A stretch of 64,000 nt of DNA, from the NCBI RefSeq assembly GCF_009663145.1, contig NZ_VKHR01000011.1, positions 1 to 64,000 on the forward strand. The letters are read 5' to 3'. The position numbers and the translations under genes were made by a program. Of this stretch, positions 1 through 64,000 are shown piece after piece. Under the pieces are notes generated by a model. That model did not search any database, was not told the DNA's origin, and saw only the letters and a program-made list of their open reading frames with translations. Each line of letters starts with the position of its first letter. Positions within the stretch are counted from its first letter, which is position 1. This stretch comes from Shewanella sp. TC10. GTDB taxonomy: Bacteria; Pseudomonadota; Gammaproteobacteria; Enterobacterales; Shewanellaceae.

Positions 1-70
1 CGCTTAATTAATTCTTCAGCGGTAACTTCAGTTGAATACCTGAAGTTACCGCTGAAGAATTAATTAAGCG
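1..70. repeat. perfect 30-bp inverted repeat at window edge
   Basis: Bases 1-30 are the exact reverse complement of bases 41-70, with a 10-base spacer at 31-40. The right arm is normal dapE coding sequence (it reads [10 protein letters not shown] in frame with the rest of the gene), whereas the left arm puts a stop codon (TGA at 33-35) in the dapE frame. A perfect fold-back that begins at base 1 of the sequence is typical of a chimeric read end at a contig edge. A true genomic palindrome cannot be excluded from this window alone. Confidence 0.85.
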
Positions 71-392
71 CGTGCTTAATATCCTAGATGCTCACGGTTT
101 AAATTACGACATCGATTGGGTGTTCAATGGGTTACCTTTTTTAACTGGTGACGGTCCATTATTAGAGGCAACTAAAGCCGCGATACTTGAGGTTACTGGT
201 TATGAAACTGATCCACAAACCTCTGGTGGTACTTCAGATGGTCGTTTCATTGCCCCAACCGGAGCACAAGTGATCGAGCTTGGTCCTGTGAATGCCACTA
301 TTCATAAAATTAATGAATGCGTGAAAATTTCAGACTTAGAAATTTTAGCGCTGTGCTATGAATCTATTTTGGAAAAGCTACTTTGCAAATAA
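36..392 (+). CDS. dapE: succinyl-diaminopimelate desuccinylase, 3' fragment
   Basis: C-terminal fragment of the M20-family metallohydrolase that converts N-succinyl-LL-2,6-diaminopimelate to LL-diaminopimelate and succinate in lysine and peptidoglycan synthesis. About 115 residues are readable. The stretches SGGTSDGRF and [14 protein letters not shown] match the family C-terminus, which carries the substrate-contact loop and the last metal-ligand histidine (in TIHKINE). The frame is open back to base 36 and closed by TGA at 33-35, inside the inverted repeat at the window edge, so the 5' part is missing from this sequence rather than shown to be lost by the organism. The GTG at 72 is an internal codon, not a start. 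The stop overlaps the TTG start of the next gene by 10 bases, suggesting co-translation. Confidence 0.93.
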
Positions 393-1081
393 AGTTGCCA
401 TTACCAGCACTAGCACATCCAGTCCTGTATGGGCTGGATGATGCTCACTTAGTCCCATTTGGTAATTTCCTGCTAACTAAAGCAACATTATCAGCCTTTA
501 AATCAATGCAGCAAAAAGCATTAGCTGATGGCATTGATATCCAAGTATGTTCTGCTTATCGCAGTTTCGAACGTCAAATGGCAATTTGGAATGGAAAAGC
601 TCAAGGCAAACGCCCTTTACTTGATATTCAAAATCAGCGATTAGATCCATCATCTTTATCAGATAATGAATTGGTTGATGCCATTTTATGCTGGTCAGCT
701 CTGCCCGGTGCATCGCGGCATCATTGGGGCACAGATATCGATGTTTTTGACGCAAAGCAGATTAATAAAGCTGACTTGCAATTAGTTAGTGATGAATATG
801 CCAATGAAGGACCCTGCGCCAATTTGGCCCATTGGCTAAATAATCATGCACAGCAATTTGGTTTTTACTTACCTTATCAACCAAATCAATCTGGGGTTAG
901 CCCAGAGCCATGGCATTTAAGTTATTACCCTGAGTCTTCAAAGCTCTTATCACAATATCAACCAAATTCCTTAAGACAGCTCTTGTCTCAATCTGAAATC
1001 ACTTTACAATCTGCCCTGCTTAAAAGGCTCGATGAACTAGTCGATCAGTATGTGTTTTATGTTGCCGATATCCCGAAGTAA
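383..1081 (+). CDS. M15 family D-alanyl-D-alanine carboxypeptidase-like protein
   Basis: Predicted zinc peptidase of the VanY/LdcB type (M15B), acting on the D-Ala or L,D-linked end of peptidoglycan stem peptides. Visible motifs are SAYRSFERQ (substrate-binding Arg region), [13 protein letters not shown] (the SxHxxGxAxD-type motif with His and Asp zinc ligands) and EPWHLSYYP (catalytic Glu and third His ligand). At 232 residues it is full length for the family. The chosen start is TTG at 383, six bases after GGAAAAG; the first ATG (509) would remove conserved sequence. No signal peptide is evident, so a cytoplasmic recycling role is possible. It overlaps dapE by 10 bases. The exact bond cleaved cannot be told from sequence. 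Confidence 0.85.
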
Positions 1082-1198
1082 ATCGCTGGCATCATTTAAC
1101 TAGCGAATTTGAATTATCGATAATTAAGATACAAAGCTTGCTTGTAAATTAATCTATATTAATAACATTAATCACCGTTTCACTTATTTGAGAACTCC

Positions 1199-2014
1199 AT
1201 GACGCCATCAAAATCTCACTGCTTTAACATCAATAATCAAAACCTTCACTTTACTGATGTTGGCCAAGGACCTGTTTTATTTTTTATTCATGGTTTTCTT
1301 GCAGATAACACAATGTGGCAGCCTCAAATCGATGCCCTAAGTGAACATTATCGCTGTATCGCAATCGATTTATGGTCACATGGTAAATCAGATCCAATGC
1401 CATCAGGTACCACATCACTGGTGACAATTGCTGAACATTGCTTAGCCCTTCTGGCCTCATTAGACATCAGCCAATGTTCAGTCATTGGTAATGGCACGGG
1501 TAGTGCTATCGCTGCAGAAATGGTACTCGCTAAACCGGCACAAATAACGAAATTAGTGATGGCAAATGGTTTTATTGGGTTTGAGCCACAAGTCAATTGT
1601 GCTAAATACCAAGCTTGGATTGATCAAGCCAGCCAGCAAAACAAGTGTAATGAAGAGCTAGCTATAACTGTCGCCGAAAAATTCTTTACCCCAAATAGTC
1701 AATCAGAGGCTAAAACCGTCTTTACGCAACAACTAACCCAATTGTCTAAACAGCAAATTGAACACCTCGCATTATTCAGCCCATTAGCCTTATATAAACG
1801 CGATACATTAGAGCTTGTTGAACAGTTTACCTTGCCTTGTTTAATTGTGATTGGTGAACAAAACCAGCTAAGAACCATGCTAGAAGCTTATTTGATGCAA
1901 GACTGCATTACAGGTAGTCAGTTAGTCCAAATAGCAGAAGCTGGACATTTTGCTAATATCGATCAACCGACAAAAGTGAATCAACTCTTGTTAAGTTTTC
2001 TTAACGGGGCTTGA
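1199..2014 (+). CDS. alpha/beta hydrolase fold protein with degenerate catalytic triad
   Basis: A 271-residue alpha/beta hydrolase. The oxyanion HGF (31-33) and the Asp-Leu-Trp-Ser-His-Gly strand (57-62) align with haloperoxidase/esterase relatives. The nucleophile elbow, normally GxSxG, reads G97-N98-G99-T100-G101, so the catalytic Ser position is Gly. The acid position, normally Asp in GExD, is Asn222 in GEQNQLR. The base histidine remains (H250 in EAGHFA). Two of three triad residues are therefore replaced, while length and fold signatures are intact. ATG start at 1199 follows GAGAACTCC. It may be a non-catalytic binding protein or use other chemistry; a sequencing error at both sites is unlikely because each is an in-frame substitution. 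Confidence 0.82.
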   Translation: MTPSKSHCFNINNQNLHFTDVGQGPVLFFIHGFLADNTMWQPQIDALSEHYRCIAIDLWSHGKSDPMPSGTTSLVTIAEHCLALLASLDISQCSVIGNGTGSAIAAEMVLAKPAQITKLVMANGFIGFEPQVNCAKYQAWIDQASQQNKCNEELAITVAEKFFTPNSQSEAKTVFTQQLTQLSKQQIEHLALFSPLALYKRDTLELVEQFTLPCLIVIGEQNQLRTMLEAYLMQDCITGSQLVQIAEAGHFANIDQPTKVNQLLLSFLNGA

Positions 2015-2157
2015 AATGTTTTCAAACCGTTAATTCAAATGGATAGACCAGCATAATCAAATTTGCTGATATACTCTTGAAATTGATGAACATCAGCTAA
2101 ATAGCTGATTAAAATATACTCTACATCTTTCACTTTTATTTGGGTCTATAACAATAA

Positions 2158-2787
2158 ATGAAATTACTTAAGCCTCTTTTTGATAACAATCGCCGCTGGG
2201 CTGAGCGTATAAACGAAGAAGACCCTGATTTCTTCAAACAACTGGCAGAGCAGCAAAATCCAGAATACTTATGGATTGGTTGTTCAGATAGCCGTGTACC
2301 CTCAAATCAAATTATTGACTTGATGCCAGGTGAAGTTTTTGTTCACCGCAATATCGCAAACATGGTCATCCACACCGACCTAAACTGCTTATCAGTGATT
2401 CAATACGCTGTTGAAGTATTAAAGGTTAAACACATCATGGTTGTAGGTCACTACGGTTGTGGTGGTGTTAAAGCGTCAATGAGTAACGAGCGCTTCGGCC
2501 TCATTGATAACTGGTTAGGCCATCTAAAAGATATTTATCGTTTGCATCAGGCGGATCTTAATGAGCTCGACGAAGAACAACGTTTTAATCGACTGTGTGA
2601 GCTGAACGTCATGGAGCAAGTTGCCAATGTCACCAGTACATCAATAGTTCAAGATGCGTGGGATAGAGGTCAAGAAGTTGCCGTTCACGGCTGGATTTAC
2701 GGAATTAATAATGGTTTGCTGACGGATTTAGATGTCACAGTGTTTAGTGAACATGCTAAAAATAACTCAGAAGATTCAGCCGTCTAA
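2158..2787 (+). CDS. can: beta-class carbonic anhydrase
   Basis: Cytoplasmic zinc enzyme interconverting CO2 and bicarbonate. Residue positions coincide with E. coli Can: C42-S-D44-S-R46 and H98-x-x-C101, giving zinc ligands C42, H98 and C101 with the D44/R46 dyad. The segment VFVHRNIANMV follows. Length 209 residues fits the family. It stands alone, with about 140 bases before it and a strong hairpin terminator after it. Confidence 0.95.
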   Translation: MKLLKPLFDNNRRWAERINEEDPDFFKQLAEQQNPEYLWIGCSDSRVPSNQIIDLMPGEVFVHRNIANMVIHTDLNCLSVIQYAVEVLKVKHIMVVGHYGCGGVKASMSNERFGLIDNWLGHLKDIYRLHQADLNELDEEQRFNRLCELNVMEQVANVTSTSIVQDAWDRGQEVAVHGWIYGINNGLLTDLDVTVFSEHAKNNSEDSAV

Positions 2788-2835
2788 ATACACAAACTAA
2801 TTGATTCTCAATCGTAAATATTGAGTTTTAAAATA

Positions 2836-2869
2836 TCAAAGCCCACTTAAACGTGGGCTTTGACGTTTT
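2836..2869 (+). terminator. rho-independent terminator after can
   Basis: Stem of 11 bp (2836-2846 with 2853-2863, centred on AAGCCCAC/GTGGGCTT), six-base loop, followed by the T run in ACGTTTTT. Confidence 0.85.
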
Positions 2870-2989
2870 TGTCTACAATAAACTAGCATTAGTGCATTGA
2901 ATTTAGTGTGCTTCAGACGAAAATTAGCTTTTAATGAATCTAAAGCGCTTTATCTGCCATACAATCACACGTAAACGTCATATAGTTAA

Positions 2990-3018
2990 TGCAATTAACG
3001 CCCTAACCCAGTTATAAT
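2990..3018 (+). promoter_or_regulatory. candidate promoter for the kdn operon
   Basis: An exact TATAAT lies at 3013-3018, 55 bases before the kdnA start. The matching -35 region (about 2990-2995) is weak, so only the -10 element is convincing. The kdnA ribosome site is AGGAGAT at about 3060-3066. Confidence 0.4.
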
Positions 3019-3061
3019 CTTCGGGTTTATTTAGCGCGACCTCGCGCACTGCATTTTTTAG

Positions 3062-5413
<2,352 letters not shown>

Positions 5414-5433
5414 TTTAGCCCTAAGCTAATTAT

Positions 5434-5456
5434 AAGGGCTCATTAGAGCCCTTTTG
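5434..5456 (+). terminator. terminator after kdnB
   Basis: Eight-base-pair stem AAGGGCTC (5434-5441) with GAGCCCTT (5446-5453), four-base loop, then TTTTG. Only about 30 bases before kdsB, so read-through probably still feeds kdsB. Confidence 0.65.
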
Positions 5457-5485
5457 TTTATCGTTTAAGATAAGTAGGTTTATTG

Positions 5486-6223
5486 ATGAAAGTTACTCTT
5501 TTAATCCCTGCTAGATATGGTTCTAGCCGTTTTCCAGGCAAACCATTAGCACCAATCAATGGTAAGCCAATGATCCAACACGTTTTCGAACGTGCTTCAT
5601 TAGCCAAAGGATTAGATAATATTTATGTTGCAACCGATGATGACCGCATTAAAGAAGCGGTAGAGTCATTTGGTGGTCAAGTTGTGATGACAAGCCCAGA
5701 AGCAGCATCAGGCACAGATCGCATCAATGACGCTATTAGCCAGCTAGGTTTAGCTGATGATGATTTAGTGATTAACCTTCAAGGCGATCAACCTCTTATT
5801 GATCCAATTTCTATTGAACAAATTATCAGTCTTTTTGAACGCCATCCAGGTGAGTTTGAAATGGCGACATTAGGCTTTGAGATTATCGACAAACAAGAAC
5901 GTGATGACCCACTTCATGTTAAAATGGTATTCGATAATGAATTTAACGCATTATATTTTTCTCGCTCATGTATTCCTTTTGGCCGCGATACTGACGACTA
6001 TCCAGTTTATAAACACTTAGGTGTTTATGCATACACCCGTCGCTTTGTTAACGCTTTTGCTAAGTTACCTCTTGGACGTTTAGAAGATTTAGAGAAGTTA
6101 GAGCAGCTCCGTGCACTAGAATATGGCCATAAAATCAAAGTCGCAATTAGCGCGTTTGATTCGCCAGAAGTGGACACACCTGAAGATATTCGCAAATGTG
6201 AGCAACGTTTAGCTGTTGATTAA
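5486..6223 (+). CDS. kdsB: CMP-octulosonate cytidylyltransferase KdsB (Kdo/Kdo8N activating)
   Basis: Transfers CMP from CTP to Kdo or, in this gene context, Kdo8N, giving the donor used by the lipid A core transferase. The nucleotide-binding start [15 protein letters not shown] is diagnostic, followed by NLQGDQP (metal and sugar site) and [10 protein letters not shown]. The start is ATG at 5486 (the TTG one codon upstream at 5483 is unnecessary); 245 residues is the normal KdsB length. Location straight after kdnA-kdnB suggests the amino sugar is its substrate, as reported for the S. oneidensis enzyme (recalled knowledge; not demonstrable from the sequence). Confidence 0.95.
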
Positions 6224-6249
6224 ACGCATTATAATTCATTGAGGTCGCC

Positions 6250-6459
6250 ATGGATTTATCTGGTTTAGAAGTATGGATTATTATTATCTTAGTTGTTGGC
6301 ATCATTGCCAGTAATTTAGCAGTACTGAAATACAGTGCTAAATTTAAGATGCCTCAGTTTGGTGATCCTAAAAAGCCTAATAATGAAAGTCACTCTGATA
6401 CTGATAGCGACAAAACTGAACCTTCTGCTGATAGTGACAATAATAAAACGGGTCACTAA
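6250..6459 (+). CDS. DUF2897 family small membrane protein
   Basis: A 69-residue protein with one N-terminal membrane segment (about residues 8-27, WIIIILVVGIIASNLAVL) and a hydrophilic tail rich in Asp, Ser, Asn and Lys. It matches the pattern of the DUF2897 family, which is common in Shewanella and Vibrio and has no known function. The start is ATG at 6250 with GAGG eight bases upstream. It follows kdsB by 26 bases and is probably in the same transcript. Confidence 0.75.
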   Translation: MDLSGLEVWIIIILVVGIIASNLAVLKYSAKFKMPQFGDPKKPNNESHSDTDSDKTEPSADSDNNKTGH

Positions 6460-6495
6460 AACAAAGCACACAGAACCAAATAAATTGCACTTTAA

Positions 6496-6523
6496 AAAAA
6501 GAGACTCATTTGAGTCTCTTTTT
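6496..6523. terminator. bidirectional terminator between DUF2897 gene and the convergent permease gene
   Basis: Long stem AAAAAGAGACTCA with TGAGTCTCTTTTT and a two-base loop, with A and T runs on either side, so it can serve both converging transcripts. Confidence 0.85.
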
Positions 6524-6543
6524 CAATTCAGCTTTTGAACCTA

Positions 6544-7638
6544 TCAGTTAGGTTCTGCTTCATCATCTCGTTTAGCAACTAATGGCTGACCAGTGTCAGG
6601 CCAAGCGTTAATCACAGCTTTGACAAGTGATGCTAGTGGGATTGCAAAAAATACTCCCCAAACTCCCCACAGGCCACCAAACACTAATACTGCAGCAATA
6701 ATTAACACAGGGTGCAAATCAACAGCGTCTGAAAATAAAATAGGAACTAGCACATTACCGTCTAATGCCTGAATAACGCCGTAACCTATCATTACATAAC
6801 CGAACTCAGGACTCACGCCCCACTGTACAAACGCAACCAGTGCAATTGGTAATGTTACTAATGTCGCGCCCACGTAAGGAATGAGAACTGATAGCCCTGT
6901 TAATACACCCAATAGCGCTGAATATCTTAATCCCATAACAGCAAAGAAAATATAACTTACAGTACCGACAATCACGATTTCAATTACTTTACCGCGAATG
7001 TAATTGAAGATTTGCTGATCCATTTCAAACCATACATTTCTAGCAAGGTCACGATTGTTTGGGAAAAAACGTTTACTGCTTTTGATAAGTTGATCTTTAT
7101 CTTTTAAAAAGAAGAACACTAATAACGGCACTAAGATAACGTAAACCATCAGTACAAGTAATGAGGCTGAATAACCCAGTAACTGTTTACCGATATCCAA
7201 TAGATGTTGTGTATCAACAAGCTTTTTAAGTTCAATCACCATCGCATCAATTTGCTCAACACTAATGTACTGAGGATATTTTTCGCTGAAAGAAACCAGC
7301 GATTGCATCCCAGTATCAATCATTAGCGGTAAATCAGTAGCCAAGGATATGCCCTGTCTCCAAAGACTTGGAACAAGTCCAAATGCGACTAACACCATCA
7401 AACCGATAAAGAGCACTAATATCAAAGAAGCACCTAACGTTCGGTTAATACCAAAACGTGCAATTTGCGCAACAGGCCACTCCAGTAAAAATGCCAACAC
7501 TAGCGCCACTAGTAACGGTGCCAGCAAACCTCCAGCAAAATAAAGTAATAAACCAATCCCAAGCAAAATAAACAATAATGTAATCGCTTGTGGATCACTG
7601 AACCTGGCTTTATACCAATCGTTTAAAAATGAGAGCAT
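6544..7638 (-). CDS. AI-2E family transporter (PerM/TqsA-like permease)
   Basis: A 364-residue integral membrane protein of the AI-2E exporter superfamily. Hydrophobic pairs lie near residues 18-52 and 65-90, one segment at 155-177, and a C-terminal group at 215-345. The C-terminal signature GLSVLIPYVGATLVTLPIA and GNVLVPILFSDAVDLHP is typical of the family. The substrate is unknown; members include autoinducer exporters, Na+/H+ antiporters and permeases of undefined function. It reads toward the shared terminator at 6.5 kb and lies 75 bases downstream of the TusA-like gene on the same strand, so the two may be co-transcribed. Confidence 0.88.
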   Translation of the reverse strand: MLSFLNDWYKARFSDPQAITLLFILLGIGLLLYFAGGLLAPLLVALVLAFLLEWPVAQIARFGINRTLGASLILVLFIGLMVLVAFGLVPSLWRQGISLATDLPLMIDTGMQSLVSFSEKYPQYISVEQIDAMVIELKKLVDTQHLLDIGKQLLGYSASLLVLMVYVILVPLLVFFFLKDKDQLIKSSKRFFPNNRDLARNVWFEMDQQIFNYIRGKVIEIVIVGTVSYIFFAVMGLRYSALLGVLTGLSVLIPYVGATLVTLPIALVAFVQWGVSPEFGYVMIGYGVIQALDGNVLVPILFSDAVDLHPVLIIAAVLVFGGLWGVWGVFFAIPLASLVKAVINAWPDTGQPLVAKRDDEAEPN

Positions 7639-7713
7639 TGTGTTACCTAAAAAGAAGTCACAGTTTGAGTTGTTATAATCGAAGTTTATCTTAATAGAAT
7701 ACTAGGATTATAC

Positions 7714-7941
7714 TTATATATTGTTAAGTTTTGTGATGCTTAATGACATTGATTTGTCATTGTCATCGGTTATTTGAACTTGGTAGCCAAATTTTTTTAA
7801 AAACAGCGGAACATCTTGGCGTGAACCAGAGTCAGAGATACTAATTGCCAACTTTTCACCTGGTTGCATTTTTTTTAATGCTAGCTTAGTTTGCACCAAG
7901 GGATAAGGACATTGATAAGCTGTTAAATCAATAAATTTCAT
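7714..7941 (-). CDS. TusA-family sulfurtransferase-like protein
   Basis: A 75-residue protein with the TusA/SirA/YedF signature Cys-Pro-Tyr-Pro (C11 in QCPYPLVQTKLAL), a single alpha/beta domain whose cysteine carries persulfide sulfur in sulfur relay systems. The spacing of the C-terminal beta strands fits the family. Whether it is TusA itself (tRNA 2-thiouridine) or a paralogue is not decidable here; location next to a permease and divergent from bepA is not the usual tusA context. Confidence 0.85.
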   Translation of the reverse strand: MKFIDLTAYQCPYPLVQTKLALKKMQPGEKLAISISDSGSRQDVPLFLKKFGYQVQITDDNDKSMSLSITKLNNI

Positions 7942-8069
7942 TATGAACTTGCTTTACACATTCTATGGCTATTATCCTAGCAAGGACAAAAAACCACAAG
8001 CGATACCATTGAGGTGTGGTGGTATTTTTGCTCTCCACCCTGTTGAAATAATTATAATAAAGGTTTCAT

Positions 8070-9539
8070 TTGCGCAAATTATCGTTTTCTCAGTTTTCTA
8101 AAGGTGTTGTTACCACTGCTGTCAGCTTATTGCTAACCGCAGGAGTTGCTAAAAGCTTCGCAAATAATGACCTTCCTGATCTTGGTACGGCTGCGGTAAA
8201 TACCTTCAGTCTCGAAAAAGAAATGGTTTACGGTGACGCTTATATGCGCGTCATACGCTCCTCGGCGCCAGTTATTAGTGACCCAGTATTAAACCAATAT
8301 TTATCCGAGCTTGGTAACAAATTAGTGGCACATGCGACTGGTGTAAAAACGCCCTTTTATTTCTTCCTATTAAGAAATGATGAGATTAACGCATTTGCAT
8401 TCTTTGGTGGTCATGTTGGGGTTCATACAGGGCTATTTTTACATGCAGACACTGAAAGCGAATTAGCATCGGTTCTTGCACATGAAATTACTCACGTTAC
8501 TCAACGACATTTAGCACGTTCTCTTGAAGCACAGGATAAAAGTTCAACAGCGACAATTGTGGGTATGCTAGGCGCAATTCTGTTAACTATCGCAGCTCCT
8601 CAAGCTGGTATGGCAGCCTTAGCAACAACCCAGGCACTATCCACTCAAGCAAGAATTAACTTTACCCGTCTGCATGAGCGTGAAGCAGATAGAATCGGCA
8701 TGCAAATTCTGGCTGATGCCGGTTTTGACCCTAATGGTGCATCTGACTTTTTCCAAAAACTTGCCATTCGCTATCGCTTCACTAGCACGCCACCACAAAT
8801 GTTATTGACTCACCCATTACCAGAATCACGTATTACCGATGCGCGAAATAGAGCGGCTCAATATCCGAACCGATATATACCAGATCAGCTGAACTATCAG
8901 TTAGCAAAAGCGCGAATTCAGGTTCGATTTTCAAGCTATAGCGATCAAGCTGCGATTTCATTATTTGAAAAACAATTAAAGAAGAAAAACTACACATTTA
9001 AAAGTGCGGCGCTTTATGGCAAAGCCTTAGCTTTATTTAGAACCAAAAAATTTGAAGAGTCTGAAGCCATTATTGATGAGTTGCTCGAAAACGATCGTAA
9101 TAACTTATTTTATATTGATACCAAGACAGATTTATTAGCCCAGCGTGATGATTACGAAACGGCTATTGAATTACTAAAGCATCACCACAGGTTGAAACCC
9201 ACATCCTTGGTGATTGCGGCAAACTTAGCCAATATCTACGTTGAAGCTGATCAGCCGCGAAATGCTATTCCACTATTGGAAGATCTGATTTTCTTAGACA
9301 GGCAAAATGTATTGCCGTATCAAATAATGACTCAAGCTTATCGTAAGCTAGGAAATAAGGCACTTGAGCATTACAGTAACGCAGAAGCAATGGCACTTGC
9401 CGCCAATTATGACGGCGCGATTGATCAGCTCAATTACGCTTATCGTCACTCCGAAGGCCAAACCTTACAAATCGCCAGAATTGAAGCTCGTATCCGACAA
9501 TTCCGCCAAGCTAAGCGTTCTTTAGACGCATTACAATAA
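8070..9539 (+). CDS. bepA: beta-barrel assembly-enhancing protease BepA (M48 metallopeptidase with TPR repeats)
   Basis: Periplasmic chaperone/protease that helps LptD and BAM substrates mature or degrades them when stalled. A signal peptide spans about residues 1-31 (hydrophobic core VVTTAVSLLLTAGVA). The zinc motif is H138-E139-I-T-H142, with the third ligand in EREAD near residue 205. TPR-like helices occupy the C-terminal half (about 290-485). 489 residues matches E. coli YfgC/BepA. The start is TTG at 8070, preceded by AAAGG with good spacing; no usable ATG precedes the signal peptide. As in E. coli, an arsC-like yfgD gene follows. Confidence 0.93.
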   Translation: MRKLSFSQFSKGVVTTAVSLLLTAGVAKSFANNDLPDLGTAAVNTFSLEKEMVYGDAYMRVIRSSAPVISDPVLNQYLSELGNKLVAHATGVKTPFYFFLLRNDEINAFAFFGGHVGVHTGLFLHADTESELASVLAHEITHVTQRHLARSLEAQDKSSTATIVGMLGAILLTIAAPQAGMAALATTQALSTQARINFTRLHEREADRIGMQILADAGFDPNGASDFFQKLAIRYRFTSTPPQMLLTHPLPESRITDARNRAAQYPNRYIPDQLNYQLAKARIQVRFSSYSDQAAISLFEKQLKKKNYTFKSAALYGKALALFRTKKFEESEAIIDELLENDRNNLFYIDTKTDLLAQRDDYETAIELLKHHHRLKPTSLVIAANLANIYVEADQPRNAIPLLEDLIFLDRQNVLPYQIMTQAYRKLGNKALEHYSNAEAMALAANYDGAIDQLNYAYRHSEGQTLQIARIEARIRQFRQAKRSLDALQ

Positions 9540-9641
9540 TTTTCAATTTCAAATCTAACCAAGCCACATCGATAGATGTGGCTAACCAACCTAATCAAAG
9601 TTTGATAAACTGTCGCCAAAATAAAGATAACAAGTGATCCT

Positions 9642-9992
9642 ATGACCAATGTAACGCTTTACCACAACCCTCGCTGTTCAAAAAGCAGACAAACACTCGC
9701 CTTGCTTGAAGAAAATAATGCCAATGTCACTATTGTTGAATACTTAAAAAATGTACCGACAACTGAAGACATCAATCAAATTTTGGCACTACTTACGATT
9801 GATCCTAGGCAATTAATGCGCACCAAAGAAACTGAATACAAAGAACAAAATCTATCCGATGAAACACTTACTCAAGCTCAACTAGTGCAAGCGATGATAG
9901 ATACGCCAAAGTTAATTGAAAGACCAATAGCCCTTGCTAATGGTAAAGCCGCAATTGGCCGTCCACCTGAAAATGTTTTAGCTATTCTGTGA
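9642..9992 (+). CDS. ArsC-family (YfgD-type) thioredoxin-fold reductase
   Basis: A 116-residue thioredoxin-fold protein starting with LYHNPRCSKSRQ; C12 is the single catalytic cysteine of the ArsC family. The C-terminal segment RPIALANGKAAIGRPPENVLAIL is conserved. E. coli YfgD occupies the same place beside bepA, and no ars genes are nearby, so a dedicated arsenate role is doubtful; general glutathione/glutaredoxin-dependent thiol chemistry is possible. Its stop TGA overlaps the GTG start of the next gene. Confidence 0.88.
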   Translation: MTNVTLYHNPRCSKSRQTLALLEENNANVTIVEYLKNVPTTEDINQILALLTIDPRQLMRTKETEYKEQNLSDETLTQAQLVQAMIDTPKLIERPIALANGKAAIGRPPENVLAIL

Positions 9993-10378
9993 GTAATAAG
10001 ATGACCACACAAACTTTATTTCAGCTTTGTCGTACTGGTTATGTTGCATTACTGATGCTGTTATCTGGATGGTTTATACAACAAGGGATGACTGGCGAAT
10101 ACTCTATGGTATTTAGCTTATTGTGGATAGTACCGTTACTTTTACCAATAAAAGGAATATTAACAGGTAAACCTTACACTTACGCATGGGCAAGTTTTAT
10201 TTTATGTCTATATTTGCTCCATGGTTTAACCTTAGTTTATGTTACTGAAGACGCACTTTATTTTGCGTTGATTGAATCAGTATTAATAAGTGCTTTATTA
10301 GTCGGGTTTCCATTTTATGCACGTATGCGTGGTAGAGAGCTAGGTTTAGGTTTAAAGAAAAAATCTAAAGATAGCTAA
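9989..10378 (+). CDS. DUF2069 family membrane protein
   Basis: A 129-residue protein with four predicted membrane helices (about 13-31, 41-56, 66-84 and 90-108) and a basic C-terminus. It fits the DUF2069 family, which is usually found next to yfgD. Function unknown. The start is uncertain: GTG at 9989 overlaps the preceding stop (GTGA), which would favour coupled translation, while ATG at 10001 gives a protein four residues shorter; neither has a strong ribosome site. Confidence 0.78.
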   Translation: MSNKMTTQTLFQLCRTGYVALLMLLSGWFIQQGMTGEYSMVFSLLWIVPLLLPIKGILTGKPYTYAWASFILCLYLLHGLTLVYVTEDALYFALIESVLISALLVGFPFYARMRGRELGLGLKKKSKDS

Positions 10379-10397
10379 TTTGCTAACGTATCAATAC

Positions 10398-10421
10398 AAA
10401 GCGCCTTTCGGCGCTTTTTTA
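10398..10421 (+). terminator. terminator after bepA-yfgD-DUF2069
   Basis: Stem AAAGCGCC (10398-10405) with GGCGCTTT (10410-10417), loop TTTC, then further T residues. Confidence 0.9.
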
Positions 10422-10559
10422 TTCGACAAAACAGGGTAAATAAAACATTAATTCGCTGTTACTAGTCAGTTAATCCACTCTTTTTGTACAACAAATCCCA
10501 TGCTATAGTGAAATGTCAGTCATTTGATTGAATGTGGTAATAAGCAACGGAGATTGTGT

Positions 10560-12572
10560 ATGAAGACGTTAAGCCATAACGCTATGTTTGATAAAAGTAA
10601 TTTGAACAAGCTAGCCTGTAAAAAACAGCAATATAGAGCCCCAAAGTATGCCATATTAAATTTGGTGGTTGCTTCAGTTATTCTAAGTGGCTGTGGTGGT
10701 TCTAGCGATTCATCAGACAATATAGATCAAAGTACGCCAGATAACTCATTACCCATTAATACTTGTGAAACTAGCTCTGGTCTTACTCAAATCAATACCT
10801 CTTCAGCACTTAGCTTCAATGTTGAGCAAGCTTATTCCGCAGGACAATCCGCTGTAATAATTGCCAGCGTTAACAACAGTAATTCAGCTGGACTCACTTA
10901 TCAGTGGCAGCAAACATCTGGCCCTGCCATTTCTCTTGTATCTCAAAACAGTCCCGTTTTATCGTTTATTATTCCAGAGTCAGGTGAATATGGCTTTTCA
11001 GTCAATGTTTCAGGCGCACAAACTAACCTTAGTGAAACTATTAGCATTACTGCTAATGAAACAACAAACCAATTAAACATCAACAGCGATCATCAAGTCG
11101 TTCAAGGAAACGGTGTCAGCCTTCGTGTTGAGCGCATAAATAACCAATTGGTTGACGATATTGAATGGTGTTATTTCTCAAATCAAGCTGTAGAACTTGA
11201 TTTAACAAACCCTGAACGCCCCTTGTTTACGGCTCCTGCAGTAAGCGCTGATAGTATTATCGGATTAAAAGCCACTGGCCAGTTTGCCGGTGAAACTTTT
11301 TCAGATGAAGTGTTTGTTATGGTGACTGCGGAATCTAGCATTACATCACCTTATTTTGACCAAGCTGTTGCACGAACTTATTCGTATAATCAAACATCAA
11401 TTTATGCTGAAAATGCATCTGATTGTGTCTATTCAAACCAGCTGAATCAAACTTGTAATATTGCGGATTTACCCTTAATTGGCCAAGTCGCTAATTCTGA
11501 AAATATTAATTCGGTTATGGACCGAGTTGTGGTTTCACACGATTGGATGGGTGAGAACTTCGAAACCTTTTTGACTCAAGCAGATCCCAATAGCGATTTC
11601 ATCAAACTACTTCAATCTGTAACCGCTGTTGTCATTAGCTCAGATATCAGACCTTCTTTTTATTGGGTGGCAACAGGGGCTATTTATTTAGATCCTGAAT
11701 ATCTATGGTTTACACCAGAGCAACGTGACAGCATTAACGAAGCACCAGATTATCGAAGTGATTTTGGTAATGATTTGCAATTTATAATGCCTTGGCGATA
11801 TGTAAAAGATAATGACTATGCCTACAGTAGCTACGATCGAACCCAAAGACAAACCAGAACATTAGCAGACATCACCCCAAGTTTAGCCAGTTTGCTTTAC
11901 CACGAACTGGCTCATGCGAATGACTTTTTCCCGCGCTCGATTCATAGCACGTTAACTGGTCCTACATTAATTGATGACTTTTATCGCCGTACGGACAACA
12001 ACGCCCTCATATCGGATCAACTACAAAATGTTGACCCGCTGACTAGTAGTGAAATGTTTGGGTTAGCTGGGGTCAGTTTTTTAGGCGATACAGCAAATAA
12101 CACCCAAAAAGCTTATTTACCAGGCGATGTAACAAGTTTCTTTTTAACTGACCATGCCAATGACTATTATGCCTATTCTTCCACACGAGAAGATGCAGCT
12201 ATGTTATTTGAAGAGTCATTTATGAGTCATCGATATCAAATACAAAGAGATGTGGCTGTCACTGACACCACAGAGTATATCGTTGACTGGGGTCAACGAG
12301 GTCGAATAGGCTCGGCAGAACTACTGGATAGAGCTGCATTTGTAATTGATGAAATTATGCCTGAAGTTGATGGTAAAACATTACTCAATGCTTTGCCTGA
12401 ACCCATTAATATGACTGCGGGCTTAGATTGGTTTGAAAACATTGGTATTAGTCCAAGCAATACACAGTCAAAGTCTATCATGAGCAGTATAAGTGCAATG
12501 GGTACAGAGGCTGAGAAGCGTCCTCTACAAGTTGGAAGAGAACATAAAGAAATGCCATTACCTAAACGTTAA
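10560..12572 (+). CDS. large lipoprotein with HExxH motif (predicted metalloprotease, family not recognised)
   Basis: The start is ATG at 10560, ten bases after CGGAG; an upstream TTG (10524) lacks support. The 670-residue protein begins with a basic stretch and hydrophobic helix ending in the lipobox LSGC (lipidated Cys45), then a Ser/Asp-rich linker. Residues about 80-260 look like one or two beta-sandwich (Ig/PKD-like) domains with a TYQWQQTSGP segment typical of PKD-like repeats. The second half holds LLYHELAHANDF, a zinc-protease motif at H448-E449-x-x-H452, and a candidate third ligand Glu in MLFEESFMSHRYQ about 100 residues on. I do not recognise a named family. Inferred: an outer-membrane-anchored zinc peptidase. 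It is monocistronic. Confidence 0.7.
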   Translation: MKTLSHNAMFDKSNLNKLACKKQQYRAPKYAILNLVVASVILSGCGGSSDSSDNIDQSTPDNSLPINTCETSSGLTQINTSSALSFNVEQAYSAGQSAVIIASVNNSNSAGLTYQWQQTSGPAISLVSQNSPVLSFIIPESGEYGFSVNVSGAQTNLSETISITANETTNQLNINSDHQVVQGNGVSLRVERINNQLVDDIEWCYFSNQAVELDLTNPERPLFTAPAVSADSIIGLKATGQFAGETFSDEVFVMVTAESSITSPYFDQAVARTYSYNQTSIYAENASDCVYSNQLNQTCNIADLPLIGQVANSENINSVMDRVVVSHDWMGENFETFLTQADPNSDFIKLLQSVTAVVISSDIRPSFYWVATGAIYLDPEYLWFTPEQRDSINEAPDYRSDFGNDLQFIMPWRYVKDNDYAYSSYDRTQRQTRTLADITPSLASLLYHELAHANDFFPRSIHSTLTGPTLIDDFYRRTDNNALISDQLQNVDPLTSSEMFGLAGVSFLGDTANNTQKAYLPGDVTSFFLTDHANDYYAYSSTREDAAMLFEESFMSHRYQIQRDVAVTDTTEYIVDWGQRGRIGSAELLDRAAFVIDEIMPEVDGKTLLNALPEPINMTAGLDWFENIGISPSNTQSKSIMSSISAMGTEAEKRPLQVGREHKEMPLPKR

Positions 12573-12659
12573 CGCATTCAGTGAATATTAATCGCTGCTA
12601 TGTAACTATTTATCAATTTATCAAAGTGATTGGTATCGAATAACCATAAAGTCACAATC

Positions 12660-12687
12660 AAAAAAGCCACCTTCTCGGTGGCTTCTT
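12660..12687. terminator. bidirectional terminator between lipoprotein gene and hda
   Basis: Stem AAGCCACC (12664-12671) with GGTGGCTT (12677-12684), five-base loop, flanked by an A run on the left and T-rich sequence on the right. Confidence 0.8.
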
Positions 12688-12706
12688 ATTCATCAATTAA
12701 CCTAAA

Positions 12707-13417
12707 TTAAAGCCTTAACATTTCTTTTATGAAAGGAATGGTTAACTTGCGCTGATGAACCATAGAAGCTTTATCGAGCTTATCAAGAACATCAAATAAT
12801 GTTCGTAAATCACGTGCCATTCGCGTTAATAAGAAGCGCCCTACTTCATCAGAAAGCTGTAAGCCTCGCATTGCTGCTCTTCGTTGCAATGCAAGTAACT
12901 TCTCTTCATCAGCCATTGGCTGTAGCTGATAAATTAAGCCCCATTGCATACGAGAAATTAAATCAGGTAATGCAAAACCAGCTTCTGTTGGAGATGAACT
13001 ACCGCTGACAATTAATCGGCAATCATCTTGTTCAGCAACGCGATTATACAAATGAAATAACGCTTCTTCCCAAATAGGATGACCTGCAATGGCATCTATA
13101 TCATCAATACAGATTAAATGAAGTGACTCAACACCTTCGAAAAGCGCAGGCGAAATACTGGCATGGATCCCGAGCGGAATATATAAAGTACGTCTATCAA
13201 GATCGTTTGCATGGGCACAAGCAGCATGCATTAGATGAGTTCGGCCAGACTTAACGGGGCCAAATAAATATAAACTAGACGACAAACTGCCTTCTGCAGT
13301 AGCTTGAAGCTTTTGAATTAACTCATCATTACCCACAGCTGGATAATAACTTTGAAAAGTTTCATCGTCAGGTAAGTATACGGGTAACGATAGTTGTTTT
13401 GGTGAGTTTTGGGTCAC
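12707..13417 (-). CDS. hda: DnaA regulatory inactivator Hda
   Basis: AAA+ protein related to DnaA domain III that, bound to the DNA-loaded sliding clamp, stimulates ATP hydrolysis by DnaA after initiation. The N-terminal clamp-binding motif QLSLPVYLP is present at about residues 8-16. The Walker A region reads LFGPVKSGRTHL, Walker B ICIDDID, and an arginine-finger-like region follows around LISRM. 236 residues is normal. It is transcribed away from uraA-side genes; in E. coli hda lies beside uraA, and here only the DUF2066 gene separates them. Confidence 0.93.
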   Translation of the reverse strand: MTQNSPKQLSLPVYLPDDETFQSYYPAVGNDELIQKLQATAEGSLSSSLYLFGPVKSGRTHLMHAACAHANDLDRRTLYIPLGIHASISPALFEGVESLHLICIDDIDAIAGHPIWEEALFHLYNRVAEQDDCRLIVSGSSSPTEAGFALPDLISRMQWGLIYQLQPMADEEKLLALQRRAAMRGLQLSDEVGRFLLTRMARDLRTLFDVLDKLDKASMVHQRKLTIPFIKEMLRL

Positions 13418-13595
13418 TCAAAAATTCTCTAATAATGTAAACAAGCGACTGTAAGTATAACACAATCGTTTCAATGTCTGTTGCTGAATAAGCGGTCTAA
13501 CTTGTTCAACAGCGAACAGTTAGACCGTTATCACGTATCTATTGAGGAAAAGGCATTTTGCGTAATATCATTTGCTCAAAAAATAGCACTAATGA

Positions 13596-14690
13596 TTAAT
13601 GCCACTGATAGAAAAGAGTCGTGACTTGCTCAGGAGCAAATTTCATGTCAGCTAATTCATCATTGGTATCTAATTGAGGGATTTCGGTGAGACGCTTATT
13701 AATATTCAGTAACTTCTGTAAATCATCTGCATCACCAAATAATTCAAGCTTATAAGTGACGGTATTCGCTTTAAATTGACTCAAACTCACCGCTTTAATT
13801 GCACTAAGTTGATTCAAGTAAGACTCAATTTCAACTAACTGCGCCATACTTTGGACGCCAGTCAAAGACAGTAATGTTTCGGCGCTATTGCCACTATCAG
13901 CAAAAGCATACTGGCTAACAAAGTATTCGGCTAAAGTGCTAAGAATTTGATCTGTAGCCTCTTGGTAATCAAGTACTTCAGCTTGGTGATGGATTAATGG
14001 TTGCATGATGCCGCCTTGACTGTCTTTATCAAATAAAGACACTTGAAAACGAACAAAACCACCTACTTTATCCATATCTGCAACAGCAAAGTAATCGGCA
14101 CGGTATCTCGTTGATGCATCAGCAACCACATCAGTAAACATACCTCTTACATCAGATACGCTGATTTTCATCACATCATCTAAATCCATTACAGGCAAAA
14201 TGACCGGAATACCTTTATTACTTGAATCTAAATCAATCTGAGCGCGAGTATCAAGCTCGGATGCATCAGATAAAATACTACGCTCACCTTCATCTTCAAT
14301 CGACAACCACAATAACGTTAACGGGCGTTGACGTCCCCAAACAGGGAGATCTGCTTGGCGAAGCGTAGATATAATACGTTTATGATCAAAGTTGGCTTTT
14401 AAAGTCAGTTCATCATCTATTTCCCTATAGCCGTATTGGGTTAACAAGACTTCAGGTTTATTGATTTGCGCTTTAACTAACGGGTGTTCTAAGACAGAAG
14501 GTAAACCTGAATTTTTTACAAATACTGATGACAATGCTGTTTTTAACGCAGCTTGTCGCTCCGTTCTTGCTCTTGAAGACACAACAACATCAGCCTCGTC
14601 TAAAAGGCCAATTTCAGCAGAAATCGTTTTAGGACTATAAATGCCAAATAGCGTACTAATAACAATAATTTGTAAAAATATTTTTTGCAT
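13596..14690 (-). CDS. DUF2066 domain protein, exported
   Basis: A 364-residue protein with an N-terminal signal peptide (hydrophobic residues about 5-23, probable cleavage after ISA). The following segment, LDEADVVVSSRARTERQAALKTALSSVF, fits the DUF2066 family of periplasmic proteins, often found next to hda or purM in marine gammaproteobacteria. Function unknown. It is 178 bases upstream of hda on the same strand and could be co-transcribed with it. Confidence 0.75.
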   Translation of the reverse strand: MQKIFLQIIVISTLFGIYSPKTISAEIGLLDEADVVVSSRARTERQAALKTALSSVFVKNSGLPSVLEHPLVKAQINKPEVLLTQYGYREIDDELTLKANFDHKRIISTLRQADLPVWGRQRPLTLLWLSIEDEGERSILSDASELDTRAQIDLDSSNKGIPVILPVMDLDDVMKISVSDVRGMFTDVVADASTRYRADYFAVADMDKVGGFVRFQVSLFDKDSQGGIMQPLIHHQAEVLDYQEATDQILSTLAEYFVSQYAFADSGNSAETLLSLTGVQSMAQLVEIESYLNQLSAIKAVSLSQFKANTVTYKLELFGDADDLQKLLNINKRLTEIPQLDTNDELADMKFAPEQVTTLFYQWH

Positions 14691-14895
14691 AGGAAAATAA
14701 TAGCAATAGATGAAAGTGCTCGAAGTGTAGCATATTAATTTTGCTTCTAAAATTACATTCCCTTACCAATGTTTGAAGTGTTTTAGTTCATCTCTGTCAG
14801 TAAACAGCTCATAAACTTGATTTATATTACAGACATTTAACCAATATTGGCCTATCTTACAGCTTAATTTATACCTGAATGGAAACTATCAACAT

Positions 14896-16128
14896 ATGAA
14901 TCGTTTATTCATCCCATTGCAAGGAGCTCAAATGCTTTTTGTCGCATTTGGCGCTTTAGTATTGATGCCGCTGCTCAGTGGTCTAGATACCAGTGTGGCA
15001 TTATTCACTGCAGGTATAGGTACCCTGTTATTTCAATTAGTCACCAAAAGACATGTCCCTATTTTCCTTGCTTCATCCTTTGCGTTTATTGCACCTATTA
15101 TGTATGGCGTACAAACATGGGGGATACCCGCGACCATGGGCGGTTTAATGGTTGCTGGCTTTGTGTATGTCATATTGGGAGCATTAGTTAAAGTTAAAGG
15201 TAGTGGTTTTATTCATAAGCTTTTACCACCCGTGGTTGTCGGTCCGGTGATCATCATCATTGGCCTTGGACTTGCGCCTATGGCGGTGAATATGGCTTTA
15301 GGTAAAACAGGTGATGGCAGTGCAGTTTTAGTTGATCAAAACATTGCCCTATTTATCGCTATCATGTCCCTTTCAACCACAGTTGCCATTGCCGTTTTCG
15401 CTAAAGGTATTTTAAAGGTTATGCCTATTTTAGCAGGGATTTTAGTCGGTTATGGCTTAAGCATGGCATTTGGTATTGTTGATTTCAGTCCAGTTCAACA
15501 AGCTCCTTGGCTCGCAGTCCCAAGATTTGTCGCACCAGAATTTCACTGGCAAGCAATTCTGTTTATGATCCCAGTAGCTATTGCTCCAGCTGTTGAGCAC
15601 ATTGGTGATTTACTGGCAATTTCAAATGTTACTGGTAAAGATTATATGAAAAAACCAGGCTTGCATCGCACTTTAACAGGTGACGGCATCGCAACCATGG
15701 CAGCATCAGCTTTTGGTGGTCCACCAAATACCACTTATTCGGAAGTTACAGGCGCAGTGACGCTAACAAAGAGTTTTGATCCGCGGATCATGACATGGAC
15801 CGCAATAACGGCAATCATTTTGGCTTTCATCGGTAAATTAGGCGCACTGATGCAAACTATTCCTTTACCAGTAATGGGCGGAATTATGTGTCTATTGTTT
15901 GGTTCTATTGCTGCAGTAGGTCTAAACGCATTAATACGTAATCAAGTTGATTTAAATGAACCACGAAACTTAAGTATTGTTGGCGTGACATTAGTATTTG
16001 GTATTGGCGGAATGGCTTTTGGTATTGGAGAGTTCAGTTTAACGGGGATTAGTTTGTGTGGTTTAGTAGCAATCGTTATGAATCTTATATTACCTAAAAC
16101 CCCTGAATCAGAAAAAATAGAAAGTTAA
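14896..16128 (+). CDS. uraA: uracil permease (nucleobase:cation symporter-2 family)
   Basis: A 410-residue inner-membrane transporter with about 14 hydrophobic segments. The NCS2 signature is visible: VEHIGDLLAISNVTGKDY, with the substrate-contacting Glu (AVEHIGD), and GGPPNTTYSEVTGAV, the family half-helix motif. LPPVVVGPVIIIIGL is also typical. It imports uracil with protons. No upp gene is in the adjacent sequence, unlike E. coli, but hda is close by. ATG start at 14896, with an upstream GGAA only weakly resembling a ribosome site. Confidence 0.92.
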   Translation: MNRLFIPLQGAQMLFVAFGALVLMPLLSGLDTSVALFTAGIGTLLFQLVTKRHVPIFLASSFAFIAPIMYGVQTWGIPATMGGLMVAGFVYVILGALVKVKGSGFIHKLLPPVVVGPVIIIIGLGLAPMAVNMALGKTGDGSAVLVDQNIALFIAIMSLSTTVAIAVFAKGILKVMPILAGILVGYGLSMAFGIVDFSPVQQAPWLAVPRFVAPEFHWQAILFMIPVAIAPAVEHIGDLLAISNVTGKDYMKKPGLHRTLTGDGIATMAASAFGGPPNTTYSEVTGAVTLTKSFDPRIMTWTAITAIILAFIGKLGALMQTIPLPVMGGIMCLLFGSIAAVGLNALIRNQVDLNEPRNLSIVGVTLVFGIGGMAFGIGEFSLTGISLCGLVAIVMNLILPKTPESEKIES

Positions 16129-16137
16129 AACCTTAAT

Positions 16138-16173
16138 AAAAAAGCCCTAACTGAATCCAGATTAGGGCTTTAT
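16138..16173. terminator. terminator between uraA and grxD
   Basis: Stem AAAGCCCTAA (16141-16150) with TTAGGGCTTT (16162-16171), loop of 11 bases, flanked by A and T runs; can serve both converging genes. Confidence 0.85.
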
Positions 16174-16215
16174 TGTATCAAGCTAACTCAACCTACAAAA
16201 TAGGTCTATTGAATA

Positions 16216-16557
16216 TTATTCAGCGTCTTCTTCTGTGCGAAATTTATCAGCAGTTTCTTTGATAATTGGCTGTAATTCGCCTTTTTGGTACATTTCAGTG
16301 ATGATGTCACAACCACCAATCAACTCACCTTCTACCCATAATTGTGGGAATGTAGGCCAGTTAGCAAATTTTGGTAATTCAGCACGAATATCTGGGTGCT
16401 GTAAAATATCAACGAATGCAAACTGCTCACCACAGTTAATCATAACTTGAGCGACTTGAGATGAAAAACCACAGCTTGGTAACTTTGGTGACCCTTTCAT
16501 GTATACGATGATTGGGTTTTCACTGATTTGCTGTTTAATCTTGTCTACTGTTTCCAT
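16216..16557 (-). CDS. grxD: monothiol glutaredoxin GrxD
   Basis: CGFS-type glutaredoxin, 113 residues, that binds a bridging [2Fe-2S] cluster with glutathione and takes part in Fe-S cluster transfer. The active site is C29-G-F-S in KLPSCGFSSQ; K21 and the WPTFPQLWVEGELIGGCD segment (cis-Pro and glutathione-binding GG-C-D) are conserved. The start is ATG at 16557, seven bases after AGGAAT; a longer reading from TTG (16575) lacks support. It lies opposite sodB, an iron enzyme, though the two are separately transcribed. Confidence 0.95.
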   Translation of the reverse strand: METVDKIKQQISENPIIVYMKGSPKLPSCGFSSQVAQVMINCGEQFAFVDILQHPDIRAELPKFANWPTFPQLWVEGELIGGCDIITEMYQKGELQPIIKETADKFRTEEDAE

Positions 16558-16794
16558 TGTAATTCCTAAGTGCAACTTAATAATCTTCAGCCATTGTACG
16601 CGAGCTAAGCCAAGAACAAAATCCCACAGTTTGTAGGGTTATAATAAAAATAACTTTTTTAGATTGCGTCTATCGACATAAATCATCAAACAATGATTCA
16701 CATCACAAAAATTTTAAGTACAATGTCGGCAGAGCAATGATGCCTAAGTGGTACTCATAAAAAAACGATAACCTATGTCCATGGAGAGATAATA

Positions 16795-17379
16795 ATGGCT
16801 TTCGAATTACCAGCATTACCATATGCTAAGAACGCACTTGCACCACACATTTCTGAAGAGACTATTGAATATCACTACGGTAAGCATCACAACACTTACG
16901 TTGTTAAGCTTAATGGTCTTGTTGAAGGTACTGAATTTGCTAACAAAACATTAGAAGAAGTTGTTAAAACTTCTACTGGTGGCATGTTCAATAACGCTGC
17001 TCAAATCTGGAACCACACTTTTTACTGGAACTGTCTAGCACCTAACGCTGGCGGTGCTCCAACTGGCGCGATTGCAGATGCAATCAATGCAGCATTTGGC
17101 TCATTCGAAGAATTTAAAGCTAAATTCACTGACTCTGCTGTAAACAACTTCGGTAGTGCATGGACTTGGTTAGTCAAAAATGCTGACGGTTCAGTTTCAA
17201 TCGTTAACACAAGTAATGCAGCAACTCCTCTTACTGATGAGTCTGTCACTTCACTACTCACTGTTGATGTATGGGAACATGCTTATTACATCGATTACCG
17301 TAACGTTCGTCCTAACTATATGGCTGCGTTTTGGGAATTAGTTAACTGGGATTTCGTTAACGCGAACTTCGCTGGTTAA
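16795..17379 (+). CDS. sodB: iron superoxide dismutase
   Basis: Cytoplasmic Fe-SOD, 194 residues. Metal ligands are H27, H74 (WNHTFYWN), D157 and H161 (DVWEHAYYIDY). Q70 in NNAAQIWNH is the second-sphere glutamine position characteristic of the iron form. ATG at 16795 follows GGAGAGATAATA. Monocistronic, followed by a strong terminator. No convincing Fur box is visible in the 220 bases upstream. Confidence 0.97.
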   Translation: MAFELPALPYAKNALAPHISEETIEYHYGKHHNTYVVKLNGLVEGTEFANKTLEEVVKTSTGGMFNNAAQIWNHTFYWNCLAPNAGGAPTGAIADAINAAFGSFEEFKAKFTDSAVNNFGSAWTWLVKNADGSVSIVNTSNAATPLTDESVTSLLTVDVWEHAYYIDYRNVRPNYMAAFWELVNWDFVNANFAG

Positions 17380-17408
17380 TCTACCTATTTAGGTAAAAAG
17401 AGATGAGA

Positions 17409-17435
17409 TAAAAGGAGCCTTCAGGCTCCTTTTTT
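17409..17435 (+). terminator. terminator after sodB
   Basis: Stem AAAAGGAGCC (17410-17419) with GGCTCCTTTT (17424-17433), loop TTCA, T run. Confidence 0.9.
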
Positions 17436-17710
17436 ATTACTCAAAATGAGATAGATAAACTCATAATTCGCCATTCATATTTAGAACACATTTCAGTATT
17501 AACTTTTGCAATAGTTGCAATTGCAACTGTTTATCTTTGTTTTTATTGAAGTTTTCATATTCTCTTCCTCGCAAATATCCAACCTCTGACCTAGACTTAA
17601 ATTAGCAAACAGTTTTTAAAGATAAAAAATAATCGAAAATATTTTCAACTTTACCAACTAAAAATGCGCTATCAATCACTTTCTTTCGGCTAAGTTTCAA
17701 GGGGTTTCTT
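17436..17710 (+). promoter_or_regulatory. prkA upstream region with 16-bp perfect palindrome
   Basis: Noncoding. The palindrome AGTTGCAATTGCAACT occupies 17513-17528, about 180 bases before prkA; it could be an operator but I know no matching regulator. The rest is AT rich with no clear -10/-35 pair. Confidence 0.35.
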
Positions 17711-19645
17711 ATGGGCATATTCGAACATTACCAACAACGTTATGAACAAAAGCTAGATGAAGAGTATTCACTGCAGCAATTTCTCGAAATCTGTAAAGAA
17801 GATAAAAGTGCATATGTGTCTGCAGCAGAAAGAATGCTAATGGCCATTGGTGAATCAGAAACTATCGATACTTCAAAAGATCCGGTGCTTAGCCGAATTT
17901 TTTCAAATCGACTCATCACACATTATCCTAGTTTCAAAGACTTTTACGGTATGGAAGAGTCAATCGAACAGATTGTGTCTTACCTTAAACACTCAGCTCA
18001 AGGGTTAGAAGAATCAAAGCAGATTTTATATTTACTTGGCCCTGTAGGTGGTGGTAAATCTTCACTTGCTGAAAAGCTTAAATCGTTAATGCAAAAAGTA
18101 CCGATTTTTATTTTAACTGCCAACGGTGTTCGTAGCCCAGTTAATGACAGCCCGCTGTGTTTATTTGATTCAGAAGAAGACGGCGAGCTATTAAAAAACG
18201 AATATAATATTCCCACTCGTTACATTAAAACCATTATGTCACCTTGGGCTGTAAAACGGTTGCATGAATTTGGTGGCGACATTACTAAATTCAAAGTCGT
18301 TAAAGTCTACCCTTCTATTCTTGATCAAACTGCTATTGCTAAAACTGAACCCGGTGATGAAAACAACCAAGATATATCGGCGCTTGTGGGTAAAGTCGAT
18401 ATTCGCCAGTTAGAGCATTTTTCACAAGATGATGCCGATGCTTATGCCTACTCAGGGGCTTTATGTCGTGCTAACCAAGGTGTAATGGAATTTGTGGAAA
18501 TGTTTAAAGCACCGATAAAAGTGCTACATCCATTATTAACAGCGACACAAGAAGGGAACTACAACGGTACTGAAGGGTTATCAGCCTTACCTTATAATGG
18601 CATGATCCTCGCTCACTCTAACGAATCAGAATGGACAACATTCAGAAACAATAAGAACAACGAAGCATTTTTAGACCGTGTTTATATCGTTAAAGTGCCT
18701 TACTGTTTACGTGTATCTGAAGAGATTGAAATCTATCAAAAACTTTTGAGTAACTCGGAGCTTTCAAGCGCCCCTTGTGCCCCAGGAACGTTAGAGACAC
18801 TAGCTCAATTCAGTATTTTATCTCGCCTTAAAGTACCTGAAAACTCGTCTATTTTCTCAAAAATGCGTGTTTATAACGGTGAAACATTAAAAGATACTGA
18901 TCCTAAAGCGAAATCATTCCAAGAATACCGTGACTACGCGGGTGTAGATGAAGGAATGAATGGCTTATCCACTCGTTTTGCATTCAAGATTCTATCTCGA
19001 GTATTTAATTTCGATGATACTGAAATAGCAGCTAACCCAGTGCATTTATTTTATGTGTTAGAGAAACAAATTGAACAAGAACAGTTCCCCAATGAAATCA
19101 GTGAACGCTACTTAGAGTTCTTAAAAGGTTACCTAATACCTAAATACGTTGAATTTATTGGTAAAGAAATCCAAACCGCCTATCTTGAGTCTTACTCAGA
19201 ATACGGCCAAAACATCTTTGATAGATATGTCACTTATGCCGACTTCTGGATCCAAGATCAAGAATTTCGCGACCCAGAAACAGGCCAGTTATTTGACAGA
19301 GCGGCACTTAATGCAGAGCTAGAGAAAATTGAAAAACCAGCGGGTATTAGTAATCCAAAAGATTTCCGCAATGAGATAGTCAATTTTGTATTACGTGCTC
19401 GCGCCAATAACGAAGGCAATAACCCTCTGTGGACCAGTTACGAAAAACTCAGAGTCGTGATTGAGAAAAAAATGTTTTCTAACACCGAGGATTTACTGCC
19501 TGTCATCTCTTTTAATGCCAAAACCTCTGCTGACGATCAACGTAAGCATGATGATTTTATCAATAGAATGATGGAAAAAGGATATACACAAAAGCAAGTC
19601 AGGTTACTTTCAGAGTGGTATTTGAGGGTTCGTAAATCGTCATAA
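17711..19645 (+). CDS. yeaG: PrkA family serine protein kinase (YeaG)
   Basis: 644-residue protein of the PrkA/YeaG family: an AAA+ domain with Walker A GPVGGGKS (110-117), then a C-terminal region annotated as a kinase/casein-kinase-like domain in the family. E. coli YeaG acts with YeaH in nitrogen starvation and stationary-phase survival; direct kinase activity is less certain than the name implies. First gene of yeaG-yeaH-ycgB, ATG at 17711 after AAGGGGTTTCTT. Confidence 0.93.
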   Translation: MGIFEHYQQRYEQKLDEEYSLQQFLEICKEDKSAYVSAAERMLMAIGESETIDTSKDPVLSRIFSNRLITHYPSFKDFYGMEESIEQIVSYLKHSAQGLEESKQILYLLGPVGGGKSSLAEKLKSLMQKVPIFILTANGVRSPVNDSPLCLFDSEEDGELLKNEYNIPTRYIKTIMSPWAVKRLHEFGGDITKFKVVKVYPSILDQTAIAKTEPGDENNQDISALVGKVDIRQLEHFSQDDADAYAYSGALCRANQGVMEFVEMFKAPIKVLHPLLTATQEGNYNGTEGLSALPYNGMILAHSNESEWTTFRNNKNNEAFLDRVYIVKVPYCLRVSEEIEIYQKLLSNSELSSAPCAPGTLETLAQFSILSRLKVPENSSIFSKMRVYNGETLKDTDPKAKSFQEYRDYAGVDEGMNGLSTRFAFKILSRVFNFDDTEIAANPVHLFYVLEKQIEQEQFPNEISERYLEFLKGYLIPKYVEFIGKEIQTAYLESYSEYGQNIFDRYVTYADFWIQDQEFRDPETGQLFDRAALNAELEKIEKPAGISNPKDFRNEIVNFVLRARANNEGNNPLWTSYEKLRVVIEKKMFSNTEDLLPVISFNAKTSADDQRKHDDFINRMMEKGYTQKQVRLLSEWYLRVRKSS

Positions 19646-19711
19646 GTCTTGCTCACTTTGGCCTTATTCCGCTTGGTTCGTTTTAAGGTCAAAGTTCATT
19701 AGGAGTTGTGT

Positions 19712-20983
19712 ATGGCAAATTTTATAGATAGACGCCTCAATGCTAAGGGCAAAAGTACCGTTAATCGACAACGATTTATCGAACGTTACAAAAAACAAAT
19801 CAAAAAATCGGTAAGTGAAGCGGTAACACGTCGAAGCGTGACTGATATCGATAAAGGCGAAAAAATCAGTATTCCAACACGCGACATCAGCGAACCGATT
19901 TTTCATCAAGGTCAAGGTGGTATTCGTGAGCGTGTTCACCCTGGTAATGACCAATTTAACCAAGGCGATCAAATAGAACGACCTAAAGGTGGAGGCGCTG
20001 GAGAAGGAAGCGGTGAAGGAGAAGCGTCTAATACTGGTGAAGGTAAAGATGAGTTTTTATTTGAAATTTCAAATGACGAATATTTAGAATTATTATTTGA
20101 AGACTTAGCCCTTCCAGAGCTGCAACAAACTAACGCTAAACAAATGGTTGAGTTTGAAACATACCGTGCAGGTTTTACCAATGTCGGTGTACCAGCCAAT
20201 ATAAATATTGTTCGTTCACTTCGATCGTCACACGCTCGCCGTATCGCTATGACGGCAGGGAAAAAGAAGCAACTAGCAGAACTTAAGTCCAAATTGAATG
20301 AGCTTGAAAATACCCCTGGTACCCAAGCTGAAATCATCATGGATTTGAAACAACAAATAGAAGATTTACAGAAAAAAATTGATAGCGTGCCTTTTATAGA
20401 CAGCTTCGATTTACGTTTTAATAATTTTGCTAAGCGAGAAAAGCCTTCAAGCCAAGCCGTGATGTTTTGCTTAATGGACGTGTCAGGTTCTATGGATCAA
20501 GCGACCAAAGATATGGCAAAACGCTTTTATATTCTGTTGTATTTGTTTTTAACTCAAACTTATAAAAATCTAGAAGTCGTTTATATCCGTCATCATACAC
20601 AGGCAAAAGAAGTCGACGAACATGAGTTTTTTTACTCTCAAGAAACTGGCGGCACTATAGTGTCTAGTGCATTGAATTTAATGCATGAGATCCAGCAAGA
20701 GCGTTATCCTGCAGATGAATGGAATATCTATGCAGCGCAAGCATCTGACGGAGATAATTGGGCCGACGACTCCCCTGCTTGTCGGCAGTTACTAGCAGAG
20801 AAAATACTGCCCGTTTCACGCTACTTTAGTTACATAGAAATTACTCGCCGTGCTCACCAAACCCTTTGGCGGGAATACGAAGCGTTACAAGAGCAGTTCA
20901 GTAATATCGCTGTTCAGCATATTAAAGAGGTTAATGATATCTACCCCGTGTTCCGTGAATTATTTAAAAAGCAGCCAAGCTAA
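19712..20983 (+). CDS. yeaH: YeaH/YhbH family protein (DUF444, VWA-like)
   Basis: 423 residues. A basic N-terminus and Gly/Glu-rich linker (about residues 85-112) precede a von Willebrand A-like domain with [14 protein letters not shown], the MIDAS-type DxSxS, near residue 260. It works with YeaG in E. coli and other bacteria. The start is ATG at 19712, six bases after AGGAG; the TTG two codons earlier is embedded in that spacing. It lies 66 bases after yeaG. A coiled-coil segment occupies about residues 190-225. Confidence 0.93.
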
Positions 20984-20993
20984 GGAGAACACA

Positions 20994-22556
20994 ATGACAA
21001 CAACGAATAATCATTTCACCGAAGCTGACAGTGTAAAAAAACAGCCTTTAGATGATGGTCCAGACTGGAGCTTTTCGTTACTTGAAACCTATATGGAAGA
21101 AATTGAAAAAGTGGCCGCTTTTTACAAGCTTGATAGCTACCCCAACCAAATTGAGGTCATTACAGCAGAACAAATGATGGATGCCTACGCTGGCATTGGG
21201 ATGCCGATAGGTTATACCCATTGGTCTTTTGGTAAACGCTTCATCGAAACCGAGCAAGGGTATCGTCGTGGCCAAATGGGTTTAGCGTATGAAATCGTAA
21301 TTAACTCCGATCCATGTATAGCGTATTTAATGGAAGAAAATACCATCACCATGCAAGCCCTCGTGATGGCACATGCAAGTTTTGGCCATAATAGTTTTTT
21401 TAAAAACAATTACCTCTTTAAAACTTGGACTGATGCCAGTTCAATCATCGACTATCTTGTATTTGCTAAAAATTATATTCATGAATGTGAATTAAAGTTT
21501 GGAGTTGAACAAGTAGAACTGACTCTCGATTCTTGCCACGCGTTAATGAATTATGGCGTTGATAGGTATAAGCGCCCTGCAGAAGTCTCTTTTAAAGAAG
21601 AAAAAATGCGTCAAAAAGATCGTGAGAGTTATTTGCAAAGTCAGGTGAATGATTTATGGCGTACTGTGCCCAAAAATCCAGATGAACAAATAAACGATCA
21701 GCAAGTTAACTTTCCTGATGAACCACAAGAAAACATACTGTATTTCATTGAAAAAAATGCGCCTTTACTTGAGCCATGGCAACGTGAAATTGTCCGTATC
21801 GTTCGCAAAATGGCGCAATATTTTTATCCTCAAAAGCAAACCCAAGTAATGAATGAAGGCTGGGCAACTTTTTGGCATTACACCATATTGAATCATATGT
21901 TTGATGAAGGCACTGTGACAGATAGGTTTATGCTAGAGTTCTTGCAAAGTCATACGGGCGTTGTTGCACAACCAGCTTATAACAGCCCTTATTACAGTGG
22001 CATTAACCCTTATGCGCTAGGCTTTAATATGTTTGTTGATATCAGACGAATTTGCGAAAGTCCAACAGAAGAAGACAAAAGATGGTTTCCTGATATTGCT
22101 GGTAGCGATTGGTTAACGACAGTCACTTTTGCTATGGAAAACTTTAAGGATGAAAGCTTTATAAGCCAATACTTGTCACCAAAAATTATTCGAGACTTTA
22201 AGTTATTCAGCATTCTCGATGATGATAGCTGTAATAAATTATCAGTATCAGCAATTCATGATGACCGCGGCTATCATTTAATACGCGAGAAACTATCGCA
22301 GCAATATAACCTATCTAATCTAGAACCCAATATACAGGTGCAACGAGTAGATATTAATGGTGACCGTTCATTGACTTTACGCTACGTCCCTAATAAACGC
22401 ATCCCTCTAGGTGGAAGCAATGAAGAAGTATTAAAGCATTTACACAGATTATGGGGCTTTGATGTATCTCTGGAACAAGTTGATGCGAGCGGAAAGATTA
22501 AAACATTAGCCCAATGCCCACCGCCAAGCGAAGATAGTAAGATGACAACCCTATAA
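20994..22556 (+). CDS. ycgB: SpoVR family protein (YcgB)
   Basis: 520-residue SpoVR/YcgB family protein, the usual third member of the PrkA-YeaH-SpoVR stress cluster; the molecular role is unknown. MNEGWATFWHYTI and GINPYALGFNMF are conserved family blocks; the HExx-like NEGWATFWH segment has been noted as a possible metal site but this is unproven. The true start is ATG at 20994, right after AAGGAGAACACA and ten bases past the yeaH stop; the frame is open further upstream inside yeaH but that is overprinting. Confidence 0.93.
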   Translation: MTTTNNHFTEADSVKKQPLDDGPDWSFSLLETYMEEIEKVAAFYKLDSYPNQIEVITAEQMMDAYAGIGMPIGYTHWSFGKRFIETEQGYRRGQMGLAYEIVINSDPCIAYLMEENTITMQALVMAHASFGHNSFFKNNYLFKTWTDASSIIDYLVFAKNYIHECELKFGVEQVELTLDSCHALMNYGVDRYKRPAEVSFKEEKMRQKDRESYLQSQVNDLWRTVPKNPDEQINDQQVNFPDEPQENILYFIEKNAPLLEPWQREIVRIVRKMAQYFYPQKQTQVMNEGWATFWHYTILNHMFDEGTVTDRFMLEFLQSHTGVVAQPAYNSPYYSGINPYALGFNMFVDIRRICESPTEEDKRWFPDIAGSDWLTTVTFAMENFKDESFISQYLSPKIIRDFKLFSILDDDSCNKLSVSAIHDDRGYHLIREKLSQQYNLSNLEPNIQVQRVDINGDRSLTLRYVPNKRIPLGGSNEEVLKHLHRLWGFDVSLEQVDASGKIKTLAQCPPPSEDSKMTTL

Positions 22557-22570
22557 AGGATTCTATAACG

Positions 22571-22605
22571 ATAAAAAAACCAACCTCAGAGGTTGGTTTT
22601 TTTGT
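22571..22605. terminator. terminator between ycgB and fadR
   Basis: Stem CCAACCT (22580-22586) with AGGTTGG (22590-22596), extended by seven A-T pairs on each side; bidirectional for the converging genes. Confidence 0.9.
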
Positions 22606-22622
22606 TTTGAAATTAGCGTTTG

Positions 22623-23354
22623 TTATTTATCGTTGTTTGCTATTTCTGCTGGCATATCATCACGAAGCTTTTGCCACATAATGCCACTATTAATGCCATT
22701 AGCTTTCATCAGTGCATTAACTTCTGTGTATTTACCTTCAATTGCCAATTGTTCTAATGCTTTATAAAAATCTAAAGCAATAGTTCGTGCTTCTTGGCTA
22801 GAAAAGTAATAACGACCAACTCGGCTATACAAACCTTTAAACCCATTCAGAATGAGTACATAAAGTGGATTACCAGATGAAAATGCTAATGCATGATGCA
22901 ATTCATAATCGTAATCAGCATATGCTTCAGCCGTATCTTCTAACTGATGAATTTTTGCTAACACTTCTTGTGCTTTGTCAGGGTTATTACGAACCGCACC
23001 GCGGAAATAAATCGTGCTCACATTGGCTCTTGCAGATAATAATTGATCTACAAGTAACGGAAAGCCATCTGGATTTAAATCTGCGATAGTTTCAAGGATA
23101 TTAAGCCCTGACGTTTCCCAAAAATTGTTAACTTGAGTTGGTTTGCCGTGTTGAATCTTTAACCAGCCATCACGTGCCAAACGTTGTAGTACTTCACGTA
23201 ACGTGGTTCTTGTAACACCAATTAATTCTGAAAGCTCACGTTCTGCAGGCAATATAGAACCTGGTGGAAACTTGTTTTCCCATATCGAACGAACGATATA
23301 CTTCTCTGCAAAACTTGCAGGACCTTTTGCATTGATAATTGTCAACTTGAACAT
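22623..23354 (-). CDS. fadR: fatty acid metabolism regulator FadR
   Basis: GntR-family acyl-CoA-responsive regulator, 243 residues, that represses fad genes and activates fab genes. The winged-helix domain (about 1-75) is nearly identical to E. coli Fad[41 protein letters not shown] (given here as segments [10 protein letters not shown] and [10 protein letters not shown]). The C-terminal acyl-CoA domain carries GRYYF and [14 protein letters not shown] place the start at ATG 23354 (Met-Phe-Lys-Leu); the frame is open 18 codons further upstream but those residues have no family counterpart. Divergent from nhaB, as in E. coli. fadD, its likely target, lies at 31.3 kb. Confidence 0.94.
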
Positions 23355-23805
23355 CCCGTGGTTACCCAATGAACTGATCATACCAGAGCTAATGCAATTA
23401 CACACCATTGAGAGTTGTTAAACCGCTGAATTGGATAACTTAGCGACCAATTTTTAAACAGTGCACGCAAAGAATGTGATATAGCAGTTATATTCGTTAC
23501 CTTTTTGTCGTCGAATAAATTTATTCGCATTACAATGCGATTCAGTTTGCGCTAAAATACCGCGCAAATTATGGATGTAAGTTAGTGGCACAGCTAACGA
23601 ATTTTGAGTAATTCAAATATTAAGCGCTAAGAATTAATAAAATTAATCACGAAAAAACGCTAAGTCGTTACTCAATAAACAAAAAATAGTTTATGTACGG
23701 TTTTGCAATCAGTGATCATTCAATCAATTATTTCAGCTAAGATTTGTCCGCAAAATTCCTTCCTCCAACGTTCACTATTTAAAATTCACAACTGGAGAGG
23801 CTACT
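23355..23805. promoter_or_regulatory. fadR-nhaB intergenic region with clustered dyads
   Basis: 451 noncoding bases. Three dyads sit end to end: CGAATAAATTTATTCG (23512-23527, perfect), CGCATT/AATGCG (23526-23539) and TTTGCGC/GCGCAAA (23546-23568). A possible nhaB promoter is TTACAA at 23530-23535 with TAAAAT at 23553-23558 (17-base spacer), which would leave about a 240-base leader before nhaB. Further small repeats (GTTAG/CTAAC, TTTGA/TCAAA) follow at 23580-23680. Confidence 0.4.
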
Positions 23806-25392
23806 ATGCCGTCAACCACTGGTGCTGCATTTTTTAGTAACTTCTTGGGTAATTCTCCAAGATGGTACAAATATGCAATATTATCGTTCCTTGTAATAAA
23901 CCCATTATTATTCTTCTTTGTCAGTCCGTTCGTTGCCGGATGGGTACTTGTCTTAGAATTTATTTTTACCCTGGCTATGGCACTTAAATGTTACCCGCTT
24001 CAACCAGGTGGTCTGCTTGCCATACAAGCTGTCTTTATAGGCATGACTTCACCTACCCAAGTATTGCATGAGATAGAAGCAAACTTAGAAGTACTTTTAC
24101 TGCTAATCTTTATGGTTGCAGGCATTTACTTTATGAAGCAATTACTATTATTTGTGTTCACAAAAATGATCACAAAAGTACGTTCTAAAATCATTGTTTC
24201 ATTAATGTTTTGTGTTTCTTCTGCTTTTTTGTCAGCTTTCCTTGATGCGTTAACGGTTATCGCAGTCATTATTGCTGTGGCCATTGGTTTTTATTCGATT
24301 TACCACAAAGTGGCTTCAGGTAAAGACTTCAGTTGCGATCATGACCATACCTCTGAAGAACGTGAGCAGCTAAATGATGACGAATTAGAGGCTTTTCGCG
24401 GTTTCTTACGTAATTTACTTATGCACGCAGGTGTAGGTACAGCGCTTGGTGGTGTTTGTACTATGGTAGGTGAACCACAAAACCTCATTATTGCAGCCCA
24501 AGCGCATTGGCAATTTAGTGAATTCTTTATTCGTATGTCTCCTGTGACCATTCCAGTTTTTGTAGCTGGTATCACTACCTGTTTCATCGTAGAAAAGTTC
24601 AAATGGTTCAGCTACGGTGCAGAGCTACCTGATGCTGTGCATAAAATTTTGAGTGACTACTCTGATTACGAAGATCAAAATCGGACTAAAGCAGATAAAG
24701 TAAAACTATTGGTTCAAGCGTTAGTCGGCGTATGGTTAGTGGTTGGTCTTGCCTTTCATTTAGCATCTGTTGGCTTAATTGGACTGTCAGTTATTATCTT
24801 AACCACGGCATTTAATGGCGTCACTGATGAACATGCATTAGGTAAGGCCTTCGAAGAAGCACTGCCGTTCACTGCATTATTAGCTGTTTTCTTCGCCGTT
24901 GTAGGTGTGATTATCGATCAACACTTGTTTGCACCTGTTATTCAATGGGCACTAAGCTTTGAAGGTAATGCGCAGTTAGTTGTCTTCTATATTGCCAATG
25001 GTTTGCTTTCAATGGTCAGTGACAATGTCTTCGTTGGTACGGTTTACATTAATGAAGTCAAAGCGGCATTAATTAGCGGCCAGATCACTCGAGACCAATT
25101 TGACCTTCTTGCTGTAGCGATTAACACTGGTACTAACCTACCTTCTGTAGCAACGCCAAATGGGCAAGCAGCCTTCTTATTCCTACTCACATCAGCATTA
25201 GCACCATTAGTTAGATTATCTTATGGCCGAATGGTTTGGATGGCATTGCCATATACCATCGTGCTATCTATTGTTGGTATCGTGATGATTGAATCTGGTT
25301 TCCTAACTGAATCAACTCAATACTTCTATGATAATCACATCATTCTTCATCATTCAGCCAAAGATGTAATTGGCGGCGGTATTGGACATTAA
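23806..25392 (+). CDS. nhaB: Na+/H+ antiporter NhaB
   Basis: 528-residue inner-membrane antiporter exchanging cytoplasmic Na+ for external H+. About 12 hydrophobic segments; blocks [22 protein letters not shown] and [18 protein letters not shown]-like sequence near residues 400-420 ([16 protein letters not shown]) are characteristic. ATG at 23806 after ACTGGAGAGGCTACT. Neighbours fadR (divergent) and dsbB (downstream) match the E. coli order. Confidence 0.96.
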
Positions 25393-25418
25393 TACTGTTT
25401 TGATTTAACGTTTGTTTT

Positions 25419-25447
25419 GAAAACACCCTCATTTGAGGGTGTTTTTT
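25419..25447 (+). terminator. terminator after nhaB
   Basis: Stem AAAACACCCTC (25420-25430) with GAGGGTGTTTT (25435-25445), loop ATTT, then TTTTA. Confidence 0.9.
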
Positions 25448-25475
25448 TATCGTCATAAATCGACAGGAGATTGAT

Positions 25476-25991
25476 TTGACTGGATTACAGAAATTTAGCC
25501 GTTCTCGAACAGCATGGATTGTGCTATTACTTTCCGCAATTGGACTTGAAGCCGCTGCTCTATTCTTCCAATACGTAATGGAGTTAGACCCATGTGTGAT
25601 GTGTGTTTATGTGCGCGTGGCAGTATTAGGGTTAATAATTGCGGGCATCATCGGCGCTATAGCACCAAAGTTTTGGCTCACCAGAATTCTGGGACTCGTT
25701 AGCTGGGGTATTAGTGCAATATGGGGGCTCAAGCTTTCACTAGAGTTAAATGAGCTACAAGTTGACCCTTCCCCATTTTCAACCTGTTCGTTTTTCTCTG
25801 AGTTTCCTTCATGGATGCCTTTAGATGAATGGTTACCTGCTGTTTTTTCACCAACAGGTATGTGTAGTGATGATCCGTGGACATTTCTATCTGTCAGTAT
25901 GGCGCAATGGATGATAGTTACTTTCATCATTTACTTAATCGTTTTAGCGGTTATGCTCATTCCGGCTTTAAAACCACTAAACTCAAAGTAA
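25476..25991 (+). CDS. dsbB: disulfide bond formation protein DsbB
   Basis: 171-residue inner-membrane oxidoreductase that reoxidises periplasmic DsbA and passes electrons to quinones. Four membrane helices; first periplasmic pair C41-x-x-C44 in DPCVMCVYVR; second pair in FSTCSFFSEF and TGMCSDDP. The start is TTG at 25476, preceded by AGGAGATTGA. The nhaB terminator lies between it and nhaB, so it may depend on read-through or its own promoter. Confidence 0.94.
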   Translation: MTGLQKFSRSRTAWIVLLLSAIGLEAAALFFQYVMELDPCVMCVYVRVAVLGLIIAGIIGAIAPKFWLTRILGLVSWGISAIWGLKLSLELNELQVDPSPFSTCSFFSEFPSWMPLDEWLPAVFSPTGMCSDDPWTFLSVSMAQWMIVTFIIYLIVLAVMLIPALKPLNSK

Positions 25992-26082
25992 TAGCAGATT
26001 GAGATGAAGCCCGTTTCTGTCAACCCTTGAGCATTTACAATCATGTACTTCAACTCAAGCGGTTAAATTCAAGTTGTTAAAC

Positions 26083-26114
26083 AAAAAAAGCACTCTTAAT
26101 AGAGTGCTTTTTAG
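26083..26114. terminator. bidirectional terminator between dsbB and ycgN
   Basis: Stem AAAAGCACTCT (26086-26096) with AGAGTGCTTTT (26101-26111), loop TAAT, A run and T run on the two sides. Confidence 0.88.
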
Positions 26115-26134
26115 ATTTTAAAACAGTTCAGACG

Positions 26135-26575
26135 TTAATCTACATCTTTTAATGGCCAAATCACGATATGGTCAAATACATCACGCACTTTGTTTTCGTT
26201 GATTGTCTTTCCTTTGACGGAAATCCCCGCCGCATGCATGGCATCTTTAGAGCCTGTAATTAAAGGGTGCCAGCTAGGTAATTCTCTTCCTTGATGAAGA
26301 CGCTTATATGCACAAGAGTCTGGCAGCCAAGTTAACTCAGCTATGTTGTCAACGGTAATAGCAGTACAAGCTGGTACGTATTTAAAACGTTCAGGGTAAC
26401 GACGGCAACTACAGGTTTGATCATCTAACAAATGACAAGCAGCATCCGTGTAGTACAACTCTTCCGTTTCATCATCAATTAATTTATTTAAACAACATTT
26501 ACCACAACCATCGCACAATGCTTCCCATTGTACGGTGGTGAGTTGGTTTAGTTTTTTCTCAATCCAAAAAGACAT
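26135..26575 (-). CDS. ycgN: YcgN family cysteine-cluster protein (UPF0260)
   Basis: 146 residues with an N-terminal cysteine cluster C21-x2-C24-x2-C27-C28 in [13 protein letters not shown] and further cysteines at [13 protein letters not shown], resembling the YkgJ/YcgN iron-sulfur or zinc cluster proteins. [20 protein letters not shown] is a family block. Function unknown. It lies 41 bases after the transglycosylase gene on the same strand. Confidence 0.88.
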
Positions 26576-26616
26576 ATTTGATACAGCATTAACTTTACAT
26601 TGCCGATATTATATCA

Positions 26617-27591
26617 CTAATTGATTGGCGGATTTTTGATTCGTTCTGAAAGGTAAGTCACAGTGAGTAAAAAATGTTCTTTTACTGACCATGCTTGTAA
26701 TAAACGGAAGTTATTATAAACCAAATATTGGCGACCATTTTCACCATCAGGCATTAACAGCGACACTTGCATATCATCACGTTTAGGCAAATCATTACCG
26801 TTGTAACGTCTTACACCAAGCTCTTGCCAATCATTAAAGGTTTCAGTGTGTTCAGCACCGACAAGCTGGCTAGAAATAGGATTGATTGAGCTAACTTGAC
26901 GTCCCCAAGTTTCATCATTTTTCCAACCCGATTCTTTTAGCATTGACGCTGCGGTAGCAAAAGCATCAAATTGGTTATTCCAAATATCTTTTACACCATC
27001 ACCATTGCCATCTTGAGCATAGGCCAGATATTGAGAAGGCATTAATTGCATATGACCCATGGCACCAGTAGATGAGCCAATTAATTGTTCATATTGCACT
27101 TGATTGGTATCAAGAATTTTTAATGCTGCAATAAACTCGTCGATATAAAACTGTTCTTTATTACCTGAGTAAGCATTCGAAGCTGTCACTGACAAAATAG
27201 GGAAATTGCCCTTTTGTTCTCCAAATTCAGATGTCATTCCCCACAAAGCAACTAAAAATCTGGGCTGAACACCGTATCTATCGCCTAAGGCAATTAGAGC
27301 ATCTTGTTGTTCTTTGAACATTGCACGAGCTGTGCTGACGGTAATTTCTGGAGAGTTTTGCGGGATGTAGCTTTCAAGGTTTAATGCTTTGTTTGAACCA
27401 TTAGCAGTGGCGCGCTTAAACACTTTTATTTTGGCAAAGTGTTTATCAATTGTGTTTTGTGAAACACCTGCAAGCGCCGCTTTTTCTTTTAATGTAGCTA
27501 AGTAATCATCAAAACTTACACCCTGTTGAGCGTAAGCTAAGTTAACAGTAAACAAGGTTACTATTACAGATGAAATGATCTTCCCAATCAT
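26617..27591 (-). CDS. lytic murein transglycosylase (MltB/SltB family)
   Basis: 324-residue exported enzyme cleaving the MurNAc-GlcNAc bond with 1,6-anhydro product formation. Signal peptide about residues 1-21 (IGKIISSVIVTLFTVNLAYA), without a lipobox, so soluble periplasmic rather than MltB-like lipoprotein. The catalytic Glu lies in LWGMTSEFGEQKGNFP; SSTGAMGHMQLMPSQY and NGDGVKDIWN are family blocks. Close to the cell division genes minCDE and ycgL. Confidence 0.9.
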   Translation of the reverse strand: MIGKIISSVIVTLFTVNLAYAQQGVSFDDYLATLKEKAALAGVSQNTIDKHFAKIKVFKRATANGSNKALNLESYIPQNSPEITVSTARAMFKEQQDALIALGDRYGVQPRFLVALWGMTSEFGEQKGNFPILSVTASNAYSGNKEQFYIDEFIAALKILDTNQVQYEQLIGSSTGAMGHMQLMPSQYLAYAQDGNGDGVKDIWNNQFDAFATAASMLKESGWKNDETWGRQVSSINPISSQLVGAEHTETFNDWQELGVRRYNGNDLPKRDDMQVSLLMPDGENGRQYLVYNNFRLLQAWSVKEHFLLTVTYLSERIKNPPIN

Positions 27592-27743
27592 AAATTGTCC
27601 TAAATTAACTCATTATTGCTATTTTTGTTCTTATTAACTAAACGTTAACACATTTGTGTTAACGTCGAAATACAAAATATATAACCATATCAAAATCAAG
27701 CTATTATCTTATACAAACTGGAATTTAAAACAAACCAAATTGC

Positions 27744-27780
27744 AAAAATACCACTCTATTAAAAAAATACCACTCTATTA
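27744..27780. repeat. short direct duplication, 18-base unit
   Basis: AAAAATACCACTCTATTA occurs at 27744-27761 and 27763-27780, in the gap just after the ycgL stop (its 3' side on the minus strand). Confidence 0.9.
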
Positions 27781-27790
27781 ATAAGCGACG

Positions 27791-28069
27791 CTAGTCTTTT
27801 ATTCCTAAACTTTTGCGGTGCTCATTCAATAAATTGGTTACTGGTGGTGGAATTTGCAAATAAAAACCTTTGTCATCTAACTCAGATTTAACTTTTTCAA
27901 TATCAGCCATCGCTAACTCAGTTCTTTTTGATAAAGGAACCATCATCACCAATTTTGGCGTACCGAACATTTTCATTAAAGGCTCTGGAACTGCATCAAA
28001 AACATCACGTTTTTCAACAAATAAGTAGGTATCCAGTTTTCGGCTACTTTTATATACGGCGCATATCAT
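27791..28069 (-). CDS. ycgL: YcgL domain-containing protein
   Basis: Small protein of the YcgL family (structure known, function unknown), usually beside minC. Family blocks are MICAVYKSSRKLDTYLFVEK, PEPLMKMFGTPKLVM and FYLQIPPP. I place the start at ATG 28069 (92 residues) to match the family's conserved start; AGGAA lies 12 bases upstream. A TTG at 28108 would add 13 unsupported residues. Divergent from minC. Confidence 0.9.
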   Translation of the reverse strand: MICAVYKSSRKLDTYLFVEKRDVFDAVPEPLMKMFGTPKLVMMVPLSKRTELAMADIEKVKSELDDKGFYLQIPPPVTNLLNEHRKSLGIKD

Positions 28070-28191
28070 TTTGGAGTTAAATTCCTCTGTTTCTTGCTTG
28101 ATAGTCAACTACGCACACTATAACATGGACAGCTATTAATTTAATTGCAATTCAGTTCGTACACTGACATTTTTTGGAGATTATCGCCTGG

Positions 28192-28857
28192 ATGGCCATA
28201 CAAAGTCTTGAGTTAAAAGCCACTTCTTTTACTCTTTCTGTGCTTCATATAAATACTCATGATTTTAATGCAATTGCTGCAGATCTAGATAATAAATTAT
28301 CTCAAGCACCTCAGTTCTTTATTGGTGCTCCTTTAATTTTAAATTTAAGTGCAATTGAAAATCATGAAGTAGATCTCGCTGCATTAAAACAACTTCTTAC
28401 TGATAACCAACTGATCATTGTTGGTGTAACATCGGCTAATGAAAGCATTAGTCTGCAAGCAAAAGCGTTAGGCTTAGCCATTGTTAAATCAGGCAAACAG
28501 GCTAAAAATATGCCTGCCCCATCTAAAGAAACCAAAATCGTTAAGCAAAACGTCCGCTCAGGGCAGCAAATTTATGCTAAAAACGCAGACTTAATTATTT
28601 TTGGTGCTGTAGGTAATGGTGCTGAGGTTATCGCTGATGGTAGCATTCATATATATGGCGCTTTACGAGGTAAAGCGATGGCAGGAGCTGCAGGTGATAA
28701 AAATAGTATCATCATTGCAAACTCGCTCGATGCCGAATTAGTTTCAATTGCTGGACAATATTGGCTAGCAGAACATTTGCAGCAGCATTGTAGCGATCAA
28801 CGAGGTTGCGTTCGCTTAAGTAGCGATACACTCATGGTTGAATCATTGCCTCAATAG
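28192..28857 (+). CDS. minC: septum site-determining protein MinC
   Basis: FtsZ polymerisation inhibitor, 221 residues. The N-terminal domain begins [15 protein letters not shown]; a linker follows around 105-118; the C-terminal beta-helix domain has [23 protein letters not shown] and [14 protein letters not shown], with the RGKA-type MinD-binding surface. The start is ATG at 28192, homologous to other Shewanella MinC; a TTG at 28174 is in frame but sits on the GGAG that probably serves as the ribosome site. First gene of minCDE. Confidence 0.95.
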
Positions 28858-28885
28858 TTGGCAACATAAAAGGATATAATAACAA

Positions 28886-29695
28886 ATGGCACAAATAATT
28901 GTTGTCACATCAGGTAAAGGTGGCGTTGGTAAAACAACTTCAAGCGCTGCAATTGCAACTGGTTTAGCCTTAAAAGGCAAAAAAACAGTTGTTATTGATT
29001 TCGATATCGGTCTTCGTAATCTTGATTTGATTATGGGTTGTGAACGCCGTGTGGTTTATGATTTCGTTAATGTCATCAATGGCGAAGCAAACTTAAACCA
29101 GGCACTCATCAAAGATAAACGCTGCGACAAGCTATTCATTTTGCCAGCGTCGCAAACTCGTGACAAAGATGCCTTAACCAAAGAAGGGGTTGGCGGCGTA
29201 TTAGACGAGTTGAGTAAAGACTTTGACTATATTGTGTGTGATTCCCCTGCCGGCATCGAGCAAGGCGCAATGATGGCATTGTATTTTGCTGATATTGCCA
29301 TTGTCACAACAAACCCAGAAGTGAGTTCTGTTCGAGATTCTGACCGTATTTTAGGTATGTTGCAGAGTCGTTCTCGACGCGCTGAGCAAAATATTGAACC
29401 AATTCAAGAGTTTTTATTACTAACTCGTTATTCACCTGCTAGAGTTAAAACCGGTGAAATGCTAAGCGTTGAAGATGTATCAGAAATTTTAGCGATTAAA
29501 TTAGTTGGCGTTATACCTGAGTCACAGGCTGTATTAAAAGCCTCAAACTCTGGTATTCCAGTCATTAATGATGAAGAAAGCGATGCAGGCCTCGCTTACG
29601 CTGACACAGTACAACGTTTACTTGGTGAAGAAGTACCATTTAGGTTTCTTACTGAAGAGAAAAAGGGATTCTTAAAAAGGATTTTTGGTAGCTAA
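28886..29695 (+). CDS. minD: septum site-determining ATPase MinD
   Basis: 269-residue membrane-associated ATPase that recruits MinC and oscillates with MinE. Deviant Walker A KGGVGKTT at about residues 11-18, switch region [14 protein letters not shown], and a C-terminal amphipathic membrane-targeting helix ([11 protein letters not shown]). Start ATG 28886 after AAAGGATATAATAAC. Confidence 0.98.
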
Positions 29696-29697
29696 TT

Positions 29698-29958
29698 ATG
29701 TCAATACTCGATTATTTCAGAAGCAATAAAAAACCCAATACTGCTGTGACTGCAAAAGAGCGTTTGCAGATAATTGTTGCCCATCAACGTGGTGAGCGTG
29801 ATGCGCCAGATTATTTCCCTAAAATGAAACAAGAAATTATTGAAGTTATTCGTAAGTATGTTCAGATTTCTGAAGATCAGGTATCTGTACAACTTGACCA
29901 AAATGATGACAAACTTTCAGTATTAGAGCTCAATGTGACTCTTCCAGATGGCAAATAA
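29698..29958 (+). CDS. minE: cell division topological specificity factor MinE
   Basis: 86 residues: N-terminal membrane/MinD-binding segment (SILDYF and [13 protein letters not shown]) and C-terminal topological specificity domain. Two bases separate it from minD, indicating coupled translation. Confidence 0.97.
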
Positions 29959-30000
29959 CTCTGATTGAATAACCATTTGAAGTATTGTGTTCAATATACT

Positions 30001-30034
30001 AAAAAGCCTAGATAGCGATATCTAGGCTTTTTTT
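30001..30034. terminator. bidirectional terminator between minE and rnd
   Basis: Stem AAAAAGCCTAGAT (30001-30013) with ATCTAGGCTTTTT (30020-30032), six-base loop. Confidence 0.9.
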
Positions 30035-30063
30035 AATTGATTTGAAGCATTATCATCGATTGA

Positions 30064-31176
30064 TTAACCGAATTTGATTGCATCAAGCGAATCAGCAACC
30101 AAACTACCTCGCCAGCCAGTCAATAATAACGGCGTTTGAGTTTGCTTTTTATGGTGCAGCCATAATAAAAATTCATGTATCAATCTTTTTGATCCAATGA
30201 ACTCAATTGCGACGTCTTTTTCTTCTGCTATGGCCGCCAAAATGACTTTCACTTCTTTAAATGATGCTTTATAGCCATTCTTAAGTGCAATAACATCAAC
30301 AGCTTCAGGTAGATTCTCTAAATCAGCTGTTTGTAATACCTTAATCAATTCTTTGCCATGAAAACGTTTCTCATGATCAGTTAAATCATTTAGCTGATTT
30401 AACTCAGTAACGGTTTTGGGCTGTTTCTTGGCTAAAGCAATCATCGCATGGTCTTTAATGATAAAACCCAGTGCCGAATCTTTTTTAAGCGCCTTTTGCA
30501 AACGCCATGTTGCTAATACTTTTAAATAGGCAAGTTGCTTAGGAAACAGCTGAAAAGCATTCTTTACTTTAAGATAAGCAAGCTCTTCATTAGGCGGTGT
30601 TAGACGCCCTTCTGTCATTCGCACACCTTCTTCAAGTAACCATTCCATTCGGTTAGCTTCTGTCACTTTAGCTAACAACTCTGGGTAAAGTTTATAAAGG
30701 TAATAAACATCGTTGGCAGCATATTGAAGCTGGGCGTCAGTTAATGGCCTTTTCATCCAATCAGTGCGAGATTCACCTTTATCAATTTCGATATCTAAGA
30801 ACATCTGGACTAATTTTGCATAGCCAACACCGTGACCCAATCCGCATAAACTTGCGGCAATTTGGCTGTCAAAAAGAGGAGTTGGTTGGCAATTTCCGTA
30901 ACGGGCAAAAACTTCTAAATCTTCACTACAAGAATGCACTAACTTGGTAATCTTAGGATCAGATAGCAGCTGCCAAAAACTACTCAAGTCTGGTAATGCA
31001 ACAGGATCAATTAAGGCCAGCGTTTTACCATCATAAGCTTGAATTAAACCTAATTTAGCATAGTAAGTTCTTGTTCTAACAAACTCAGTATCTAATACCA
31101 GTAAATTACTTTGCTGGTATTGGGCGACTAATTGCTCAAGACTTGCTTGGTCGCTAATGTATTCAAACGATAACAA
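30064..31176 (-). CDS. rnd: ribonuclease D
   Basis: 3'-to-5' exoribonuclease trimming tRNA and other stable RNA 3' ends. DEDD-type domain: LDTEFVRTRTYY (first Asp and Glu), VHSCSEDLEVF, and YAANDVYYLYKLYPEL (YxxxD); a C-terminal HRDC domain follows. I place the start at TTG 31176, four bases after GGAGAG, giving 370 residues in line with the family. An upstream TTG (31227) would add 17 residues with no counterpart. It is 80 bases after fadD on the same strand, matching the fadD-rnd order in E. coli. Confidence 0.92.
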   Translation of the reverse strand: MLSFEYISDQASLEQLVAQYQQSNLLVLDTEFVRTRTYYAKLGLIQAYDGKTLALIDPVALPDLSSFWQLLSDPKITKLVHSCSEDLEVFARYGNCQPTPLFDSQIAASLCGLGHGVGYAKLVQMFLDIEIDKGESRTDWMKRPLTDAQLQYAANDVYYLYKLYPELLAKVTEANRMEWLLEEGVRMTEGRLTPPNEELAYLKVKNAFQLFPKQLAYLKVLATWRLQKALKKDSALGFIIKDHAMIALAKKQPKTVTELNQLNDLTDHEKRFHGKELIKVLQTADLENLPEAVDVIALKNGYKASFKEVKVILAAIAEEKDVAIEFIGSKRLIHEFLLWLHHKKQTQTPLLLTGWRGSLVADSLDAIKFG

Positions 31177-31255
31177 AATTCTCTCCAGTTTTGACTTTGC
31201 GCCAATGTAAGGGGGAATGACATGCAATAAAAAGCCGGCTATTGCCGGCTCTACT

Positions 31256-32929
31256 TTACGCTGATTTAACTTCGTCTCGAAGTTCTCGTCGTAAAATCTT
31301 ACCTACATTGGATTTTGGTAACTCATCTCTGAATTCTACCAGCTTTGGTACCTTATATCCTGTTAAATGATGACGGCAATGCTTAATAATATCGCCTTCA
31401 GTTAATCCGTTATCTTTAGCAACAACAAATATTTTAACTAACTCACCACTAGCATCGTTAGGTACACCTACTGCAGCTACTTCAATAACCTTAGGGTGCA
31501 GTGCAACCACATCTTCTACTTCATTCGGGAAAACATTAAAACCAGAGACTAAGATCATGTCTTTTTTACGGTCAACAATGAAGAAAAAGCCTTTTTCATC
31601 CATATAACCAATGTCACCCGTGGCTAACCAACCATCTTTATCTATCACCTTGGCGGTTTCTTCAGGGCGTTGCCAGTAACCTTTCATCACTTGAGGACCT
31701 TTAGCGAATAGCTCGCCAGTTTCACCTTGTGCTAAAACATTACCTTCATCGTCACGGATTTGTATGTCTGTCGAAGGAGCAGGAAAACCAATAGAACCAT
31801 TGTAACCATCAAGATTATATGGACAACACGTTACCAAAGGTGATGCTTCGGTTAATCCATAACCTTCAAGTAAACGCGTCTCGGTAATAGTTTGCCACTT
31901 ATCTGCTACGGCCTTTTGAACAGCCATACCACCACCGATAGATAGTTTTAGGCGACTAAAATCTAAACTCTTAAAATCTTCATCATTCACTAATGCATTG
32001 AACAAAGTGTTAACCCCAGTTAATGCTGTAAATGGATACTTTTTAAGTTCACCCACAAAGGCAGGTAAATCACGAGGATTGGTAATTAATAAGTTTTTAC
32101 TGCCCTTATGAAGAAACAATAAGCAGTTAACTGTTAGCGCAAAAATATGGTAAAGCGGTAGTGCCGTCACGACAAACTCTGAGCCGTCTTTAAGCGCTGG
32201 AGAATAGGCGCCATTTGCCTGTAAAACGTTACTTAACACATTACCATGTGTCAGCATTGCACCTTTTGACACACCTGTAGTACCACCTGTGTATTGCAAA
32301 AATGATAAATCTTCAGAGGTGATTTCTGGCTTGATGTACTGCAGTCGACGGCCTTTTGTCAGTGACTGTCTGAAAGAAAGTGCATGGGGTAAATCGTATT
32401 TAGGCACCATCTTTTTAATATACTTAACGATGAAGTTTACTAAAGTCCGCTTCGGTGCACTTAACTGATCACCAAGACCTGTAATGATCACTGATTCAAC
32501 TGGCGTTTCAGCAACAACTTCTTCTAAAGTACGAGCAAAATTAGAAACGACCACAATGGCTTTAGCACCTGAGTCGACTAATTGATGTTTCAATTCTCTA
32601 GGGGTATAAAGTGGGTTTACGTTAACCACAACCATACCGGCTCGTAACACACCAAACAAAGCAATTGGGTATTGCAATAGGTTTGGCATCATTAAGGCAA
32701 CACGGTCACCTTTTTCAAGCTTCAATTCATTTTGTAAATAGGCTGCAAATGCACGACTTCTTTCTTCTAACTTACGATAAGTTAATGTCGCCCCCATATT
32801 AATAAACGCAGGTTGGTCAGCATATTTTGATACTGCAGATTCAAACATATCGACTAGAGAAGTAAATTGGTTAGTATCAATTTCTGCCGGTACGTGTTCT
32901 GGTAAGTTATTTATCCAAGGCTGGTCCAC
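31256..32929 (-). CDS. fadD: long-chain fatty acid-CoA ligase FadD
   Basis: 557-residue AMP-forming acyl-CoA synthetase that activates imported fatty acids for beta-oxidation. ATP/AMP signature [17 protein letters not shown]; second signature [12 protein letters not shown]-terminal [25 protein letters not shown] block with the adenylation lysine toward the end ([10 protein letters not shown]). The start is GTG at 32929 after GGAGAAAATT. Control by FadR is expected from the family; a candidate site is not clear in the 230 bases upstream. Confidence 0.96.
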
Positions 32930-33162
32930 AATTTTCTCCTATTTATCCTGACACTCACCATGAAGCAACGACTTCAATAATCAATGTGTCAAAGAACACT
33001 GCATATAAAGCTAGCGTAAATTTTTATTGTTATTACTAGCTACAGTAAAAACGTTATTGTTAATTATTATTTTCAATCATACAAAATCATACGACCGTTT
33101 AAATTCGAACCATAATCACATAAATGAAAAAAAAATCCTAGTGATTTTAATCTACAAAAGGC

Positions 33163-34116
33163 TTAATTTAGAATAAATGTTCTAATCATGTTAGCAACTT
33201 GGTCTGCGCTTCCCATGTGTAAATGGTGATCACCCTCTATTTGCACATCGATTAAATCGTTAAACCATAGTTTTGCTTGGGGTAAAGCTAATTTTAACTG
33301 TTTAAAGCCCTGTTCGGCTAATATTAATAAACAAGGGGTGTCACTGACGCTCATTAAAACATCAACCTGTTCAAAGGTTAGTCTATAAGGTGAATCCAGT
33401 TTTAAACGAGGATCACTTTTCCAACAATATTGCTGATTTTTAATTTCAAGATTGCGCTGAATAATTAACTCACACCAATGCTTATCCATTCCGGTCAGCT
33501 GATGGCGAGCATTAACCGCTCTTTCAAGGGTGAATTCTCGGCTCGTATCAGGTTTAAGTTCGCTTGCCGATCCCGTTTCAAACTGAGGTGCATCAGATAG
33601 TTTTTTGTGATTTGTTTGATTAAAACGATGATGCTGCTTAAAACTGCGCGCTAATCGTTCTTTAGAGTGGCTTGCTGACTCAAATAATGGTGATAGTGCT
33701 TCAATAAGCACTAACTGAGTCACTTTATGTGGAAATGCGGCGTTATATGCCGCTGCGACAATACCGCCTAATGAATGGCCAATAATACTCACAGGTTGAG
33801 TTTTAGTTAGCTCAGTCATCAATTCGTCTAAATCATACAGATAGTCTATCCAGTGCAGTGGATAGTGACCAGGTCTATGTTGAGACAAACCATGCCCTGG
33901 CCAATCAATCGCTATAAGCTGAAACTCATTAAGTAATCCCAGTTGTTCAATAGACTGTGCAAGAGGAATAAAACTATCGGCGTTATCTAACCAGCCGTGA
34001 AGTGCTAATAATATAGGTTTGTCTGTATTACCGTAGCGTTTAGCTGCTAAACGAATATGAGCCAATTGAAAATCGACATCCTCATACTGCAGCGATTTTA
34101 CAATTGACTCATTCAT
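33163..34116 (-). CDS. alpha/beta hydrolase
   Basis: 317 residues with an intact alpha/beta hydrolase core: oxyanion LHGWLDNADSF, nucleophile elbow IGHSLGGIVAAAY, and catalytic His in EGDHHLHMG. Esterase or lipase-like; substrate unknown. It sits between fadD and an exported methyltransferase on the same strand. The contrast with the degenerate paralogue-fold gene at 1.2 kb is notable. Confidence 0.87.
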   Translation of the reverse strand: MNESIVKSLQYEDVDFQLAHIRLAAKRYGNTDKPILLALHGWLDNADSFIPLAQSIEQLGLLNEFQLIAIDWPGHGLSQHRPGHYPLHWIDYLYDLDELMTELTKTQPVSIIGHSLGGIVAAAYNAAFPHKVTQLVLIEALSPLFESASHSKERLARSFKQHHRFNQTNHKKLSDAPQFETGSASELKPDTSREFTLERAVNARHQLTGMDKHWCELIIQRNLEIKNQQYCWKSDPRLKLDSPYRLTFEQVDVLMSVSDTPCLLILAEQGFKQLKLALPQAKLWFNDLIDVQIEGDHHLHMGSADQVANMIRTFILN

Positions 34117-34182
34117 TTCAGACTTCTTATCTTACTAAATTGAGATTCATACTTTAGTTAAACGATTACTTAAGCTAATAGA

Positions 34183-35058
34183 TTATTTAGCTTTTTTGAC
34201 AAATTTAAGTGTCATACGATCACTTTCACCGATATCTAGATACTTTTGCTTGTCTTGTTCTTCAAGCGCTAAACGTGGAGGCAAAGTCCACACGCCTTTC
34301 GCATAATCTTTAGTGTCTTTTGGATTGGCATTGATTTCAGATGCAGCAACCAAAGTGAAGCCCACTTTTTCAGCTAAGGCAATCATTTCAGCTTGATCCA
34401 TATAGCCGCTTTCAAAAGACATACCTGGATTTGCACGGTGTTCAACCACACCGAAAACACCGCCATCTTTAAGGACTTTATAAGACGATGCAAACGCATT
34501 TTCTAATTGTTTTTGACCAGCCCAGTTATGAAGGTTACGGAAAGTCAGTACATAGTCAGCACTATTTTCAATTCCTAAATCAACGGATGCAGGTGGCTGG
34601 AAAGTTACTGTTGAAGCATTACCTACCGCTTCTTTATTTTCACTTAACCAAGCTTCAAATTTCTTACCTGCTTTAGCATAGTATTGTGTACGCTTAGTAT
34701 CTTCTTTCGGGTTTGTCTCAAAAATCCCGCCAATGTATTGGCCTTTCTCTGCTAAATAAGGCGCTAAAATCTCTGTATACCAACCACCGCCTGGCCATAA
34801 TTCAATGACAGTATCGTCGGCCTGAATACCTAAAAAAGCCAGTGTTTCAGCAGGATTACGGTAGTTATCGCGAGCAGCGTTTTTTTCACTACGAAAATCA
34901 CTGGCAACGGCAGCTGCAAGTTGTGGGTTAATTTTGACTGCTTCAACTTTCTCGCTGCTTGCATGACCGAGATCATGTGCAATGACACTACTACTGACTG
35001 CGGTTAAACCTAGTGTGCTTAATCCCAGCGCAGTGGTTAATAATAACGTACGTTTCAT
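34183..35058 (-). CDS. exported class I SAM-dependent methyltransferase-like protein
   Basis: 291 residues. The start is ATG at 35058, preceded by GGGAGAAGACA. Residues 1-28 form a clear signal peptide (MKRTLLLTTALGLSTLGLT core, cleavage after VIA). The mature part has a methyltransferase motif I, VIELWPGGGWYTEIL at about 84-98, and later VDLGIENSADYVLTFRNLHNW and FGVVEHRANPGMSFESGYM. This matches a family of predicted periplasmic methyltransferases (COG4798-like). Because SAM is not expected in the periplasm, catalysis there is unproven. Confidence 0.82.
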   Translation of the reverse strand: MKRTLLLTTALGLSTLGLTAVSSSVIAHDLGHASSEKVEAVKINPQLAAAVASDFRSEKNAARDNYRNPAETLAFLGIQADDTVIELWPGGGWYTEILAPYLAEKGQYIGGIFETNPKEDTKRTQYYAKAGKKFEAWLSENKEAVGNASTVTFQPPASVDLGIENSADYVLTFRNLHNWAGQKQLENAFASSYKVLKDGGVFGVVEHRANPGMSFESGYMDQAEMIALAEKVGFTLVAASEINANPKDTKDYAKGVWTLPPRLALEEQDKQKYLDIGESDRMTLKFVKKAK

Positions 35059-35129
35059 TGTCTTCTCCCTGAAGAATTTATCTTTTAAAATCAGCAACTG
35101 ATACGGCAAAAATTGCTAAGTTGATCACT

Positions 35130-35816
35130 CTAAACTGTTTCTGGCTTTTTGTCGTCAACTCTTCGCCAGCACATCCATAACATAAAACAACTAAACACTA
35201 ACCACATAATGACCCAAAGCCAAGAAGGTAACCAAGTGAGCTGAGAAAGCTTAGCTGCATCACCTTGAGTAGATAGGCCAAATAAAACCGTTGGGCTTGT
35301 CATGGCGTTGAGCACGATCATAAGACCGAGCATACGCAATAAACTATTCAACCATGCACTATGGTCAAATTTGAGCGGCAGTAATAAAAACAAAGCAAGA
35401 GAAATGAGAATACCAATGGTGAGTATATCTCGCGCCCAAAACACTATAGATGCCACCACGGTTAAGCCTAATAAACCCAAAGTAAAACGTATACCTGAGC
35501 GCCATGTGGCTAATAAGAAAATGAGATATCCCCATAGGGCTGCGCCAAAATAACCACTAAAAGTAATTAACGGTGCAAAGCCACCTTGAGTGAAACATAA
35601 ACCTGCACCATTTGGGAATAATTGAATTTGAACCACTGTGCCCCCACTGATGATTGCAGCTATACCATGAGAGATCTCATGAAAATAACTTTCAAACCAT
35701 TTGAAGGGAATACTGATAAAAGGCAGTTTAGTGATAACGAATGCGACAATAAGTTCTAGAAAAAATAGCCCTTTAGAAGGGATAGCAGATAAGCTTTTCG
35801 GCTTAGGATCATGCAT
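35130..35816 (-). CDS. M50-like membrane metallopeptidase
   Basis: 228-residue polytopic membrane protein with H46-E-I-S-H50 in WFESYFHEISHGIAA inside a hydrophobic context, the zinc motif of the M50B-like family. Six or so hydrophobic segments follow. The start is ATG at 35816, which overlaps the stop of the upstream orphan gene by eight bases (TATATGCATGA), implying translational coupling; the longer reading from 35864 is overprinting. A second zinc-ligand motif (NxxPxPxxD in true site-2 proteases) is not evident, so protease activity is inferred only. Confidence 0.75.
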   Translation of the reverse strand: MHDPKPKSLSAIPSKGLFFLELIVAFVITKLPFISIPFKWFESYFHEISHGIAAIISGGTVVQIQLFPNGAGLCFTQGGFAPLITFSGYFGAALWGYLIFLLATWRSGIRFTLGLLGLTVVASIVFWARDILTIGILISLALFLLLPLKFDHSAWLNSLLRMLGLMIVLNAMTSPTVLFGLSTQGDAAKLSQLTWLPSWLWVIMWLVFSCFMLWMCWRRVDDKKPETV

Positions 35817-36270
35817 ATAAATCGATACCCACCATTTGTTGGATTTGCTCTCGCTGCGTTGCATGCTGATTAAGTAAATACTCTTTTATTGCCCCTGCAC
35901 TACCTTGAGAGTGATGCTGTTGTGGGTTGCTCGAGGTTTGATGATCATATTGCAATTTTGCATCGACAGCAGATTTAATCGCCGACTCATCAAAATAATA
36001 GATTGCTTGCTCATTATCAGAAACAAGTTGGCTATCATTTTGATTGAGGCTATTAACGGTAGCGCTAGTTTTTGATTGCGCTTTAATGGCTGACACATCA
36101 CTAACAGCATCGACTTGCGCTGATACGTTAGGCTTAATAGCCTGAGACGCCGAACCATTACTGATTGAGAAAGGGTTATAGGAAGACAATGGCTGAACGG
36201 CCGAATACATTCTTGATTGCATTCTTGATTGCATAGATGATTGCATTGTTGAGTGCATAGCTGATTGCAT
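35809..36270 (-). CDS. orphan protein with N-terminal four-residue repeats
   Basis: 153 residues, not recognised. The first 26 residues are a degenerate repeat of Met-Gln-Ser-Arg/Ser (MQSAMHSTMQSSMQSRMQSR), encoded by 12-base tandem units. The rest is rich in Ser, Gln and Ala, hydrophilic, probably disordered, with HSQGSAGAIKEYLLNQHATQ near the end. The start is ATG at 36270 after AGGAGGACAATTT, a near-ideal ribosome site, which supports real expression. The repeat contains further ATGs, so start position or length could vary. Overlaps the next gene by eight bases. Confidence 0.65.
   Translation of the reverse strand: MQSAMHSTMQSSMQSRMQSRMYSAVQPLSSYNPFSISNGSASQAIKPNVSAQVDAVSDVSAIKAQSKTSATVNSLNQNDSQLVSDNEQAIYYFDESAIKSAVDAKLQYDHQTSSNPQQHHSQGSAGAIKEYLLNQHATQREQIQQMVGIDLYA
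36193..36270 (-). repeat. 12-base tandem repeats encoding MQSR-like units
   Basis: About six imperfect 12-base units (core ATTGCATTCTTG on the plus strand) in the 5' end of the orphan gene; length is a multiple of three, so copy-number change keeps the frame. Confidence 0.8.
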
Positions 36271-36333
36271 AAATTGTCCTCCTTTTGTTAATTAACTCAC
36301 GTGCACAGATTAAAAATGTGATGATAACCTAGA

Positions 36334-37041
36334 TTATTCTCTGCCAGGAAGCTTTTTCCAAGTCACAGTATCCCGAAGGTAAACAGGTGCTAAATCATCA
36401 ACTGGGGTAGATAAACCTTGCTCAAAACCAACCTTAGCTAGCTTCAGCATAGCAGCAGCATCAGGGAGTTTAATATCAGTCATTTTAATTGTAGCAACTT
36501 CAGCTAACAAATCTGGGTAAGCATCAAAGCCGGTACCGCACAACATAATATCTTGGGTGGTATCTAACGCCAGTTCCACTTTATCTGGGTGGGTAACATG
36601 CTCATCACCCACTAATGTGGCAATACCATCAACTGAAGTAAATTGTCCCCAGTAAATTTCATTCATTCTGGCATCAATCGCTACAAAAACCTGTTTTGCA
36701 TTCATTGAATCTATCGCCATTTGCGCCATTGCAGCCAGAGTCGATATGCCAATAACGGGAATATCATGGCCTAGAGCCAAACCTTGAGTCATGCTGGTAC
36801 AAATGCGAATTCCAGTAAAACTACCAGGTCCACGTCCGTATGCAATTAAGTTTACATTGGCAATGTTAATCTGCGCTTCTTTAAGAACCTCGTCGACCAT
36901 AGGCAGCAAACGCTGGCTATGCTCTCGCGGTGCATTGGCAGCGCGATTAAAAACCTGTTGCTGATGCGACAAAGCCGCTGAACAAGATTCTGTACAAGTA
37001 TCTAATGCAAGTATGGTTAAATCTGAATCAATTTGAGTCAT
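36334..37041 (-). CDS. tsaB: tRNA threonylcarbamoyladenosine biosynthesis protein TsaB
   Basis: 235-residue partner of TsaD/TsaE in t6A37 formation on ANN-decoding tRNAs. The ASKHA-type start LALDTCTESCSAAL and the block AYGRGPGSFTGIRI are diagnostic. It follows yoaA as in E. coli, but here a 283-base MITE-like repeat lies just 17 bases upstream of its start, between it and yoaA. Confidence 0.95.
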   Translation of the reverse strand: MTQIDSDLTILALDTCTESCSAALSHQQQVFNRAANAPREHSQRLLPMVDEVLKEAQINIANVNLIAYGRGPGSFTGIRICTSMTQGLALGHDIPVIGISTLAAMAQMAIDSMNAKQVFVAIDARMNEIYWGQFTSVDGIATLVGDEHVTHPDKVELALDTTQDIMLCGTGFDAYPDLLAEVATIKMTDIKLPDAAAMLKLAKVGFEQGLSTPVDDLAPVYLRDTVTWKKLPGRE

Positions 37042-37057
37042 GTAAGCCTTGTTAACC

Positions 37058-37340
37058 CTAGGGCCTGTTGAACTTTGTTGGTTAAATTTTGTTCGAAGTA
37101 AAAGCGTTTTAATCGAGGCGGATGACTTGATGCCTAGTCATCTAAGCACCTTTCACTTACAAAGATGCATCCAACAAAGAGTAAAACGCTTTTAGTCGAA
37201 CCCTTTGGGCAGCGTTTGTTGAACATTTTTACTGCGTTATCGACTTTTTATGTAGAATAACTACACCGCAAAGTCTCTGCCTTGTATAAATGGCCAACAA
37301 TTCGCTGCAAAAACAACCTTGAAAGTTCAACAGGCCCTAG
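37058..37340 (+). mobile_element. MITE-like repeat element, copy 1
   Basis: A 283-base noncoding element, repeated at 56913-57195 in the same orientation with about 20 substitutions and no indel by hand alignment. Terminal inverted repeats CTAGGGCCTGTTGAACTTT (37058-37076) and AAAGTTCAACAGGCCCTAG (37322-37340) are perfect. Internal stems: AAAAGCGTTTT (37100-37110) with AAAACGCTTTT (37183-37193), extended by GTTCGA/TCGAAC; GCAGCG...(37209-) with ...CGCTGC (-37308); GATGAC/GTCATC (37121-37142). No ORF of note. Both ends are CTAG; no longer target duplication is visible. Sits between yoaA and tsaB. Confidence 0.82.
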
Positions 37341-37367
37341 ACTTTAAATAATGGCCAATATAATAAC

Positions 37368-39293
37368 TTATGGGATACTTTTTAAAAAGCTCAACGCAGT
37401 ATCTAAATCGCGAGTTCGGCTCATAGGCGGTAGTGAGTTAATAAAAGCTTCACCATATGGACGATTAACAATGCGGTTATCACATAGAATTAATACCCCG
37501 CGATCCTTCTCATCTCGGATCAGTCGACCTACTCCTTGCTTTAAACTGATAACTGCTTGAGGCAATGAAATAGTTTGAAAAGGATCTCTATCACTTCTTT
37601 CAGCATTAGCGGCGCGAGCCCGGTATAAGGTATCGTCAGGTGACACAAAAGGCAGTTTATCAATAATCACACAACTTAATAGTCGCCCTCTTACATCAAT
37701 ACCTTCCCAAAAACTGCTAGTACCAAGCAAAACACCATTACCCAGTTGCCTAAACTTATTTAATAAGCTTTGTTTGCTCGCCTGCCCTTGTACCAGCAAC
37801 GGATAGTTAACCTTGCGCTGAAGCGCAATAGCAACTTGTTGCAACATATGATGACTGGTAAATAATATAAACGTTCGACCTTGAGCAGCATTTATTGCTT
37901 GAGTACAAACATCAACCAGCTGATTGACATTGGCCGCTGACTGACCAGACTTTGCTAAATGTCTAGGTACGCAGAATAAAGCTTGGTTAGGATAATCAAA
38001 CGGACTATCTAGAATGAATTGTTTCGCTTTGCTTAGACCTAATTCGTCAGCAAAATGCTTGAGCTGGCGATTAACTTGCAACGTTGCGGACGTAAAAACC
38101 CATTGAGTTTGTTTATCAAATAACTGCTGGCATTGCTTAGCGATATTAATCGGAGCTATTCGCAGCATAGTAAAACGACCATTGGGTTCAACGCTGTAAG
38201 CTGCATTTTGATCATTACACTCAAAATAGCTTTGTAAATTGCCAACAAGATTAGCTAACTGTGTCACTACCGCATCTATTGACTCACTTCTGCCCACATG
38301 CTCAGAAGTCACAGTGACCATACTAGTCAGTTCTTTTAATAAGTCCCAAGATTGCGTTGCTAATTCTTTACTTGAAATAACTTGGCGCCAATCAGTAATT
38401 TCAGCTTCAAGCAATTCATTTTGCCATTGAGACAACTTAACTAGAATACGCTGACTTAGCTGCTCTAACTGGATACTGTCACGTAATTCAGTTCGATAGA
38501 TGTCGATAATTTGATTCAGTAATCGATCGATTTCTCTTGTAGCAATTTGCTGACCAAAGTAATTAATGCAAACGTCAGGTACTAAATGCGCTTCGTCAAA
38601 TACCACGACATCAGCTTCAGGCAGAAGCTCGGCAAAGCCGGTATCTTTTAATAAACGATCAGCGAAAAATAAATGATGATTCACCACCACAACTTTGGCA
38701 TCTTGCGCTTTAATTTTTGCTTTGCGGCTAAAACAGACATCATAGTGACTGCATCTTTTCCCTGTACAGCTCTCTTTAGTACTGGTTACGGTTGCTATGG
38801 TGGCTGAGTTTTCTGCAACAGAGGTTAAATTACCGATATCACCATCTTTTGTCATGCTAGCCCACTGATTTATCTTTATCAGCTCGTCGACTACTTGAGG
38901 GGACATTTGGCTAATTTGAAGAAGGTTTTTTTCAAGTCTGAGTTGGCATAAGTAATTACTGCGCCCTTTTAACAAGGCCGTTTTAGGCGCGACTGAAAAC
39001 ATTTTTAGTAATAACGGTAAATCTTTAAAAAATAATTGTTCTTGTAAGTTTTTACTACCGGTACTGATGATCACCTGTTTTCCGCTTAGTAAAGCTGGGA
39101 TCAAGTAAGCATAGGTTTTACCTACACCGGTACCCGCTTCAAGTATCACATTATGTTTTTCTTCAATTGCAGCACTCACCGCCATCGCCATATCAAACTG
39201 GCTTTGTCTAGGCCGATATTGATGAACACTTCTTGCAAGAGCACCCTGAGGAGAAAAAGCCAGCTCGACTTCTTTTTGTAATCTACTGCTCAC
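37368..39293 (-). CDS. yoaA: ATP-dependent DNA helicase YoaA (DinG/XPD-like)
   Basis: 641-residue superfamily 2 iron-sulfur helicase. Walker A EAGTGVGKT (52-60); iron-sulfur cysteines C116, C176, C181, C187 in SNYLCQL and CTGKRCSHYDVC; DEAH box 233-236 (FDEAHLVPD); later SFWEGIDVRG and QGVGRLIRD motifs. E. coli YoaA pairs with HolC in replication-fork repair; context before tsaB favours YoaA over DinG. Confidence 0.92.
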   Translation of the reverse strand: MSSRLQKEVELAFSPQGALARSVHQYRPRQSQFDMAMAVSAAIEEKHNVILEAGTGVGKTYAYLIPALLSGKQVIISTGSKNLQEQLFFKDLPLLLKMFSVAPKTALLKGRSNYLCQLRLEKNLLQISQMSPQVVDELIKINQWASMTKDGDIGNLTSVAENSATIATVTSTKESCTGKRCSHYDVCFSRKAKIKAQDAKVVVVNHHLFFADRLLKDTGFAELLPEADVVVFDEAHLVPDVCINYFGQQIATREIDRLLNQIIDIYRTELRDSIQLEQLSQRILVKLSQWQNELLEAEITDWRQVISSKELATQSWDLLKELTSMVTVTSEHVGRSESIDAVVTQLANLVGNLQSYFECNDQNAAYSVEPNGRFTMLRIAPINIAKQCQQLFDKQTQWVFTSATLQVNRQLKHFADELGLSKAKQFILDSPFDYPNQALFCVPRHLAKSGQSAANVNQLVDVCTQAINAAQGRTFILFTSHHMLQQVAIALQRKVNYPLLVQGQASKQSLLNKFRQLGNGVLLGTSSFWEGIDVRGRLLSCVIIDKLPFVSPDDTLYRARAANAERSDRDPFQTISLPQAVISLKQGVGRLIRDEKDRGVLILCDNRIVNRPYGEAFINSLPPMSRTRDLDTALSFLKSIP

Positions 39294-39659
39294 ATTGAAC
39301 TCTTAAAAAAAACGCTATTAATTGAATTCTCGTCATCACTCTTTTGGAATAACCCATCTAAAACATTCGTTAGACCATATTATCTATTTAATTAATATGC
39401 TTAACAACGAAAGAAAATTTCTCGCCTCCATTACCAGATTAAATCTAACCTTAAAAAGTCTGACCATTGATAAGTATTTTATACCAACTTGTATACACAA
39501 GCAGTGTAAAAATAACGCTAAAAATCATACGGATATAAGTTATATTTTTTATTTTGAAAAAAATTACAATTAGTCTTTATTCTGTATTGCAAACAAATTT
39601 AAAAGGGGTTAGATTGTTTGTAATGAAATTACACAAGCTAATTTAATAGAGAATTTATT
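39294..39659 (+). promoter_or_regulatory. yoaA-his intergenic region with candidate his promoter
   Basis: 366 AT-rich bases. TTGCAA at 39587-39592 and TAGATT at 39610-39615, 17 bases apart, would start transcription near 39622, some 40 bases before the leader peptide. An 83-codon open frame here (39322-39573) has biased AT-rich composition and no ribosome site; I do not call it. Confidence 0.4.
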
Positions 39660-39707
39660 ATGTTCATCCGAATCGATACAAATCATCATCACCACCATTT
39701 GCGGTAG
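39660..39707 (+). CDS. hisL: his operon leader peptide
   Basis: ATG TTC ATC CGA... encodes MFIRIDTNHHHHHLR, 15 residues with five consecutive His codons, followed by a hairpin set and a terminator before hisG. Ribosome stalling on His codons when charged tRNA-His is scarce would relieve termination. Confidence 0.93.
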   Translation: MFIRIDTNHHHHHLR

Positions 39708-39797
39708 CCTTCGGATGCTCACTGCCGGAGGACTATTTCCTTCAGGCGGTTGTAAAAAAATACACAAACCCCTGAAAAACATTTCAGGGGTTTTTTA
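39665..39797 (+). promoter_or_regulatory. his transcription attenuator
   Basis: Pause-type hairpin: CATCCGAA (39665-39672, in hisL) with TTCGGATG (39710-39717). Terminator: AAACCCCTGAAA (39766-39777) with TTTCAGGGGTTT (39782-39793) and T run. Alternative pairing TTCAGG plus GGTT (39741-39751) with AACC plus CCTGAA (39767-39776), with one bulged C, would disrupt the terminator. Classical layout for attenuation by translation of hisL. Confidence 0.88.
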
Positions 39798-39849
39798 GTT
39801 TTAGGCTTTAAATATTTGTTTTTATATTAAATTTATTAGGGGTTACATC

Positions 39850-40749
39850 ATGAGCGAAAATAACAGACTACGTATTGCGATTCAAAAATCAGGTCGACTT
39901 TCAAAAGAGTCACAAAAACTGCTAAAAAGTTGTGGCGTTAAATTCAACGTTAATGAGCAAAGATTGATTGTTCACGCAGATAATATGCCTATTGATCTAT
40001 TACGTGTTCGTGATGATGACATTCCAGGCTTAGTGATGGATGGTGTGGTGGATTTAGGCATTATTGGTGAGAATGTTCTTGAAGAAGAACAAATAGAACG
40101 TCAAACATTAGGCAAGCCAGCTGACTGTGTGAAATTACGTGAATTAGATTTTGGTGCATGCCGTTTATCACTTGCTGTTCCTAATGAGTTCAGCTACGAA
40201 GATGCAAGTTCACTTGAAGGTTTACGTATTGCCACTTCTTACCCGAACTTGTTGCGTCGTTACATGCAGGAAAAAGGCATTAACTATAGCGACTGTATGC
40301 TTAAAGGCTCTGTCGAAGTAGCGCCGCGCGCTGGTCTTTCAGATGGTATTTGTGACTTAGTTTCAACCGGTGCAACGCTTGAAGCTAATGGCTTATACGA
40401 AACCGACATTATTTATCAATCAATGGCTTGTATTATTCAGTCTGCTGAAGAGCAAGAGCCAGGTAAACAAGCGCTAATTGATAAAATCTTATCTCGCATG
40501 AACGGTGTTGTTAGAGCTCGCGAAAGCAAGTACATCCTACTGCATGCTCCAAGAGAAACATTAGACCAAATTGTTGCTTTACTACCAGGCGCGGAAAACC
40601 CAACAGTATTACCACTTAATGATGATACCGATCGCGTCGCTATCCACGCAGTTAGCACAGAAGATTTATTCTGGGACACTATGGAAGAGTTAACGGCATT
40701 AGGTGCAAGCTCTATTCTGGTTATGCCAATTGAGAAAATGGCTGGATAA
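39850..40749 (+). CDS. hisG: ATP phosphoribosyltransferase HisG (long form)
   Basis: 299 residues; first committed step of histidine synthesis, joining ATP and PRPP. Long form with C-terminal ACT-like regulatory domain (about 225-299, [19 protein letters not shown]) that mediates histidine feedback. Catalytic domain start [18 protein letters not shown]-binding [13 protein letters not shown]. First structural gene after the attenuator. Confidence 0.98.
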
Positions 40750-40807
40750 TTTATTCCAGTCAATTTGAAAACATCAGCGCATTATAAAAGTAGTAGCGGA
40801 GCCACCA

Positions 40808-42136
40808 ATGCAAACTAAATCATCAACACCAACCAAACAATCAATGCAAATTCTGAACTGGGCTGAATTAAGTTCTGAAGCACAGCAGAAAGCTTTATCA
40901 CGCTCGCCCTTGATTGGTGATAACAGTGTTGAGCAATCTGTTCACGACATCATTAATACTGTCGTAGCTGATGGTGATTCTGCGCTCAAAAAGTTTAGTG
41001 AACGTTTTGATGGTGTAAATCTTGAGTCTTTAGCGCTCTCGCCTGCTGAGATTGAGCAAGCGAGCGCAAGAGTGTCGAGCTCAGTTAAGCAAGCAATTGC
41101 CAATGCTGTCAGCAATATAGATACTTTTCACCAAGCACAAAAGTTCAATCCAATTGATGTTGAAACTAAGCCTGGGATCCGCTGTGAACTTCGCTCAGAA
41201 GCCATTGAAAAAGTCGGTTTATACATTCCTGGGGGTAGTGCTCCGCTTATCTCAACAGTGATGATGCTGGCACTTCCTGCAAAAATTGCTGGCTGCGAGC
41301 AAAGAGTGTTAGTCAGTCCGCCTCCAATCAATGATGCCATTGTTTATGCGGCGCAAGTTTGTGGTATCACAGAGATTTACCAAGTCGGCGGCGCGCAGGC
41401 GATAGCAGCCCTCGCTTTTGGCACTGAATCAGTACCATCCGTCGATAAAATTTTTGGCCCAGGGAACCGCTTTGTAACTGAAGCCAAAAGATTAGTGTCA
41501 CAAGACGGTCGCTGCAGTGTGGCTATTGATATGCCAGCAGGCCCTTCTGAAGTGCTAGTCATTGCAGATAAACAAGCAAACCCTGCATTTATCGCAGCAG
41601 ATTTGTTATCTCAAGCAGAACACGGACCAGACTCTCAAGTTATGCTTGTGACGGAATCTGAAACGATTGCAGATGCTGTTAACTCAGAACTTGAAATACA
41701 GCTTGCAGCTTTATCTCGTCAAGACATTGCAGCTCAAGCCTTAAGTTGCAGCCGCACTATTTTAGTTAAAGATATGGCTGAAGCCGCTGTAGTTTCAAAT
41801 CAATATGGCCCAGAACATTTAATCATTCAAACCGACACTCCACGAGCCGTTTTAGCCAATATTCGCGCGGCAGGCAGTGTCTTTTTAGGTGCTTATACAC
41901 CTGAATCTGTTGGCGACTATGCCAGTGGCACTAATCATGTATTACCCACTTACGGTTATAGCCGCAGCGTATCAAGCCTGTCATTAGCGGACTTTTGCCG
42001 TAGGTTCACAGTGCAAGAGCTAACGGCACAAGGTCTACAAAGCCTTGGAGAAACAGTGATGGTTTTAGCGGAAAATGAGTTACTAGATGCCCACAAAAAC
42101 GCCGTAGCAGTGAGATTAGAAACGCTTAATAGTTAA
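40808..42136 (+). CDS. hisD: histidinol dehydrogenase HisD
   Basis: 442-residue zinc enzyme oxidising L-histidinol to L-histidine in two NAD-dependent steps. Family blocks: [59 protein letters not shown] (zinc-ligand Gln/His), PEHLI. ATG 40808 follows AGCGGAGCCACC. Confidence 0.98.
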
Positions 42137-42218
42137 AGCTGTTAACAAGACATAACGATGATGGACATCGGCAAGTCCAAGATGGGTATATAAGGCAAAG
42201 ACTTAAGGTAGTAAAACA

Positions 42219-43334
42219 ATGACAATCAGCAGTGACAATTACAACGATAATGAAAATGGCAATAAGCAATCACTTGCACAGAAATTAGCAAGACCTGAGT
42301 TATTAGCCTTAACGCCTTATGAAAGTGCAAGAAGAATTGGTGGCCGTGGCGATGTATGGATCAATGCCAATGAATCTCCTTTTAATAATAGTGATGTCGA
42401 AAAGCTTAATCGTTACCCTGAGTGTCAGCCAGAAAGTTTAATTAAAGCTTATAGTGACTATTCAGGGGTTAAAACTGAATTAATCGTTTCGACTCGCGGC
42501 GCTGATGAAGGAATTGAGCTACTTATACGGGCTTTTTGCACCCCTGGCAAAGATAGCATTGCTTGTTTTGGTCCGACTTACGGTATGTATGCCATTAGTG
42601 CGCAAACCTTTAACGTCGGTGTGATAAACCTGTCATTAACTGACCAATATCAATTACCCCGTGACTTTGCTACGCAAACAGCTGATGCCAAAATAGTGTT
42701 TATTTGTAACCCAAATAACCCAACAGGCACAATCATTGATAAGCAAGACATTGAACAAGCGATTGCCGCAATGCCTAATGCAATCGTAGTAATAGATGAA
42801 GCCTATATTGAATTCTCTTCAACTTATTCGGTGGCCGACTTAATTGATACTTACCCTAATCTTGTTGTACTGAGAACGTTATCAAAAGCATTCGCTTTAG
42901 CTGGTGCACGATGTGGTTTTTTAATGGCCAATAGCGATATTATCGATTTAATTATGCGCGTTATAGCACCTTATCCAGTGCCACTACCTGTATCTGAAGT
43001 CGCTGAGAAAGCTTTATCTGAGCAAGGTGTTTTGCTGATGAAGCAACAAGTTGAGCAGTTAAAAGAGCAAGGCAGTCGCCTCAACCAAGCATTAACTCAA
43101 TTTGGCGCTAAGGTGTTACCAGCAAACGGTAATTTTGTGCTTGCTGAGTTTCAAGATACTCAGCAAGTTAGCCAAGCCATTCAGCAAGCAGGCATTGTCG
43201 CTCGAGCATATAAAGATGCTCGTTTAAAAAACCGTATTCGATTTAGCTTTAGTAGCGAGTCTGATACAGAACGACTCATCGCGGTTTTTAGCTCAAAAAC
43301 ATCTACGCCTAATGCATCTAGTCCTAATAAATAA
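42219..43334 (+). CDS. hisC: histidinol-phosphate aminotransferase HisC
   Basis: 371-residue PLP enzyme converting imidazole acetol-phosphate and glutamate to histidinol-phosphate. NPNNPTG and VIDEAYIEF blocks; Schiff-base lysine in LRTLSKAFALAGARCG. ATG 42219; 82 bases after hisD. Confidence 0.97.
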   Translation: MTISSDNYNDNENGNKQSLAQKLARPELLALTPYESARRIGGRGDVWINANESPFNNSDVEKLNRYPECQPESLIKAYSDYSGVKTELIVSTRGADEGIELLIRAFCTPGKDSIACFGPTYGMYAISAQTFNVGVINLSLTDQYQLPRDFATQTADAKIVFICNPNNPTGTIIDKQDIEQAIAAMPNAIVVIDEAYIEFSSTYSVADLIDTYPNLVVLRTLSKAFALAGARCGFLMANSDIIDLIMRVIAPYPVPLPVSEVAEKALSEQGVLLMKQQVEQLKEQGSRLNQALTQFGAKVLPANGNFVLAEFQDTQQVSQAIQQAGIVARAYKDARLKNRIRFSFSSESDTERLIAVFSSKTSTPNASSPNK

Positions 43335-43426
43335 GGTTATCAATAAATATAAATAGAACTTGATAACCAATATCCTAAATAAAGAATATACAAAATAAAG
43401 AATATTAAGAAATTAAAGGAAGTCCC

Positions 43427-44494
43427 ATGAAACAAAAGATTTTATTTATCGACAGAGACGGCACCTTAGTTGAAGAGCCTGCGATCGATAAGCAATTAGA
43501 TAGATTAGACAAGCTGGTATTTGAGCCACAAGTCATACCTTCACTATTGAAGCTACAAAATGCAGGTTACCGCCTAGTGATGGTATCGAATCAGGATGGT
43601 TTAGGGACTGACTCATTTCCTCAAGCAGACTTTGACGCCCCTCATAATATGATGATGCAAATATTCGAAAGCCAAGGGGTTAAATTTGATGATGTATTGA
43701 TTTGCCCGCACTTTGATCACGAAAACTGTAGTTGCCGTAAGCCTAAGCTTGGCCTTGTGAAAGATTATCTTACCCAAGGTAAAGTAGACTTCACCACTTC
43801 AGCTGTCATCGGCGATCGCCACACTGACGTTGAGCTTGCTAATGCCATGGGCATCGCTAGTTTTCAATATCAGCCACAAAGTTTAAATTGGCTTGCTATT
43901 ACTGACGCCCTCCTTAACAAAGGTCGTATTAGTGAAGTGATCCGCACCACCAAAGAAACTGACATTAAAGTCAACATCAATCTAGATGATACCAGCAAAG
44001 GTAAGATTGATACTGGCATTGGCTTTTTTGACCACATGCTAGATCAAATTCAAACCCATGGTAATTTTAAAATGGATGTGAGTGTTGATGGCGATTTAGA
44101 AATCGACGATCACCACAGTGTTGAGGACACTGCATTAGCTATAGGCGATGCACTACGCCAAGCATTAGGGGACAAACGAGGCATTGCACGCTTTGGCTTT
44201 AGTTTACCAATGGACGAAGCGAATGGTGAATGTTTAATGGATATTTCTGGTCGTCCGCTAATCAAATTCAATGCTCAATTTGACCGTGAAATGGTCGGTG
44301 AAATGGCCACAGAAATGGTGCCTCACTTTTTCCGCTCATTTGCAGATGGCTTAAGATGTACTCTGCACATCAGCACGGATGGCGATAATGATCACCACAA
44401 AGTTGAAGCCTTATTTAAAGTGCTAGGCCGCACATTACGCCAAGCAGTTAAAGTCGAAGGTGATATTTTGCCTTCAAGTAAAGGCGTTCTTTAA
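43427..44494 (+). CDS. hisB: bifunctional histidinol-phosphatase / imidazoleglycerol-phosphate dehydratase HisB
   Basis: 355 residues. N-terminal HAD phosphatase ([12 protein letters not shown] with nucleophile Asp; zinc cysteines in [25 protein letters not shown]). C-terminal IGP dehydratase with metal-binding FFDHMLDQ and [17 protein letters not shown] and [18 protein letters not shown]. The two activities are fused as in enterobacteria. Confidence 0.98.
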
Positions 44495-44505
44495 AGGTTG
44501 AATAA

Positions 44506-45150
44506 ATGACAAACTCAACAACAAAAATCAGCAGCGATACTACTGTTATCCTTGATACTGGTTGCGCCAATTTAAGCTCTGTGAAATTTGCTTTCGAGCG
44601 ATTACAAGCCGATGTCATTGTTTCAGCAGACCATAAGGTGATTAAATCAGCGGCGCGAGTTGTGCTTCCCGGTGTTGGCACTGCTGGGGCTGCGATGGAT
44701 GCATTGGTTAACCGCGATTTAGTTGCCATTATAAAAAGTTTAACCCAGCCTGTAATGGGCGTGTGTTTAGGCATGCAAATGCTCACACAAAAATCCTTGG
44801 AACACGGCGGCCGGACAGATAAGGATATCGATTGTTTAGGGTTAATCCCGACACAAGTCGATGATTTAGATAGCCAAGGTTTACCTCTGCCACATATGGG
44901 CTGGAATCAAATTAGTGTCACTGACCACCCGCTTTTTCAAGGAATACCTGATGGCAGCTATGTTTACTTTGTTCATAGCTTTAAAGCTCCTATCAGCGAA
45001 TACACCATTGCCACATCACAATATGGTGAGCAATTTAGTGCAGCCATAGGCAAAGATAACTTTTTCGGGGTTCAATTCCACCCAGAAAAAAGCGCTGCAA
45101 TCGGTTCCAAGATATTACAAAATTTCCTAAATATGGGGAAACCAGCATGA
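44506..45150 (+). CDS. hisH: imidazole glycerol phosphate synthase glutamine amidotransferase subunit HisH
   Basis: 214 residues. Class I amidotransferase triad: Cys in [12 protein letters not shown], His and Glu in [11 protein letters not shown]. Supplies ammonia to HisF. Stop overlaps the hisA ATG by four bases (ATGA). Confidence 0.98.
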
Positions 45151-45884
45151 TTATTCCTGCAATAGATTTAATTGATGGCCAAGTCGTTAGATTGTATCAA
45201 GGTGACTACCAACAAAAGACCACATTTGATTTAAGCCCGCTAGCACAACTGCAATCTTATGAAGCTCAAGGGGCAAATTTACTTCATATCGTAGATTTAA
45301 CGGGCGCTAAAGATCCTGATAAAAGACAAATCAAATTAATCTCAGAGCTTGTCGCTGGCTTAAAAACTGATATACAAGTTGGCGGTGGTATTCGTAGCGA
45401 GCAACAAGTCAAAGAATTACTGGATATCGGCGTAAAACGCGTTGTTATCGGATCGCTTGCGGTAAAAGAGCCTGAACTCGTTAAAAGTTGGTTTGTAAAA
45501 TATGGCAGTGAAGCCATTTGTTTGGCCCTTGATGTCAATATTAATGAACAAGGCGAGAAAATCGTCGCGGTTTCAGGCTGGCAAACCGGTGGTGGTAAAT
45601 CGCTAGAATCATTAGTCAGCGAATTTAGTAGCGTCGGGCTTAAGCATGCTCTTGTCACTGACATTAGCAGAGACGGTACGCTACAAGGCGCCAATACAAA
45701 TTTATATCAAGAACTCGCTGCAAGCTACCCTGAGATTACCTGGCAAGCATCTGGCGGTATCGCTACTCTTGATGATGTTGCCGCAGTTCGTGACAGTAAA
45801 GCTGACGGTATTATCATAGGTAAGGCATTATTGATTGAAAACTTCAGCGTCGAGGAGGCAATAACATGCTGGCCAAACGCTTAG
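45147..45884 (+). CDS. hisA: phosphoribosylformimino-5-aminoimidazole carboxamide ribotide isomerase HisA
   Basis: 245-residue (beta-alpha)8 barrel. Catalytic Asp in the first strand ([18 protein letters not shown]) and the second in [15 protein letters not shown]. Overlaps hisH by 4 and hisF by 19 bases. Confidence 0.98.
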
Positions 45885-46639
45885 TTCCTTGCCTTGATGT
45901 TAGAGATGGGCAAGTAGTTAAAGGGGTACAGTTTCGCAACCACGAAATCATCGGTGAAATAGAGCCCTTAGCCGCTAGATATGCGCTTGAAGGTGCTGAT
46001 GAATTGGTTTTTTATGATATTACTGCTAGTGCCCATGACAGAGTAATTGATAAGTCTTGGGTGAGTCGAGTCGCAGCGCAAATCGATATTCCATTTTGTG
46101 TTGCTGGCGGAATTAAAACCGTCGAGCAAGCTAGGCAAATGCTGGCTTATGGCGCCGATAAAATTTCGATTAACTCGCCAGCACTTAGCGACCCAAGCTT
46201 AATATCGCGATTACAAGATGAGTTTGGTCGTCAGTGTATCGTCATTGGTATTGATTCATTTTATGACGCTGAATCCAATAGTTATAAAGTAAAGCAGTTT
46301 ACTGGCGATGAAGCAGCAACCAAAGACACTCAATGGTATACACAGGATTGGGTTGAAGAAGTGCAAAAGCGAGGTTGCGGCGAAATCGTGCTGAATGTAA
46401 TGAATCAAGATGGTGTTCGCGGCGGTTATGATATAAAGCAACTCAGCATAGTTAGAGCCATATGTGACGTGCCATTAATCGCTTCAGGCGGTGCTGGAAC
46501 CATGGCGCATTTTAAAGACGTATTTGAACAAGCCAATGTTGATGCAGCCCTTGCTGCCAGTGTATTTCACAAAGGCATAATTGATATCAATGAGTTAAAG
46601 AAATACTTAGCCAATGAGAATATTGCGATACGTCTATAG
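45866..46639 (+). CDS. hisF: imidazole glycerol phosphate synthase cyclase subunit HisF
   Basis: 257-residue (beta-alpha)8 barrel; forms IGP and AICAR using ammonia from HisH. Catalytic Asp in [15 protein letters not shown] and second Asp in [15 protein letters not shown]. The start overlaps the end of hisA by 19 bases, after GAGGAGGC. Confidence 0.98.
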
Positions 46640-46736
46640 TTAATGACAAATAGTTAATTACAAATCGTTAATTAAATATAGTCATTTAAACGCAGCCAAA
46701 TAAGACAGATGTGCTAATTAACAAGAGAAAAGAATA

Positions 46737-47366
46737 ATGACACAATCTTCAACAGTAAATTTTGATGCTCAAGAGCTGGCGTGGGATAAACAAGATAATA
46801 TGATCCCTGCAGTGGTTCAAAATCACCTAACGGGTAAAGTGCTGATGCTTGGCTACATGAACAAAGCCGCATTTGAACATACAATCGCAACAGGAAAAGT
46901 CACCTTCTTTAGCCGCTCAAAGCAGCGTTTATGGACAAAGGGTGAAACTTCTGGCAATACCTTGGATTTAATTGCGATTGACAAAGATTGTGATAATGAC
47001 AGTTTACTAGTGCAAGTTATTCCAAATGGCCCCACTTGTCATACTGGTAGTGAAAGCTGCTGGCCAGATGGTAACGCTCACCCATTTATCGACAACTTAA
47101 CCAACCTTATCATTTCCCGCAAAGGACAAAGTGCAGACTCTAGTTATACCGCCTCTTTATTTGAACGCGGCACGAAAAGAATCGCCCAAAAAGTGGGTGA
47201 AGAAGGCTTAGAAACTGCACTTGCAGCAGCAACCCATGATAAAGAAGAGCTAATTAATGAAGCATCAGATTTGATGTACCATTTAATTGTGTTGCTTGAA
47301 GATCAGCAGCTTTCAATGGCTGAGGTGAATAAAAACCTAATGCAGCGCCATATAAAAAGTCAATAA
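46737..47366 (+). CDS. hisI: bifunctional phosphoribosyl-AMP cyclohydrolase / phosphoribosyl-ATP pyrophosphatase HisIE
   Basis: 209 residues. Cyclohydrolase half: [40 protein letters not shown] (metal-binding Cys). Pyrophosphohydrolase half from about 115: [13 protein letters not shown] and [15 protein letters not shown]. Last gene of the operon, 97 bases after hisF. Confidence 0.97.
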
Positions 47367-47400
47367 GCGTCAGTTTCAATTAATATAATGGTCAATAACT

Positions 47401-47430
47401 GAAAAAGGCACCGATTAGGTGCCTTTTTAA
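47401..47430. terminator. terminator at the end of the his operon
   Basis: Stem AAAAAGGCACC (47402-47412) with GGTGCCTTTTT (47418-47428), loop GATTA; A/T runs on both sides so it may also serve the converging DUF4826 gene. Confidence 0.9.
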
Positions 47431-47496
47431 TGTTGAACGACATATCGCTAGTTTCGAACCTAACTCTGCTAAGTTCAAATCTAATCAAGAAAGCGC

Positions 47497-47943
47497 TTAA
47501 GCCTGCCCTTCCCACAATTTTTCATCATTTTGCATTTTATATAAGCTCTCAGCTCGAGAGACTAATAAGTTAGCAAATTTTAATTGGGTTTCATCACGTG
47601 TAGCCCCAGACTTATGTAGGTTCTCAGCTTTAAGTTGCCACATCATTGAGAAATGACGAATCGCTTCACGAGCGGTCCCAGCCACTTTCACATCGACATA
47701 ATCTGAAGGTAAATCACCAGACATAACCCAAAATGTTTGCTTAGTTGGTTGCTTAGATTCCATTTTCCAAATTGCAAGGTATGGCACTAAGTAACGGCTT
47801 TCATCAGCAAGTACTTTAGACGGGATGACCCCTTTCTCAGCGAGGAATCGATTGGCTTTTTGGAATTGCGCTTGGACCCATTGTTGTCTTTGAACTTCAG
47901 GATCTTGTTGTTCTGTTTTCGGCTCAGCCACTGACTCGGTCAT
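47497..47943 (-). CDS. DUF4826 family protein
   Basis: 148-residue soluble protein with an acidic N-terminus, no signal peptide or membrane helix. The block FLAEKGVIPSKVLADESRYLVPYLAIWK and AREAIRHFSMMWQLKAENL fit the DUF4826 family known in Shewanella and relatives. Function unknown. Monocistronic, convergent with his. Confidence 0.65.
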   Translation of the reverse strand: MTESVAEPKTEQQDPEVQRQQWVQAQFQKANRFLAEKGVIPSKVLADESRYLVPYLAIWKMESKQPTKQTFWVMSGDLPSDYVDVKVAGTAREAIRHFSMMWQLKAENLHKSGATRDETQLKFANLLVSRAESLYKMQNDEKLWEGQA

Positions 47944-48035
47944 TCTTTCTTCCTATTTTATTGTTATATTTGCCATCATAAAAATAACATCAACACCTAT
48001 AAAAAGGTGACAAATGTAACGAAACGCATAAAAAG

Positions 48036-48051
48036 TTTACGTTTACGTAAA
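48036..48051. promoter_or_regulatory. LiuR-type operator upstream of leucine dehydrogenase
   Basis: TTTACGTTTACGTAAA, a near-perfect 16-base dyad. It closely resembles the recalled binding motif of LiuR, the MerR-family regulator of branched-chain amino acid degradation in gammaproteobacteria, and lies 156 bases before a branched-chain amino acid dehydrogenase. A small hairpin GTGGCA/TGCCAC follows at 48052-48071. Confidence 0.7.
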
Positions 48052-48206
48052 GTGGCAAGCTAAATTGCCACGTAGATCACAAAATTATATGAATCTAACT
48101 TTGTTGAGAGTATCGCTAAATGCTATCGTTCTGCAATAAATAATAACAACCAGTCGTTATCCCGTATCATTCTAACGACTTTTTTATCGCACAGCGGAGA
48201 TCACAA

Positions 48207-49238
48207 GTGGCTTTATTTAATCATGTATCGTTTGATAACCACGAACAAGTCGTTTTTTGTCACGATGAAGAAAGTGGCTTAAAAGCAATTATTGCAATTC
48301 ATAACACCAACCTTGGCCCAGCTGTAGGTGGTTGTCGTATGTGGAACTACGATTCAGATGATGAAGCAGTTAACGACGTTTTACGTCTTTCACGCGGCAT
48401 GACATACAAAAATGCCCTTGCAGGTTTAACTATGGGCGGTGGTAAGTCAGTGATTATTGCCGATCCTAAAACAACAGATCGTGAAGCACTATTCCGCGCA
48501 TTCGGTCGTTGTATTCATACTCTTGGTGGTAAGTACTTTTCAGCAGAAGATGTTGGCGTTTCAACAGCTGATATCATGATTGCACATCAAGAAACACCTT
48601 ACATGGCAGGTCTTGAAGGTAAAAGTGGCGATCCATCTCCTTTCACAGCCCTAGGCACGTATTTAGGTATTAAAGCAGCGGTTAAGCATCAACGCGGTCT
48701 AGATAGCCTTAAAGGCCTTAAGATTTCAGTACAAGGTGTTGGCCATGTAGGTTACTACTTATGTAAACATTTACATGAAGAAGGCGCTGAACTTATCGTT
48801 ACTGATATTCATCAAGCGTCTTTAGATAAAGTGGCTACAGAATTCGGTGCCACGGTAGTTGCACCACAAGACATCTATACCCAAGACGTTGATGTTTACG
48901 CACCATGTGCATTAGGTGCAACGATTAACGACACCACTATTCCGCTATTAAAAGCAACCATAGTGGCAGGTTGTGCAAACAATCAACTAGCTGAAGTACG
49001 TCACGGTGAAACGCTTAAAGCCAATGGCATTTTATACGCTCCAGATTATGTGATTAATGCTGGTGGTATTATTAATGTCTCTTTCGAAAGTGATTACGAC
49101 GCGGCTAAATCAACCGCTAAAGTTGAAGAAATCTATAATACGCTAATCAAGATTTTTGATGAAGCAGAAAAGAACAATCGCACCACAGGTGATGTGGCTG
49201 ACGACATGGCTCGCGCTATCATTAACGCAGCTAAGTAA
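48207..49238 (+). CDS. ldh: leucine dehydrogenase (Glu/Leu/Phe/Val dehydrogenase family)
   Basis: 343-residue NAD-dependent enzyme that deaminates leucine, valine and isoleucine to oxo acids. GPAVGGCRMWNY and LSRGMTYKNALAGLTMGGGKSVI (catalytic Lys) match the family, and ISVQGVGHVGYYLCKHLHEEG is the Rossmann motif. The start is GTG at 48207, seven bases after GGAGA. Upstream LiuR-like site supports a role in branched-chain catabolism. Confidence 0.93.
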   Translation: MALFNHVSFDNHEQVVFCHDEESGLKAIIAIHNTNLGPAVGGCRMWNYDSDDEAVNDVLRLSRGMTYKNALAGLTMGGGKSVIIADPKTTDREALFRAFGRCIHTLGGKYFSAEDVGVSTADIMIAHQETPYMAGLEGKSGDPSPFTALGTYLGIKAAVKHQRGLDSLKGLKISVQGVGHVGYYLCKHLHEEGAELIVTDIHQASLDKVATEFGATVVAPQDIYTQDVDVYAPCALGATINDTTIPLLKATIVAGCANNQLAEVRHGETLKANGILYAPDYVINAGGIINVSFESDYDAAKSTAKVEEIYNTLIKIFDEAEKNNRTTGDVADDMARAIINAAK

Positions 49239-49501
49239 GACCTATTGCTCAGACAATGTGCCCATTGCTACTGACTTAATCGTCTTATTTAAAGGAGTAA
49301 CTGTCTACAGTTGCTCCTTTTTTATATATGTTAGCTTAAGGAGCATAAAGCGTATCTTAAGCAAAAGAATCACAGCCCTTCACTTTCCCCAAATCACTAA
49401 CAATTATTTAACTATGTCACCAATCTGACATACTGGCGTCATCTATTATTCAAAAACATGCCATAAGCTAGCCTTGAAATCCATTGATAGGCGATGCGTA
49501 A

Positions 49502-50404
49502 ATGTCTCAAAGTCATGTTGATAGCAAAGCAAGCTTTAACCCATTTTCCAATGCAAATCTGGCAAATGGTAATGCCCTTCCACCTTCCAACATTAAACAA
49601 AAATTCAATGCGCTTTGGCTTTCAGATGTCCACCTTGGAAGCCTTGATTGTAAAGCAGAGTTTTTACTGAACTTACTCACACAAACTCAAGCCAAACAGA
49701 TTTATTTAGTTGGCGATATTATTGATATCTGGGCATTAAAGAAAAGAGTTTATTGGCCTGAGAGCCACAACTTAGTTCTGCAAAAATTGCTTCAACTCGC
49801 TAAAGATGGCACTCAAATAAAGTATATCCCTGGTAATCATGACGAAGCCTTTAAGTCTTATACCGACTTTCATCTATGGGGCATAAGCATGGCAAACCAA
49901 CATATTCATCAATGTATTACTGGTGAAAGAATTCTCATGCTTCACGGCGACCAATTCGATTCAGAAGTTTGTATCAGCCGAACCTACGCTAAGCTCGGGG
50001 ATCATCTATACGACGTTTTATTATTTCTTAATCGCAAGTTACATCAAATAAGACACGCTTGTGGATTCTCATACTGGTCATTGGCGAGCTACGTAAAGCT
50101 TAGGGTTAATAAAGCGCAGCACGCAATCGAAATGTATCGCGATGCAGTACTGCGTTATGCCAAAACTCAAGATGTACAAGCAGTTGTCTGCGGCCATATC
50201 CATCAGCCAGAGCTATCACTTCATGACGACATCATTTACGCCAATGATGGCGACTGGGTTGAAAACTGCACACTCATTGCCGAAACCCTCACTGGCGAAC
50301 TCCAACTATTACGCTGGAGTGATGAAGCATCAACAACAAAAATGCTGAAGCAATTCCAACTGAATACGCAACAAGCTGATGAATATAAACAAAAAGTAGC
50401 TTAG
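49502..50404 (+). CDS. UDP-2,3-diacylglucosamine diphosphatase-like metallophosphoesterase (LpxH-like)
   Basis: 300 residues. Calcineurin-like phosphoesterase motifs in order: LWLSDVHLGS, VGDIIDIW, IPGNHDE, LHGDQFD, VCGHIHQPE. This longer form (common in Shewanella, Vibrio and others) is annotated as UDP-2,3-diacylglucosamine hydrolase-like; a true 240-residue LpxH may lie elsewhere in the genome. It lies 68 bases before the OlsF-like gene, hinting at a shared envelope-lipid role (inference). Confidence 0.85.
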   Translation: MSQSHVDSKASFNPFSNANLANGNALPPSNIKQKFNALWLSDVHLGSLDCKAEFLLNLLTQTQAKQIYLVGDIIDIWALKKRVYWPESHNLVLQKLLQLAKDGTQIKYIPGNHDEAFKSYTDFHLWGISMANQHIHQCITGERILMLHGDQFDSEVCISRTYAKLGDHLYDVLLFLNRKLHQIRHACGFSYWSLASYVKLRVNKAQHAIEMYRDAVLRYAKTQDVQAVVCGHIHQPELSLHDDIIYANDGDWVENCTLIAETLTGELQLLRWSDEASTTKMLKQFQLNTQQADEYKQKVA

Positions 50405-50472
50405 CCGAAAGTCATTGTCACAGTAATGACTAAACCTAGCAAAAACAATAAAAGAATAGAAAGGTCATTATT

Positions 50473-52209
50473 ATGATTTTTACCGTAGAGAACGTTGTTC
50501 AAAAGAACTTACCAAAACTTAATCAAACACCATGGCTTGCCACGCCAACCAAAGCCATGTTGCGCTATTTGCTTAATGAAAAACAATGTAATGAAATTGC
50601 CGCTGAGTTTGCGTATTTAAAAGGGGTCGATTTTGTAGAGCATGTTCTCGATTGTTTCGACTTTAACTATTCAGTACCCAGTAATGAAATCGAAAATATT
50701 CCTATTGAGGGGCGAGTCGTCATTTACGCAAACCACCCTATTGGCTCGCTTGATGCTTTGGCACTAATAAAACTTATTAGCCAAGTCAGGCCAGATATCA
50801 AAGTCGTCGCCAATGAACTGCTAATGGCATTAGAGCCTATGCATTCTCTCCTTTTACCCGTGAATAACATGTCTGGCGGCACTCCAAGACAACATCTTGA
50901 AAATATTCACCTTCACCTTAAAAATGAAGGTGCGGTGCTCATCTTTCCATCCGGTGAAGTATCAAGATTACGACCATCTGGCGTGACTGATTTAAAGTGG
51001 CATTCAGGTTTTTTAAAGATGGCGAATACCTGTAATGCTCCTTTATTGCCTATGTATGTTGATGCAAAAAACTCCGCAACCTTTTATGGTGCATCAATGA
51101 TATATAAGCCTCTTGCGAGCTTATTGTTAGTAAAAGAAATGTTCAAACAGGCAAAACGCACTATGCCTGTTCGAATTGGTAAGTTAATCCCTAAAGAAGC
51201 AATTAGCAGTAATGACTTTACCCTTAAAACGAAAGTGCAATTACTCAAAAACCACCTATATCGAATTGGTAAAAACCGCAGTCCGATTTTTGCAACTCAA
51301 AACGCGATAGCCCACCCAGAGTCGCGCAGCGAACTGCAACACGCCCTACAACAGTGTGAATTATTGGGTGAAACCAACGACAACAAACAAATATTTCTAT
51401 ATCAACACCATGATTGCAGTCCTATCATGCGTGAAATTGGTCGCTTACGTGAAATAGCCTTTCGCGCAGTCGGTGAAGGAAGCGGCCATCGTCGTGATAA
51501 TGATCAATACGACCCTTATTACCAACACTTAGTTTTGTGGGATAAGGATGCTTTAGAAATTGTGGGGTCATATCGATTTGCCAGTGCTAAACAAGTTCAT
51601 GAACAACATGGTAAATCTGCCCTGTATAGCCAGTCCTTATTTAATTACAGCGAAGAATTTGCGCCTTACTTTGAAAATGGTCTGGAGTTAGGCAGAAGCT
51701 TTGTTCAGCCCAAATATTGGGGAAAGCGTAGCCTTGATTATTTATGGCTAGGCATTGGCGCTTATTTGGCTAAAAACCCACAATTTAGGTATTTATTTGG
51801 CCCAGTTTCAATCAGCGATCAATTACCTGAGCAAGCAAAAGAAATGATGGTTCATTTTTACCAACAACATTTTGCTACAGCAGATAAGCTTGCTCAGTCA
51901 AATACCCCATACAAGTTCACAGATGAACGCCTACAACAATTAAACCGTTTATATTCGGATGATGACTATTCAAGTTGCTTTAAGGTGCTTAAACACACCT
52001 TAGCTAATATGGGAGCTGCAGTGCCACCTCTATATAAACAGTACGGTGAACTGTGCCAAGATGACGGAGTGAAGTTCCTTGATTTCGGTATCGATACCGA
52101 TTTTGGTAACTGTATAGATGGCTTAGTGCTCGTTGATATACATGCTCTAAAACCTAAAAAAAGGCAACGCTACATTGAGTATCATTTAAATACTGATAAA
52201 AAAGCTTAA
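50473..52209 (+). CDS. olsF: bifunctional acyltransferase, OlsF-like ornithine lipid synthase
   Basis: 578 residues, two domains. N-terminal PlsC-like O-acyltransferase: YANHPIGSLD (H88-D94) and IFPSGEVSRLRPSGVTDL. C-terminal GNAT/hemolysin-type N-acyltransferase from about 310: REIGRLREIAFRAVGEGSG, QYDPYYQHLVLWD, ELGRSFVQPKYWGKRSLDYLW. This fusion is the OlsF architecture, making ornithine lipid by N-acylating ornithine then O-acylating; Shewanella makes ornithine lipids. The name rests on architecture and recall. Confidence 0.8.
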   Translation: MIFTVENVVQKNLPKLNQTPWLATPTKAMLRYLLNEKQCNEIAAEFAYLKGVDFVEHVLDCFDFNYSVPSNEIENIPIEGRVVIYANHPIGSLDALALIKLISQVRPDIKVVANELLMALEPMHSLLLPVNNMSGGTPRQHLENIHLHLKNEGAVLIFPSGEVSRLRPSGVTDLKWHSGFLKMANTCNAPLLPMYVDAKNSATFYGASMIYKPLASLLLVKEMFKQAKRTMPVRIGKLIPKEAISSNDFTLKTKVQLLKNHLYRIGKNRSPIFATQNAIAHPESRSELQHALQQCELLGETNDNKQIFLYQHHDCSPIMREIGRLREIAFRAVGEGSGHRRDNDQYDPYYQHLVLWDKDALEIVGSYRFASAKQVHEQHGKSALYSQSLFNYSEEFAPYFENGLELGRSFVQPKYWGKRSLDYLWLGIGAYLAKNPQFRYLFGPVSISDQLPEQAKEMMVHFYQQHFATADKLAQSNTPYKFTDERLQQLNRLYSDDDYSSCFKVLKHTLANMGAAVPPLYKQYGELCQDDGVKFLDFGIDTDFGNCIDGLVLVDIHALKPKKRQRYIEYHLNTDKKA

Positions 52210-52283
52210 AGCGCTATCACTTCAACATCAGCAAGCATTGATAAAATTGTTGGTTTAGATATTAACTATAACCTTGGGATGAT

Positions 52284-52312
52284 TTGTTCACTTTACAATT
52301 GTCTGATATAAA
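52284..52312 (+). promoter_or_regulatory. candidate promoter for the CBS gene
   Basis: TTGTTC (52284-52289) and TATAAA (52307-52312) with a 17-base spacer, 26 bases before the CBS start. The -35 match is weak. Confidence 0.3.
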
Positions 52313-52338
52313 TAGATTAATTGAAAAGGAGAAACATT

Positions 52339-52758
52339 ATGGTCACAATTGAGCAAATCATGAGCCCAAGGGTTGTCACCGTAGAAATGGATGATCGCAT
52401 CAGCACTGCCAAAGAAATCTTTGATAATGTGCCTTTTCATCACTTAGTCGTGTTGGATGAAAACAAAACAATATCTGGGATTTTGGCACGTACTGATTTA
52501 ATCAATGCCATCAGCCCCAACTTAGGTACAGCGGCGGAGCTCACTCGTGATATTGAAACCCTAAATAAACGAGTGCATCAGGTCATGGCCCATGGTCCAA
52601 TTTCTGTGGCTCCTTCCCTCGATATTGATACTGCTGCGCAATTAATGTTAACCAAAGGAATAACTTGTTTTCCTGTTTTACAAGAAGATGAATTAATTGG
52701 AATCGTCAGCTGGCGAGATTTACTAGGTCATTATTGTGGATTAACTAAAGGCCAATAA
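52339..52758 (+). CDS. tandem CBS domain protein
   Basis: 139 residues, essentially two CBS motifs (about 4-58 and 76-132): IMSPRVVTVEMDDRIS and VMAHGPISVAPSLDIDTAAQLML. Such stand-alone pairs bind adenosine nucleotides and regulate partners; the partner here is unknown. The start is ATG at 52339, right after AAGGAGAAACATT; the TTG at 52321 is in the leader. A 13-base tandem array begins on its stop codon. Confidence 0.88.
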   Translation: MVTIEQIMSPRVVTVEMDDRISTAKEIFDNVPFHHLVVLDENKTISGILARTDLINAISPNLGTAAELTRDIETLNKRVHQVMAHGPISVAPSLDIDTAAQLMLTKGITCFPVLQEDELIGIVSWRDLLGHYCGLTKGQ

Positions 52759-52931
52759 CTAAGAACAGTAACTAAGAACAGTAACTAAGAACAGTAACTA
52801 AGAACAGTAACTAAGAACAGTAACTAAGAACAGTAACTAAGAACAGTAACTAAGAACAGTAACTAAGAACAGTAACTAAGAACAGTAACTAAGAACAGTA
52901 ACTAAGAACAGTAACTAAGAACAGTAACTAA
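52756..52931. repeat. 13-bp tandem repeat array, 13.5 copies
   Basis: Unit TAACTAAGAACAG repeated without visible variation from the stop codon of the CBS gene for 176 bases (13 full units plus seven bases). Period 13 is not a multiple of three, and each unit carries TAA, so it is not coding in any frame. Confidence 0.95.
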
Positions 52932-53182
52932 AGTTAAACAGCTAAAACCAACAATAGAATAAGCGATTGTTTTAAAAGGTTTATTGCAATTCAACATTCA
53001 AAACCTATAAAGAACACCTTTAGCTTAAAAGCGTTTTTTGTCAATTAAAAATAATTAAAATAAAATTCTTTAGCCTCAACAAACACATACCCTTTGATTC
53101 AAAAAAACTTCATTTTACTCGCTGGAAAACGTCACATTTGTCTGCTTATCTTAAGGTAGGTTCACAGGCCAAGGAGACACTC
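52932..53182 (+). other. noncoding stretch after the tandem array
   Basis: AT rich, no coding frame of note and no clear hairpin terminator for the CBS gene. Holds the leader of the next gene with AAGGAGACACTC before its ATG. Confidence 0.5.
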
Positions 53183-53527
53183 ATGACGAGTTTTAAATAC
53201 CATCTAAATCAGGAAAAAATTGAATTACTGGCTAGTGACTGGATCGGCTTAGAGCGTGTATTAGTCAATGACAAAATTGTGTCGACTAAAGTTAATTTTG
53301 GGCAAAGAAGTACCCACAAAATTGAACTTAAAAATGGTAAACCTTGTCGATTACAGCTCTTAATAGACCCTCAAACTGAACAACTTACCTGCAGGCTGTA
53401 TAAGCAGAATGAGTTTATCGCAAGCTTAAAGCAAGGAAAGCAAAGCTTATTGAGTAGTAAAACGTTTTTTGAGGCAAGCATAATGCTGGCGTGTATGAGT
53501 AGCTTAGGCCTTTACTGGCTAAGTTAG
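53183..53527 (+). CDS. orphan protein with C-terminal hydrophobic helix
   Basis: 114 residues starting at ATG 53183 with the strong ribosome site AAGGAGACACTC. No family recognised. Residues 1-85 look like a small beta-rich domain (LLASDWIGLERVLVNDKIVS, then NFGQRSTHKIELKNGKPCRLQLL), possibly a beta-sandwich; the C-terminus (about 95-114, FFEASIMLACMSSLGLYWL) is hydrophobic and may be a membrane anchor. Followed by a terminator. Confidence 0.65.
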   Translation: MTSFKYHLNQEKIELLASDWIGLERVLVNDKIVSTKVNFGQRSTHKIELKNGKPCRLQLLIDPQTEQLTCRLYKQNEFIASLKQGKQSLLSSKTFFEASIMLACMSSLGLYWLS

Positions 53528-53556
53528 TTATTAATACACAAGTTTCTAGCACATCG

Positions 53557-53583
53557 AAAAAAGCCGCATCAGCGGCTTTTGTG
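53557..53583 (+). terminator. terminator after the 53.2-kb orphan
   Basis: Stem AAAAGCCGC (53559-53567) with GCGGCTTTT (53572-53580), loop ATCA, then TGTTTTT. Confidence 0.85.
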
Positions 53584-53674
53584 TTTTTATGCGCATAACA
53601 TGAACAAAGTACAGTAAGTGTCTCTGATAAACACATTACTAACAGCCAATTTTTATGCCCTATTTATGACCAAG

Positions 53675-54073
53675 TTAGTCGCATTTTGAAACAAGGCTGT
53701 CATTAACACAAATAAACAATTCATCTTGGTAGTTACCACTTCCTGCTGTCACAGTGGTGATTTTTAGCTTTTGTTTAGCTGAAGTATCTTCAACAATTGC
53801 TACCGACAATATGGTTCCATCTCTGGGTATAATTATCCCTTGAGTAAAATCACCTACATATAAATCTTTGTATAACTTAATACTTATTGAACCAATAGAT
53901 CTTGGTTCAATACGCCCCTCAGCAATCACAACGCTCTGACCATTGTCAAAAGTGAAAGCTTTGACGTAAGTGCCACCATTGGAAGTTGTTAGCTCATAAC
54001 CTTCCTGTGATTGAACCGAAATACTAGCGAGCATTATTGCAATTATAGTGATTGTTTTAATCAGTATTTTCAT
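53675..54073 (-). CDS. PliI-like periplasmic inhibitor of I-type lysozyme
   Basis: 132 residues; the start is ATG at 54073 after GAGGTGTCTAAG. Signal peptide about 1-22 (ILIKTITIIAIMLASISVQS). The mature part, GQSVVIAEGRIEPRSIGSIS and GIIIPRDGTILSVAIVED, matches what I recall of the PliI family (VVAEG-EPRSIGSYS-RPRDG pattern), proteins that block invertebrate-type lysozymes. C-terminal FICVNDSLVSKCD carries two cysteines. Family call is from memory. Confidence 0.65.
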   Translation of the reverse strand: MKILIKTITIIAIMLASISVQSQEGYELTTSNGGTYVKAFTFDNGQSVVIAEGRIEPRSIGSISIKLYKDLYVGDFTQGIIIPRDGTILSVAIVEDTSAKQKLKITTVTAGSGNYQDELFICVNDSLVSKCD

Positions 54074-54126
54074 CTTAGACACCTCTTCCCTGCCATAATT
54101 AAGCTTCAAGCTCTTACGCTACTGTT

Positions 54127-54174
54127 GTTATGAATTACGTTATGAGTCACGCTATGAATCATGTTATGAATGAC
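54127..54174. repeat. four imperfect 12-bp tandem units
   Basis: GTTATGAATTAC, GTTATGAGTCAC, GCTATGAATCAT and GTTATGAATGAC follow one another in the gap between the PliI-like gene and rlmI. Confidence 0.8.
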
Positions 54175-54221
54175 TAGATAGTTCGTGTAATCATTAATCA
54201 AAGTACGCTAAATAGCGAATA

Positions 54222-54250
54222 TAAAAAAAGCTACCTTGTAGGTAGCTTTA
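54222..54250 (-). terminator. terminator after rlmI
   Basis: Stem AAAGCTACCT (54227-54236) with AGGTAGCTTT (54240-54249), three-base loop; on the minus strand it follows the rlmI stop, with T residues from the A run at 54223. Confidence 0.8.
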
Positions 54251-54280
54251 TTATTCACTCACTTAATTGTGATAACTTAG

Positions 54281-55471
54281 TTAGAAAACGCGAGCAACAA
54301 GGCCTTTTAAATAAAAACCTTCTGGAAATGCACTACCAATCGGGTGATCGCTAGCTTGACTCAATCTATCAATAAATTGGACATCTCTTTTAGCATCAAG
54401 TGCGGCATCAGCAACCACTTTTTGAAATAGATCCGCTGCCATTAAGCCAGAGCATGAGAATGTCAGTAATGTGCCACCAGGATTAAGTAATTGCATGGCG
54501 ATCATATTAATGTCTTTATAGCCACGACAAGCGCCATTTAGCTGTGCTTTGTTGTCGGCAAACTTAGGAGGGTCTAACACAATCACATCGAAGGTTTTAC
54601 CCTCATCACGATACTGACGTAATAGCTTGAACACATCCGCTTCATGATAATTAACATGTTCATCATTAAAGCCGTTAATTTCCATGTTCAATTTAGCTGT
54701 ATCTAATGCTAACTTTGATACATCAACATTTTCGATGCTGGCAGCACCACCTTTAGCGGCATACAAACCGAATGTACCTGTATAGCAGAAACAGTTTAAT
54801 ACTGATTTATCTTTGACAAAACGAGCCGCAATTGAACGGTTATCTCGCTGATCCAAATAAAAACCTGTCTTATGTCCTTTCGTCACATCGACAGAAATTT
54901 TGATGCCATTCTCTTCGATAATGACAGGCATTTCAGGAAGCTCACCGTGTAATAAGCCCGTAATAGGTTTCAAGCCTTCCTTTTTACGAGAATCGACATC
55001 TGAGCGCTCGTAAATAGCACAATCAGGGTAGAGTTCAGCTAATACTTCGACTAATGTGTCACGCCAAAAATCAGCCCCTGTACTCAATAGCTGACAAACT
55101 AATACATTGGCATACTTATCAATAGTGATACCAGGTAAGCCGTCTGATTCAGCTGCAATAAGGCGGTAACCCGTTAGACCTTGTTCAGCGATTAATGCGT
55201 CTCTGCCTGCTTGTGCACGCTGTACACGCCGCATGAAGAAGTCTTTATCAATTTGCTCTTCTTTATCAAATGTCCATACGCGAACTTGGATCTGTGACTC
55301 TGGTGACCAAGCACCACGCCCTAACCAATGGCCATCATGCGCAACAACATCAACAGTTTCACCAGCTTGCGGTTTACCTTTAATGTTATGTATACCACTG
55401 GCAAAAACCCATGGGTGTTTACGCTCTAGTGATTTTTCACGCTTGGGTCTAAGCTTGATTCTGATAGCCAT
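54281..55471 (-). CDS. rlmI: 23S rRNA (cytosine(1962)-C(5))-methyltransferase RlmI
   Basis: 396 residues: N-terminal PUA domain ([20 protein letters not shown]), central EEHD-like part, C-terminal Rossmann methyltransferase with [21 protein letters not shown] (motif I), [10 protein letters not shown] (motif IV) and LLTFSCSG (motif VI Cys). The start is ATG at 55471 (RBS AAAGGCACC); a reading from 55543 lacks family support. Confidence 0.93.
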
Positions 55472-55800
55472 GATGGTGCCTTTTTCATTTTGGGATCGCG
55501 ATGATAAGGATCCTAACAAGGGAACGCAAGTTACAATCGCCAATTATAGTGCTTTAGTGTTAAATTTGGAGGCTAGCAATAGCAAATTGATTAACAACAA
55601 ATTATCTGGCTATCAAGTATGGTAATTAGTGCAAACAAACACGCCACTTAACATCAATTAAGCAGCGCTTTCCCTAGGATATTTCCCATACATTATTCTT
55701 TACCGATACTAAGCTCATTTAATATATTGAATAGATATATATTTAATTGAAATATATAAAACTCTACAAGACATAAAAACTATAGTTAATGTCAAATTAA
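55472..55800. other. noncoding stretch upstream of rlmI
   Basis: 329 bases, AT rich toward 55.7 kb (TATATTT/AAATATA dyad near 55736-55757). Promoter of rlmI is expected here; I see no clear element. Confidence 0.4.
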
Positions 55801-56226
55801 CTATTTATTTAATAATATCAATGTAAACAATTGAGACTGGCTTAATAGTGTTACATCTTGCGCTTGGCCATCAATGGATAATGATAAAACAGGGTTTTGT
55901 AAAAAATCTTTTGCATCATCAGCTGAATATAACTCTGGTAATTCAAGGTGATACTTCTCAGTACCTGCAACATCTAGTTTTAAATAAAGCGGCTTAGACT
56001 TTACCCAATGGCCTGAATCATCTGCGTTATCCTGAAATAAATCGCTATAGCTGACTTCAATTAGTTGCTCACCGGCAACCAGGTCGACTTCACGTTGAAA
56101 CTCAACGACTACGCCATTTACGCTATCAATATCCAGATCATCATGGAAAGTTATGCTAGAAGATTGCGCAGCAAAACTGGTTAACAGTAGGCCAAAGGCT
56201 GCAGATAATGTTAATTTAGTATTCAT
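55801..56226 (-). CDS. DUF2057-like exported protein
   Basis: 141 residues; start ATG 56226 after GGAGTTTAAT. Signal peptide about 1-21 (LTLSAAFGLLLTSFAAQS). SSSITFHDDLDIDSVNGV followed by a beta-rich region fits the DUF2057 (YccT-like) family; function unknown. Confidence 0.6.
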   Translation of the reverse strand: MNTKLTLSAAFGLLLTSFAAQSSSITFHDDLDIDSVNGVVVEFQREVDLVAGEQLIEVSYSDLFQDNADDSGHWVKSKPLYLKLDVAGTEKYHLELPELYSADDAKDFLQNPVLSLSIDGQAQDVTLLSQSQLFTLILLNK

Positions 56227-56534
56227 ATTAAACTCCAATCTTAATTTAATTATTCCGTAAATTCATTTCATACCACACAATTTAAAAGACCAACGAACAA
56301 TTAAAAAAATTTCAAAAAAGTTTATGTTTTTAATTTTTTATTTTTAACCGAATGAAATACCAAGCAATAGCTTAATCAAATTTTGATAAAATCGTTTATT
56401 GAAATTTTAAAATTTACAACATTAAATTTGAATTTATTGATTTAATGCAAAGAAATATCTGCAACATTAGATAGAATCACGCAACAAAAGTAACAACCAA
56501 GTAATTATTTCTAAGGTATTGGGGTACCTAAGTA
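56227..56534. other. AT-rich divergent intergenic region
   Basis: 308 bases between divergent small genes, strongly AT rich with A and T tracts; no recognised element. Confidence 0.4.
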
Positions 56535-56909
56535 ATGAGTAAAATGAGTCAAGGGAAAGTCATATGCACTCGTTGCCAAACAGAGATCATCGAAATTACA
56601 GTAAGTTGCAACTGCACAAACCGTGATAATGACAATTGTAAAAAACAACATGAGCCTAGATCTGCAACTAGAAACTCTCAACTCAAGCTCTCAACAGTTT
56701 CATTGCTTGTACTGAGTAGCACCAGTATCATTTTGTCAGCTTATTTCTGGTATTCTGTCATTGTTGATTTATCTGCTTACACGTTACACCAAGGCAGCAC
56801 TTACGCAAATTTCGAATTAATTTGTGCTGGATGGTGTTTTTTCATTGGTTGGTATTGTCTCTTCATAACAGTGGCTCAAATGCTTCTCCAGGAAAAGTCT
56901 ATTCCATAA
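56535..56909 (+). CDS. orphan membrane protein with N-terminal cysteine cluster
   Basis: 124 residues, unrecognised. Cys-x2-Cys at CTRC (11-14) and CNC (25-27) plus C36 in the first 36 residues suggest a small zinc-ribbon; two hydrophobic segments follow (about 53-77 and 93-117). Weak ribosome site (AAGGTATTGGGG is distant). The MITE-like copy 2 starts four bases after the stop. Confidence 0.5.
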   Translation: MSKMSQGKVICTRCQTEIIEITVSCNCTNRDNDNCKKQHEPRSATRNSQLKLSTVSLLVLSSTSIILSAYFWYSVIVDLSAYTLHQGSTYANFELICAGWCFFIGWYCLFITVAQMLLQEKSIP

Positions 56910-56912
56910 ATA

Positions 56913-57195
56913 CTAGGGCCTGTTGATCTTTGCTGGTTAAGTTTTGTTCTAAATAAAAGCATTTTAATCGAGGCGGATGAATTGATGCCTAGTCATCTAA
57001 GCCCCTTTTATTTACAAAGATGCATTCAACAAAGAGTAAAATGCTTTTAGTCGAACCCTCTGGGCAGCGTTTGTTGGCCATTTTTACTGCGTTACCGACT
57101 TTTTATGTAGAATAACTACACTACAAAGTCTCTGCCTTGTATAAATGGCCAACAATTCGCTGCAAAAACAATCTTGAAAGATCAACAGGCCCTAG
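56913..57195 (+). mobile_element. MITE-like repeat element, copy 2
   Basis: Second 283-base copy of the element at 37058-37340. Terminal repeats CTAGGGCCTGTTGATCTTT (56913-56931) and AAAGATCAACAGGCCCTAG (57177-57195) are perfect to each other yet differ from copy 1 at one paired position. Internal stem AAAAGCATTTT (56955-56965) with AAAATGCTTTT (57038-57048) also differs from copy 1 by a paired change. GTTGGCCATTT/AAATGGCCAAC pairs fully here but has two mismatches in copy 1. Confidence 0.82.
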
Positions 57196-57205
57196 AGATA
57201 AATGT

Positions 57206-58120
57206 TTAACTCTGTTCGATACTATTTGTCTTTCGATTAAAAAACTCTTTCAAAAAATCAATGAGTAAACGAACTTTTTTGGAATCAGCTGCGCCTGGCG
57301 GAAAGACAGCATAAATATTAATATCAGACAATTGATAGTCATCGAGTACAGTTTCTAACGTACCTTGCTTTACCTTAGGCCAAGCATCATAAGTCGGTAT
57401 TCTGCCAATACCGTGGCCACCTTCGACAAAGGCAGTTCTTGCTGAAGCGTTGTTAGTGGTAATGCTTCCTTTCATTTCGATACTAAACGAGCGAGAGCCT
57501 TTTTTAAGCTCTAAAACTCGTTTTAATGGCTTGTAAACGACCCAATCATGGGAACTTAACTCGCCAGGGGATTTAGGCCTGCCCTGCTTTTCAAAATAAG
57601 CGGGAGCGCCACACAAACAAGTTTTCATAACCGACAACTTAGTGGCTTGTAAACTTGAATCCACTAACGGAGCACCACGAATAGCGATATCTATTCCTTG
57701 ATTAATAATATTGACGACTTCATCGGTCAACATCACGTCCAGTTCAATTTTAGGATACAACAGCTTAAATTCGTTCAAAGCAGGAACTATGGTTTCGAGC
57801 CCTGCATTAACTGGACAAGTTAATTTGATTAAGCCCATTGGCTCGCTTTTCATATTCTCAATTTGCTGATTAGCAGAATAAGCTTGCTCAGCAATCACTT
57901 TACAGGACTGATAATAAGCTTGCCCTTCTTCAGTGAGACTAATGCTGCGAGTTGAACGATTGAGTAATTTAACTTGTAAATGCTCTTCTAGTTTTTTTAT
58001 ATGGTAACTTACAACTGCTCGAGAAAGGCCAATATGCTTAGCTGCGCCAGTTAAACTGCCTTGCTCAACCACTTGAGAAAACACCACCATACTTTTTAAT
58101 TGCTCAAAAGATACATTCAT
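57206..58120 (-). CDS. LysR family transcriptional regulator
   Basis: 304 residues. N-terminal winged helix (about 5-64: LKSMVVFSQVVEQGSLTGAA, SRAVVSYHIKKLEEHL) and C-terminal effector domain. LysR proteins usually control a divergent neighbour, here the DJ-1/PfpI and YqhD-type genes. A hexamer repeat lies 24 bases upstream of its start. Confidence 0.9.
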   Translation of the reverse strand: MNVSFEQLKSMVVFSQVVEQGSLTGAAKHIGLSRAVVSYHIKKLEEHLQVKLLNRSTRSISLTEEGQAYYQSCKVIAEQAYSANQQIENMKSEPMGLIKLTCPVNAGLETIVPALNEFKLLYPKIELDVMLTDEVVNIINQGIDIAIRGAPLVDSSLQATKLSVMKTCLCGAPAYFEKQGRPKSPGELSSHDWVVYKPLKRVLELKKGSRSFSIEMKGSITTNNASARTAFVEGGHGIGRIPTYDAWPKVKQGTLETVLDDYQLSDINIYAVFPPGAADSKKVRLLIDFLKEFFNRKTNSIEQS

Positions 58121-58143
58121 TATCGACCCTAATCTCCAAACTA

Positions 58144-58201
58144 AAACTCAAACTCAAACTCAAACTCAAACTCAAACTCAAACTCAAACTCAAACTCAAA
58201 C
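58144..58201. repeat. hexanucleotide repeat (AAACTC), about 9.7 copies
   Basis: 58 bases of uninterrupted period 6 between the LysR start (58120) and the divergent DJ-1/PfpI gene (58364), in the shared promoter region. Confidence 0.95.
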
Positions 58202-58363
58202 CAGCATTAAAAATAGCTCAGCCCCCATTGTATCAATTATTTAAACAATGAAGTCAATAAAGTCTGCATTGTCAGATTAAATTCAGGTTTCTATACTGAG
58301 TTCATTATTTAATAAGCCAACCAGTGTTAATGGCTTAATATCAGCAGCAAACAAGGAATTGAT

Positions 58364-59062
58364 ATGACAAACGTTACCGCCAAAAAAGTATTAATGGTGC
58401 TTACTTCACACGACCAATTGGGTGACACAGGCAACAAAACCGGCTTTTGGATTGAAGAGTTTGCCGCGCCATATTTTGTATTTAAAGATGCTGGGTTTGA
58501 TATCACTTTAGCTTCACCTGCCGGCGGTCAACCACCAATAGATCCAAGCAGCGAACTAGCAGACTTTCAAACGGATGACACGCGTCGATTTGATAATGAT
58601 AAAGATGCTCAAGCACATCTTGCTACTACACTTGTGCTATCTGACGTTAATGCTGATGATTACGATGGCGTTTTCTACCCAGGTGGTCACGGGCCGTTAT
58701 GGGATTTAACCGATAATTCAAACTCAATCGAATTAATCGAACAGTTTATTCAACAAAACAAACCTGTCGCTGCAGTGTGTCATGCAAGCGCAGCCTTGTT
58801 AAATGTTAAAAACAGCGATGGTAGCTACTTAGTAAAAGACAAAGCTGTAACTGGTTTTAGTAATACTGAAGAAGATGCTGTGCAATTAACTGATGTTGTA
58901 CCTTTTCTGCTTGAAGATGAATTACAAAAACGTGATGCAGATTATCAAAAAGTCGCTGACTGGCATGCATTTTCAGTTCAAGATGGCTTAGTCATCACTG
59001 GACAGAATCCAGCAAGTTCTTCACTGACAGCGCAAAAGCTAGCATCATACATTAACGCGTAA
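58364..59062 (+). CDS. DJ-1/PfpI family protein (Hsp31-like, type 1 glutamine amidotransferase fold)
   Basis: 232 residues. Nucleophile elbow Cys in AVCHASAALLN, YPGGHGPLWDL (oxyanion/Glu region). Closest to Hsp31/YhbO-type glyoxalase III or protein deglycase enzymes. Twenty-seven bases before a YqhD-type aldehyde reductase, suggesting a reactive-aldehyde response unit under the divergent LysR gene (inference). Confidence 0.87.
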   Translation: MTNVTAKKVLMVLTSHDQLGDTGNKTGFWIEEFAAPYFVFKDAGFDITLASPAGGQPPIDPSSELADFQTDDTRRFDNDKDAQAHLATTLVLSDVNADDYDGVFYPGGHGPLWDLTDNSNSIELIEQFIQQNKPVAAVCHASAALLNVKNSDGSYLVKDKAVTGFSNTEEDAVQLTDVVPFLLEDELQKRDADYQKVADWHAFSVQDGLVITGQNPASSSLTAQKLASYINA

Positions 59063-59089
59063 CGAATAATATTGTATTAGGACAATCTC

Positions 59090-60247
59090 ATGCTTAATTT
59101 TTCATTTCAAAACAATACAAAAATTCTTTTTGGCGAAAACCAAATAAATAGCATTAGTAATGAAATTCCTGCTGATGCGCGAGTACTCATGATCTACGGT
59201 GGTGGTTCAATTAAATCAAACGGTGTCTACCAACAAGTGACTGATGCACTTAAAGAACACACTTGGTTTGAATTTTCAGGTGTAGAGCCTAATCCGCAAT
59301 ACGACACCCTAATGAAAGCGCAAGCAATCATTGAAGCTGAAAATATTGATTACTTACTCGCAGTGGGTGGTGGCTCTGTTGTTGATGGCGTTAAATTCAT
59401 TGCTGCAGCAGCTAAATTTGAAGGTCAAGATCCTTGGGATATGATAGCAAAAGGCGCAAGCGTAAATGACGCACTGCCAATTGGCGCTGTATTAACGCTT
59501 CCTGCAACAGGGTCTGAATCAAACGGCGGCTCTGTTATTACTCGTGATGGTAATAAATTACCTTTTGGTAGCCCATTACTGCGTCCATTGTTTGCAGTTT
59601 TAGATCCTGCCGTAACCCTTTCATTATCTGATCGCCAAATAGGTAATGGCGTTATTGATGCGTACATTCACATTATGGAGCAGTACTTAACTTACAGTGT
59701 AAACGGTAAAGTACAAGACAGATTCAGTGAAGGTCTACTGCAAACCCTTATTGAAGAAGGCCCAAAAGCATTAGCTGCAGAAACTAAACAAGATTTAGAA
59801 ATACGGGCAAACATTATGTGGTCTGCAACAATGGCATTAAACGGTCTCATCGGTGCTGGTGTCCCTCAGGATTGGTCAACTCATATGATAGGTCATGAAC
59901 TAACGGCAAGTCATGGAGTCGATCATGCGCGCACTTTATCTATCGTATTACCTGCGGTAATGAAAGTTCGTCGTGAGCAAAAACACGCAAAACTTGTCCA
60001 ATATGCTGAACGCGTATTTAACATCACTTCTGGCTCTGATGAAGAGAAAATAGATCAAGCTATTATCGCCACTGAGAACTTCTTCAAGTTAATGCAAGTC
60101 CCTACTCGTTTAAGCGATATTGATGTAGGTGCAGATCAAGTAGATGTGCTTGTAAATGCACTTGAGAAACATGGCATGACTAAACTGGGTGAGCATGGTG
60201 ATATCGATTTAACCATCAGCCGAGAAATCTTAACCACTGCTATATAA
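59090..60247 (+). CDS. iron-containing alcohol dehydrogenase, YqhD-like aldehyde reductase
   Basis: 385 residues. Nucleotide-binding AVGGGSVVDGVKF, LPATGSESNGG, metal-site stretches DAYIHIMEQYLTY and HELTASHGVDHARTLS. E. coli YqhD reduces short aldehydes including glyoxal products with NADPH. Same operon as the DJ-1/PfpI gene. Confidence 0.9.
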   Translation: MLNFSFQNNTKILFGENQINSISNEIPADARVLMIYGGGSIKSNGVYQQVTDALKEHTWFEFSGVEPNPQYDTLMKAQAIIEAENIDYLLAVGGGSVVDGVKFIAAAAKFEGQDPWDMIAKGASVNDALPIGAVLTLPATGSESNGGSVITRDGNKLPFGSPLLRPLFAVLDPAVTLSLSDRQIGNGVIDAYIHIMEQYLTYSVNGKVQDRFSEGLLQTLIEEGPKALAAETKQDLEIRANIMWSATMALNGLIGAGVPQDWSTHMIGHELTASHGVDHARTLSIVLPAVMKVRREQKHAKLVQYAERVFNITSGSDEEKIDQAIIATENFFKLMQVPTRLSDIDVGADQVDVLVNALEKHGMTKLGEHGDIDLTISREILTTAI

Positions 60248-60300
60248 GCACTAACTCAAGCTAAACTTTAACTTTATAAGGTTTAGCTTAAGTAAAATCG

Positions 60301-60331
60301 ACAAAGGCTAGCATTTCGCTAGCCTTTTTTA
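60301..60331 (+). terminator. terminator after the YqhD-type gene
   Basis: Stem AAAGGCTAGC (60303-60312) with GCTAGCCTTT (60318-60327), five-base loop, T run. Confidence 0.9.
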
Positions 60332-60389
60332 TTGGCTGCAATTTAGGCCAATAGCGGCTTTAAAGTGTGACCTAAGCTTGATAACCATT

Positions 60390-60480
60390 AATAATTCTTC
60401 AAATGATGAATATTGATGAATTATTTTACTAAGTATTCTGCACTGCTTGGCTTACTATATTCTACACTTGAAGAATTATT
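60390..60480. promoter_or_regulatory. candidate TetR operator region
   Basis: AATAATTCTTCAA (60390-60402) is the exact inverse of TTGAAGAATTATT (60468-60480), 65 bases apart, and TGATGAATTATT at 60414-60425 is a near copy. Such repeats just before a tetR-type gene may be regulator sites. Confidence 0.45.
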
Positions 60481-60499
60481 CAAAAAATACTGCTCGCTG

Positions 60500-61156
60500 A
60501 TGCCTAGATTAAAAAAAACCGCAGGAAGACCGTTAACCCAGGTGGATAACCGCAGTGCGTTAATTGATGCAGCAAGAGTCTTGTTTGTTGAAAATGATTA
60601 CGAGAAAGTCTCGGTACGTACTATTGCACAGCACGCCAACGTGGATGCCAGTTTAATCCGTTATTATTTCCAGTCGAAGATGGGCTTATTCAGTGAAATG
60701 CTAAAAGAAACGCTCGCGCCTATTACTGAGAAAATAAATCAAACTAACAAAGCTTTCATTCACAATTCAGCCGAAGATATTCTCAGTACTTATTATACGT
60801 TAATGAGCCAAAACCCTGACTTTCCAAAGCTGATTTACCGTACAGCAAGTCTACCCGACTCTCAAAGTAATCGAGAATTACAAGCCAGCCTTTTAGCATT
60901 ATTACCTTCACCACGCTTTGCCATTATTGAACAAATGCAAAATGCCAACTTGCTAAAGGATGGTGTCGATACTACGTGCGCCAAAATGAGCTTTATCAGC
61001 TTACTGATATTTCCCTTTTTAATGCCAGATTTATTGAAAAATGCTATCGGCATTAAAACATCTCCAGAGTTTATGCAAAAACTTGCTAAACACAATGCTC
61101 AACTGTTACGTCATGGGCTTATTGCCGATGAAACACTACCAAGCCAGGACCGCTAA
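60500..61156 (+). CDS. TetR/AcrR family transcriptional regulator
   Basis: 218 residues from ATG 60500 (MPRLKKTAGRPL). Helix-turn-helix at about 20-65 (ALIDAARVLFVENDYEKVSV, DASLIRYYFQSKMGLF). A frame extends upstream to 60413 but would insert the candidate operator into coding sequence. It precedes the efflux genes by two bases, so it probably represses its own operon. Confidence 0.88.
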   Translation: MPRLKKTAGRPLTQVDNRSALIDAARVLFVENDYEKVSVRTIAQHANVDASLIRYYFQSKMGLFSEMLKETLAPITEKINQTNKAFIHNSAEDILSTYYTLMSQNPDFPKLIYRTASLPDSQSNRELQASLLALLPSPRFAIIEQMQNANLLKDGVDTTCAKMSFISLLIFPFLMPDLLKNAIGIKTSPEFMQKLAKHNAQLLRHGLIADETLPSQDR

Positions 61157-61158
61157 AC

Positions 61159-62517
61159 ATGACCAGCTTAAAAAGACGCTATGTATTTCCCGGAATTGCT
61201 GCCGGATTTATTATTTTATTTGCCGCAATTGCTTTGCGATCATCGCCTGAACTAGAAGCAGGTCACGATAAGTCACGGTTAGTGGAAGTGATAAGCCTAG
61301 ATAAACAGCTAAGTATGCCTGTGATCAAAGCGTATGGCCGAGTCGCCCCGAAACACAGCTGGCAAGGAATTGCAGAAGTTGGCGGTAAAATCATTTATCG
61401 TCATCCTGAACTTGAAACTGGCCGCTTGATTAAAGCGAATACTTTAGTGCTTGCTATCGATCCCTTAGAGTACGAATTAAAACTTGCCCAAGCTGAGGCT
61501 AATGTGAACGCCAGTGAAGCGCAGTTAATTCAATTAAATCAAAAAGAAATTAACCTAGAAACCAGTTTAGAGATAGAACAACAAAAACTCACTTTGGTTG
61601 ACCAAGAGTATCAGCGTAAACAAGCGCTTAATGTTAAAAACCTCATTTCAAAGTCCGAACTTGAAACCCAAAAACAAGCCCTACTTGCACAGCGCAACTT
61701 AGTACAAGATTTAAATAGCAGTTTAAGTCTATTACCCGATGATAGAAAAGTGACTCAAGCTCAAGTCAAAGTGAACCAAGCCCTATTTAACGATGCCCAG
61801 CGCCAGTTAAACAATACTCGATTTACTTTACCCTTTGATGCCAGAATTGCAGCGGTAAATATTGAACGTGCTCAAGCTGTGACTAATGGTTCTGTATTGT
61901 TTGAAGCCCATCAACTAGGCGCGGTCGAGATCAAAGCGGAACTGTCACTGCAAGATGCCGAAACCTTAATTAGCAGCATTTCAGGCATTCCACGTGATAC
62001 TGCATCCCTCCCTTCCATCGAAAAAGTTAATTTTGACTCCCATGTTGAAATTAATATGGGCAAAAAACACCATCAATGGCAGGCGAAGTTAACCCGTATT
62101 GCCGATACCATTAATCCAGATCAGGCCACTATCGGTTTCTACCTTGAAGTCGAACAAGACTTTAACGAAATGGATTTAGTTAAACGCCCTCCTTTAACTA
62201 ATGGCATGTTCGTCACCGCTTATATCCACGGCTACGAATCAAAACAATTTATCATTCCTGAAAAAGCCCTACATGGCGAGCATGTGTATGTCATGGATGC
62301 AGAAGATAAATTGCAAATCAAAAAAGTAAACGTGGTGTATCGCAGTGAACATGGCGTTGCTATTGATAGTCAGTTAGATGGTAATAGTCAATCAGACAGC
62401 GAACCATTAGTTCAGGGCGATCGCATTGTCACTAATGATCTTATCCCAGCCATAGCAGGCATGAGTTTAAAAGTTGCAGAACACGCAGATGAGCAAAGTG
62501 AAAAGGAGCTTAACTAG
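61159..62517 (+). CDS. RND efflux system membrane fusion protein (periplasmic adaptor)
   Basis: 452 residues. N-terminal membrane segment (about 10-28) with no lipobox, lipoyl-like halves around 66-90 and 215-240, coiled-coil hairpin about 100-200 (ANVNASEAQLIQLNQKEINL), and beta-barrel after. Links the RND pump to an outer membrane channel not present here. Stop TAG overlaps the pump's GTG by one base. Confidence 0.9.
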   Translation: MTSLKRRYVFPGIAAGFIILFAAIALRSSPELEAGHDKSRLVEVISLDKQLSMPVIKAYGRVAPKHSWQGIAEVGGKIIYRHPELETGRLIKANTLVLAIDPLEYELKLAQAEANVNASEAQLIQLNQKEINLETSLEIEQQKLTLVDQEYQRKQALNVKNLISKSELETQKQALLAQRNLVQDLNSSLSLLPDDRKVTQAQVKVNQALFNDAQRQLNNTRFTLPFDARIAAVNIERAQAVTNGSVLFEAHQLGAVEIKAELSLQDAETLISSISGIPRDTASLPSIEKVNFDSHVEINMGKKHHQWQAKLTRIADTINPDQATIGFYLEVEQDFNEMDLVKRPPLTNGMFVTAYIHGYESKQFIIPEKALHGEHVYVMDAEDKLQIKKVNVVYRSEHGVAIDSQLDGNSQSDSEPLVQGDRIVTNDLIPAIAGMSLKVAEHADEQSEKELN

Positions 62518-64000
62518 TGATTAATTTTTTCACTCGTCATCCCACTATTGCTAACTTAATGATGCTGGCATTTTTTGTGGTGGGCCTTAGCAGTATTGGC
62601 AAGATTAAACGGGAAACCTTTCCAGAGTTTAGTCCCCCTTACATTATTGCCAGTGTGGTTTACCCTGGCGCATCACCTGCAGAAGTTGAAGAAAGTTTGT
62701 GTCTTCGTATGGAAGATGCCATTGATGGTTTAAGCGATATTGAAGAAACCAAATGTGATGCCCAAGAAGGTTTTGCATCACTTACAGTCAAGCTCACCGG
62801 TGATGCTGATATGGGTCGCAGTTTGGTAGATATTCAAACTGAAATTAATGCCATTAAAGATTTTCCATCACAAATCGACCCTCCAACAGTTAAAGAACTC
62901 GACTGGGCTGAACCAGTTGTTGATATTGCTATTGCAGCCGATGCCAGTTTACCCCACTTAAAATCATATGCTGAAGATTTAAAGCGTCGATTAAAGATTG
63001 ATGCAGGGGTTAATTTAGTCACTGTTTCAGGGTTTTCTGACCATCAAATTCGGGTTGAATTAAACGAAGCGGATATCAGACGTTTAGGGTTAACGGTTGC
63101 AGAAGTAGCTGATAAAGTTGGCCGCCAAAACGTGCAAATGCCAGCAGGTAGTGTTGAGTTATCAGATAAAAACTTGCTTATCCGCTTTGATGAACGTCGA
63201 ATTACGCCTGAAAATTTAGGCAAAATCATTGTGTCATCCAACCCTGAGGGCGGAGTCGTTCGCCTGCGGGATATTGCCAAAATAGAAGATCTATTCGAAC
63301 TTGAAGAAGAGCACACAATCTTTAATGGTAAGGCTGCAGCAGTATTAAAAGTTCAAAAGAACAAAGCTGATGATGCGCTGCGTATTAAAGAGCGAGTAAC
63401 TGAATTTGTTGCCCAAGAGCAACTTGTCGCCCCTGATGGCGTTACCCTAACACTGACAAATGACATGTCTTCGTTGTTGCAAGACAGATTATCCATGCTG
63501 CTTAAAAATGGTTGGCAAGGCATCATCTTAGTGTTCTTTTCTATGTGGCTGTTTTTCTCAATCCGTTATTCATTTTGGGTATCTGCGGGACTGCCAGTCG
63601 CCTTTATGGGCGGCTTGTTCTTAATGTGGGTATTTGGTGTGTCGATTAATATCATGAGCCTTGTGGGTCTATTAATGGCCATTGGTATCATGATGGATGA
63701 TGCAATTGTTATCGCAGAGTCTGTCGCCGCTCATGTAGAGAAAGGCTTGCCCATTAACGACGCGGTCACCCAAGGAGTTAAAAAAGTTGCCCCTGGGGTA
63801 TTCTCATCCTTTTTAACCACAGTATTTATTTTTGGTAGTTTGCTATGGTTAGATGGTCAAATGGGCGATGTATTATCCGTCGTACCGCTAGTGCTCATTA
63901 TGGTATTAAGTGTCAGTTTGATTGAAGCATTTTTGATTTTACCGAATCATTTAAGCCACTCACTTAAATCAAACAAACAAGAGAAACCGCCACTTAAATT
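62517..64000 (+). CDS. RND efflux permease, 5' part (cut by window end)
   Basis: Open from GTG 62517, after AAGGAGCTTAACTA, to the last base: about 494 residues of a roughly 1,000-residue proton-driven exporter. First helix NLMMLAFFVVGLSSIG, porter sequence YPGASPAEVEESLCLRMED, then helices from about 335; GIMMDDAIVIAES carries the TM4 Asp pair used in proton translocation (AcrB D407/D408 equivalents). Substrates unknown; relatives handle drugs and detergents. Confidence 0.93.
   Translation, partial: MINFFTRHPTIANLMMLAFFVVGLSSIGKIKRETFPEFSPPYIIASVVYPGASPAEVEESLCLRMEDAIDGLSDIEETKCDAQEGFASLTVKLTGDADMGRSLVDIQTEINAIKDFPSQIDPPTVKELDWAEPVVDIAIAADASLPHLKSYAEDLKRRLKIDAGVNLVTVSGFSDHQIRVELNEADIRRLGLTVAEVADKVGRQNVQMPAGSVELSDKNLLIRFDERRITPENLGKIIVSSNPEGGVVRLRDIAKIEDLFELEEEHTIFNGKAAAVLKVQKNKADDALRIKERVTEFVAQEQLVAPDGVTLTLTNDMSSLLQDRLSMLLKNGWQGIILVFFSMWLFFSIRYSFWVSAGLPVAFMGGLFLMWVFGVSINIMSLVGLLMAIGIMMDDAIVIAESVAAHVEKGLPINDAVTQGVKKVAPGVFSSFLTTVFIFGSLLWLDGQMGDVLSVVPLVLIMVLSVSLIEAFLILPNHLSHSLKSNKQEKPPLK

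Follow-up and report, generated by a model that had tools for sequence, protein, structure and literature searches.

The usual description of a bacterial MITE is two insertion sequence (IS) ends enclosing a filler that folds. BIME/REP pairs consist of two inverted hairpins with a spacer between them. Among MITEs of other bacteria, the Correia elements of Neisseria (CREE, or NEMIS) feature terminal repeats, a target duplication and a terminal TA, according to the accessible part of one source (PMC2229807), and the accessible part of another gives the terminal repeats as TATAG(C/T)GGATTAA (PMC2649163). Within Shewanella, the available text of a later paper describes SonMITE_1 of Shewanella oneidensis as a MITE with promoter-like sequence (Romine et al. 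2008, as cited in PMC10969869).

The window analysed here, a 64,000-nucleotide stretch of contig NZ_VKHR01000011.1 from Shewanella sp. TC10, contains two copies of a non-autonomous Shewanella MITE that combines features of these systems. Like the Correia elements it has terminal repeats, a target duplication and a terminal TA, and like IS5-family MITEs it shares its terminal repeats with an IS, duplicates TA, carries no gene and reaches high copy number. Its two inverted hairpins with a spacer recall the BIME/REP pairs, from which it departs in its terminal repeats, its TA duplication and its modules, which are ~83 bases long and have conserved loops. The difference from other IS5-family MITEs lies in the interior, where two inverted structured modules recur in elements with other terminal repeats. 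In this case conservation lies in the filler, a structured module whose stems covary and whose loops are fixed, present as an inverted pair at near-constant spacing in elements that differ in their ends. Such conservation makes an old question testable, namely whether selection acts on the secondary structure of MITEs, to whose benefit and on which of the two strands. SonMITE_1 could belong to this family as well. No paper was recognised as describing the element in literature searches that covered neither ISfinder nor most subscription papers, and module strings, one per strand, found no match in the literature text searched, nor did Correia core strings.

The Shewanella element and its probable IS5-family partner

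The element is inserted at YTAR with duplication of TA. Both ends carry TA in 133 of 149 copies, with the exact form YTAGGG...CCCTAR in 106, and the empty site of window copy 1 in a relative (G031) consists of a single CTAG, so the TA is duplicated on insertion. In another species (G028, locus L098) the same CTAG site is occupied by the element in the orientation opposite to that at window positions 37058-37340. Copy 2 spans 56916-57192 on the + strand, bounded by target duplications at 56914-56915 and 57193-57194. Its left terminal inverted repeat, GGGCCTGTTGATCTTT (56916-56931, + strand), is common to an IS5-family IS of relatives, and the right repeat (57177-57192, - strand) was likewise matched to IS ends of relatives. 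Between them lie the left structured module (56954-57049, sense strand +), a linker of 22 bases with a small CCC/GGG hairpin (57050-57071), whose length is similar in distant relatives, and the right structured module (57072-57154, sense strand -). Copy 1 (37061-37337), the copy with an empty site in one relative, is likewise on the + strand, with its left module at 37099-37194 (+) and its right module at 37217-37299 (-). No open reading frame of at least 100 amino acids overlaps either window copy. Rfam 15 covariance models gave 0 matches at the gathering threshold in the window and, in eight loci, sub-threshold matches only, none of them placed on the element.

In its own genome the element is represented by 40 scored matches among 106 first-look candidates, and matches occurred in 30 of the 60 genomes searched, its own included (29 of the 59 others). 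Among the matches listed from an 18-mer scan were Shewanella, Psychromonas, Rheinheimera, Algicola, Pseudoalteromonas, Alteromonas, Porticoccus, Alcanivorax and others. At 14 of 149 copies, a count limited by flank length, an open frame that runs for 80 codons or more terminates in the TAG of the element boundary, and insertion at TAA or TAG restores a stop codon. Three loci (L110, L336 and L321) feature MITE-MITE and MITE-IS arrays with one TA in common, as if the flanking CTAG were a preferred new target. Miniature derivatives of ~56 bases at L062 (509-564) and L068 (from 1270) retain terminal repeats, one of them decayed in L068, and lack the modules; their inner sequence is identical in both places.

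Several Shewanella genomes encode an IS5-family IS of 883-887 bp that has the ends TAGGG(T/C)(C/T/G)TGTTGA(T/C)(C/G)TTT in common with the MITE and sometimes directly adjoins MITE copies; the transposase that was examined scores 278.6 bits to NF033580 (transpos_IS5_3). A search by terminal-repeat spacing revealed no autonomous partner in the first 285 loci, and the IS was found later via a search of the genus for IS5-type transposases. In the TC10 genome, none of the transposase families DDE_Tnp_1, DDE_3 (sought because the TA target suggested it), DDE_Tnp_1_2 and NF033580 was detected, and DDE_Tnp_1_2 is present in just 11 of 75 genomes of the genus. Six other genomes with IS5-type IS were inspected. 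In the distant G600, the IS ends (TAGGGCGTGTTAACACTAAT) and MITE ends (TAGGGCCTGTTAACACTA) are alike, yet unlike those of Shewanella; the match was partial in G645 and absent in G198 and G503, and no clear IS ends could be delimited in G040 and G345. Most likely, the MITE is moved in trans by an IS5-family transposase, which would recognise its terminal repeats, insert it at YTAR and duplicate the TA.

Covariation in the inner hairpins

A reading of the window made from sequence alone had proposed that compensatory changes preserve stems between the two copies. The stretches 37058-37340 and 56913-57195, which lie 19,855 bases apart in the same orientation, differ at 20 of 283 positions (93% alike), and both compensated pairs named in that reading are exact in both copies: A37072/T37326 of the outer repeat corresponds to T56927/A57181, and G37106/C37187 of the inner stem to A56961/T57042. 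The stem mismatch noted in copy 1 is also real, with A37222 opposite C37294 and A37223 opposite G37293. On their own, the two window copies prove little, because 2 both-side changes among 96 consensus pairs are near chance: 20 random differences yield 0.45 on average, with P(>=2) = 0.069. Folding is far better than that of shuffled sequences (z -9.1 to -10.3) for either RNA strand of copy 2, for its + strand as DNA (z -10.3) and for copy 1 as RNA on the + strand.

The consensus fold was built on 149 full-length copies (152 less 3 duplicates) and tested on 229 unique copies, after 80 of 84 further full copies had been added; the alignment was confined to full-length copies, leaving out 50 partial HMM matches (both strands counted). 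The fold comprises the outer terminal repeats, a left hairpin (alignment columns 34-144), the small CCC/GGG hairpin and a right hairpin (columns 152-251). The comparison with a phylogenetic null that the sequence-only reading had suggested gave 1,657 Watson-Crick cells changed on both sides versus 470 expected when columns evolved independently on the tree, while sliding partners by one or two columns gave 261-316. In a strict test of all column pairs, just 4 pairs passed, 3 within the structure and 1 adjacent to it. A pair-specific tree null was adopted after this result, and with it p<0.05 was reached in 41 of 96 pairs by G-test and in 37 of 96 by covarying cells.

The covariation sits in the two inner hairpins and hardly in the terminal repeats. 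Both-changed cells numbered 892 versus 180 expected on the tree in the left hairpin and 518 versus 149 in the right, compared with 177 versus 117 in the terminal repeats, where 2 of 19 pairs had p<0.05. These counts per part place the outer-repeat example in the weakest part of the signal and the inner-stem example in the strongest, and the suggestion that the ends are kept matched during transposition is not supported as the main cause. The nested stems that had been proposed fared unevenly. GCAGCG/CGCTGC and GACTTT/AAAGTC are paired in 92.8% and 91.7% of cells over the 229 copies, respectively, whereas GATGAC/GTCATC is broken in copy 2 (GATGAA) and paired in just 56.8%; the actual partner of that arm is formed by columns 107-115, with 84.4% of cells paired and 415 both-changed cells.

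Within the module hairpin, the internal-loop and apical-loop sequences CAAGGC ... TTATT ... AACGC are conserved while the stems covary freely, so that the loops are the conserved part of the modules and the stems the variable part. The folded shape matters, because paired letters changed together while the loops stayed unchanged. With compensation persisting against the tree-based null in the large alignment, and with loops conserved and stems variable, the proposal that the folded form is under selection is supported.

Homologous modules across taxa

A covariance model (R1) was built from right hairpins alone, read on the - strand, using an alignment (A1) of 28 sequences that comprised 22 of the 34 modules of a first set plus six more. 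A1 itself contains 131 both-changed cells, versus 38 when shuffled and 20-42 with slid partners. R1 found the left hairpin on the opposite strand in 13 of 23 sources as a full-length match and in one as a partial match, while nine sources had none. Scores of the full-length left partners ranged from 59 bits (Porticoccus) down to those of the copies in the window, 31 and 28 bits, where the left modules of copy 2 (56954-57049) and copy 1 scored 31.3 bits (E=1.4e-5) and 27.9 bits (E=1.2e-4), respectively. A broader model (R2), with training rows from 42 loci, matched the left and right modules of copy 1 with 36.8 bits (E=7.8e-8) and 81.1 bits (E=1.1e-20), and those of copy 2, a copy that is among its training rows, with 39.9 bits (E=9.4e-9) and 88.2 bits (E=1e-22). 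When the left hairpin was compared with the reverse-complemented right hairpin as plain sequence, the similarity was not significant (P=0.087); the homology shows with the covariance model and in other genera. Judged by these model matches, the two hairpins are homologous modules in inverted orientation.

In a sample of 274 genomes of the class R1 matched 44, and in a sample of 299 of the phylum it matched 50, the TC10 genome being included in both. When 29 loci of the class search were re-examined, 18 had a full opposite-strand partner, one a partial (E=7e-4) and one a weak partial (0.066), and nine had none. All 29 twin pairs in the alignment of class-wide modules (A2) are arranged + then -, with the sense strands inward, and their gaps are narrowly distributed, with 18 of exactly 23 bases and 26 of 29 within 22-24. 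One edge of the A2 tree splits the partners in 28 of 29 pairs, with an edge support of only 0.38, and because of this separation the left and right types may be old paralogues. Many Gammaproteobacteria contain twin elements whose gap is 22-24 bases and whose terminal repeats differ, and element length stays within 258-290 in the 30 elements measured, while the terminal repeats differ strongly between taxa. Among 12 inspected loci with a single match, three (L393, L253 and L269) contain elements of just 160-177 bp that have a single module. An exact module 19-mer was absent from the viral contigs searched, and with at most 1 mismatch it was found in 7 of 398 phylum genomes, including that of TC10. 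Small genomes of one group outside the class (f55; G188, G123 and others) are rich in R1 matches, with as many as 15 (of 15 scored) in one genome. In a plasmid collection, matches fell on 12 large records (H1-H12, 0.6-1.8 Mb) from Vibrio, Pseudoalteromonas and Catenovulum, with up to 13 places per record.

The Correia elements of Neisseria may carry a relative of the module. Their core features ACAAGGCG ... CAACGCCG inside a stem in the register of the module, and individual copies read CAAGGCG...GGCAACGC in the same register. Exact module motifs with a flanking stem of 18-20 bp were present in 3 of 5 loci scanned; the remaining Correia locus had a stem of 7 and the ERIC locus none. Run without filters on nine loci, R2 gave its best score to one Correia copy (E=5.5e-4), with others at 0.08-1.1 and one at 8.9. 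R1 misses the Correia elements, returning no match to E=10 with filters (11 loci) and 8.9 bits (E=0.23) without. They also differ in having one module where the Shewanella MITE has two, and their terminal repeats, with the pattern TATAG(C/T)GGATTAA, are unlike those of the Shewanella MITE (GGGCCTGTTGATCTTT). If the link is true, a long-studied bacterial MITE joins a much wider family. ERIC, a palindromic MITE of enterobacteria, has AAGGCG at the position of the 5' loop of the module in the one copy that was read, but no match is seen at the 3' loop there, and its R2 score of 10.6 bits (E=0.031 in 686 bases) is of a kind common in 73 kb of other sequence. Membership of ERIC in the family is not supported by this copy.

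A broad evolutionary picture can be sketched, although we regard it as tentative and rather doubtful as a whole. An ancient mobile structured module, probably RNA, would have spread as an inverted pair of distinct paralogues in MITEs across Gammaproteobacteria and beyond, keeping its fold and spacing while the terminal repeats were swapped to suit whichever IS5-family transposase was available. The single-module elements and the Correia elements would be branches of one superfamily, and the fold a selfish function needed to spread.

Strand, branch level and a proposed role of the fold

On internal branches of the tree, single changes from Watson-Crick to wobble pairs are skewed towards the + strand in the left hairpin, with a GU:AC ratio of 42:9, and towards the - strand in the right one, where the ratio read on + is 12:30. 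It would thus be as a single strand that each hairpin acts. Counted on the module sense strand, the ratio over both hairpins is 72:21 (p=1e-7) on internal branches, compared with 158:154 on terminal branches (Fisher p=5e-6 for internal versus terminal). The bias is absent from transitions in unpaired columns, at 110:121 on internal and 133:176 on terminal branches. Within seven genomes, singletons gave 37:40 and included one compensating double change and three uncompensated. The class-wide modules of A2 gave 81:11 on the sense strand, a ratio that leans because A2 was gathered with R1, which tolerates GU. The earlier choice between a DNA cruciform and RNA is narrowed by the internal-branch wobble to a single strand per hairpin; the wobble counts do not separate RNA from single-stranded DNA, of which we judge RNA the likelier.

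Coincident changes exceeded those of slid partners both on internal branches (146 vs 20-43) and on terminal branches (154 vs 53-76), and double Watson-Crick changes numbered 116 and 110, respectively. Columns conserved across the class were spared on terminal branches (3.28 vs 8.47 changes per column) and among singletons (0.13 vs 0.27, p=0.0015), while paired and unpaired columns changed almost equally on terminal branches (7.38 vs 8.05). These data suggest folding of a single strand, with the strongest constraint on the fold in multiplying lineages, and the internal versus terminal wobble contrast suggests selection for spread more than host benefit. Purely neutral decay of single copies is not fully supported, because terminal-branch coincident changes exceed the controls and class-conserved columns are spared. 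Terminal branches may contain pre-insertion evolution, and some constraint on resident copies is possible.

The explanation that we prefer, and to which we would give about an even chance, is that folded single-strand modules, most likely RNA, aid the propagation of an IS5-mobilised MITE and do not mainly serve the neighbouring host gene. Two homologous structured modules, 22 bases apart in the window copies, lie inverted between the terminal repeats, and each would work as a folded single strand, most likely RNA from read-through transcription. The inversion means that, whichever way round the element is inserted, a transcript of either strand would carry one sense module. The fold would promote propagation, for instance through contact with a transposition factor or a host factor, and would not be kept mainly for the sake of the adjacent gene.

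Single-stranded DNA hairpins, extruded or exposed by replication and recognised by a replication or transposition protein, represent the main rival to RNA, credible but somewhat unlikely, where inversion would supply either strand with one correct hairpin. The element folds well as DNA and is symmetrical under strand exchange, and a role in mobility would agree with sense wobble being confined to internal branches. No module was found by R1 inside the IS (for example, at L321 1452-2338), which would make the modules an aid to a passenger. However, a DDE transposase is indicated by the TA duplication together with the IS5-like ends. Such enzymes act on double-stranded DNA.

An RNA element that serves or tames a host gene in place, through mRNA stability, RNase III processing or insulation, as reported for Correia/NEMIS and ERIC, is unlikely here. 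In its favour, the copies are intergenic, with none of 46 loci inside a long open reading frame, RNase III is reported to cleave Correia transcripts in the accessible part of one paper (PMC10969869), and terminal branches show both an excess of coincident changes and a partial sparing of class-conserved columns. It is made less likely by the wobble contrast, as preference for sense wobble vanishes on terminal branches and among singletons, and by orientation relative to neighbouring genes, which is unbiased (13 vs 14 tandem); the nearly equal rates of paired and unpaired columns on terminal branches also count against it. Self-correction of palindromes by template switching, in which a change in one arm is copied to the other without selection, would yield simultaneous double stem changes such as those seen on internal and terminal branches, but is very improbable, decisively because the loops and not the stems are conserved, and also given that the terminal repeats covary least, internal-branch wobble is strand-biased and the module sequence is recognisable across genera.

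Elsewhere in the window, a tandem array of ~13 copies of a 13-base unit (AAGAACAGTAACT) occupies 52748-52929, just past the end of an open reading frame (52321-52758) that may encode a CBS-domain protein.
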